42,099 nucleotides of DNA from the NCBI GenBank assembly GCA_937904325.1, contig CALGTK010000064.1, positions 1 through 42,099 on the forward strand. The letters are read 5' to 3'. This DNA comes from an uncultured Planctomyces sp. (GTDB lineage: Bacteria > Planctomycetota > Planctomycetia > Planctomycetales > Planctomycetaceae). Both the position numbers and the translations under genes were made by a program. How positions within the stretch are numbered: position 1 is the stretch's first letter; each line of letters starts with the position of its first letter. Under the pieces are notes generated by a model. That model saw only the letters and a program-made list of their open reading frames with translations. It was not told where the DNA came from and did no database searches. Of the stretch, positions 1 to 42,099 are shown one piece after another.

Positions 1-183
1 GTCGCGAGTCAGGTCGCCACCGTGCAGCAGGAATTCAGGGTTCAGCGAGGCCATCTGTTCTTTAATCGCGGACCAGCGTTTATTGATGGCTGGGCGAAAC
101 CGGTATGACCTCGGCGTTCCCAGGTGGCTGTCGCAAGCGTGCAGGAAGGTCCAGTCCGAATTGGCAGTCTGTGTGTGAGTCAT
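1..183 (-). CDS. Metallophosphoesterase family protein, N-terminal part only
   Basis: The open frame starts at an ATG (complement of 181-183) and runs off the left edge, giving 61 residues. It contains HACDSHLG near residues 15-22, which matches the first metal-binding D-x-H motif of calcineurin-like phosphoesterases, and ends in GGDLTRD, which matches the G-D metal motif. Together with the intervening helix these suggest a metal-dependent phosphoesterase. No signal peptide is visible at this start. It lies 36 bp downstream of the minus-strand hydrolase at 220-1095 and is probably cotranscribed with it. The substrate cannot be inferred because the rest of the gene lies outside the window. Confidence 0.7.
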   Translation of the reverse strand, partial: MTHTQTANSDWTFLHACDSHLGTPRSYRFRPAINKRWSAIKEQMASLNPEFLLHGGDLTRD

Positions 184-219
184 GAAAGTCGCAACCAGGT
201 AAGTAACACTAACGATTCA

Positions 220-1095
220 TTAAGGCTGTTCTTCAGCGGTTTTCTTTTCAGAGAGTTTCTTCTTAGGGGTTTTCAGCTTTGCGATGACGAAATCGAAGGC
301 TCGCACGGTATCTTCGTGATTCGTGCTGTGTCCGCCGTCGGGGCGATGAATGCTCAACACGTGGTCGTTGTTTCTCTTAATTTTCTTGAGCAATCGCAGA
401 ACGCTGTCTGGCGGAACGATTTTGTCTGCTCCGCCCGTTGTCGCGGCGATCGGCATCGTAAACCGTTCCGAAAAGAATTCCGCGCTGCGGTCGCGGTACT
501 TATCGGGAACCTCGGCACGGGATCCTCCGAACGATACGGCGATCGCAGCAGAAAAGCGTTCGTAATTTACGAGGTTAGCCGTTCCGTTCAGTGCGATGAC
601 TCCGTCGATCAGGGCCGGGTTTCGAACTGTGAAAGTCAATGCTCCCGTACCTCCCATTGAGCCTCCGGAAACAATCACGTGTTCGACGCAAAATTGCTTT
701 TTGAGTGACACTATAATCTGCACAAGGTCCTCTTCAGCCTTCGGCCCCATCCATGACGTTTTCGCACGGTAGTCTGGTGAGACCATTAACATTCCATGTC
801 GAGTTGCTGCTTCGCGAGTCCCGCTGCATTCGCCCCGCGTTTGCTTCACGAACTGCCAACGGTCGGAGCCGTGGCCGTGCAGAGCGATTAACAGAGAAAC
901 TGGTTTGTCAGAATCAAAGCCTGGGGGGTAGACGAGTACAAATTTCTGCTCCGTGCCGTCGTTCCTGGCGCGGAACGTCCGATCTTCGATGCGGGAACGG
1001 TCCCCAGCGACTTTCTCGCGACTGGCTGTTTGTGAAAACGCAACCGTTACAGTCGTCGTGAAAATCAGCAGGCACGAAATAGTTGGAAGTTTCAT
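220..1095 (-). CDS. Secreted alpha/beta hydrolase (esterase/depolymerase-like)
   Basis: A 291-residue protein with a hydrophobic leader (about residues 1-21) that predicts export. The core has LLIALHGHG (oxyanion-region strand), the nucleophile elbow SGGSMGG with Ser146, a candidate acid at Asp224 in GGADKIVPP, and a candidate His256 in DGGHSTNH. This is the arrangement of the esterase/PHB-depolymerase-like alpha/beta hydrolases (family knowledge). The C-terminus is lysine-rich. The phosphoesterase at 1-183 follows in the same direction. A role in cleaving an ester on an external polymer or glycoside is inference; the substrate is unknown. Confidence 0.82.
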   Translation of the reverse strand: MKLPTISCLLIFTTTVTVAFSQTASREKVAGDRSRIEDRTFRARNDGTEQKFVLVYPPGFDSDKPVSLLIALHGHGSDRWQFVKQTRGECSGTREAATRHGMLMVSPDYRAKTSWMGPKAEEDLVQIIVSLKKQFCVEHVIVSGGSMGGTGALTFTVRNPALIDGVIALNGTANLVNYERFSAAIAVSFGGSRAEVPDKYRDRSAEFFSERFTMPIAATTGGADKIVPPDSVLRLLKKIKRNNDHVLSIHRPDGGHSTNHEDTVRAFDFVIAKLKTPKKKLSEKKTAEEQP

Positions 1096-1231
1096 AGCCG
1101 TTTTCTTGTCTGTGAAGATTTCGAAATGAACGTCTCACCCTTTACGATAACGCCAGCGGGGAGAATCTGAGACCGACAAAGAATCTCAGACTCGTCGAAC
1201 AACACGTGGAAATGCGGCAGGAGCGGACACC

Positions 1232-2224
1232 ATGACGGGAATGAACTTTGCGCCAGTTCGAGTTGGCGTGGTCGGCCTTGGACGCTTCGGGAAGCTACAT
1301 TCACTGACGCTTGCCGGACTGGCAGAGGCAGAACTAGCTGGCGTGGTGGCTCGCCGCGAAGAAAGCCTGCGCGAGTTCGATGCTGTTCGTCCAGGCATTT
1401 CGGGCTGGACTGATCTTGATCGAGCAATCTCAGAATGCGATGCCGAAGCGTGGATCGTTGCCTGCACAACCGCTGCTCATGTTGAGGTGACTCGGAAACT
1501 ACTCGAAGCTGGCAAGAAAGTTCTTCTGGAAAAGCCGATCTCAGGAGACCTGGCTGAAGCGCGCAGCCTGCAGTCGCTGGTCGAGGTAGATTCTTCAAAT
1601 CTGATGATCGGGCACATCGTCCTGTTCAACAGCGAGTTTCAGCAGCTTCGCGACGAAGCTGCACAGCGAGAAGCGATTTCCTACATTGACTGCGTTCGAC
1701 ACCGGCCGGCCAGCATCGTGAAAGATTTCGCGGGCGAGAACCCGCTGCATGCCGCGATGGTTCACGACCTGTACGCCACACAGGTCCTGGTCAATCGAGC
1801 CGAACCTTCACAATTCAGTTGCCACTACCACCGAACAAAGTCCGACGCGATCGACCTGGCATCTGCACGTTTGTCGTGGGATGACGGTCCGGTGGCGACG
1901 TTTGCGGCTTCGTATCTGACACCCGCCGGTATGCCGCCTCGGGGCTTTGACCGAATGGAAGTTTTCGGCGACGGCTGGGCAGCAAGAATTAATCCGAACC
2001 CTCGCCCAATCGAACTGTGGAGCGATACAGCCGAGTGGCCGATGGCGCTTGAAATTCGAGCCGACTCCAACGGAGCCAGCGGCATAATGGCCGAAGAACA
2101 ACGTTGCTTCTGTCGAGTCGTTCGCGGCATCCAATCCGTCCCCGTCGGGGCTACTTTCGCCGACGCCATACAGGTTCAGAACTGGATGGACCAGTTGTGT
2201 CGAAATGCCGATGACCACGAGTGA
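1232..2224 (+). CDS. Gfo/Idh/MocA-family NAD(P)-dependent oxidoreductase
   Basis: A 330-residue cytoplasmic protein. The N-terminal Rossmann motif VGVVGLGRFG carries Gly15, Gly17 and Gly20, and the family signature LLEKPISGD lies near residue 100, contributing the catalytic-type lysine. The length is typical for the family, which oxidises or epimerises sugars, inositols and related polyols. The ATG at 1232 is preferred over one at 1241 because AGGAG lies 9 nt before it. It is convergent with the carbamoylase gene, with 2 bp between the stops. No signal peptide is visible, unlike many secreted planctomycete members. The substrate cannot be called from sequence. Confidence 0.88.
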   Translation: MTGMNFAPVRVGVVGLGRFGKLHSLTLAGLAEAELAGVVARREESLREFDAVRPGISGWTDLDRAISECDAEAWIVACTTAAHVEVTRKLLEAGKKVLLEKPISGDLAEARSLQSLVEVDSSNLMIGHIVLFNSEFQQLRDEAAQREAISYIDCVRHRPASIVKDFAGENPLHAAMVHDLYATQVLVNRAEPSQFSCHYHRTKSDAIDLASARLSWDDGPVATFAASYLTPAGMPPRGFDRMEVFGDGWAARINPNPRPIELWSDTAEWPMALEIRADSNGASGIMAEEQRCFCRVVRGIQSVPVGATFADAIQVQNWMDQLCRNADDHE

Positions 2225-2226
2225 AT

Positions 2227-3162
2227 TTACAACGGTGGCACAACGTCCTTCTGTTCTGTGATTCGAGAGTAATGCTCTACGCGTCGATTCGCCGAGAAGC
2301 TGAACATCTCATTCCGGTAGTGAGCGCAAAGATCGAGGTCGCAGGAGTAAACGATCAGCTCGTCTTGCAACGAGGATGTCTGAGCGACGATCTGCCCGGT
2401 TGGCGAAACGATCGATGTGAGACCAATCTGGCTGACTCCTTCTTCTACTCCGGCTTTCGCGACGGCCACGATCCAGCAACTGTTCTGGTACGCCCCGGAC
2501 TGAAGACAAAGCTCGTGGTGAAACGCAACCTGATGGTTCAATTCCGGGTACTCTGGAATGTTGTCCGGCGTGTTGTAGCCCAGAACGATCAGTTCGGCTC
2601 CCGCCAACGCGAGCGAACGCCAGGTTTCAGGCCATCGGCGATCGTTACAGATGCACATTCCGACTCCGCCACCAAAGGCCTTCCAGGCGGGGAATCCGAG
2701 ATCGCCGACTTCGAAGTAGCGTTTCTCCAAATTCTGAAACGGATTGTGCGGACGATGCTCCGTATGGCCTGGCAGATGAATCTTTCGAAACTTTCCGACA
2801 ATGTGACCGTTGCGTTCGACTAGCATGCTTGAATTGAATCGTCGCTTGACTCCGTTTTCGACGGTCAGCTCTGCGAATCCCAGACAAAATCCAATTCCCA
2901 AACGGCGAGCCTCATCAAACAAGAGCTGCGTGCTCGGTCCGGGCATTTCTGTCTCGAACCACGAATTCAGCCTGGCTTCGTCTTCAATCCACCAGTGCGG
3001 AAAGAACGGCGTCAGCGCACACTCGGTAAACACAACCAGATCACAGCCGTGCCGATGCGCTTTCCGCAGTTGGACCAGTAACCTGTTTACAGCGTCTGAC
3101 CGAGACTCTGATCGTGCGATGGGGCCACTTTGTGCTGCTCCGACGGTAACCATTCTGGTCAT
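2227..3162 (-). CDS. N-carbamoyl-D-amino-acid hydrolase (nitrilase superfamily)
   Basis: A 311-residue protein that resembles the Agrobacterium D-carbamoylase (EC 3.5.1.77) along most of its length. The nitrilase triad falls at the same positions as in that enzyme: Glu47 in VVFTECAL, Lys127 in FRKIHLPGH, and Cys172 in CICNDRRWPETW. Other shared blocks are EMPGPS, GVKRRFN, LEKRYFEVGDLGFP and FHHELCLQSGAYQN. Members hydrolyse N-carbamoyl-D-amino acids to the D-amino acid, CO2 and ammonia. No hydantoinase or racemase gene is nearby, so the physiological substrate is open; another N-carbamoyl compound is possible. The protein is cytoplasmic with no leader. Confidence 0.88.
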   Translation of the reverse strand: MTRMVTVGAAQSGPIARSESRSDAVNRLLVQLRKAHRHGCDLVVFTECALTPFFPHWWIEDEARLNSWFETEMPGPSTQLLFDEARRLGIGFCLGFAELTVENGVKRRFNSSMLVERNGHIVGKFRKIHLPGHTEHRPHNPFQNLEKRYFEVGDLGFPAWKAFGGGVGMCICNDRRWPETWRSLALAGAELIVLGYNTPDNIPEYPELNHQVAFHHELCLQSGAYQNSCWIVAVAKAGVEEGVSQIGLTSIVSPTGQIVAQTSSLQDELIVYSCDLDLCAHYRNEMFSFSANRRVEHYSRITEQKDVVPPL

Positions 3163-3193
3163 GATTTCGCACCTTGCGTCGTTGTCAGAATAT

Positions 3194-4357
3194 TCACCGT
3201 TGGGACCGTTTTAGAAAGTGTTCGAAGAAGGAATAGATGACTTCGTTCGAATCGTCGGTGGGTGAGTGGTCGGGGCGGTTGGTCATGGCGACTCGGTTTT
3301 TGTGGCCGAGGATTCGGTTGATTTCGATCGAATGGTTCAGCGGCTCCCAGCGATGCGGACCGTCTTCGGAGCCTCCGGAAACGAGGAATGGGCGAGGAGC
3401 CATTAAGGCGTGCAACTCGTGCAGGTCTCGTCCGTCAGCGGTCAGTTCTGGATACAGGCCGCGGGCTGGGTTTTCTTCGGTGATCAGGCCTCGTTTCCGC
3501 CACGGCTTCGGATGGTAGCCGAGGTACCAGGGTTCCCAGTAGTTGACGCTGCCTCGCGCTTCATCAAACACGATGCCCGGATCTGACCACGCCGCACAGG
3601 CGAACTTGTCGAACAGGCACGAAGCAAACATCGCCCACTTGCCGCCAAAAGAGTGACCGACGATGCCGATCCGCGTGGCATCGACTTCCGGACGACTGGC
3701 CAGTACATGCCATGCGTTCGCCGCCGCACAACCGAGCATTGAAAGCGGTGCAACTTTCGCGTCTTCGATACCTGGGTAGTAGAGCGCATAAGTTCGCGCG
3801 GCGCTGGCTTCGGTCGTTCCGATTGAAAGTGCCACGAAACCTCGCCGAACCAACTGCAGCGCGAAGTCACGATTCGGATTGCCGATTCCGATGGCCGTTT
3901 CAGGATCATAGAACACGGTCACGGCGGCTGGGTGAGGGCCTTCGCCGTCCGGGATCAGCAGGTAGCCAGTTGTTTTTTCGTTCGGCGTCCAAAGAAAGCT
4001 GACTCGGTGTTGCGTGAAGTTTTCGCGCCGTTTCGATTCGAGGATTTCGACCTTCGGTTCAGTAATCAGTGGCGGCCATTTGCCGAGCAGGCCTTCCCAC
4101 TCGGAAAGAATCTCCGCTCGCCGGCGTTTCCAGTCTGCGGCTGTTTTGGCGGTCGTTCCATCTGAAAACTTGAGCGGGGATGAGTACGGCCCGGTCTTGC
4201 CTTGCCACTCTGGCGGCGGAGTGAAGTAGGGCTTGATCTTCTGCCAGGAAGAATTTGCTGACGCCGTATTCACGGCCGATTTCGATTTCGTCGGCTGATC
4301 CTGGCCTGAGACCAGCGAAGCTATCAGCATTATTGGTACGTTGAAGAGTCGATTCAT
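3194..4357 (-). CDS. Secreted alpha/beta hydrolase (dienelactone hydrolase/acetyl-xylan-esterase-like)
   Basis: A 387-residue protein with a short N-terminal leader ending near SLVSGQD, so probably exported. The nucleophile elbow GIVGHSFGGKWA places Ser236. Asp332 in SGGSEDGPHRW and His364 in NRPDHSPTDDS complete a plausible triad in the usual order. The residues before the core (about 45-100) look like the cap seen in planctomycete carbohydrate-esterase-like hydrolases. It is separated from the carbamoylase by 31 bp on the same strand, so cotranscription is possible. The specific ester substrate is not determined. Confidence 0.82.
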   Translation of the reverse strand: MNRLFNVPIMLIASLVSGQDQPTKSKSAVNTASANSSWQKIKPYFTPPPEWQGKTGPYSSPLKFSDGTTAKTAADWKRRRAEILSEWEGLLGKWPPLITEPKVEILESKRRENFTQHRVSFLWTPNEKTTGYLLIPDGEGPHPAAVTVFYDPETAIGIGNPNRDFALQLVRRGFVALSIGTTEASAARTYALYYPGIEDAKVAPLSMLGCAAANAWHVLASRPEVDATRIGIVGHSFGGKWAMFASCLFDKFACAAWSDPGIVFDEARGSVNYWEPWYLGYHPKPWRKRGLITEENPARGLYPELTADGRDLHELHALMAPRPFLVSGGSEDGPHRWEPLNHSIEINRILGHKNRVAMTNRPDHSPTDDSNEVIYSFFEHFLKRSQR

Positions 4358-4375
4358 GGGTTAGGCCTCAAAGGT

Positions 4376-4397
4376 GGTGCGTCATGACGCAGCCTAC
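4376..4397. repeat. Dispersed palindrome, copy 1
   Basis: A 22-bp element beginning GGTGCGTCATGACGCAGCC lies just upstream of the start of the hydrolase gene at 3194-4357. It is an imperfect inverted repeat (GGTGCGTC ... GACGCAGC). It matches the element at 17642-17663 at 20 of 22 positions. It looks like a small REP-type interspersed palindrome. Confidence 0.6.
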
Positions 4398-4647
4398 GAA
4401 GGTCGACACGTTCTGGGAACAGTTTCGGGCCGCAGTTAGTGTTAAGTGGCTTTGCTGAAACAGCCTTGCGTTATACGTGTGGATGATGACGGCACTGTAT
4501 CTTCATTTTCGGCGGGAGAAGTTCAGATGATATCAGACAAGCCGTCCGAATTTCCCGCTGCCGATTGTTCGTGCGTCTGCGCGAAGAATTTGGCGAACTG
4601 ATCGAGGGGAACGAGTCTGCATGACTGCACTTCAGGATTGATGTTTA

Positions 4648-6075
4648 CTACTGACCGCTACGAAGTTGCTGCAACTGATTGAGGATTGAGTCGGTGATCT
4701 TTGTCGACGCATCGGTTTCGAGATAACTCCAACTTGATCGCCACGTTTCGTAGCCTCCGAGTTTGTGTTGTTCTGGCGAGGGAAGGTAGCCGTTGTAGCC
4801 GTTGGCCAGTCCAATCAGGAAAGTCGTTTTGAACGGGCTGCGGCGTTTTATGTCGATGCCGATTTTTGCGAAAACTTCGCAAGGAACGGTGACGATCGCC
4901 AACTCGCCAATCGAAATTGTCTGCAGCTTGATTCGGACAGTCGGCGCGGCCTGAGACAACCGTACGGATTCCTGAGCGTAGACCTCGTTCATCGTCAGTC
5001 GCTCCGGATTCGCAGCCTGGGCGAGCAGAGCTTTTGCCTTCTCGAGTTGTCTCACATCAGGTTGGCGGATGCCAACTTCAAGCTCTCGTTCATTCATCAG
5101 GATCGTTGTTTCGCTCTGGAAGTCGATCATTGCGTTAGTTGCGCCGACTCGATCAGCCACAAGCGAGGCGACGGCTTTCACTCGTTCAAACGGATGACTG
5201 CGCGGTCGAGCATCAGGAAATCGGTAGTTGTTGACATCGCCGCTGGCTCCGTTGGACATGATGCCCACAAAGCCGCTTGCTGCATCAGCTTTGAATCGAC
5301 TCGCGATCTGACGAGCGAATTCGCCGAAGTAATCAGCAGAAAGCTGGCTGGGTGGAATGCCACCTACATAATGCAGACCATAATTCGCGAGCAGTGACAC
5401 TGGCTGTCCCTGCGCACTTCGTACCGACAGAAACGTTACGGTGGGGTCGACTGGCCCTGCCGCTTTGATCAACAGTCCGGTTCCACGCGACGGGTTGGTT
5501 CGTACCTGGTCGCCGGGTTCCTGGAACGGGTTCGGCTGAAGAGCCTGCGGCTTTACAAACCACCGACGATTACTGACTTCTTCAGGAACCTGTGCGGTTC
5601 CCCAGCCGACTTCGACCGGTTGCATTTTGGCATTTGCTTCGATGATCGCCTGAGTAATCTGTCGTGTGAGATGCTCGACGTATTCAGGATCGGGGTTGCA
5701 CTGAGCAAGTGGCACGGCCGTCGGTGCCGAGTGTGTGTGCGTCGCGGCTGTCACAATTCGATTCACCGGGATGCCGGTTGCCCTGGCAGCGGAGGCCTTA
5801 CTCCTGTCGTAGATGTCTCGCGTGATCAGACAACTGTCACATACCACAATCGCGATTCGCGTTTCTCCATCGCCAATCACTACGCAACGGGCATGCAGCC
5901 GGTCATGAGCCTGCATGGCAAGACGATCCTGAAAACCACCTGTCATCGAGACCGGAAATCGCAGCGGTGTAATGTCAACAGCCGTCGCTCCACCCCGAAG
6001 TTGACCAGCGTCGAGACGGGCAGTAATTGCCAGAACGACTGATAGCAAGACTGTAAAAACGGTATGTGTGTTCAT
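4648..6075 (-). CDS. Secreted neutral/alkaline ceramidase-like protein
   Basis: A 475-residue protein with a cleavable-looking leader ending at about residue 23. The start of the mature chain, RGGATAVDITP, is the opening seen in the neutral/alkaline non-lysosomal ceramidase N-terminal domain. TAATHTHSAP (His113, His115) matches the metal-binding HTH-S motif of that family. Planctomycete genomes carry many such short homologues that lack the C-terminal ceramidase domain, and the length here fits those. Amidase activity on a ceramide-like lipid is therefore only a family-level inference. A distinct substrate is possible. Confidence 0.8.
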   Translation of the reverse strand: MNTHTVFTVLLSVVLAITARLDAGQLRGGATAVDITPLRFPVSMTGGFQDRLAMQAHDRLHARCVVIGDGETRIAIVVCDSCLITRDIYDRSKASAARATGIPVNRIVTAATHTHSAPTAVPLAQCNPDPEYVEHLTRQITQAIIEANAKMQPVEVGWGTAQVPEEVSNRRWFVKPQALQPNPFQEPGDQVRTNPSRGTGLLIKAAGPVDPTVTFLSVRSAQGQPVSLLANYGLHYVGGIPPSQLSADYFGEFARQIASRFKADAASGFVGIMSNGASGDVNNYRFPDARPRSHPFERVKAVASLVADRVGATNAMIDFQSETTILMNERELEVGIRQPDVRQLEKAKALLAQAANPERLTMNEVYAQESVRLSQAAPTVRIKLQTISIGELAIVTVPCEVFAKIGIDIKRRSPFKTTFLIGLANGYNGYLPSPEQHKLGGYETWRSSWSYLETDASTKITDSILNQLQQLRSGQ

Positions 6076-6116
6076 TTGACTGGTTCCTTGATGAATCTCG
6101 TCAAAGTCGAAGGTCG

Positions 6117-7190
6117 TTACTTCGTCAGCTTTAGCTCAGCGACGCCGATTCCAGCATAGACGGAAGCGCCATCGCGACGAGTGCGGCCTTCGGCGTCGAT
6201 ATATTCCCGCTGCCAGTCGCGGGCTGAGTAATACATCAGCAGCCTGTTGTCGACGCGGACAATGCACGGTGTCGACGCGTAGCGACTATCGAATCGCTGG
6301 TTGCCTTCCGCGACCGGAAAAGCTGGTTGGGTATGGTCGACATGCCAGTTCGTTCCGTCTTTTGACTGTGCACAGAAGAGCTCGAACGTGCCACCGTCAA
6401 TATGGCAGCCATGCCACATGTACCAGGCATTACCTTCGCGAATGACGAATGGATAGACGACGCTCCTCGCGCCGGTTCGCGGTTGCAGGACAGGCTTCGC
6501 CCCTCGGATCCACTTCAAACCGTCGGTTGAATGGAACTCGTAAATATTAGCGTAGAGGTCACCGTTGATCGTGTTGTGGTCCGGCCGCGAGCCCATCCAC
6601 ATGCGGTAATCGTTGGCCGCAATCTGCGTCACGCTGGGCGATCGTCCGCAGGGGTACAAAGGCTGCGGATCAACCACCCAGTGAATGCCGTCCGTGCTGG
6701 TGGCGTGTCCGAGTCGCTGGTCGTTCCCGATGATCTTGTTTTTCGCATCTCGCGATACGCCGTCGCCCGACACGAACCACATCCGAAACTGGCCCGTCAC
6801 CGCATCGTGTTTTACAAACGGAGTCTGAACAGGAACTCCCCAGGGAATATCGTCACCCGTCAGCACAGGATTGCCTGGATGCTCTTGCCACTGAATACCA
6901 TCATCTGACTCAGCATAACCCATGACCATGTTATTGGTCCGCGACGCTTCGGAAGTGCCAAGGTACCACATCCGGAATTTGCCGTTGTGATGAATCACGT
7001 GTGGCGAGTAGCAGACAACCCTGCACCAGCTTTGCTTCGTAGTTCGTGCTGAGAGAATCGGCTCGTCGCGACGCTGCCACGGTTGAGGCCTCTGGCCAAG
7101 CGGCGAATTATCATCAGCCAGGACCGACTGGCCCCACGACAACGTCAGCGCCAACATTGCAGCCGATAAAATCGATTCACGAATCTTCAT
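6117..7190 (-). CDS. Secreted five-bladed beta-propeller, glycosidase-like protein
   Basis: A 357-residue protein from the ATG at 7190. This start was chosen over one 14 codons upstream because it begins directly with a good signal peptide (MKIRESILSAAMLALTLSWG) and has GAGAG-type purines before it. Repeated blade signatures are visible: SPHVIHHNGKFRMWYLGT, ESDDGIQW, GQFRMWFVSGDG, TSTDGIHW, EFHSTDGLKW and SKDGTNWH. This pattern is typical of GH43/GH32-like beta-propellers. Asp and Glu residues are present, but I could not assign the catalytic set. It probably acts on glycans outside the cytoplasm. It sits 42 bp upstream of the ceramidase-like gene on the same strand, so the two may be cotranscribed. 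Confidence 0.78.
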   Translation of the reverse strand: MKIRESILSAAMLALTLSWGQSVLADDNSPLGQRPQPWQRRDEPILSARTTKQSWCRVVCYSPHVIHHNGKFRMWYLGTSEASRTNNMVMGYAESDDGIQWQEHPGNPVLTGDDIPWGVPVQTPFVKHDAVTGQFRMWFVSGDGVSRDAKNKIIGNDQRLGHATSTDGIHWVVDPQPLYPCGRSPSVTQIAANDYRMWMGSRPDHNTINGDLYANIYEFHSTDGLKWIRGAKPVLQPRTGARSVVYPFVIREGNAWYMWHGCHIDGGTFELFCAQSKDGTNWHVDHTQPAFPVAEGNQRFDSRYASTPCIVRVDNRLLMYYSARDWQREYIDAEGRTRRDGASVYAGIGVAELKLTK

Positions 7191-7322
7191 GGAAGTCTCT
7201 CGTGCGACGCTCAATGCAGGGTCGACCTGCAACCGATCAATAAACTGTGCTAAGATTTGAGCTTCGCAGAATCACCTCGGCGACACCAGGTGCCGCCGTT
7301 TTTTGAGTAAGAGGGTTTCGAA

Positions 7323-8705
7323 ATGCTGACACTCGCCGGCCAACCTGAACGCGGTAAATCGTTTTGCGATGGACTTTCCCGCCGCAATTTTCTGCAGATC
7401 GGAGCTTTGGGTGGCGCCGGGCTGACACTGCCCGGTCTACTTCGGGCCGAGGCTGCTTCCGGAAACGGTAGCTCGAATAAGTCCGTAATTATGATCTACC
7501 TGGTCGGAGGGCCTCCGCACCAGGATATGTTCGACCTGAAGCCGAACGCTCCGAAAGAAGTTGCAGGTCCCTGGCAGCCGATCGCTACCAATGTGCCGGG
7601 CATGGAAATTTGCGAAGCGTTTCCAAAGCTGGCCGGGATGGCGGACAAGTTGGTCACGATCCGCTCGATTGTTGGCTCGCAGTCCGGCCACGACGCCATT
7701 CAGGTTTTCAACGGGCACAATCCGGCAAAGCCAAAGCCGAGCGGTGGCTGGCCTCAGTTCGGATCCGCGGTTGCCAAAGTTCAGGGAGCGACCGGAGCGG
7801 CGGCACCGCCGTTTGTCAGCCTCTGCTACGAATGCACTCATGGCCCGTACAACGAACCCGGTTCAGGATTCCTGGGAGCGTCGTACTCGCCGTTCCGTCC
7901 GATGGGACCGACGAAAGATGACATGATCCTGAACGGCGTGACGGTCGAACGACTCGGTGATCGACAGTCGTTACTGAAAAGCGTCGACAAGTTTCGCCGC
8001 GACGTTGATGCCAGTGGCATGATGAAGGGCATCGACACGTTCACTGGCCAGGCGATGGGGCTGTTGACGTCTTCGAAGCTGGCCGACGCGTTGGACCTTT
8101 CGAAAGAAGATCCGGAAATCGTCGCCCGCTACGGAACTGGAGATCCCGTCAAACGCATCGATTCAAACGGTGCTCCGCGAGTGCCTCAAAGTCTGCTGGT
8201 TGCTCGACGTCTGATCGAAGCGGGTGCCCGAGTCGTGACGTTGAACTATTCAAAGTGGGACTGGCACGGCGGGCGGAATGCCGAGGGGCGAGCGAATAAC
8301 TCGATCTTCCTTCGAGAAGCCGAAGACTTCCCGATCTTTGACAACTGCGTCAGCAATCTCGTTTCCGATCTTCACGAGCGAGGCCTCGACAAAGACTGCA
8401 CCGTGATTGTGTGGGGTGAGTTCGGCAGGACTCCGACGATCAGCGCACGAGTCGGTCGCGATCACTGGCCACGAGTCAACTGCGCGTTGATGGCCGGCGG
8501 CGGAATGAAAACCGGACAGGTCATCGGCTCAACCGACCGCCTTGGCGGAGAGGCTGTTTCACGACCGGTGACGTATTCTGAAGTTTACTCGACGCTGTAT
8601 CACAATCTGGGAATCGATCCGAAACTCACGACGATCGACGATCACAACGGCCGGCCTCAGTACCTGCTCGAACAGGACGCTCCACCGCTCCACGAACTCG
8701 TTTGA
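7323..8705 (+). CDS. DUF1501 family protein with Tat signal
   Basis: A 460-residue protein. LSRRNFLQIGALGGAGLTLPGLL near residue 20 is a twin-arginine signal, so it is predicted to be exported folded. The rest follows the planctomycete DUF1501 pattern: MIYLVGGPPHQDMFDLKPNAP, VTIRSIVGSQSGHDA, VIVWGEFGRTP, GRDHWP and a C-terminal LG(I/L)DP block. The fold is related to the alkaline-phosphatase/sulfatase superfamily. In many planctomycetes DUF1501 genes sit beside a DUF1549/DUF1553 cytochrome-like gene; none is present here. The molecular function is unknown. Confidence 0.9.
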   Translation: MLTLAGQPERGKSFCDGLSRRNFLQIGALGGAGLTLPGLLRAEAASGNGSSNKSVIMIYLVGGPPHQDMFDLKPNAPKEVAGPWQPIATNVPGMEICEAFPKLAGMADKLVTIRSIVGSQSGHDAIQVFNGHNPAKPKPSGGWPQFGSAVAKVQGATGAAAPPFVSLCYECTHGPYNEPGSGFLGASYSPFRPMGPTKDDMILNGVTVERLGDRQSLLKSVDKFRRDVDASGMMKGIDTFTGQAMGLLTSSKLADALDLSKEDPEIVARYGTGDPVKRIDSNGAPRVPQSLLVARRLIEAGARVVTLNYSKWDWHGGRNAEGRANNSIFLREAEDFPIFDNCVSNLVSDLHERGLDKDCTVIVWGEFGRTPTISARVGRDHWPRVNCALMAGGGMKTGQVIGSTDRLGGEAVSRPVTYSEVYSTLYHNLGIDPKLTTIDDHNGRPQYLLEQDAPPLHELV

Positions 8706-9519
8706 GAGTCCTGCAGGCAGGGTACGACTCGCCCACTGAGTGAGTCGACGTAAGCCATTGGTGCGGCAAGACGCAGACTGCTCTCCGTCCAGTCAAATAC
8801 CCGCGGCAGCGTCCGGATTCCATTTCCGTTTTGGACCAGGCGGCTTTTCGCCTCGGCGATCGATGATCGCGTCATCCCAGGTCGCGGCCTGTGGAATAAA
8901 GCGGTCGGGGGTCAGGAATTCAGTGTCTCGCCGATCGGTAACACATCGGGCGGTCCCAGTGACAGCAGTGTCCGCCGACATGCGTCCTGAACGAAGCGGT
9001 ATATCGACAACGAGAGCCACGGAAAAGCAGCACACCGACAGCGATTGATTCATGTCACCATAGTTTACTCCAAGGATCGAAGAAACTACTCGGTAGCATG
9101 CTGTCGAACCGCGATTCGCTGTCAGACAGGCTTTTACGAGTCCGAATTATCTTGTCAGTACTGAACGAACGAAGTAAGGAATGGTCCAGTACGATCTCGC
9201 TTTGAGGAATATCATTCCATCTGTCAGAGATGTGATCGTAGGGCCATGCATAAAGTCTACGCTTGAAAACTCTGAGTTACGCCGAGTGACCCTCTCAATT
9301 AGCGTCAGCTGGTGGTCCGGTTCCGGCTCGACGCCCACTGAGATATGCTAGAGTCAGATTGTCGGAAGTATGGCACAGCAACAACCGACACAGTTACAAA
9401 CCGGACGGCGCAGGAACCTGGTTTTTTCGGCAGATTAATTCTGGAATTCGCTACCATTATGCCTGAATGCGTATTTGATGCGTTTGTCAAAAGTGCCTGG
9501 CCACCTTACCGAGAACGTC
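8706..9519. other. Gene-poor region between the DUF1501 and VWA genes
   Basis: About 810 bp without a convincing gene. The only candidate is a minus-strand frame of 86 codons at 8793-9053, which starts with a moderately hydrophobic stretch but has no well-placed Shine-Dalgarno sequence and no family I recognise. It could be a gene remnant. No clear terminator hairpin or RNA gene was seen. Confidence 0.4.
8793..9053 (-). CDS. Doubtful small hypothetical protein or gene remnant
   Basis: An 86-codon frame from an ATG at 9053. The first 17 residues are mildly hydrophobic (MNQSLSVCCFSVALVVD). The C-terminal half is rich in charged residues and proline (DRRGEKPPGPKRKW). The nearest purine-rich stretch (GGAG) is about 16 nt upstream, too far for a normal ribosome binding site. 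It resembles no family I know. It is listed because it is the longest frame in this gap; it may be chance or a remnant. Confidence 0.22.
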   Translation of the reverse strand: MNQSLSVCCFSVALVVDIPLRSGRMSADTAVTGTARCVTDRRDTEFLTPDRFIPQAATWDDAIIDRRGEKPPGPKRKWNPDAAAGI

Positions 9520-11460
9520 ATGAGTAGAACGTCGAATTATTCAGCAGTTGGCACATCAGTGTTGTTTCATGTTCTGATTCTTGGTGGATTGACGACGATT
9601 CATTTGTCGTTGGAAGAAGGGCTTCCGGAAATCGTTCTCGAAACGGTCTTCGAAGACGAACGCCAGCAGGAAGAGTTCACCAAAGAACTCGATGACAATA
9701 CTGAGATCGCTGAAACTCAGAACTTCACTGCTGGTGGCATGGTCTCGGCGACGCTCGGCGGATCGGGTGCTCCGGCGGTAGCCCAGCAGAAGGTGGAGAC
9801 TTCTGAATCGCTTCAGGAAGTCGATTTCAACGTAAACCCCAGCACGATCGATCTGCCCGGAGAGAATCTGATCGGCCAGGATCTGGGAGTCGGTGAGGTG
9901 AGTGGTGAAGTCGGCGCCGTCGTTGACGGTTACGGAGCGGCACTTTCAAGAATGACTCAGGAACTGATCCGCTTGATGCGCACTGAGAAAGTGATGGCGG
10001 TCTGGCTGTTCGACGAATCAAACAGTATGAAAGATGACCAGCAGGAAATCGCGACAGAGTTCCATAAGATTTACGAGGAGCTGGGTATCCAGTCCCGAAA
10101 AGATAAAACGATGAAGGACCGTAACAAGGTTCTACTCACAGCAATCTGCAGTTTCGGTAAAGGCGTGCGGCCGCTGACAAAGTCACCGACCACAGACGTC
10201 AATGAAATTCGACAGGCCATTGACAGGATTCCCGTCGACGAAAGCGGCGACGAGAACATGTTCATGGCCATTCAGGAAACATTGCGGGAATATGTCCCAA
10301 AGGCCAGGAGTCAGAAGCGTCGCCTTGTCCTGATACTGGTCAGCGATGAATCGCCTTCCGATGCTGGAGACACCAACCTCAGCGACTATGGTCAAATCGA
10401 ACAAGCCATCGCCGCCTGCGAAAAAGCAAAGACTCCCGTGTACTGCATGGGGCGAGAGGCCACGTTTGGATACCCATACGCCCGCATCCGCTGGCAGGAT
10501 CCGGTTTACCAGCTAAATCACTGGGTGCGCATTAACCGAGGTCCCGAAACTGCCTTTCCTGAGTGTCTTCAATGGGACGGCCTCCACGCTCGGAACGACA
10601 GTCACCCCAGTGGTTTTGGCCCGTATTCACAGGTGCGAACGTGCAAGGAAACAGGCGGGATCTTTTTCCTCCTGCCGGGCGAAGAAGAAAATCTTGTCGG
10701 CAAGCCACGTCAACTGGAAGCGAAAAAGTTTCAGTCATACGCCATGAAGGAATACGAACCTCTGCTGCTGGCACGTCGAGACTATGAAGAGCAGCGAGCA
10801 CGCAGCACATTCCGAACGGGAGTCTGGGAAATCATCAAGAACTTGAATCCACACAGCGATTCGAAGCTGAATATGCATGGCTATTCTTTTTCAATCGAAC
10901 CTGAGCAGTTCGCTCAGCAGGGGGCTCGAGTATTCGAGCGTGCCAGTTACGCAATGAATCAGCTCAACAAAGCCATTGGCCTGATCGATCAAATCGGACC
11001 ATTCCGAGCCAAAGAAGAATCACAACGATGGCGAGCAGGCTACGACCTGATTCATGCTCAATGTCTGGCTTATCGAATTCGGCTGTTTCAGTACCTGCTC
11101 GTCCTTGATTCACACGCTGCCAGCGGACGGAAACCGAGCGATCCGAAACACAATCGATGGCATATCCATGGAACGGACAAACAGCTCGATCCGACAGAAC
11201 AACAATTCAAGCGAATCAAGACTGCGTTCAATCTCAAAGAATCGCGAGAGGAATACATTGCACGCATCAAGAGCGAGGTTCAGAAGTCAGACAATGCATT
11301 TGAGTTTGTGAACTCAGAACACGCCGGTACGCCCTGGGCAGCTCGTGCTCGCTGGGACCGAGGCCGTCGATACAGTTACCAATTCAACTCACATTTCCAC
11401 GACCCTCGCTATGCCGAAGCTGGAGAAAAAGGGAAACGCATCGTGATTCCCAAGTTCTAA
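9520..11460 (+). CDS. Membrane-anchored von Willebrand factor A (VWA) domain protein
   Basis: A 646-residue protein from the ATG at 9520; upstream in-frame alternatives are TTG at 9475 and ATG at 9478. One N-terminal membrane segment (SVLFHVLILGGLTTIHL, about residues 13-29) resembles the anchor of TonB-like proteins. A low-complexity acidic linker follows, then a VWA domain beginning VMAVWLFDESNSM near residue 159. The MIDAS motif D-x-S-x-S is intact (Asp165, Ser167, Ser169), so metal-dependent ligand binding is plausible. The region after about residue 330 is not recognised. The gene stands alone and converges with the glycosidase-like gene at 11529. The partner is unknown. Confidence 0.8.
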   Translation: MSRTSNYSAVGTSVLFHVLILGGLTTIHLSLEEGLPEIVLETVFEDERQQEEFTKELDDNTEIAETQNFTAGGMVSATLGGSGAPAVAQQKVETSESLQEVDFNVNPSTIDLPGENLIGQDLGVGEVSGEVGAVVDGYGAALSRMTQELIRLMRTEKVMAVWLFDESNSMKDDQQEIATEFHKIYEELGIQSRKDKTMKDRNKVLLTAICSFGKGVRPLTKSPTTDVNEIRQAIDRIPVDESGDENMFMAIQETLREYVPKARSQKRRLVLILVSDESPSDAGDTNLSDYGQIEQAIAACEKAKTPVYCMGREATFGYPYARIRWQDPVYQLNHWVRINRGPETAFPECLQWDGLHARNDSHPSGFGPYSQVRTCKETGGIFFLLPGEEENLVGKPRQLEAKKFQSYAMKEYEPLLLARRDYEEQRARSTFRTGVWEIIKNLNPHSDSKLNMHGYSFSIEPEQFAQQGARVFERASYAMNQLNKAIGLIDQIGPFRAKEESQRWRAGYDLIHAQCLAYRIRLFQYLLVLDSHAASGRKPSDPKHNRWHIHGTDKQLDPTEQQFKRIKTAFNLKESREEYIARIKSEVQKSDNAFEFVNSEHAGTPWAARARWDRGRRYSYQFNSHFHDPRYAEAGEKGKRIVIPKF

Positions 11461-11528
11461 ATCGCTCTCAATGTTGAACTTCAGGATGCCATATTGTCCC
11501 TTGAATGTGACGTTTCAAAGCATCTCCG

Positions 11529-13376
11529 TTACTCGATGACGAGCACGCCGTAGACCAGAAACTTCGGCAAAGTGACTTGCAGGAATTGAGATTTCAGACG
11601 TACGTCGAGCAGCGTTTTCTCAGCAGATTCGGGCGTCAGGAACTTGACGCTTGATACGATCTGGCCTTTCGGTAAACGGATTCGTACTTTTGATGACGGG
11701 ACGGCGATCGGTTTTTCGTCTGAGATGCCTCGTCCGCCGCTCGGTTTTCCGTTTCTACCGCGAGGCGGTTCTTCGCGGTTGTAGTTCACAAGGTGAACGG
11801 CAAGCCCGTTGCCATTAGCGGGACGAGTGGCTGAGACTCGCACGGTGTACGGCAACTCGAATTGGCTGTATCCACTGTTTGAAATGATGGTTTGCGTGTC
11901 GGATTTCTCGACACTGACCAATTGCGAATATTCGGCAGACAACTCGTCTGTGACGAGGTCGTCGGGCACCACATCGAACAGAACGTGCTCGTCGAGGAGT
12001 TTCGTGCCGATTTTGCGGAACTGCTCGACAGATTCGACGTTGCCGGCGTGAACGGCTTTGCGAGGGAATAGCAGTGCAACTTCAGCGTGAGAACTGTTTG
12101 CTCGATAGATCGCATCGTGTTTCTTAATGAACTGATAATACTGAGCGATTACTTTGCGGGCTTCGGGATCTGTGTAGCGAGTGTAGAAGCCCATCGGTGC
12201 TCCGCCGTTGGCGGCCAGTTCGGCGATCGCCGCTCGGATGCGAGTACTCTCGTACTTGCCGAGCGTGTACGGCTTATCGTCGAATGCCCCGCGAATGTAC
12301 CGAGCTTGCAGTGTTGCATCGCCAAGGAATCGATTCTCCAGATCGGTGAAGTAAGCAGCCCCGCCCGTACTGTACCAGAGGTAGTCTTCGCCCTTGCCCC
12401 ACAGTTCGGCCGGCATCAGGCTGCGCTCGTCGCCGCGGATCGGAGTGATCTTTCCAAGATGGTTCCACTGAGCGGTGATCAGGTTCGATTTTAACGAGCG
12501 GCCGTACTTCAGAAAGACATCGTCGAAGACCTGCTTGTTAGAGATCTGTGACCAGCGAAGCATCTCGCGTCGCATCGGAGTCGATTCTTCCGGATTGTGC
12601 CAGTAGACGATCTCTTCGAATTCGTGAGAAGCCAGATCATCAATCTTAAACTTCTGTTTAAGTTCAGCCGGAGTGTGTCGATCGGTGAGGTACTTGCGGA
12701 AGCCGCTTTGACAATGCTCGCACAGGCAGTTGTGACGGTAGAAGTAGTTGGCAATGTAACCGTCGACGCCACGTTCAACTCCACGTTTGACGAGGGCTTT
12801 CATCACGGTCTGCCAATGAGGATTTCTCAGGCACGCCCAATATTCGTGCATGCCGCCGATGCCGTAGCCCTTTTGACCAATCGGTTTTCCATCCGGCCCA
12901 ATCTCCAACAGGTCGATCGGATTTTTAACCGGCTTTGGACCAAGCTCCTTCTCGTCCCAGTGATTCCTGTAGAAGTCAAAGAAGCCCGTCGGTCCGTTTT
13001 CTCCGTCGATATCGCCGACCAGAAATTCGACGTTGAAGTGGCCGACGACTTTCACGCCGCGTTTTCTTAAGGCCGCGTTCTTTTCTTCGAACCAGCGGCC
13101 GCACGCGGCGTGCCCCTTTACCGGCAGGTGAGCCGGGTAGCCTTTATAAGCGTCGGTGTGAGCAAGACTCCAGAAATGGCCGCCGTAGAATCCGAGCTGA
13201 ACCAGCTCCGGCTCGGCCTCGTCGATGAACGCCAGGTATTCCGGATCGTCGTACTTCGCCCAGTGAGCCACCATTCGAGTGAACTCAAGCCTCGGCGGGT
13301 CGGCGGCGGGCAGCGACTTGCTTCCAGTGATGGTAATCGCCGCGAGTCCGAACGAAACGCAGATAGTTCGAAGCAT
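11529..13376 (-). CDS. Secreted glycoside-hydrolase-like TIM-barrel protein
   Basis: A 615-residue protein with a signal peptide (about residues 1-24). The N-terminal two thirds look like a TIM barrel of the GH42/GH29-like kind: VQLGFYGGHFWSL, ALRKRGVKVVGHFNVEF, GVDGYIANYFYRHNCLCEHC and NLITAQWNHLG. The CLCEHC segment resembles the cysteine cluster of some beta-galactosidase-like enzymes and could bind a metal. The last ~150 residues (SATRPANGNGLAVHLVNYN, then a beta-rich segment) fit a trimerisation or beta-sandwich end. The family was not pinned down. It is transcribed divergently from the BMC regulator across a 398-bp spacer, so a shared role in deoxy-sugar release is possible but inferred. 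Confidence 0.7.
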   Translation of the reverse strand: MLRTICVSFGLAAITITGSKSLPAADPPRLEFTRMVAHWAKYDDPEYLAFIDEAEPELVQLGFYGGHFWSLAHTDAYKGYPAHLPVKGHAACGRWFEEKNAALRKRGVKVVGHFNVEFLVGDIDGENGPTGFFDFYRNHWDEKELGPKPVKNPIDLLEIGPDGKPIGQKGYGIGGMHEYWACLRNPHWQTVMKALVKRGVERGVDGYIANYFYRHNCLCEHCQSGFRKYLTDRHTPAELKQKFKIDDLASHEFEEIVYWHNPEESTPMRREMLRWSQISNKQVFDDVFLKYGRSLKSNLITAQWNHLGKITPIRGDERSLMPAELWGKGEDYLWYSTGGAAYFTDLENRFLGDATLQARYIRGAFDDKPYTLGKYESTRIRAAIAELAANGGAPMGFYTRYTDPEARKVIAQYYQFIKKHDAIYRANSSHAEVALLFPRKAVHAGNVESVEQFRKIGTKLLDEHVLFDVVPDDLVTDELSAEYSQLVSVEKSDTQTIISNSGYSQFELPYTVRVSATRPANGNGLAVHLVNYNREEPPRGRNGKPSGGRGISDEKPIAVPSSKVRIRLPKGQIVSSVKFLTPESAEKTLLDVRLKSQFLQVTLPKFLVYGVLVIE

Positions 13377-13774
13377 GTTATGTGGCCCTTGTCTGAAGCC
13401 AGTCGTCGTCGACCTGAAGAAACGCGTCAGTCATTGCTGATGGGTTCTGGTTGGAGAGCATAGCCTCGGCGGCTCTGGAAGGAAGCATCGGAGCAACCTG
13501 TAAAATTCATCCAGACGCTTCACCTCGGCTCACGTGAAAAACTTCCGCAAGGGGCCAGTCCTCCCTGGTTCTACAGGTCGATTCAGACAGCACGATGTTC
13601 AGAACGTGGTAGATACTTCCATCACAGTTTTCCTGGACTTACCAGATTGACGACAATAGGTGACGAATCGTGATATAAAGTGAAATAAAAGTGACTGGCG
13701 GTCATTGAAAATGTCAACAAGAGTCGGCATGCTGCGAATACTACGTCACCTGTAGCACCGCAGGGAAAGCGAAA
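13377..13774. other. Divergent regulatory spacer upstream of the BMC operon
   Basis: A 398-bp spacer between the divergent glycosidase-like gene and the deoR-family gene. The right half is AT-richer than its surroundings and holds the phased GTGA boxes and a promoter candidate, annotated separately. No reading frame here looks coding. Confidence 0.6.
13647..13694 (+). promoter_or_regulatory. Candidate promoter overlapped by four phased GTGA operator boxes
   Basis: GTGA occurs at 13660, 13670, 13680 and 13691, that is at 10, 10 and 11 bp intervals, placing all four on about one face of the helix. The complement reads as spaced TCAC/TTTCAC units, reminiscent of the repeated TTTC-type operators of DeoR-family regulators such as AgaR. 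TTGACG at 13647 with TGATAT at 13671 (18-bp spacer) is a possible sigma-70-type promoter, with two boxes between its elements. The regulator's ATG lies 80 bp downstream of the last box. Autoregulation by the DeoR protein is inference. Confidence 0.5.
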
Positions 13775-14548
13775 ATGCTGCTCAATGAACGCCGAACTCA
13801 GATTCTAAAATACATTGAAAAACAGGGTTTTGTGTCTCTACAGAAGCTTGTAGAGCACTTTGGAATCAGTGAATCGACGGCCCGGCGGGACGTGGAATAT
13901 CTCGACGGAATCAGCAAGGTTCAGAAAACTCGCGGCGGAGCGGCTTACATCGGAGAATCGATGACCTCGTTCGAGGATCGGACGGTCGCCGCTCTGAAGG
14001 AGAAAAGAGAGATCGCTCAGGCGGTCGCAGAGATGGTTGAAGCTGGAGATGTCGTGCTGCTGGACGGCGGAACGACGACTCTGGAAGTCGCTCGACAACT
14101 TATCGGGCGGTTACTCACGGTGGTTACGAACTCGGTTCCGATCATCAACCTGCTGTTCAACCAACCGGGGATCGAGCTGATTTCGATTGGCGGGTACGTG
14201 TATCCGCAAACGGGAGTCGCTTTGGGGCCAATCGCTCAGGCGGCACTTAAGGCGATTCATGCCAGGCGACTCATCATGAGCGTCGGCGGGATCACCGAAG
14301 CGGGATTGTTCAACAGTAACTCGCTGCTCGTGGAGACTGAGCGGCAAATGATGGAGTCGGCGGACGAGGTGTGGGTTGTCACTGACAGCGGCAAGTTTGG
14401 CCGTTCGGCACTCGCTCACCTGGCACCGCTCGACTCGATGGATCGACTGATTACGGACGATGGGCTCACGGATGAGTGGCGACAAATACTTGAAGGCGCT
14501 GGCGTCGAGGTCGTATGCCTGGGCGAGCCAGCAGAAGCCGCCGTTTAA
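13775..14548 (+). CDS. DeoR/GlpR-family transcriptional regulator of the BMC operon
   Basis: A 257-residue protein. The N-terminal winged helix-turn-helix (about residues 5-58) contains [19 protein letters not shown], the DeoR signature. The C-terminal DeoR sensor domain has [16 protein letters not shown] and [15 protein letters not shown], which in the family bind a phosphorylated sugar or sugar derivative. It is the first gene of the run and ends 11 bp before pduL. Known PV-type BMC loci carry a DeoR-family regulator, so control of this operon by a deoxy-sugar phosphate is likely but inferred. The start is supported by GGGAAAG about 8 nt upstream. Confidence 0.9.
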
Positions 14549-14559
14549 CGGAAAGATCC

Positions 14560-15273
14560 ATGACTGCATTGTCATCTTCACTGTCTCAGACAGATATCGA
14601 ACGCGTTGTGCGCTCCGTGTTGCAGCAGCAACTCGGCCCGGCAGCGAACGTCAAACCGAATCCGCTGGTTGTAAATATCAGCGCTCGACACGTGCACCTT
14701 TCGCAGGAGCACGTTGAAGTTCTGTTCGGCAAGGGAGTTGAACTCGAAGTTCACAAATGGCTTTACCAGGACGGCTACTTCGCGGCGAAGCAAACGGTCG
14801 CTGTCGTCGGGCCTCGTCGACGCATGTTGCCGGAAGTTCGCATCCTCGGACCGGTTCGTCCGAGTCAGGTTGAGCTGGCGTTTACGGACGGCATCTCGCT
14901 GGGTATCGATCTGCCAGTCAGGATCAGCGGCGATCATCACGAGACACCCGGTTGCACGCTCATCGGGCCGGCCGGGGTTCTCGAACTTCAGTCGAGCGTC
15001 ATCCGAGCCATGCGTCATGTCCACATGGGACCGGCAGACCTCGAGTACTACGGTGTCAAAGACGGTGACGTCATGGATCTGCGCATCGAATCGGAAGGCT
15101 GCACGACCGTGCTTGAAGACCTGAAGATTCGAGCCGGAGACGACATCAAGCTGGAAGTACATCTCGACACGGATGAAGGCAACGCAACTCGCCTGGACAA
15201 AGCGACGAGCGTTGAGCTGATCAAGCAAGACTGCGGCTGTGGCTGCGGCGGAGCCGGCACTTGCGGAACGTAA
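14560..15273 (+). CDS. pduL: PduL-type phosphate acyltransferase of the microcompartment
   Basis: A 237-residue protein from the ATG at 14560, with GGAAAG before it; an in-frame start 15 codons upstream would overlap the regulator. PduL moves the acyl group from acyl-CoA to phosphate, recycling CoA inside the shell. The zinc ligands of the two PTAC halves are visible: His44 and His46 in ARHVHLS, His153 and His155 in MRHVHMG, and a further His201 in [12 protein letters not shown]. Residues 9-26 form an amphipathic helix that fits an N-terminal encapsulation peptide, followed by a Pro/Asn linker. The C-terminus carries an unusual tail with Cys225, 227, 229 and 235 among glycines, beyond the usual fold. 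Confidence 0.93.
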
Positions 15274-15336
15274 GAGCGAACGGTGAGTCCGGCGTTGATG
15301 AAAGATCGCCTGTCGGAGTCTGACTCAAACATTTTC

Positions 15337-15353
15337 CAACTATCAACCACCAA
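15337..15353 (+). repeat. Leader repeat before the first BMC-H gene
   Basis: CAACTATCAACCACCAA ends 20 nt before the first BMC-H start. A near copy, CAACTATCAAAACCAA, lies at 15745-15760 before the second BMC-H gene. The two sit at similar distances from their start codons, so the leader may have been duplicated along with the gene or kept for expression. A run of seven T follows this copy. Confidence 0.4.
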
Positions 15354-15373
15354 TTTTTTTCTGGAGATTCCAA

Positions 15374-15667
15374 ATGGCTAAGGCTATGGAAGCCCTCGGC
15401 ATGATTGAGACCAAAGGTCTTGTCTGCATGATCGAGGCAGTTGATGCGATGCTGAAATCAGCCAACGTTCAAATCGTCGGCTGGGACAAAGTGGGTAGCG
15501 GTCTGGTGACGTCATTCGTCGTCGGTGATGTTGCTGCCGTCAAAGCTGCTGTCGATGCCGGTGCAAGTGCAGCGAGCAAGATCGGCGAAGTCGTCAGCGT
15601 GCAGGTCATTCCTCGTCCGCACGAAGAACTGGCAGCCGTCCTGCCAGTGGTCAAGGCGTCCAAATAG
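15374..15667 (+). CDS. BMC-H hexameric shell protein 1
   Basis: A 97-residue single BMC domain protein; this family forms the hexagonal facets of the shell. The opening [27 protein letters not shown] is the classic BMC start, and the pore loop reads KVGSG (about residues 37-41), as in PduA-type hexamers. [16 protein letters not shown] and VIPRPHEEL complete the fold. TGGAGA lies 6 nt before the ATG, a strong ribosome binding site that suits an abundant shell protein. It is 100 bp after pduL, the largest early gap in the operon. A small-aldehyde pore is a reasonable inference from the loop. Confidence 0.95.
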
Positions 15668-15744
15668 TTTGATCGTGAGCCGCTGATGGTCGACACGAAA
15701 TCAGAAACGCCCATCAACGACGCTTGCTATCAACAACTCACATT

Positions 15745-15760
15745 CAACTATCAAAACCAA
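15745..15760 (+). repeat. Leader repeat before the second BMC-H gene
   Basis: CAACTATCAAAACCAA, a near copy of the element at 15337-15353. It ends 15 nt before the second BMC-H ATG, with AGGA in between. Confidence 0.4.
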
Positions 15761-15775
15761 GTCAGGATTCTTCCC

Positions 15776-16045
15776 ATGAAGGGTGAAGCAATAGGTCTCA
15801 TCGAGACCAAAGGTCTGGTTGCCCAGATCGAAGCGGCCGACGCAATGCTGAAAGCAGCAAACGTCGTTCTCGTAAAGCAGATTCAGATCGGTGGCGCTTT
15901 TGTGACGACCATCGTGTCCGGTGACGTCGGTTCGGTTCGAGCAGCCGTTGACGCTGGAGCATCGGCAGCCACACAGGCCGGCGAACTCGTTTCAGCTCAC
16001 GTCATCGCACGTCCGGATGCCAGCACGCTGGCAGCGTTCATCTAA
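15776..16045 (+). CDS. BMC-H hexameric shell protein 2
   Basis: An 89-residue BMC-domain protein from the ATG at 15776. This start was chosen because [22 protein letters not shown] aligns with the canonical BMC start and AGGA lies upstream; a frame opening 30 codons earlier has no BMC homology. It is similar to shell protein 1 through most of the domain, but the pore loop is IQIGGAF rather than KVGSG, so the charge and size of the pore differ. [16 protein letters not shown] and HVIARPD are typical. The two BMC-H genes look like a tandem duplication that has diverged at the pore. Confidence 0.94.
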
Positions 16046-16078
16046 AGTAGTCATTTCAGGGCCAGCACGGAGGTGCTC

Positions 16079-17266
16079 ATGAAAGTCCTTGTTGCGAATC
16101 TGGGTTCTACGAGTTTCAAGTATCGACTCTTTGATATGTCGACCGAGCAGCAGCTTGCTCGTGGCGGCATTGATCGGATCGGGCTTGCAGACAGCAACTG
16201 TTCGGTTGAGATCGGTGATTACAGTGACGAACGCGTCAGCAGCATCCCCGATCACGCGGCGGCCGTAAATGTCTGCCTCGAACAATTGTCGGATCCGGAG
16301 CACGGATGTCTGAAGGATGCCTCTGAGCTGAAGGGGATCGGTTTTAAAGCCGTGTTCGCTGGAAAGCTCAGTGGAGTGCGAGTCGTGGACGACACGTTGC
16401 TCACACGGATGGAGGAACTGGCGGATGTGGCTCCGGCTCACAACCCGCCATATGCAAAGGCGATGCGTCAGCTGCGGCAGGCGTTTCCGAGCATTCCTCT
16501 GGTCGCAGCTCTGGAGACAGGCTTTCACGAAACGATCCCGCCCGAGATTCGTGCCTACGCGGTGCCTTTCGAATGGCAGGATAAATACGAAACGAAACGC
16601 TGGGGATTTCACGGCGCGAGTCACCGATTCATCGGTGGCCGCATCGGCGAAATGCTTGGCAACGATGATCTGAAAGTAGTTTCGTGTCACCTGGGCGGCA
16701 GCAACTCGTTGTGTGCTCAGCGAGGAAACAAGTCGCAGGCCAACAGCCTGGGCATGAGTCCTCAGACGGGACTGCTTCACAATAATCGAGTCGGTGACTT
16801 TGATCCGTATGCTCTACCGCTGCTGATGCGGTTGAGCGGAAAGTCGATGCAGGAACTGCTTGATGAGATGTCAACCAACGGTGGGCTTCTCGGTTTAAGT
16901 GGACTCAGCAGCGACGTGCGGGACCTCGAAGAAGCCGCCTCGAACGGACATGAACGAGCTGACTTCGCACTGAAGGTTTTTGTCGCGTCCATTCGTCAGT
17001 ACCTGGGTTCTTACCTGGTCGTTCTTGGCGGAGCAGATGCGATCGTCTTCACGGGCGGAATCGGTGAGAACAGTCAGAGGATTCGTCGCGAGGTTTGTAC
17101 CGGTCTGGATTGGGCCGGGATCACTCTCGACGAAGAGAAGAACGGAGCTGTCGAGCGAGACGCCGAAGTGTGCATTTCGACCGACGATTCACGGACGCAA
17201 ATCTGGGTCGTTCCGACGAATGAAGAAATTGTCGTGGCGAGACAGACAGTGGAAGCGGTTGGTTAA
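16079..17266 (+). CDS. ackA: Acetate-kinase-family acyl kinase, divergent
   Basis: A 395-residue protein of the acetate/propionate kinase family, expected to make ATP from an acyl-phosphate supplied by PduL. GGAGG at 16069-16073 sets the start at the ATG at 16079; a GTG at 16073 would overlap it. Conserved marks are NLGSTSFKY (Asn7), FHGASHRF (His178), [10 protein letters not shown] (Arg237), [10 protein letters not shown] and VPTNEE. By-eye alignment to the Methanosarcina enzyme shows changes at residues usually fixed: Arg91 is Lys90 (GFKAVFAG), Asp148 is Glu146 (LETGFH), pocket Leu122 is Ala120 (APAHNPP), and the phosphate loop CHLGNGSS reads CHLGGSNS. The protein may prefer a larger acid such as lactate, or have altered activity. 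No encapsulation helix is evident. Confidence 0.88.
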
Positions 17267-17279
17267 TAAGGAAACAGCA

Positions 17280-17591
17280 ATGTTCCTCGCAAAAGTTACA
17301 GGCAGCGTCGTTTCGACGCAGAAGGTTCAGCAGATGGTCGGGCAGAAGCTGCTCGTCGTCGAACCTCTGCGTGTGGACGAGAAAAACAAGAAGAGTCTTA
17401 GGGGAACCGGGCGAACATTCATCTGTGTCGACACCGTCGGTGCGGGAGAAGGCGAAACCGTACTCATCGTACAGGGATCAAGCGCCCGCTTCACAGAAGA
17501 CACGAAAACGCTACCGATCGACGCCGCAATCATCGGCATCGTCGACAGCGTGAACTCGCACGGGAACACCGTGTTCAAGGGAACGAACTGA
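17280..17591 (+). CDS. BMC-P (EutN/CcmL) pentameric vertex protein 1
   Basis: A 103-residue EutN/CcmL-fold protein; pentamers of this family close the vertices of the shell. The start is ATG at 17280 with AAGGAAA upstream; a longer frame overlapping ackA has no homology before this point. The family marks are MFLAKVTGSVVSTQK, GQKLLVVEPL, FICVDTVGAGEGETVLIVQGSSAR and IDAAIIGIVDSV. This is the most canonical of the three vertex proteins here. It begins 13 bp after ackA, so it is clearly in the same transcript. Confidence 0.94.
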   Translation: MFLAKVTGSVVSTQKVQQMVGQKLLVVEPLRVDEKNKKSLRGTGRTFICVDTVGAGEGETVLIVQGSSARFTEDTKTLPIDAAIIGIVDSVNSHGNTVFKGTN

Positions 17592-17641
17592 CTTTCACAG
17601 AGTGCGTCTCGACGTACCCCTGAAAACAGAACGCGATCAAC

Positions 17642-17663
17642 GGTGCGTCAAGACGCACCCTAC
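17642..17663. repeat. Dispersed palindrome, copy 2
   Basis: GGTGCGTCAAGACGCACC is a perfect 8-bp inverted repeat with a 2-bp centre, followed by CTAC. It matches the element at 4376-4397 at 20 of 22 positions. It lies inside the BMC operon, between the first BMC-P gene and the aldehyde dehydrogenase, where a hairpin could influence mRNA processing. Confidence 0.65.
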
Positions 17664-17682
17664 CTATAAAGGCCAGTGATCA

Positions 17683-19113
<1,431 letters not shown>

Positions 19114-19146
19114 TGATGACTGGCTGCACGGTTTGAAAGATCAACG

Positions 19147-19401
19147 ATGCAACTTGCCGAAATCATTGGCCGAGCCACAGCGACCGTGAAGCACTCATCG
19201 ATGGATGGGTGGCGGTTGTTGATCGCGCAGCCTTTGGGGGCCAGCGACCAGGATGATGGCGAACCGGTGATCGTGATTGACGATCTCGGCAGCGGACGCG
19301 GCGACAAAGTAATGATTACGAGCGACGGGAAGTACGTCACAGAGATTGTTGGAACCAAGGCATCTCCCATCCGGTGGGTGGTCCTTGGAATTGCGGACTG
19401 A
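19147..19401 (+). CDS. BMC-P (EutN/CcmL) pentameric vertex protein 2
   Basis: An 84-residue EutN/CcmL-fold protein. MQLAEIIGRATATVKHSSMDGWRLLIAQPL is the family's opening strand pattern, and VIVIDDLGSGRGDKVMITSDG is the central loop. It is shorter than vertex protein 1 and lacks the last strand-loop extension. It starts 33 bp after the dehydrogenase. Its MQLAEIIGR opening closely resembles the MRIAEIIGR of vertex protein 3, which suggests these two are paralogues of each other. Confidence 0.92.
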   Translation: MQLAEIIGRATATVKHSSMDGWRLLIAQPLGASDQDDGEPVIVIDDLGSGRGDKVMITSDGKYVTEIVGTKASPIRWVVLGIAD

Positions 19402-19421
19402 CGCTCGTCTTACGTTGGAAC

Positions 19422-20090
19422 ATGATGACTCAACAGGTACTTATCGAGCAGATCGTGGCGGAGGTCATGAGGCGACTCATGCCGACTGCTTCTTCTGCGC
19501 CGGCGAGTTCCGAAACGAATAACGGACAATCGACGCAACTGTCAGACTCAGTCATCACAGCGGATGTGCTGACTGAGAAAGTGACTGGTCAGAAACACGT
19601 TGTTGTCGGAGAACGGGCGATCGTGACTCCGTCGGCACGAGACTGGATTCGGCATAACAAAGTTGCATTGATTCACGAAAAGACAGCGGCATCGACAGCA
19701 GCACCGGCTTCGGTCAAGGAGAAGTCTGACAATTTGGTGATCACTCACTCAACTGGTCAGACAATTGATCGCGTTCTGGAAGACGCGGGCCGACAGATAA
19801 ACGGCGGATGGAATCGAAAAAACGTCGAGTCGGCAGATGAGGCTGCAAAGAAAGTAATCGGTGAACTCAGACGCGAAAGCTCCCGAGTAATCGTGGTCCT
19901 GACTTCCGAACCGGAAGTTGCCGCGTGTCTGGCGAATCGAAATGAGCAGGTGAAGGCAGCAGTCGTTGGGGATACAGCAGCAGTTGCTCGAGTGAAGTCC
20001 GAGCTGGATGGCAATGTGTTTGTTGTCGATCCCGCGGGACGAAGCTTCTTCGAACTAAGAAACATATTGAGGAGAGTTCAGAACTCTTAG
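19422..20090 (+). CDS. Probable BMC cargo: encapsulation helix + TPSARDW motif + RpiB-like domain, function unknown
   Basis: A 222-residue protein from the ATG at 19422, with GGAA just before it; 19425 is an equal alternative. Three parts are visible. Residues 4-20 (QQVLIEQIVAEVMRRLM) form an amphipathic helix like BMC encapsulation peptides, followed by an Ala/Ser/Asn linker. Residues 45-86 (ITADVL ... VTPSARDWIRHNKVALI) carry a motif also seen at the N-terminus of EutT-type cobalamin adenosyltransferases (LTPSARELL). Residues 104-218 look like the RpiB/LacA sugar-phosphate isomerase fold, with VKAAVVGDTAAVARV and GNVFVVDPAGRSFFELRNIL. I do not see the usual RpiB catalytic cysteine block. 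A structural, isomerase or scaffolding role is speculative. Confidence 0.85.
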   Translation: MMTQQVLIEQIVAEVMRRLMPTASSAPASSETNNGQSTQLSDSVITADVLTEKVTGQKHVVVGERAIVTPSARDWIRHNKVALIHEKTAASTAAPASVKEKSDNLVITHSTGQTIDRVLEDAGRQINGGWNRKNVESADEAAKKVIGELRRESSRVIVVLTSEPEVAACLANRNEQVKAAVVGDTAAVARVKSELDGNVFVVDPAGRSFFELRNILRRVQNS

Positions 20091-20114
20091 TTCAGAACTC
20101 ACGAGGGCAAGTTC

Positions 20115-20396
20115 ATGCGAATAGCAGAGATTATCGGAAGGATGACGCTCAGTCGGTGCCATCCGTCTCTGCGTGGTGCGACCTGGAAAGTCGTCGTGCC
20201 GCTCGATCGACAGGGACTTGCAGGAAAAGAATCAGGACGAGGCGAACCGTTCGTCATTTTTGATGAACTGGGGGCAGGTGAAGGATCGCTCGTCGGAGTC
20301 AGTGAAGGCGCGGAAGCAACGGCTCCGTTTCATCCGAACGTAAAACCAATCGATGGCTACGCGGCCGCGATTCTTGATCAAGTGGATTTAGGCTGA
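20115..20396 (+). CDS. BMC-P (EutN/CcmL) pentameric vertex protein 3
   Basis: A 93-residue EutN/CcmL-fold protein beginning MRIAEIIGRMTLSRCHPSL. The central loop has an insertion relative to vertex protein 2 (DRQGLAGKESGRGEPFVIFDELGAGEGSLVGVSEG). The C-terminus PIDGYAAAILDQVDL matches the last family strand. It starts 24 bp after the unknown cargo candidate. Three different vertex proteins with only two hexamer proteins and no BMC-T gene fits the composition reported for PV-type shells. Confidence 0.92.
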   Translation: MRIAEIIGRMTLSRCHPSLRGATWKVVVPLDRQGLAGKESGRGEPFVIFDELGAGEGSLVGVSEGAEATAPFHPNVKPIDGYAAAILDQVDLG

Positions 20397-20445
20397 GTGT
20401 AGCGAGTCCATCGACACGCACCTTCGCCATCAAAGGAACCGAACG

Positions 20446-21336
20446 ATGAGCAGCAACCAGTGGAACAGCGGCGTTAACGATCGAACCCTCAAAGAAGACA
20501 TCTGCGAGATTGGCCGACGCGTTTATAACAAAGGCTTTGCCGCTGCGAACGACGGCAACATCTCGATCCGAGTCGGTGAAGATGCCGTGCTTTGCTCGCC
20601 AACGATGATCTGCAAAGGCTTCATGAAGCCTGAAGATATTTGTGCCGTCGACATGAACGGCGACCAGATTGCCGGCAAGCGGAAACGCACCAGCGAAATT
20701 CTGCTTCACCTGGAAATCATGCGGAACCGACCGGACGTCAAGGCCTGCGTTCACTGTCACCCGCCTCACGCCACAGCCTTTGCTGTTGCCAACGAAGCCA
20801 TTCCACAGTGCATCCTGCCAGAAATCGAAGTCTTTATGGGCGAGATTCCCGTCGCCCCGTACGAAACACCAGGTGGTCAGAAATTTGCGGAAACGGTGAC
20901 ACCGTTTCTCAAGTCGTCGAACACGATTATCTTGAAGAACCACGGCACGATCAGCTTCGGCAAGACCGTTGAAGAAGCTTACTGGAAGACCGAAATTCTT
21001 GACGCCTACTGCCGCATTCTGCTGCTCGCCCAGCAGATGGGCACAGTCGATTACCTCAACGAGCAGAAGTCACGTGAGTTGCTCGATCTGAAGAAGAAAC
21101 TCGGCTTCGACGATCCTCGCTTCCACAACGAAGACTGTGACCTTTGTGGGAACAGCGCATTCCGCGACGGCTACAAAGAAGGCGAAGCGCCACAGAGTTG
21201 CGCTTTCGAGCCAGCTCCGTCGTACCCTGGATATTTGCAGACACCGGCCTATGCAGGTGGAACTGCTACGGGCGGCGACAATGAAGCCCTCGTGAAGATG
21301 ATCACCGAGCAGGTGATGGCTGCAATCGCCAGGTAA
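20446..21336 (+). CDS. Class II (L-fuculose-phosphate-type) aldolase, BMC signature enzyme
   Basis: A 296-residue zinc aldolase expected to cleave L-fuculose-1-phosphate or L-rhamnulose-1-phosphate to DHAP and L-lactaldehyde. The zinc site matches E. coli FucA in spacing: Glu84 (catalytic acid), His103 and His105 in CVHCHPPHA, and His166 in LKNHGTIS. The aldolase domain ends near residue 225. It is followed by a linker with Cys231, Cys234 (CDLC) and Cys252, then an amphipathic C-terminal helix at residues 279-296 (ALVKMITEQVMAAIAR) that fits an encapsulation peptide. A C-terminal peptide on the aldolase is known in the planctomycete BMC; the cysteine linker is notable. Known homologues in PV loci are called PvmN. 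Confidence 0.93.
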   Translation: MSSNQWNSGVNDRTLKEDICEIGRRVYNKGFAAANDGNISIRVGEDAVLCSPTMICKGFMKPEDICAVDMNGDQIAGKRKRTSEILLHLEIMRNRPDVKACVHCHPPHATAFAVANEAIPQCILPEIEVFMGEIPVAPYETPGGQKFAETVTPFLKSSNTIILKNHGTISFGKTVEEAYWKTEILDAYCRILLLAQQMGTVDYLNEQKSRELLDLKKKLGFDDPRFHNEDCDLCGNSAFRDGYKEGEAPQSCAFEPAPSYPGYLQTPAYAGGTATGGDNEALVKMITEQVMAAIAR

Positions 21337-21415
21337 TCGTTTCGCATTTGGAAACGACTTCAATTTCTAAACAATCGAGATTCCGTCAGGCTTAGTCTGA
21401 CCAACGGAGACTCAG
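21337..21415 (+). other. Spacer with small hairpins inside the BMC operon
   Basis: TCGTTTC at 21337 pairs with GAAACGA at 21351, giving a 7-bp stem, and GTCAG/CTGAC at about 21387-21403 can form a second small hairpin just before the GGAG ribosome binding site of the dehydrogenase gene. There is no T-run, so these are more likely mRNA structures than terminators. Confidence 0.4.
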
Positions 21416-22345
21416 ATGAAAGTCAGTATTATCGGTGGCGGTGGGCTTGTTGGTTCGTGTGCTGCGAGTGCCTTGCAGTTCGGCGGTATTGTCCGCGAGA
21501 TCGCACTCGTCGATGTAAACCTTGAACTGGCCGAAGGTCAGGCTCTGGACCTCTTGCACGGAGCTTCGCTCACCAGCGATCAGAAGATTTACGGATGCGG
21601 TACCGAAGCTGTCAAAGACAGCGACGTGATCTGCATCACGGCTGGACTGCGACGAAAGCCGGATGAAAGCCGCCTCGATCTGATCAACCGCAACGTTGCT
21701 CTGTTCCGAAACATTCTGGCCGACGTCAAGCAGCACGGTCTGAAGCCAACCGCCAAAGTGTTCGTCGTTTCGAATCCAGTCGACGTTCTGACCTATCTGG
21801 CGGTCAAAGACCTTGGTCTGTCGGCGAATCAGGTTATTGGCCTCGGGACAGTTCTCGACACAACGCGTCTGCGAAGCATGATGGCCCAACGACTCGATGT
21901 GCCTCCGACTCAGGTTCAAGCCTTGATTCTGGGCGAGCACGGCGACAGCATGGTTCCGGTCTGGTCCGCTGCTCAAATCGCCGGCCTGCCACTCGACAAA
22001 TATCCCGGAGTCACGCCAGCAGTGATAGCTGAAGTTGAGAAGAAAACTCGCGGCAGCGGAGCGGAAGTTATTAAGAAGAAAGGCGGAGCCGGCTTCGCCG
22101 TCGGAGCGTCTATCGCCGACGTCATTCACTCGATCGCTCTGGATCAACGCCGCATTCTGCCAGTTTCGTCGCTGCAAAACGGAGCGTACGGTCTGCGAGA
22201 CGTCTGTATCTCCGTGCCAACTGTTGTTGGTGCTCAAGGAGTGGTCAACTGCTACGAAATTGACCTCTGGCCAAAGGAAAAGATGGCCCTGCAGAAGTCT
22301 GGCAGCGTCCTGCGAGGCACCATTGACAAAGTAATGCAGGGCTGA
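21416..22345 (+). CDS. Lactate/malate dehydrogenase family protein of the BMC operon
   Basis: A 309-residue NAD-dependent 2-hydroxyacid dehydrogenase. The Rossmann motif is GGGGLVG, with Asp33 at the position that selects NAD. Catalytic marks are Asp148 and Arg151 in LDTTRLR and His175 in GEHGDS; Arg86 fits the mobile-loop arginine. The residue at the LDH Gln102 specificity position is Arg80 (GLRRKPDESR), which is the malate-dehydrogenase state. PV-type loci contain such a gene, and it has been proposed to recycle NADH. Whether this one acts on lactaldehyde-derived compounds, lactate/pyruvate or malate is open. No encapsulation helix was seen. It is the last gene before the operon terminator. 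Confidence 0.9.
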   Translation: MKVSIIGGGGLVGSCAASALQFGGIVREIALVDVNLELAEGQALDLLHGASLTSDQKIYGCGTEAVKDSDVICITAGLRRKPDESRLDLINRNVALFRNILADVKQHGLKPTAKVFVVSNPVDVLTYLAVKDLGLSANQVIGLGTVLDTTRLRSMMAQRLDVPPTQVQALILGEHGDSMVPVWSAAQIAGLPLDKYPGVTPAVIAEVEKKTRGSGAEVIKKKGGAGFAVGASIADVIHSIALDQRRILPVSSLQNGAYGLRDVCISVPTVVGAQGVVNCYEIDLWPKEKMALQKSGSVLRGTIDKVMQG

Positions 22346-22371
22346 CGCTCAGCACTCGACCGACTATTCTG

Positions 22372-22410
22372 AAGGCCTCGGCAAACTAAATGGTTGCCGG
22401 GGTCTTTATG
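22372..22410 (+). terminator. Hairpin terminator at the end of the BMC operon
   Basis: AAGGCCTCGGCAA (22372-22384) pairs with TTGCCGGGGTCTTT (22393-22406), allowing two G-T pairs, with a loop of about 8 nt. The tail (TCTTTATG) is only moderately T-rich. It lies 26 bp after the dehydrogenase stop and before the next gene, so it probably ends the BMC transcript. Confidence 0.65.
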
Positions 22411-22452
22411 CGCGCGACGTTGTACGTGCGGCTGCTTTTTAAGGAACACATT

Positions 22453-22707
22453 GTGGACAACTGGTCCGACGAATTTGATGACAACGAGTATCCTGATCCT
22501 GATTACGATGACGATTCGGAAGATGTCACCGAGACCGTGCGCTGTCCGAATTGCGGCACCGACGTTTACGAGGATGCCGAGCAGTGTCCGGCGTGTGGTG
22601 AGTATGTTGTCATGTCGACGTCGGCCTGGGAGGGGAAGCCGTTACTGTGGGTTCTGATCGGGCTGACTGGGATCGTTGCAGTCATTATGGCGCTGTCGGG
22701 TTGCTGA
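22453..22707 (+). CDS. Small zinc-ribbon membrane protein
   Basis: An 84-residue protein. The GTG at 22453 is chosen because AAGGAA lies about 6 nt upstream and the chain then starts with an acidic region; an ATG 21 codons earlier overlaps the terminator hairpin region. The acidic segment (DDNEYPDPDYDDDSED) is followed by a zinc ribbon with two C-x-x-C pairs (RCPNCGTD and QCPACGEY). A single C-terminal membrane helix follows (LLWVLIGLTGIVAVIMAL). Such small zinc-ribbon/TM proteins are common in planctomycetes; the role is unknown. It is after the BMC terminator, so probably not part of that operon. Confidence 0.7.
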   Translation: MDNWSDEFDDNEYPDPDYDDDSEDVTETVRCPNCGTDVYEDAEQCPACGEYVVMSTSAWEGKPLLWVLIGLTGIVAVIMALSGC

Positions 22708-22877
22708 CGTTGTTGGTTCTCTTCTGCGAGGCGGCGGCTTTCGTCCTATGATTAGCTGTCGACTCTGGTCATTCTGGGTTTAAGAATGGTTCGGATCATT
22801 GAATGATGTCGCGGCCTCAATTTCTTCAACCGAGGCCGAAATGTTTGCTGATTTTTCTCAGCTTCAGGGAGTCCGCC

Positions 22878-24422
22878 GTGCGGGTCTTGTCCTCCATTTT
22901 ACAAATCTGCGAAGCCGACCGATTTTCGTCGCGTCGAGGTGTCGCTCGCTGGATAGTTATCGTCGCGGCTACCGTGGTTTTGATTGGTGTCTGCAGTCTT
23001 TGGTACTGGCTGTCTGCATTGAATCGGCAGAAGATGTTTGTCGAGCAGATCCACGAAGCTCGTAAGCACTTGCAGCTTTCGAGTAATCAAGCAGCTCTGG
23101 AATCTTTGAGTGTCGCGTCTGATACCGATGCTCCTCCCGAGTTTCGCTATGTGAAGGCGGTCACGCTTGACCGGCTGATGCGGTACGAACCTGCTCATGC
23201 GGAGATTCGTCGGGCGATCACAGCAGCCCCGGATGATCCGAAATACAAAGGTCTGGAGCTGAAATTCCGGATGCTTGCTCGCGAAAGATCGGCAGTTGAT
23301 CAGTTGATTGAACTGAATCGGGACTATGCGTCCACGGCTGCTGTTGCACTTTTCGCTGCTTACGGATTCAAGGCAAAGGCGATTTTGCTGGAGCAGGAAG
23401 GAAATCCGAAGGCGGCGGAGTACCATCACCAGCGCAAGCAGCAGACGCTTGATACGGCGATTACGATGGCTGCCGATATCCCAGAGTTTCATCCCGAGTT
23501 GCTCACGTTTGCGATTCGCGAAGGGTTACCAAATGAATCATTGGGCCTGGTCGATGGGCTGCTGAAACTTGACCCGGAAAGCATTTCGCTTCGAAGCAAA
23601 AAGGTGCGAGTGCTGGTTGCTCTGAAGCAAATTGACGAGGCGGCCAGACTAGCGGAAGTTCTTTACACGGAAACCGACGAGAATCTTCAGGGAGCCGAAT
23701 ACTTTGCTTCTGTCCTTTCTCAAGCGACGGAGAATGCGTATCGGGACGAGCTTTTTGAAAAAATGATCGACCGGTTCCCTCTCAGCACCATCGTCGTTTC
23801 CAAGCATGCCGTCTATCTGACAAGGAGTGGTCGATTACCGCAGGCTCAAAAACAGCTTGACGACGCGATCGCCCGCCAGACCGACAAGGAAGAACGTGAG
23901 TCTCTGGCGTTTGTTTCGATCACGCTGCCGCTCGAAGTGAATGCTCCGTCGGTCGCTGAAGAGTATCTGCGAAAGCATCGGAAGTACCTGCAGGACGACC
24001 TGCTGGTTGATTTCTTCGAAGCTCGCATTCTTTATCTGAGGAAGCAGTACGGTGAGTCCGTGCGAAAGATGATGCACATCGTCAAAGCGTCGAAGGACGC
24101 TGAAGGTGGCTCTCGAATGTTTGCGACGGAAGCTCTGACATGGGTACGCCGGATTCTGGCCGAGCAGGTGATGACTAATCAGTTGGACGAAGTGATCGAA
24201 GCGACCGGGCAATCGTCAGGGGCTCGCGTAAAAATTGCCACAAAAGATCAGATCCAGGCAGAGAAGGAAAAGAAAGAAAAGAGCAAAGGTCCTGACGTGA
24301 CGCCGGCAGTCTTAAGCAGCAAAAGCGAGCCAATGCCGCCGCCTGAAACTGATGTTCCGTCCAGTTCGTCTGTCGCTCCGGCACCGAATGCCGTTGAAGG
24401 TGAGCCCGAAACGGTCGAGTAA
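22878..24422 (+). CDS. Membrane-anchored TPR-repeat protein
   Basis: About 514 residues from the GTG at 22878, which has AGGGAG 7 nt upstream; the frame also opens with ATG at 22803, so the first 25 codons are uncertain. One membrane helix (WIVIVAATVVLIGVCSLWYWL, about residues 24-44) anchors a long helical domain. Repeated helix pairs with small and large residues at TPR positions run from about residue 55 to 420, with blocks such as KKVRVLVALKQIDEAARLAEVLY and KHAVYLTRSGRLPQAQKQLDDAI. The tail is low complexity (Lys/Glu, then Pro/Ser). A scaffold role is a family-level guess. Confidence 0.72.
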   Translation: MRVLSSILQICEADRFSSRRGVARWIVIVAATVVLIGVCSLWYWLSALNRQKMFVEQIHEARKHLQLSSNQAALESLSVASDTDAPPEFRYVKAVTLDRLMRYEPAHAEIRRAITAAPDDPKYKGLELKFRMLARERSAVDQLIELNRDYASTAAVALFAAYGFKAKAILLEQEGNPKAAEYHHQRKQQTLDTAITMAADIPEFHPELLTFAIREGLPNESLGLVDGLLKLDPESISLRSKKVRVLVALKQIDEAARLAEVLYTETDENLQGAEYFASVLSQATENAYRDELFEKMIDRFPLSTIVVSKHAVYLTRSGRLPQAQKQLDDAIARQTDKEERESLAFVSITLPLEVNAPSVAEEYLRKHRKYLQDDLLVDFFEARILYLRKQYGESVRKMMHIVKASKDAEGGSRMFATEALTWVRRILAEQVMTNQLDEVIEATGQSSGARVKIATKDQIQAEKEKKEKSKGPDVTPAVLSSKSEPMPPPETDVPSSSSVAPAPNAVEGEPETVE

Positions 24423-24562
24423 ACTTTGCCTTCGTTCGTTCGTGCCCCGAATTCAAGACGACTTTATTTGGCCAGTTTTGCTGCAGCGCTGGCATGTGAG
24501 GCCGTCGCTCCGCTATTTTTCGTTCTGTTCATTGTTACCGACGGCGCGAAAAGGAACGGACC

Positions 24563-27334
24563 ATGCCTGCACGGAAGATCTTTGCTGCGACGATGATGTA
24601 CCTCGTCGCGATTTCTATTGTCAGCACGACGTCGATTGTCCGAGCTGAAACCAAGCTGGTGACTTCAGTCGAAGGCATCACCGAGTTCGAACTCGATAAC
24701 GGCATGCGAGTGCTGTTGTTTCCAGACGATTCGAAGCCAACTGTCACCGTCAACGTGACTTACTTTGTCGGCTCGCGTCATGAAGGGTACGGTGAAGCCG
24801 GTATGGCTCACCTGCTTGAGCACATGCTTTTCAAGGGGACGCCGACTCATCCCGACGTTCCGAAATCTCTGAAAGACCGAGGAGCTAATTTCAACGGCAC
24901 AACGTGGCTTGACCGAACAAACTACTACGAGACGCTGCCGGGCAATGAGGACAACCTTGAGTTCGCGTTGAAGCTGGAAGCCGACCGCATGATCAACAGC
25001 AATGTGGCCGCCGAAGATCTGGCGACTGAGTTCTCCGTCGTCCGCAGCGAATTTGAGCGCGGCGAGAACAGCCCGACGTCTGTCCTGTGGAAACGAATGG
25101 TTTCCGCGGCATTTCTGTGGCACAACTACGGAAACTCGACGATCGGTAACCGAGCGGACATCGAACGCGTGCCCATCGAAAACCTCCGCAACTTCTACCG
25201 TCGCTATTACCAGCCGGACAACGCGCTGCTGGTCATTGCTGGAAAGTTCGACGGCAAGGAAGCACTGGCGCTGACTGAAAAATATTTTGGATCGATTCCT
25301 CGGCCCGAACGAAAACTCGACAAAACGTACACGCAGGAACCCGCTCAGGACGGCGAACGTTTCGTCACTCTCCGCCGCGTGGGAGAAGTCGCTGCGGTGG
25401 GAGCAGTCTATCACATTCCGGCTGGACCGCATCCGGAGTACCCGGCGATCGACGTTCTGGAGTCCATGCTGACCGCTCAGCCGGCCGGGCGTCTCTACAA
25501 AGAACTTGTCCAGAAGAAACGAGCATCCAGTGTGTCTGGAGCCGCGTTTGCGCTGCACGATCCGGGCATCTTTCTGCTGATTGCTGAAGTTAACAAAGGT
25601 AACGAACCTCGGATCGTGCTGGATTCAATGCTGGACGTTGTTGAAGATTTTGGCGAGTCCGAAATTAGCGAGGAAGACGTCAACCGGGCAAAGCAACGAT
25701 TGCTCAAGCAGTGGGAATTGGCGACGGCCGATTCGCGACGTTTGGCCATTCAGCTTAGTGAATGGGCGGCTCAAGGTGACTGGCGTCTGTACTTCCTCTA
25801 TCGAGACCGATTGGAGAAGGTCGATGTCGAGCAGGTGCAAAGCGTCGCGAAGAAGTACCTTCGCCAGAATAACCGCACGGTTGGTGTCTATCTCCCAATG
25901 AAAGAAGCGAATCGGGTCTCTGTGCCTGAGACGCCGTCGCTTGCCGAGATGATCGGCGATTACAAAGGGAGAAAGGCCGTAGCGGCTGGTGAAGACTTTG
26001 ATGTCTCGCCGGAAAACGTCGAGCAACGGACGGAGCGACTCACCATTAACGGGGGTCTGAAGGTTGCGTTGTTGCCCAAGAAAAATCGAGGCGAAGCCGT
26101 TCAGCTTCGATTGACGCTGCGTTACGGAACGGAAGAAAGTCTGCATGGTCAGGCAACGATCGCCGAGTTTCTTCCATCGTTGATGACGCGAGGAACAAAA
26201 GACCTTGATCGACAGCAGCTTCAAGATGAACTCGATCGAAACTTTGCTCAACTAAGCGGCAGCGGTTCTGCTGGCGAGGCATCATTCTCGCTCAAAACGA
26301 AACGCGGCAATCTGAAACGATCGCTTGAATTACTGGGTGAAGTTCTGCGAAACCCCACGATCCCGGAAAGCGAACTCGAAATTATTCGAAACTCTGCCGT
26401 GACATCGTTGGAGCAAGGTTCGTCGGAGCCAACAGCTCTCGCACAACGAGCCGCCCAGAAACGGATTTCTCCCTACAGGAAAGGCCACCCGCTTTACACG
26501 CCATCAATTCCGGAAGAGATCGAAATGGTTAAAGCGGTCACGGTCGACGATATCAAAAAACTGTATGCGGAATTCCTTAATGGGGCGAATGGAGAACTCA
26601 GCGTCGTCGGTGACTTTGATTCCGAAGCGACGCTCGCACAGATCAAGTCAATCCTCGGTGGCTGGGATTCGAAACAGCCTTATGCTCGGATCAGAAAACG
26701 CGGTCAGCAGAAACTGACGGCCGAAACCGAGGATATCAACACGCCTGACAAGGCCAACGCTATGTACTTTGCAGTGACGTCGTTTCCGATGAAGGACGAT
26801 AATCCGGATTACCCGGCACTTCTGATGGGCAACTACATCTACGGCGGTGGGGCTCTTGCCAATCGCCTGGGAAACCGCGTTCGCCAGAAGGAAGGCCTTT
26901 CTTATGGCATCCGTTCCGGACTTTCGGTTTCGTCGCTTGATGAACGTTCGGTTTTCTACACGTACGCGATCTGCAACCCGGCTAACATGAAAAAGGTTAA
27001 AGCCGCGATCCGAGAAGAACTCAATCTGCTTCGAGCCGAAGGCGTCACTGAAGAGGAACTTGCCTCAGCCAAGCAAGGCTGGCTGCAAAGTCAGGCGGTG
27101 GCCCGAGGAAGTGACGCAACGTTGGTTGGAACTCTCAGCAGTACTGCACGAGCTGAACGGTCGATGGAGTACTACAGCGGTCTTGAAACAAAGGTCCGCT
27201 CTGTTACAACCGAGCAGGTTCTGGAAGTCGTGCAGAAGTATCTGGACCCCGAACGAATCGTCACCGTCGCTGCGGGGGATTTTGAAAAAGCAGCGAAGGA
27301 CGCCGAGGGATCGTCTGAAAAATCCAAAGACTGA
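24563..27334 (+). CDS. Secreted M16-family (pitrilysin-type) zinc protease, two-domain
   Basis: A 923-residue protein with a signal peptide ending near residue 28 (IVRAETK). The first M16 domain has the inverted zinc motif H-x-x-E-H (His83, Glu86, His87 in MAHLLEHMLFKG) and the distal glutamate near residue 163 (VVRSEFERGENSP). The second half (from about residue 480) repeats the fold with no H-x-x-E-H, as in the inactive second domain of the family, and contains the conserved RVRQKEGLSYGIRS block. It is predicted to degrade peptides in the periplasm. It sits 140 bp after the TPR gene and may be cotranscribed with it. Confidence 0.92.
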   Translation: MPARKIFAATMMYLVAISIVSTTSIVRAETKLVTSVEGITEFELDNGMRVLLFPDDSKPTVTVNVTYFVGSRHEGYGEAGMAHLLEHMLFKGTPTHPDVPKSLKDRGANFNGTTWLDRTNYYETLPGNEDNLEFALKLEADRMINSNVAAEDLATEFSVVRSEFERGENSPTSVLWKRMVSAAFLWHNYGNSTIGNRADIERVPIENLRNFYRRYYQPDNALLVIAGKFDGKEALALTEKYFGSIPRPERKLDKTYTQEPAQDGERFVTLRRVGEVAAVGAVYHIPAGPHPEYPAIDVLESMLTAQPAGRLYKELVQKKRASSVSGAAFALHDPGIFLLIAEVNKGNEPRIVLDSMLDVVEDFGESEISEEDVNRAKQRLLKQWELATADSRRLAIQLSEWAAQGDWRLYFLYRDRLEKVDVEQVQSVAKKYLRQNNRTVGVYLPMKEANRVSVPETPSLAEMIGDYKGRKAVAAGEDFDVSPENVEQRTERLTINGGLKVALLPKKNRGEAVQLRLTLRYGTEESLHGQATIAEFLPSLMTRGTKDLDRQQLQDELDRNFAQLSGSGSAGEASFSLKTKRGNLKRSLELLGEVLRNPTIPESELEIIRNSAVTSLEQGSSEPTALAQRAAQKRISPYRKGHPLYTPSIPEEIEMVKAVTVDDIKKLYAEFLNGANGELSVVGDFDSEATLAQIKSILGGWDSKQPYARIRKRGQQKLTAETEDINTPDKANAMYFAVTSFPMKDDNPDYPALLMGNYIYGGGALANRLGNRVRQKEGLSYGIRSGLSVSSLDERSVFYTYAICNPANMKKVKAAIREELNLLRAEGVTEEELASAKQGWLQSQAVARGSDATLVGTLSSTARAERSMEYYSGLETKVRSVTTEQVLEVVQKYLDPERIVTVAAGDFEKAAKDAEGSSEKSKD

Positions 27335-27511
27335 AATCGATTGGGTGCTTGGGGATGGCATGCCGAGCGAGGTGCGGTGTGCCGTCACCGGTACCGGTCA
27401 GTTGGTGTGCCGCAGAAAAAATCGCCAACGTTTCGATCGAAATACCAGGCGTTGCAGAAACAAATTGACGGTCGATTGCCACAAAATCTTCAGGTGAGAT
27501 TCGATTTTACA

Positions 27512-27967
27512 ATGAAGACTCCTCAACAGTGGATCATGGTCGGAGCGACCCTTGCCGCATTGGCGGTAGTGTTTGGAGCGTTCGGTGCGCACGGCCTGGA
27601 ACCTCGACTGAATGCCGTTTATGGCGACCAGGAGAAGTCGATTGCAGGTCATACAGTCCCCGCGACGTACAAGTATTTCCAGGATTTCAGGACGGGGGCC
27701 GAGTATCATATGTACCATGCTCTTGGGTTGCTGGCACTTGGTATCGCCGCGGGCCAACATGCTGAAACTCGCAGGAGCCACCGGATCGCCGCGTGGTGTT
27801 TTCTGTTGGGCATCGTTTTGTTTTCCGGAAGCCTCTATGTGCTCGTTCTGTCTGGAATGCGCTGGCTCGGAGCGATCACCCCGATCGGTGGTACGCTGAT
27901 GATTGTTGGATGGATTGCTTTTGCCATTGGGGCCACAAGTTTGAAGCAGCCGGCGTCGCCGGACTGA
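27512..27967 (+). CDS. DUF423 family membrane protein
   Basis: A 151-residue protein from the ATG at 27512; the frame is open further upstream but without homology. It opens with a membrane helix (IMVGATLAALAVVFGAFGAHGL), whose GAFGAHGL is the DUF423/YgdD signature. YHMYHALGLLALGI and CFLLGIVLFSGSLYVLVLSG are further helices, and ITPIGGTLMIVGW is the last. Four helices are predicted. An insertion after the first helix (about residues 35-55) is longer than in small DUF423 proteins. The function of the family is unknown. Confidence 0.88.
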   Translation: MKTPQQWIMVGATLAALAVVFGAFGAHGLEPRLNAVYGDQEKSIAGHTVPATYKYFQDFRTGAEYHMYHALGLLALGIAAGQHAETRRSHRIAAWCFLLGIVLFSGSLYVLVLSGMRWLGAITPIGGTLMIVGWIAFAIGATSLKQPASPD

Positions 27968-28083
27968 ACCGAGTTCCTGATTGGGAGATCGATGCTTGCG
28001 GTCACCAATCGTCCGATGGTTCCATTCAGTTGTCGTGTTTGTTTATGATCGCACATGCGGTTGCACGAGAGTCGGTTCTCGGT

Positions 28084-28151
28084 CTACCAACTCAGAAACG
28101 CTACCAACTCAGAAACGCTACCAACTCAGAAACGCTACCAACTCAGAAACG
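28084..28151. repeat. 17-bp tandem repeat, four perfect copies
   Basis: CTACCAACTCAGAAACG repeats four times without mismatch (28084-28100, 28101-28117, 28118-28134, 28135-28151). The period is not a multiple of three and no convincing gene covers it, so it is probably non-coding. It ends 19 bp before the start of the small membrane protein at 28171. Perfect identity of the copies points to recent slippage or expansion. Confidence 0.9.
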
Positions 28152-28170
28152 GTCAGCACGCGAGCCAGTG

Positions 28171-28398
28171 ATGCAGCGAATTAACGGCGTATTTCGACAT
28201 GTTGCTGCGATGCTTCTGTTTTCCATCCTGATGGTGCTCAGTATGGATACGTTTGCTGCCGATGGACTGCTGGCTCAACCACCGACACCGGTTTCGAATG
28301 TTGTTTCAGGTCGCAGTTTTACGGTCGAAATCGGTATTGTTGTCGTCATGTTTGGCGGAGCTTTGTTTGCCGTTTGCCGATCCAGCAACCGCACGTAA
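28171..28398 (+). CDS. Small secreted/membrane hypothetical protein
   Basis: A 75-residue frame from the ATG at 28171. A hydrophobic leader (VAAMLLFSILMVLSMDTFAADG) with an AxA-like cleavage point is followed by a short linker, a second hydrophobic segment (IGIVVVMFGGALFAVC) and a basic tail (RSSNRT). This positive-inside ending supports a real small membrane protein. No family is recognised. It ends 37 bp before the fabF-like gene, so it may be translated from the same message. The tandem repeat lies in its leader. Confidence 0.55.
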   Translation: MQRINGVFRHVAAMLLFSILMVLSMDTFAADGLLAQPPTPVSNVVSGRSFTVEIGIVVVMFGGALFAVCRSSNRT

Positions 28399-28435
28399 AT
28401 CACCAGTCCCGTAGAACTCAGGCTGGTCGCTTCCG

Positions 28436-29731
28436 ATGTCCGGACGAAACCGAGTACTCATTACGGGAATCGGAGTCGTCAGTCCGCTGGGAAATCGCGA
28501 AGAATTCTGGCGACGACTGATTGCTGGGGAAACGGCGACGCGTCGTCTGGTACCCGAGCACCGGGACCGGGAATTCTGGCCTATCGAGTCTTGCGGTGCC
28601 GCGGCAGTCGCATCGAAAAGCCTGTCCACGACCCTGCAGACTATGTCGCGTGCTGAGTTGATTCCGCTGCTGGCCGAGCCAGCGATCGCTCACGCACTGG
28701 CTGCTTCGCTTGAAGCTGTTGCTGATGCCGGGCTTCAAATTGACATGGAAGGCAGGCTTGCCGTAAACCGAGGACGTGCAGGGTGCGTCATCGGGACAAG
28801 CAAAGGCGGCGTTCGTACGCTGCATGAGTTGATGCTCTTGGAACGTGATCGTGGAATGCCGATCTCGAAAGAGAAAGTCGTTGCGGGCAACTGGTGGCCG
28901 ATGATCGCTCCTTCCGGTCCGGCTTCGAGCGTTTCGGCTTTGATTGGAACTGAAGGGCCGTTGCTTTCGCCGGTCGCCGCTTGCGCCACAGGATTGATGA
29001 GTCTTGTCAGAGCCGCCGAGCTCATTCAGTGCGGAATGTGTGATGTCGTCATTGCGGGTAGCTCGGATGCTTCGCTGTCACCGGCGATCGTTGCTTCGTT
29101 TCGGAAGCTCGGCGTTCTTTCGAAACGTCATGATGATCCTGAGTCTGCGATTCGACCGTTCGACAAAGATCGAGACGGCTTCTTCGTCGGCGAGGGGGCT
29201 GGCGTGTTTGTTCTCGAGTCGGAAGAACACGCTCGCCAGCGTGGAGCAACTCCGTATGCAGAGTGGTTGATGGGCGGTATGGTTGCTGACACGTTTGCCA
29301 TGACGAAACTTTCTGACAACCCGGAAGCTCTGTCCTGGCTCATTTCCGATGTGCTGCGGAGAAGCGAACTCGTTTCAAGTGACATCGACTATCTGAGTCT
29401 CCACGGGACGGCGACTCGCATGAACGATGTCTGCGAAATGCGAGCCATCAACAAGTCGTTCGGCGATGCCCGGCATCAACTGGCTGGATCAAGCATTAAA
29501 GGAGCAATCGGCCACCTGCTCGGTGCCGCCGGCAGCGTCGAATTTGCGGCGATGCTCCTGTCGATTCGCGACGGGGTATTGCCTCCCACCGCCAATCTGC
29601 GGAATCCGGAAAACGAATTCGAAATCAACCTTGTCCCAAACGAATCGCAACAGCGATCGGTCCATCATGCCATGAAATTTTCGCTCGGTTTTGGGGGGCA
29701 TTTGGTCGCAGCCGCTGTTCGCAATTGCTGA
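28436..29731 (+). CDS. fabF: Beta-ketoacyl-ACP synthase (FabF/KAS II-like)
   Basis: A 431-residue condensing enzyme that joins malonyl-ACP to an acyl chain with loss of CO2. The Cys-His-His triad is intact: Cys183 in [13 protein letters not shown], His323 in [11 protein letters not shown], and His360 in [26 protein letters not shown] at the start and [13 protein letters not shown] at the end are typical of FabF. No acpP, fabD or fabG is adjacent, so this could be either a fatty-acid enzyme or a ketosynthase for a special lipid. The WW motif near residue 153 differs from common FabF sequences. Confidence 0.88.
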
Positions 29732-29895
29732 CAACCTGCCGTAGATCATCCCAAAGTTGTCCATGCGGGAATCCGCAGTTTCCGACTGGTCAGATCGCCA
29801 ATTTGCTCCAACAATCAGGTATTGAAGCGGGGAAGAGCTCTGCTCGGACGTCAGATTTGGGTGTTCAACGTGGCAATGGCCAGGAGATTGGTAAC

Positions 29896-30519
29896 GTGAA
29901 TGATCTTGTTGTTGCGATCACCGGAGCAAGCGGTTCTGCGTACGCGGTGCGTTTACTGGAAGTTCTGGCCGCTGCTGGTCGAAGCGTACATCTGGTGGTC
30001 AGCCCGGCGGGGCAACAGGTCATCGGGCATGAACTCGGGCTGAAGATCGATCCTGCGAAATTTTCGATCGAGCAGCTCTTGCCGGACTTCGATACTTTGG
30101 AAGCTGGAAACGGCGGGCGTGTTCAATTTCACGGTTATCGAGATTTCTCGGCGGGCATTGCGAGCGGCTCGTTTCATACTGACGGGATGGTCATCTGCCC
30201 GTGTTCAATGGGGACGTTGGCCGCCGTTTCGCAGGGGCTCTCGCAGAACCTGATTCATCGCGCGGCGGACGTGCATCTTAAAGAGCGTCGCAAACTAATT
30301 GTCGTCCCGCGTGAGACTCCGTTGGGCGCCATTCAGCTTTCGAATATGAAAACGCTGGCGGATGCAGGAGCGGTAATTCTGCCGGCAATGCCAGGATTCT
30401 ATAACCAGCCGCAGTCGATCGATGATCTCGTCAACTTTGTTGTCGCCCGGATCTGCGATCAGCTTGGAGTCGAGCAGGATCTCACGAAACGTTGGGGCAA
30501 TCAGAGTATCGAGCTGTGA
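29896..30519 (+). CDS. ubiX: Flavin prenyltransferase UbiX
   Basis: About 207 residues from the GTG at 29896, the start that aligns with the UbiX N-terminus ([23 protein letters not shown]); AGGAG lies about 11 nt upstream. UbiX attaches a dimethylallyl group to FMN to make the prenylated cofactor of UbiD decarboxylases. Visible family marks are the flavin-binding [45 protein letters not shown], and [14 protein letters not shown]. No ubiD is in the window. The long 5' frame upstream of the GTG is not conserved and is not included. It converges with the gene at 30583. Confidence 0.92.
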
Positions 30520-30582
30520 GATTTCTCACAGCGATCCGGGTTTGCCGCAAAGAAGCTCAGGAAACGGGCTGACGGCGGAGTG

Positions 30583-31179
30583 TTACTCTTTCTTGATTTC
30601 TGGCTCGGACTGTTTTGAAGGAACGACCCTCCGGGGCGGATTCGCAAGCCGCTGCTTCTTGAATTCAGCAGTTTCGATCTTACCGAACATCAGGCCGCCG
30701 GCCTTGCCATGTTGCCAGGTACCCGCGTACCGGTTTCCGTGAAACATCAAGCGGGCCGAGTAGGTGCCCATTCCGGCGATGGTGAACTCTTCCAGCGTGA
30801 GCACCGCGGTCTTACCAGCCCAGAGTACTTTCATTGTGAGAGGCAGTGGCACTCCCTTGTGAACATAAACGAACAGCCAGAAATCGTCTTTGACTTTGTT
30901 AACCGTTGCCAGTTCGTAGCGATCAGGCCTCAGGAGCTGTGCCGGATCGACAGGCTGATCAGAATCGGTTGTGAAGTTTCCGACGAGTGTCGCACCCGTC
31001 AGCAGTTTTGAAAAATCAGCTTCTGCTTTTTGGCGAACGGCGTTTGCCTGTTCAGTAGTTGCTGGCTTAGAGGGTTGTGGCCTGTCGTCAGGCTTTGGGG
31101 AATCGCCGTCCTGGGCCCACACCGGCACGGCAGAAAGGGCGATTGTCAGGATCGTCGTAAGCATCGTCAGTCTGTTCAT
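30583..31179 (-). CDS. Secreted hypothetical protein
   Basis: About 198 residues from the ATG at 31179; a TTG at 31188 with GAGGA 6 nt upstream is an equally good start. A signal peptide (MNRLTMLTTILTIALSAVPVWA) precedes a Pro/Asp/Lys-rich spacer. The mature part reads as a small beta-rich domain (YELATVNKVKDDFWLFVYVHKG, FTIAGMGTYSARLMFHGNRYAGTWQHG, GGLMFGKIE), ending in a Lys/Glu tail. Small planctomycete secreted proteins of this form are common, but no family function is known to me. Confidence 0.75.
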   Translation of the reverse strand: MNRLTMLTTILTIALSAVPVWAQDGDSPKPDDRPQPSKPATTEQANAVRQKAEADFSKLLTGATLVGNFTTDSDQPVDPAQLLRPDRYELATVNKVKDDFWLFVYVHKGVPLPLTMKVLWAGKTAVLTLEEFTIAGMGTYSARLMFHGNRYAGTWQHGKAGGLMFGKIETAEFKKQRLANPPRRVVPSKQSEPEIKKE

Positions 31180-31985
31180 AACACGCAATTCCCGTCCTCA
31201 GGATTCGTTTCTCAAAACTTGAATTCGCGGTCATTCTGGCACGCAGGCGACTGTTCAAACCGAAAGTTCAAGGCCTTGTGCAACAAATCCGTCAACTTTA
31301 GAAGACAGCGACCGTTGCCGGTTCGTTGGTAAGAAATGGATCGTACGCCGCGACGCTCTCGTCAGCAAAGGAAGTGCCAATTGTCAATAATTTGACCGTT
31401 TGCCGTAGCGACAGGCAAAACCGGACGCAAGCGGATTTCGGACATTTTCAAAACGCTGGGAAGAATGTGCGTAGACGGTCCAGAGGATCGTGGTAGCATC
31501 GCGAAATACGGATCTCCGGAACGAATGCCGGTTCTCTCACGGAAAGAAAGGACTCTGCCGATGAGAAAGCTTCCCGCAGCTTTTGCTGTATTCCGTATCC
31601 AACCCCCTGCTGAATTTTCCGCATGTCGCCAATTGATTTTTGACCGGCGAACACCTTGTGGCGGATGTCTGTCTTCATTTGAAGGTTCGCTCTATTGCTC
31701 CAGAACGTCGTTCGGAGTGTCCCTAATCGCGGCTCTGACTCTATTATTCTGTCCGAGGTCGGGCGTCTATTCAGATGTTGATTCCCAAGCCTGGTTATCC
31801 GGAGTGGGAAAACTCTGTCACGTTTTCTGTAAGCTTGACCAAAAGATGGGCCTCGCAGCGTTGCGAAACCCGTCTAAAAACGAACAATCGACGTAATGGC
31901 TTATTGGCCTTCCGAATCATAATCCACTGCGCATAACCGCGACCGGATGTGCGGACAGGACGTTTTTCAAGGAAAGGGTATCACC
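31180..31985. other. Long leader region upstream of rpoD
   Basis: About 800 bp with no convincing gene. A 143-codon plus-strand frame at 31465-31896 has no recognisable family and poor start context. TTTGCC at 31399 and GGCAAA at 31414 can pair as a small hairpin. The region probably carries the sigma-factor promoter, but I could not place it with confidence. Confidence 0.4.
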
Positions 31986-33689
<1,704 letters not shown>

Positions 33690-33711
33690 GAGTCGGTCAG
33701 TGACCAAATTT

Positions 33712-33750
33712 AAGGCGGCGTTTCATTAGAAACGCCGCCTTTATTTTTTT
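33712..33750 (+). terminator. Rho-independent terminator of rpoD
   Basis: AAGGCGGCGTTTC (33712-33724) pairs perfectly with GAAACGCCGCCTT (33729-33741) around a 4-nt ATTA loop, followed by TATTTTTTT. It begins 22 bp after the rpoD stop. Confidence 0.95.
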
Positions 33751-33875
33751 AACACCGAGTTCTGACTAACGGAATCAGAGTAATCGCTGGAGTCAGCACC
33801 CAGAAACATTCCTCAGTCTTGCTGCATAGCCGGGCGGCGAAATAGTTGGTCCCGATTGTTGCGAGGTACGAACGC

Positions 33876-34259
33876 GTGGCGGCACTTCCAACCACATCAG
33901 TCGCCGCGTCGGCTGGGACTCTGCTTACTGACGTAATTGAAACTTGTACTCGTCGGTGGCAAGAGGAAATCGGTCCGGCCAGTCGGCAGATCGGTTGGCA
34001 GGAACAATTGTCTCGCTCGGTTCGACATTTACGAGATCAGGCCGCGGGTCACTGTGAAGTTACGGAACTCCGTCACCACCATGCCATGATCTGCGTCGCT
34101 TCATTCCTGACCGAATGCCGATCGATTCGAGAGCTGGTGCAGTTTCACCACGGTAGAGTTCCAAACTACCTCGTTCCGCCGAAAAATTGGGTCCAGGTCG
34201 CGAAATCAGCCAAGGTGCTGTTGGTGCATCAACAGCATGATCATGATGGATCTTCATGA
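33876..34259 (+). CDS. Hypothetical protein, weakly supported
   Basis: A frame of 127 codons from a GTG at 33876, which has GAGG about 9 nt upstream; a TTG at 33846 would add ten residues. The chain is soluble, with a histidine-rich middle (ELRHHHAMICVASF) and a C-terminal half reading RELVQFHHGRVPNYLVPPKNW, then VAKSAKVLLVHQQHDHD. I recognise no family. It lies in a gap after the rpoD terminator. Codon use is not obviously unlike its neighbours, so it may be real, but there is no independent support. Confidence 0.35.
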   Translation: MAALPTTSVAASAGTLLTDVIETCTRRWQEEIGPASRQIGWQEQLSRSVRHLRDQAAGHCEVTELRHHHAMICVASFLTECRSIRELVQFHHGRVPNYLVPPKNWVQVAKSAKVLLVHQQHDHDGSS

Positions 34260-34643
34260 GATCAAACCAGCAAACACTGGCACATCCAGTGAAAGGATCG
34301 TTTAGTGAGTCTCATCCGTCTCGTACACACCTGTCAACTTGTGACGCTTAAGTCCGTCTCGTTGACAATTCCGGGATTTCGTCGACAAATCCAAAGTCTG
34401 CTGGAGTTGCCTGTACATCAAAGAGTCTATGTCGATACAGACAATCGTGATGCTGAGTCCAGTATCAGCAGCTTGCGCATTCGCCTTCTGATGTCCGAAG
34501 AATCCGGCCACGAAAACTGACATGGGAAATCCAAATACCTGCAGCCATTTCAGATCGGGCCTGCCCATTCTGCGACACCAATTCGAAATAGTGACAATTC
34601 AGTCAGTATTCGGATTCACGCGGATGACGCATTGCCGACTCGG
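34260..34643. other. Gap before the sulfatase, one doubtful short frame
   Basis: 384 bp. A 71-codon frame starts at a GTG at 34305 with AAGGA 8 nt upstream and ends at 34520, but its product has no recognisable features. Nothing else is seen, and there is no clear terminator for the minus-strand sulfatase. Confidence 0.35.
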
Positions 34644-36098
34644 TTAATCCTGTGGTCGCCATGGTGTCGCACTTTCTGGCGACTTTGCCTGGAGAAACTT
34701 TGCGTCGACGTTTTCGTACCAGTTGTGGAGCCGGGTTCTCATTGACGCGACCTGGTCTGGCATTGATGCAGCCAGGTCGTTGCGTTCGCCGATGTCGGAT
34801 TTCAGGTTGTATAGATGCGACTGACCGTCTTCGAAGCGTTCGATCAGTTTGTAATCACCGATTCGGATGGCTCCACCAGGGATTCCGCCCTGATTGGAGT
34901 AGTGCGGGTAGTGCCAGAACAGGGCGTCTCGAGCGACAGTCTTATCGCCACTCAGCAACGGAACGAGGCTTTTGCCGTCGAGATGCTGTTCCGACTTCAG
35001 GCCGATTCCGGCCAGGTCCAGGATTGTTGGGTAGAAGTCCGTACTGATGACTGGTGTGTCGCAGACGTTGCCCGACTTTGAGACTCCCGGAGCACGAATC
35101 AGGAACGGTTCGCGGATTCCGCCTTCGTACAGCCATCCTTTGCCGCCTCGCAGTGGAAGGTTCGAAGTCGGAGAGCCTTCCGATGTTGCCAGGCCACCGT
35201 TGTCCGAAGTGAAGCAGATCACGGTGTTGTCGTAGAGGTTCAGTTCTTTCAGTCGATCCATGATACGTCCGACAGCAGTGTCCATGCTCTCGACCATTGC
35301 GGCGTACGTTGCATGTTTCTGCAGAATGCGAACCCGGCGTGCTTTAGCTCCGGGCCAAACCTGTTCATCTTCAGCGAACTCAGGCTGACCTGCCAGTGCT
35401 TCGGCTTTCTTACGGTACTTGGCAATCAAATCCTTCGGAGCCTGCAAAGGAGTGTGCACCGTGTAGAACGCCAGGTAGCAGAGAAACGGATCGTCTTTGA
35501 ATTCGCCAATCTGGCGAATGACTTCATCGGTAAGACGTCTGGTCAGATGCTCGCCCTGTGATCCATCTTTCAGCCGAGGATTGAAATACGGAGAGAAGTA
35601 GTTGCGAGGGGCCCCTCTGGCATGCCCTCCAAAATTCAGGTCAAAGCCCTGTTGCTCTGGCCAGAATTCCTCGGTCGGGCCAAGATGCCATTTGCCAAAG
35701 AATGCTGTTCGATATCCCGCTTCTTTCAAAGCTTCAGCGACCGTCATTTCACTGAGCGGCATGTGATTGTTTAACGGAGCTGGCTTAAATCTGCCCTGAC
35801 GTTTTCCGCTGAAGAAGTTGGTCGCGTCAACTCGCGATGGATACTTGCCCGTCATAATGCTGTAGCGAGTCGGACTGCAGACAGGATTAGCAGCATAGCC
35901 GTTCGTGAATCGGACACCCTCACGAGAGAGCTGGTCAACATTGGGTGTTTCGTAGAACGTGGCTGGATTATTCGCACCAATGTCCATGTAACCCAGATCG
36001 TCGACCAGGATGAACACGAAGTTTGGTCGCTTTGCAGCTTCGGCAAACATTGGCACTGCAAGAACAAACCAGGTACTTAGCAGCAAAAAGCAACGCAT
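34644..36098 (-). CDS. Secreted type I sulfatase (arylsulfatase family)
   Basis: A 484-residue protein with a signal peptide ending near residue 21 (PMFAEAAKRPN). Type I sulfatases hydrolyse sulfate esters with a formylglycine made from a cysteine in the C-x-P-x-R motif. Here it is Cys74 in NPVCSPTRYSIMTGKYPSR, fully intact. The metal site Asp33-Asp34 in FILVDDLGYMDIGAN and the FTSDNGG block are present, and GKWHLG occurs in the usual place. The substrate is not determined; sulfated algal glycans are the usual planctomycete target (inference). A formylglycine-generating enzyme is needed in trans and is not in the window. Confidence 0.93.
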   Translation of the reverse strand: MRCFLLLSTWFVLAVPMFAEAAKRPNFVFILVDDLGYMDIGANNPATFYETPNVDQLSREGVRFTNGYAANPVCSPTRYSIMTGKYPSRVDATNFFSGKRQGRFKPAPLNNHMPLSEMTVAEALKEAGYRTAFFGKWHLGPTEEFWPEQQGFDLNFGGHARGAPRNYFSPYFNPRLKDGSQGEHLTRRLTDEVIRQIGEFKDDPFLCYLAFYTVHTPLQAPKDLIAKYRKKAEALAGQPEFAEDEQVWPGAKARRVRILQKHATYAAMVESMDTAVGRIMDRLKELNLYDNTVICFTSDNGGLATSEGSPTSNLPLRGGKGWLYEGGIREPFLIRAPGVSKSGNVCDTPVISTDFYPTILDLAGIGLKSEQHLDGKSLVPLLSGDKTVARDALFWHYPHYSNQGGIPGGAIRIGDYKLIERFEDGQSHLYNLKSDIGERNDLAASMPDQVASMRTRLHNWYENVDAKFLQAKSPESATPWRPQD

Positions 36099-36325
36099 CA
36101 GAAGATCACTCCGGAAAGGAATCGAGAATCAGGCAAAGAACGTCTTCCGAGTGATATGGCCTCCGGCGAGGCATCGCAACTGGGCAAGAGAGCGAAAGCC
36201 GCTTCCGATTTGAGTAGCCGGAGTCGCAAGACGTCGGGCAGGAGCGGATGCTTAACTATCGAATTCCTGTGAATCCGTGGCGTCAACGTCGTTGTAAAGA
36301 GCGTTTACCACTCGACGAGGGCACG

Positions 36326-36372
36326 AAAAAGCCCTGAATGACTGGCATTCCTGCCGAGTCATTCAGGGCTTT
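36326..36372 (-). terminator. Long hairpin terminator of the propeller gene pair
   Basis: AAAGCCCTGAATGACT (36328-36343) pairs perfectly with AGTCATTCAGGGCTTT (36357-36372). The loop itself can pair further (GGCA with TGCC). Read on the minus strand the stem is followed by TTTTTC, which fits termination 25 bp after the stop of the 36397-38127 gene. Confidence 0.9.
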
Positions 36373-36396
36373 CAATTTATTGGTTACCGCTGTCGA

Positions 36397-38127
36397 TCAG
36401 TCGGTCGATGCTTCTTCTTCAGATGAAATCGCGTAGAGCGTCGACTTATTGGCAATATACAGGACGTCGTTCGCTACGATCGGAGAACTGTAGACCGCAT
36501 TACCGACATTGATCTCGACGATCGGTTCTTCGTCCGGCATGGCGATTTCCGGGTCAGACGACATTTTGAAGATTGCGATGTCGCCATCCTCGTCGCCAAT
36601 GTAGACCTTGCCGTCGACGATCAGCGGTGACCCCCAGGCGGCTGCGAACATGTCGTATTTCCAGTAGAGGACCGGCGGATGAGTTCCGTCTTCGTTGGTT
36701 GTCTTTTCGTCAATCTTCTTAGCGTCCAGGCAATGGAAGAGTCCGCTGAAGTCAGAGATGAACATCAGGTCGTTTTTGATGGCTGCCGTACCGATTGTGC
36801 GGTGCATTGTTTCTTCGAATGAGAATTTACCGTTTCCGTCTGAGTCAACCTTTGTGTAATGCCACACAACGGCTGAGTTCGGGTTCTGCTCGATCTTGTC
36901 GCCTTCGTCGGTATCGACAGTCTGGAGACGCCGCGCAGAAATGGCTTTACCGTCTTTGTCTTTCGCGAGCGTCGAGCTGACGTCACCTTGTTTGTTGGGG
37001 TTAATGCACCAGATATGGCCCACGCCTTCGCCATGTTCTGGATCCTGTCCCACGGAGACGTAGACCATTCCGTCATAGATGACCGGTGTGGCAATGATAT
37101 TGTTACGTGTTCCGCGGCCACCCAGAATCCATTTTGAGTCTTTCGGATTGCCGTCGAGTTTCCATAGCAGCTTTGGGTTACCGTTGCCGTCGCCTTTAGG
37201 ATCGAAGCTGTAAACCCAGCCGTCGCCACCAGCAAAGATCGCCTGCACCTGTCCGTTGAATTCTCCGATCGTCGGAGACGACCACTGGCCGTGCAGGATG
37301 TTGGCTCCAGGCGACTTGTCGCTCCAGAGCAGTTCGCCAGTGTTTCGATCAAGGGCGATGAAGCTCGGAGCGTCCGGCGATGGCAGGTTGATGTGCGATT
37401 CGTCCAGGCCGTTCGACGTGTTGACCAGCAGGATGTCGCCAGCCAGAGCAACCGAGCAGCTGCACATGTTGTGCTGCGAAACCTTTAGTCTGGCCATCAT
37501 GTCGAAGACCCAGAGCACGTCGGCTTCGTCTTTGTTCTCGTTTGGTTCGGCGGTGTAAGAGCCGTCGTTTTCGTCGTCAAGGAAGCCTTCTGTATCGAGA
37601 CAGCGAACTTCGCCGCGGCTGGTCACAAACCAGAGTCGGTCGCCGTCAATGACTGGTGAGCAGCAGACGCCCTGGAGTGGCCAATCGTGAACTCGACCGG
37701 TCGAGAGCTTAGGACTCGAGTGCTGCCACAGAAATTTCCCAGTCTTCTCGTCGAAGCAGAGCAGGCAGCCGAGGTCGACATTGCTTGGGTAGCGTTTCAG
37801 GTGTCCGGCACCGTTGTTTGTACCGACGTAAACTTTTCCGTTGGCGATTGCCGGGTTTCCGTAAGTCTGCGAACCGAGCCTGGCGGACCACTTAATGTTG
37901 GTTCCGTCGTCGATGTCCCATTCAATCGGAATGTTCTTTCCGTTTGGGGTGTTGTTCTTACCGGACCATCCGCCCCACTGAGGCCAGTCTTTCGGGCCGA
38001 CTTTCAGTTTGGCGAGGTCTTTGGCGATCTCGGCGGTGGGATCGTAATCCTGAGCGTGTACCTGTCCGACGCTGACGCCGATCGACAGCGTCAGTAGCGT
38101 CAGGAAGTAAGCTGTATTGTTTTTCAT
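36397..38127 (-). CDS. Secreted PQQ-like beta-propeller protein
   Basis: A 576-residue protein with a signal peptide (MKNNTAYFLTLLTLSIGVSVG...HAQD). Repeated blade motifs of the PQQ/pyrrolo-quinoline type run through the chain: GKVYVGTNNG, CFDEKTGKFLWQHSS, ALDRNTGELLWSDKSPG, GWVYSFDPKGDG, GMVYVSVGQDPEHG, DLMFISDFSGLFHCLDAKK and GKVYIGDEDGDIAIF. I see no dehydrogenase active-site signature and no heme motif, so it is a binding or assembly propeller rather than a proven enzyme. It lies 73 bp downstream of a second propeller gene and ends at a strong terminator. Confidence 0.86.
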   Translation of the reverse strand: MKNNTAYFLTLLTLSIGVSVGQVHAQDYDPTAEIAKDLAKLKVGPKDWPQWGGWSGKNNTPNGKNIPIEWDIDDGTNIKWSARLGSQTYGNPAIANGKVYVGTNNGAGHLKRYPSNVDLGCLLCFDEKTGKFLWQHSSPKLSTGRVHDWPLQGVCCSPVIDGDRLWFVTSRGEVRCLDTEGFLDDENDGSYTAEPNENKDEADVLWVFDMMARLKVSQHNMCSCSVALAGDILLVNTSNGLDESHINLPSPDAPSFIALDRNTGELLWSDKSPGANILHGQWSSPTIGEFNGQVQAIFAGGDGWVYSFDPKGDGNGNPKLLWKLDGNPKDSKWILGGRGTRNNIIATPVIYDGMVYVSVGQDPEHGEGVGHIWCINPNKQGDVSSTLAKDKDGKAISARRLQTVDTDEGDKIEQNPNSAVVWHYTKVDSDGNGKFSFEETMHRTIGTAAIKNDLMFISDFSGLFHCLDAKKIDEKTTNEDGTHPPVLYWKYDMFAAAWGSPLIVDGKVYIGDEDGDIAIFKMSSDPEIAMPDEEPIVEINVGNAVYSSPIVANDVLYIANKSTLYAISSEEEASTD

Positions 38128-38200
38128 AATTCACCTTCAGAACGTTTCAGAAGAGAGTTTCCAGTATTGAAACGATGGTCAGCCGTAAACATTGGCTGGT

Positions 38201-40819
38201 CTAGTTGCTGGAGACTTTTACGTTGTCAAAGAAGACTTCGGCGTCCTTGGCGTTTCCAAACAATCCAGGGCTACCGATTTCGTTGGCGGGATTATCTTCC
38301 CAGGTAATCGTCCATTCTTCAGGCTCTTTGTCGCCTTGCGGCCAGCATTTACCTTTGAGTGTGGAGACTTTATGCCCGTCTTTCTCTGTCACGCTGGTAT
38401 TCAGTTTCAGCGTGTACCACTTGTTGGCTTTCCATTCGAACGGAACAGTGTGGAACTTCTCTTCGTGCGAGATCCATGAAACGATTTTCAGTTCCTGAGC
38501 TGCTCCCATCAGGTCCAGACGGTAGCGCTGTCCGATAACGCCAGCGTCGCCGATCTTGCCATTCCGTTCGGCGCTGTAGATGTCTGCCTGAATGGAGTAA
38601 TTCGAGAAGTTTGTACGCCCCATCCACCCCTGGCTGCGGGCTCCCTTTGGAATCGTTGCGATTTTGCACATGACTCCGTTGCCGGAGACCTTGTCTTCTC
38701 CGCGTTGTATCGTCAATCGCGGGCCGTTGCCTTCGACGTTCTCCCAGGACCATTCAGCCAGCACGCCTTCATTCTTCAGCGTCGTCAGCAGTGGATCCAT
38801 GACGGCTTTTGCGTCGTCGAGCGTCTTGACTGATTCCAGCAGGTTGGAGAAGTCGAGCAGCCCGGTCCAGCGTTGTCGCGGGGTTGTGTTGTCGAAGACT
38901 CGCGTCGGAGCAAAGTTCACAAACTCCGACCGAAAGTAAACGTAGAGTCGTGACAACAGGACGTTTTCGGCTTCCAGCTTCTTGTAGAGATCAAAGTCGA
39001 GTGCAATGTGTCGGTAACGGGCTCCGATCCAGGTGATGGGAATCTCGCCGTCAGAGAATTTGAACTCCCAGGGGAAGTCCGGAATCACTCGGATGCGCGA
39101 CGTGCCGGTCAGTTCGCCGACTTTCGCTGTGAGAATTGTGGCGTCGTGTGAGTTTGCTTTTGATGCCGTGAAACGACCATCGGCATCGATACTGCCTGCT
39201 CCACTGATCGAGAACTCAACTTCGTCCGCTTTGCACGTCTTCAGATACTGGCCGTTACTGTTGTAAAGACGGACATGGTGAAGCTGACGCTGTCCTTGCG
39301 GCCCACCCTTCAGCAAGGTGTCGACCGGCACAAGCTGCAGATGAGCAGGCTCCATGTCAAATCCGACAGCCTTTTCGACCTTCGCTTCCGGACGAGGGTC
39401 AGCAGCCGGTTTTGCATCCTTTTTGCCGATGCAGTACATGCCTGCTCCGGTAGTGATGTAGAGACGTCCGTGCGAAATGATCGGGGACGCCGAGACATCG
39501 CCATCCAGACGCAGCTTATGAATTCGGTCGAGGCTGCCGTCTTCGTTGACTTTAAAAATGGCCCAGCGTCCGTTGCCTTCGCAGGTGAAGATTTTGCCGT
39601 CGGCATACAGAAGGCTTGCCCGCCCCATGGTGCCAAGCTTCTCGCGACCAACCTGCTCGCCAGTTTTCAGGTCAATGATCAGCAGGTTGCCCTTATCCTC
39701 GACGGCGTAGACGCGATTGCCAACGACGATTGGGGCACTTTTACCGATGTACATCTCGCGGTTACGCCAGACTTCGCCGGTCTTTGTGATGTCGCCTTTA
39801 GAGTTGAGCTTCAGCGAGAACAACGCACCCATTTCAGTACTGTCTACGTTTTCTTCGCTGTGGCCGCCGATGACAAAGTCGCCAGCGACGACAGGTGCCG
39901 TGTTGATGCCACGTCGCGAGATGTTGTACTTCCAGATCGGAACACCGGTTGAAGGTTGAATTGCGTGCACGCCGCCGTCGCCCGATCCGAAGACGAGAGC
40001 CGGTGCTCCGTCAATGACCGTCAGCGAGGGAGCACTGTAAGTCGTGTCGTAAGGCAGCGGTCGAGTTCCGTTGAACCAGACCGGTTGACCGTTTCTTTTG
40101 TCGAAGCTGATAAAGCTGTGTCTTGGCTTTGCCTGCTCTCCCCAGCCGATGATGATCGAGCTGATGATCACCTGGTCTTTATAGACGATCGGGAAGTTGG
40201 TTCGTCCGCCGTAGGTGCTCAGCAGGCCGAATTCTTCGCTGAGTGAATGACGCCAGAGTGTCTTGCCGGTTTCGCCGTTGATACATTGAAAGTAGCCGCA
40301 AACTCCGAGAGCAAACACATTGCCGGTTTCGGGGTCACCGCTGACGCTCGACCAGGCAACCCGCGTGTCAGGGACGTCTGACAGGAAGACGTTGAATTTG
40401 TTTTCCCATTTGACTTTGCCAGTCGCCGCGTCGGCACAGACGACCTTCTCGCCTTCTTCTTCTGAGCCGGGATTGAGGTTTGCCAGGAAGTAGATGTTCC
40501 CGTTCATGACGATCGGGGTGGACCGCGAGGCAAACTCCGGTTTGAACCACAGCAGGTTCTCGCCGTCCGGTGACCAGCTATCGACAATGCCGGTCTCACG
40601 GGAGATCCCGTTCATTTCCGGACCACGCCAGTAAGGCCAGTCGAGCGGATCGGGATCGGCCGCGGAAATACCTTGTGAGGTAACGACGATGGCTAGAATC
40701 GTCAGAAGAGAGGACCGCAAAGCCGCGGCGCGGTGGATCGTCCAAATGCTACTCGACGATGACCCGCACGCGTTTTGCGCGATGTTAGATGGTTCGTTGT
40801 GCAAAGGGGAAAATCTCAT
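38201..40819 (-). CDS. Secreted PQQ-like propeller with C-terminal beta-sandwich domain
   Basis: About 872 residues from the ATG at 40819; the frame stays open 65 codons upstream, but that part has no leader. A membrane-signal segment (LRSSLLTILAIVVTSQGISA) lies about 35-55. Propeller blades follow (DWPYWRGPEMNGISRETGI, CADAATGKVKWENKF, QCINGETGKTLWRH, SFDKRNGQPVWFNG), to about residue 480. An Ig-like stretch (ISGAGSIDADGRFTASKA) follows, then a C-terminal LamG/DUF1080-like beta-sandwich ending AEVFFDNVKV. Such proteins are common at planctomycete surfaces. It is probably cotranscribed with the next propeller gene downstream. Ligand unknown. Confidence 0.85.
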   Translation of the reverse strand: MRFSPLHNEPSNIAQNACGSSSSSIWTIHRAAALRSSLLTILAIVVTSQGISAADPDPLDWPYWRGPEMNGISRETGIVDSWSPDGENLLWFKPEFASRSTPIVMNGNIYFLANLNPGSEEEGEKVVCADAATGKVKWENKFNVFLSDVPDTRVAWSSVSGDPETGNVFALGVCGYFQCINGETGKTLWRHSLSEEFGLLSTYGGRTNFPIVYKDQVIISSIIIGWGEQAKPRHSFISFDKRNGQPVWFNGTRPLPYDTTYSAPSLTVIDGAPALVFGSGDGGVHAIQPSTGVPIWKYNISRRGINTAPVVAGDFVIGGHSEENVDSTEMGALFSLKLNSKGDITKTGEVWRNREMYIGKSAPIVVGNRVYAVEDKGNLLIIDLKTGEQVGREKLGTMGRASLLYADGKIFTCEGNGRWAIFKVNEDGSLDRIHKLRLDGDVSASPIISHGRLYITTGAGMYCIGKKDAKPAADPRPEAKVEKAVGFDMEPAHLQLVPVDTLLKGGPQGQRQLHHVRLYNSNGQYLKTCKADEVEFSISGAGSIDADGRFTASKANSHDATILTAKVGELTGTSRIRVIPDFPWEFKFSDGEIPITWIGARYRHIALDFDLYKKLEAENVLLSRLYVYFRSEFVNFAPTRVFDNTTPRQRWTGLLDFSNLLESVKTLDDAKAVMDPLLTTLKNEGVLAEWSWENVEGNGPRLTIQRGEDKVSGNGVMCKIATIPKGARSQGWMGRTNFSNYSIQADIYSAERNGKIGDAGVIGQRYRLDLMGAAQELKIVSWISHEEKFHTVPFEWKANKWYTLKLNTSVTEKDGHKVSTLKGKCWPQGDKEPEEWTITWEDNPANEIGSPGLFGNAKDAEVFFDNVKVSSN

Positions 40820-41492
40820 GACTGCTACGTTCCGTGCTGAGAGGATCAGTCCTGGGAAGATGGCTGCCGAGCGACGACATCCGTTGTTTTGAGGTAACGC
40901 CGGGGTTGTGCCGTTCAGGTGTGCTGACAAAGTCAAATTACGCAGAGATTCCGGATGAGGGGTGGACGAGGTTGGGAATCTGAGTTGTTGGCTGGGAGCC
41001 AGAGGCGGGATCAAGGTTGTACCGGCTGCCCGCCAGCGACGCGCGTCGAAACATTAACAGACGGCAATCTGCATCGGCAAGGAACGGCAGTATTCGGTCC
41101 GTCCCCCGCGGACACTCGCCGAACAACCCTGCAATCAGATCTGCCCCTGGACCTCTCAATCCACACATTATACCGCCTGTGAGTGCTGCATGGGTTTGGC
41201 ATGAGCCGCGCGTAACGATTATTGCGACGCGCGAAGATTCCGGCCTGACATTTGGTTCTGATCTGACAGGAAAGTCCGCCGCGTCGCCAAACTCGGTGTA
41301 GGTTCTCTGTGATGCCTTGCTTTCCCGATCGGATACCTCATTCGGCCTGAAAGCTATCGGCATCGCACGGCGGGCAGATGGCCCCCAGGACACATGGATG
41401 CTGTAGCTGGCAGAAACGTGGTTCGCTCGATTGTCTGTGATGCGAACTGCCTGACCAGCTTCCTTCAACGAACGTAACAGGAGTCGAAGCCG
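40820..41492. other. Spacer between divergent propeller and LEPR-XLL genes
   Basis: About 670 bp between divergent genes. The long minus-strand frames here have no recognisable product and look like chance in GC-rich DNA. Promoters for both flanking genes should lie here, but none could be placed with confidence. Confidence 0.45.
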
Positions 41493-42099
41493 TGCGAATC
41501 TCCCACTGGTTAACCCGTCTGCAGAATCGTCCTCTTCGAAGAACTCGCCGTGCGAAATCGCAGCAGGTGACGGAGTCGCTCGAACAGCGGACGCTGTTGA
41601 CGATCATCGGAGTACCCATCAGCCCGACAGAGTTGACGATCTTTGCTGATGACGGCGACAGCGTGACTGTCCAACGAAACTCGACGTCAGGCGAAGTCGA
41701 AGTTCTGGACGCAACGATGCAGCCAGTGGCGGCTATCCCGACGTTCCAGGCCAGCACGCTGACGGCGTTGAATATCTTCGCAGGCGATGCGGACAACACG
41801 ATCGATGTGAGTCCGCTTACGTCCGTCGAATTTCCAGCGCTGACAACAATCGTGATCGACTCGGGTGACGGCGATGATGTGATCACCGGCAGCGATGACT
41901 TTGCTGAGTTGATCGATGCCGACGACGGAAATGACACAATCACCGGCAACGGCGGTGATGACACCATCGATGCTGGAGACGGCAACGACATGGTCACCGG
42001 CGGAGCGGGTGTTGATTCGATCCTCGGTGGCGATGGTCAGGATACGATCGACGGCGGCGATGGCAATGACAACATCGATGCCGGCGACGGTCAGGATTC
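41493..42099 (+). CDS. LEPR-XLL-type surface protein with RTX-like repeats, N-terminal part
   Basis: A GTG at 41493 with AGGAG 8 nt upstream opens a frame that runs off the right edge after about 202 codons. The N-terminus has a basic segment and then SLEQRTLLT (residues 29-37), the LEPR-XLL motif found at the start of giant planctomycete surface proteins. From about residue 130 the chain becomes Asp/Gly-rich with nonapeptide-like units (GDGDDVITG, GNGGDDTID, GDGNDMVTGG, GGDGQDTIDGG), which resemble calcium-binding hemolysin-type repeats. This predicts a large secreted, calcium-binding cell-surface protein. The rest is outside the window. Confidence 0.88.

Follow-up and report, generated by a model that had tools for sequence, protein, structure and literature searches.

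The joining of enzyme core and shell in bacterial microcompartments has been ascribed to EutQ and PduM. EutQ of Salmonella binds the shell through residues 9-41 and the cargo through residues 62-99; without residues 9-41 it remains with the cargo, without residues 62-99 it remains with the shell, and in both mutants shell and cargo come apart (PMC12487888). EutQ is a dimer or larger (PMC12487888). PduM links shell and core, which are partly separated upon its loss (PMC9132943); an effect similar to that of PduM loss is seen when its N-terminal signal sequence is deleted (PMC12108088). In the pdu operons examined, pduM immediately precedes the vertex gene pduN. For the PVM locus type, which serves the breakdown of fucose and rhamnose via lactaldehyde (PMC4207490, PMC8857213), no gene named as PduM or EutQ was present in the operons examined.

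The DNA analyzed in this study (the window, 42,099 nucleotides) contains a complete planctomycetal PVM-type microcompartment operon. It encodes a DeoR regulator, PduL, two hexameric shell proteins (BMC-H1, 15374-15667, BMC domain 3.9e-27; BMC-H2, 15686-16045, an ORF that its own profile finds at the same place in relatives), acetate kinase, the vertex protein BMC-P1 (17280-17591, EutN_CcmL match), an acylating aldehyde dehydrogenase (AldDH, 17683-19113, NCBIfam PRK15398 1.3e-180), BMC-P2 (19147-19401), the protein under study, BMC-P3 (20115-20396), the class II aldolase that is the signature enzyme of PVM loci (20446-21336, Aldolase_II 3e-49) and a lactate/malate dehydrogenase (LDH). All the features of the window located in this report lie on the + strand. 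The gene under study, which we refer to as the linker candidate, occupies positions 19422-20090, a frame open over 222 amino acids plus stop; a start at M2 (19425) fits its closest relatives better. A preliminary description had placed it between two vertex-protein genes, had likened its N-terminal helix to cargo-targeting peptides, its middle to the N-termini of EutT and its C-terminal part to the isomerase RpiB without an obvious catalytic cysteine, and had proposed a deoxy-sugar isomerase, a shell-core scaffold or a cofactor protein as its function. The position is confirmed by EutN_CcmL matches of the genes on both sides (3.2e-22 for BMC-P2 and 1.1e-17 for BMC-P3). The translation falls into three parts, i.e. 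an encapsulation-peptide helix, a module with the TPSARD motif and a degenerate RpiB-like domain, which are separated by variable linkers of residues 21-40 (19482-19541, dN/dS 0.50) and 88-103 (19683-19730, dN/dS 0.71). All parts are under purifying selection, which is weakest in the linkers; the dN/dS values are simple pairwise counts within a genus, and the pairs are not independent.

The helix (residues 3-20, 19428-19481, dN/dS 0.28) carries V12 and V15, each present in more than 90% of 57 orthologous sequences. A position-specific score derived from these orthologues was scanned over 2572 positions of 12 operon proteins, and it scored its own helix at 36.6 bits, followed by the N-termini of AldDH (23.3) and PduL (20.6), a ranking that bears out the likeness to cargo-targeting peptides. 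These top outside matches are the encapsulation peptides of AldDH (residues 9-21, 17707-17745), which is present in other loci and is the proposed docking partner, and of PduL (residues 27-39 of the listed ORF, 14593-14631). The C-terminal encapsulation peptide of the class II aldolase (21289-21327) gave a weaker score of 3.5, the fourth-best site outside the linker candidate, just below an internal stretch of LDH (4.3). The shuffled control consisted of one shuffle repeated, with about 2,700 independent positions, and the hydrophobic moment of the helix was not discriminating (34% of shuffles were as high). Applied to EutQ, the helix profile found its best site at residues 85-97, within the published cargo-binding region. 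In the PduMs of E. coli and Klebsiella the best site was the N-terminal helix; another site scored higher in two other PduMs.

The TPSARD module (residues 41-87, 47 residues, 19542-19682, dN/dS 0.24), in which T46, T69, P70 and D74 are invariant among the 57 sequences, aligns with the C-terminus of TIGR02536, the C-terminus of PduM and the N-terminus of EutQ. The foreseen likeness to EutT was recovered at residues 4-45 of that protein (hhalign E 2e-5); that EutQ, PduM and TIGR02536 have the module too had escaped the preliminary description. When the 57 orthologues were scanned against 18,950 NCBIfam families, those most often matched were TIGR02536 (38 orthologues, best 1.6e-7), PduM (12 and 8), RpiB (9) and EutQ (6). 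The match to the EutQ N-terminal region (57% and E 1e-4 in hhalign, best NCBIfam value 6.7e-4) is one of sequence, and a PDB search with the module returned no relative having a solved structure. Of a set of 11,339 ORFs, no unrelated one ranked as high as EutT (7e-4), EutQ or the four PduMs (0.07-0.4) against a module profile made from planctomycete sequences only, with EutQ, EutT and PduM excluded. Single E-values are modest, and it is the rank together with the agreement of independent libraries that argues for a common module. We found no paper connecting EutQ, EutT, PduM and TIGR02536 through it in the literature accessible to us, and PduM is unmentioned in the 2025 EutQ paper (PMC12487888). 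A cofactor role of the EutT type was rejected, as the likeness to EutT is confined to its N-terminal module, which occurs on several unrelated enzymes, and does not include the EutT catalytic domain.

The same module heads ACT-domain proteins encoded near microcompartment genes (L166 5920-6525, L172 5118-5786, L175 4019-4660 and L176 4771-5748), as well as short cysteine-rich proteins beside such genes (L176 5340-5732 and L175 4558-5361).

The relationship of the third domain (residues 104-218, 19731-20075) to RpiB is supported by several sequence comparisons, so the preliminary description was right on this point as well. Pfam LacAB_rpiB (PF02502) was matched by 30 of the 57 orthologues (best 6.5e-6), the window protein alone reaching 14.1 bits, under the cut-off of 24.7; hhalign of the domain to the RpiB family gave 90.6% and E 1.3e-6; and the best PDB matches of the family profile were nearly all RpiB or LacB (E 0.01-0.4). 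In the 8-Mb genome the housekeeping rpiB was the second-best match to the domain profile (2e-4). AlphaFold2, with three sequences in the alignment, gave models of too low confidence to be useful (pLDDT 44.7 for the full-length protein, 41.8 for the domain).

Homology is not accompanied by the catalytic Cys, Asp, His and Arg residues of RpiB, essentially all of which are replaced or deleted. Across 14 sequences compared, this applies to the equivalents of D9, H10, D43, Y44, C65, G66, G68, G70, H98, N99, R132 and R136, apart from a single exception at each of D43 and G66, whereas the housekeeping RpiB keeps all these positions. The numbering follows a reference row of E. coli RpiB, used for numbering only; it agrees with the 2vvr alignment except at H98 (N in that chain). 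The PVM protein retains N76 and N102, Arg replaces K77, and the C-terminal arm with two arginines is missing. With all RpiB catalytic residues lost, the protein is unlikely to act as an isomerase in the manner of RpiB. The domain is nonetheless the most constrained part of the protein (dN/dS 0.13) and must therefore serve some specific purpose.

Within the domain lies the motif ACLANR (19923-19940), in which C169 and R173 show no variation among 57 sequences in spite of the lost RpiB chemistry; N172 is nearly invariant, and residues 165-182 have a dN/dS of 0.06. The reported lack of an obvious catalytic cysteine therefore holds for the RpiB catalytic position, but not for the domain as a whole, as the invariant C169 is found eight residues further on.

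Relatives of the linker candidate are widespread, not confined to one genome, and the third domain is related to RpiB by sequence; neither of the two results that would have spoken against the preliminary description was thus obtained. A single-protein search found it in 141 of the 150 genomes of the family, always with PVM microcompartment genes; of the nine others, six have no BMC-P genes and in three the contig ends before the expected place. The order BMC-P2, linker candidate, BMC-P3 is kept in nearly all loci examined. At the class level the family profile matched 148 of 198 genomes (some 13 of these matches being limited to the region to which housekeeping RpiB fits as well), BMC-P genes being present in 158 genomes, and no full-length match was seen in any of the 198 without BMC-P genes. 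A plasmid search with the protein gave no match.

In one genus (g29; genomes G028 and G070) the PVM operon is scattered, with BMC-P1, AldDH with BMC-P2, BMC-P3 and the linker candidate lying apart (loci L057, L077, L086, L088, L093, L094, L096 and L098), and the vertex proteins, AldDH and the linker candidate are still retained.

Natural losses of the gene were found at the class level. In nine PVM operons, from four families of the class, BMC-P2 and BMC-P3 are adjacent with no linker candidate between them; the rest of the operon is retained, as are the encapsulation peptides on AldDH, PduL and aldolase (L182 covers neither the PduL end nor the DeoR end, and no LDH was recognized in L181). 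On the AldDH tree the absence of the gene needs seven changes, at least five of them forced by well-supported branches; operons that are intact in other respects have thus dropped the gene on five or more occasions, a pattern that speaks against the role of an essential or obligatory pathway enzyme. Truncated forms occur as well: one species (L215) has the helix and module only, the RpiB-like part alone, without helix or module, is present in L190, L206 and L209-L211, and other lineages are without the helix. The parts are therefore separable, and the survival of the RpiB-like part by itself shows that it has a separate function in some lineages. Other families of the class include some in which C169 has been lost (L187, L192; family f77).

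The PVM operons of family f77 have an extra BMC-H2 copy, with or without the linker candidate (L177, L179, L180, L184, L185 and L197-L204). The idea that extra BMC-H copies compensate for loss of the gene was rejected, as f77 loci with and without it both have them.

Fourteen proteins of other planctomycete classes (L157-L169, L173 and L174, L166 excepted) share the order of helix, module and RpiB, most of them encoded beside BMC-P genes. In the four that were scanned, the RpiB domain scores far above the family cut-offs, and the fourteen keep D9, H10, D43, H98, N99, R132 and R136. One adjoins a DeoC aldolase, an arrangement of RpiB and DeoC that has been described for SPU loci (PMC4207490, PMC8217296). 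Since the three-part architecture is found in these loci together with an RpiB domain that is intact apart from its catalytic Cys, the window protein looks like a degenerate descendant of a protein of this type. In the domain tree the PVM group lies near these microcompartment RpiBs, descent from them not being settled (AU p 0.43 and 0.12).

In all 14 microcompartment RpiBs the catalytic Cys is replaced by Asp in an otherwise intact active site, an unusual variant tied to the organelle.

The described proteins resemble the linker candidate in different respects. EutQ shares with it a TPSARD-type N-terminal module and, on the model proposed below, a separate cargo-binding helix region, a dimeric enzyme-like body and the union of two functions in one chain. 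However, its order is module, helix, cupin instead of helix, module, RpiB-like domain, and its C-terminal cupin acetate-kinase domain is reported to be active, whereas the C-terminal domain of the linker candidate has lost the RpiB residues and gave no cupin match in Pfam or NCBIfam. PduM has an N-terminal signal helix, a TPSARD-type module, a gene located before a vertex-protein gene and a published role in linking shell and core, and the linker candidate has the same architecture of signal helix and module encoded beside a vertex-protein gene. In PduM, by contrast, the module is C-terminal, the middle region was unrelated in searches and there is no RpiB-like domain; whole-protein scores against PduM (TIGR04493, PF15953) stayed below the family level (best E 0.0023; 16.4 bits in one example against a cut-off of 50), with the match confined to the module region in the members examined. 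The ethanolamine utilization protein TIGR02536 has the module at its C-terminus, but the match is limited to the final ~45 of its 207 positions and the whole-protein score is far under the family cut-off. With RpiB/LacAB the linker candidate shares a homologous C-terminal domain (ANK/R, RAA and NV signatures), from which it differs in having no catalytic residues, a shortened C-terminus and extra N-terminal targeting parts. The microcompartment RpiBs of other planctomycete loci are identical in the order of the parts, and most are encoded between or beside vertex-protein genes; they differ in keeping the RpiB active-site residues (apart from the Cys to Asp change) and the C-terminal GGRHxxR arm.

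We propose, with a probability of roughly 0.64, that the protein serves as a linker in the assembly of the PVM microcompartment, with the RpiB-like domain as its body. The N-terminal helix would join the enzyme core through the type of encapsulation peptide common to AldDH, PduL and aldolase, and the module, like the homologous part of EutQ, would attach to the inner side of the shell. The RpiB-like domain would be a retired isomerase kept as a folded, probably dimeric, body or spacer, so that one molecule could bridge core and shell. RpiB enzymes are dimers or larger, as is EutQ, which makes such a bivalent bridge plausible. The ancestor may have been a microcompartment-encapsulated RpiB already carrying the helix and module, whose catalysis would have decayed as the isomerase step was unneeded on a sugar 1-phosphate pathway. 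For the uncultured Planctomyces sp. we infer shell binding, core binding and dimerization from these comparisons. Among the functions named in the preliminary description, the shell-core scaffold is thus favored, because the module and helix correspond to the regions through which EutQ was shown to bind shell and cargo, and also to the way in which PduM is built. The occurrence of three-part proteins of apparently ancestral form beside vertex genes in other classes, the purifying selection on every part and the retention of the gene in the scattered-operon genus also count for a linker. Counted against it are the weakness of the individual module matches to EutQ and PduM (the E-values of 0.07-0.4), the unsettled descent in the domain tree, the strong constraint on the RpiB-like domain and the lineages with the RpiB-like part only, which a pure linker model does not predict. 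Moreover, the PVM organelle can presumably assemble without the protein, because at least nine sampled operons have no gene for it.

The invariance of C169 and R173 and the very strong constraint around them, together with the persistence of the RpiB-like domain alone in some lineages, would also suit a cargo protein with a new ligand-binding or catalytic site formed around C169, R173 and N172 (for lactaldehyde, lactyl-phosphate or a sugar phosphate), in which the helix and module serve for packaging only. We consider this unlikely, given that no RpiB catalytic residue and no C-terminal arginine arm are left, that several otherwise complete operons do without the gene and that C169 itself is lost in other families. 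Slightly less probable still is an accessory protein which tunes organelle size, pore traffic or vertex closure via the flanking vertex proteins without bridging core and shell; the recurrent place beside or between vertex genes across classes and the dispensability in some lineages agree with it, but gene neighborhood alone is no proof of contact, and the homologous EutQ module is reported to contact EutM and EutL (PMC12487888). The homology of the domain would speak for an active isomerase of the deoxy-sugar or ribose type with the mechanism of RpiB, yet this is highly improbable, being already contradicted by the catalytic positions replaced or deleted in 14 sequences and kept in the housekeeping RpiB, which is encoded elsewhere in the genome; the absence of the gene from several otherwise complete operons likewise disfavors the deoxy-sugar isomerase.

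A broader proposal, which we put at a little under even odds, is that the TPSARD module is a general shell anchor of otherwise unrelated microcompartment proteins (EutQ, EutT, PduM, TIGR02536, microcompartment RpiB and ACT-domain proteins), and that the PVM protein exemplifies an enzyme of the organelle interior which lost catalysis and then became specialized as a linker.

To conclude, the assembly linker proposed here is, in the sources accessible to us, the first named candidate for tying the enzymes to the shell in the planctomycete organelle for fucose and rhamnose breakdown. On this evidence, one small module may be common to linkers of different organelles and would allow linkers to be recognized in uncharacterized loci. 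The linker candidate seems to derive from a sugar-phosphate isomerase that was targeted to the organelle and then lost its active site, and it would offer a case of the evolution of an enzyme into a structural part in which ancestral-looking, degenerate, truncated and lost states are all available.
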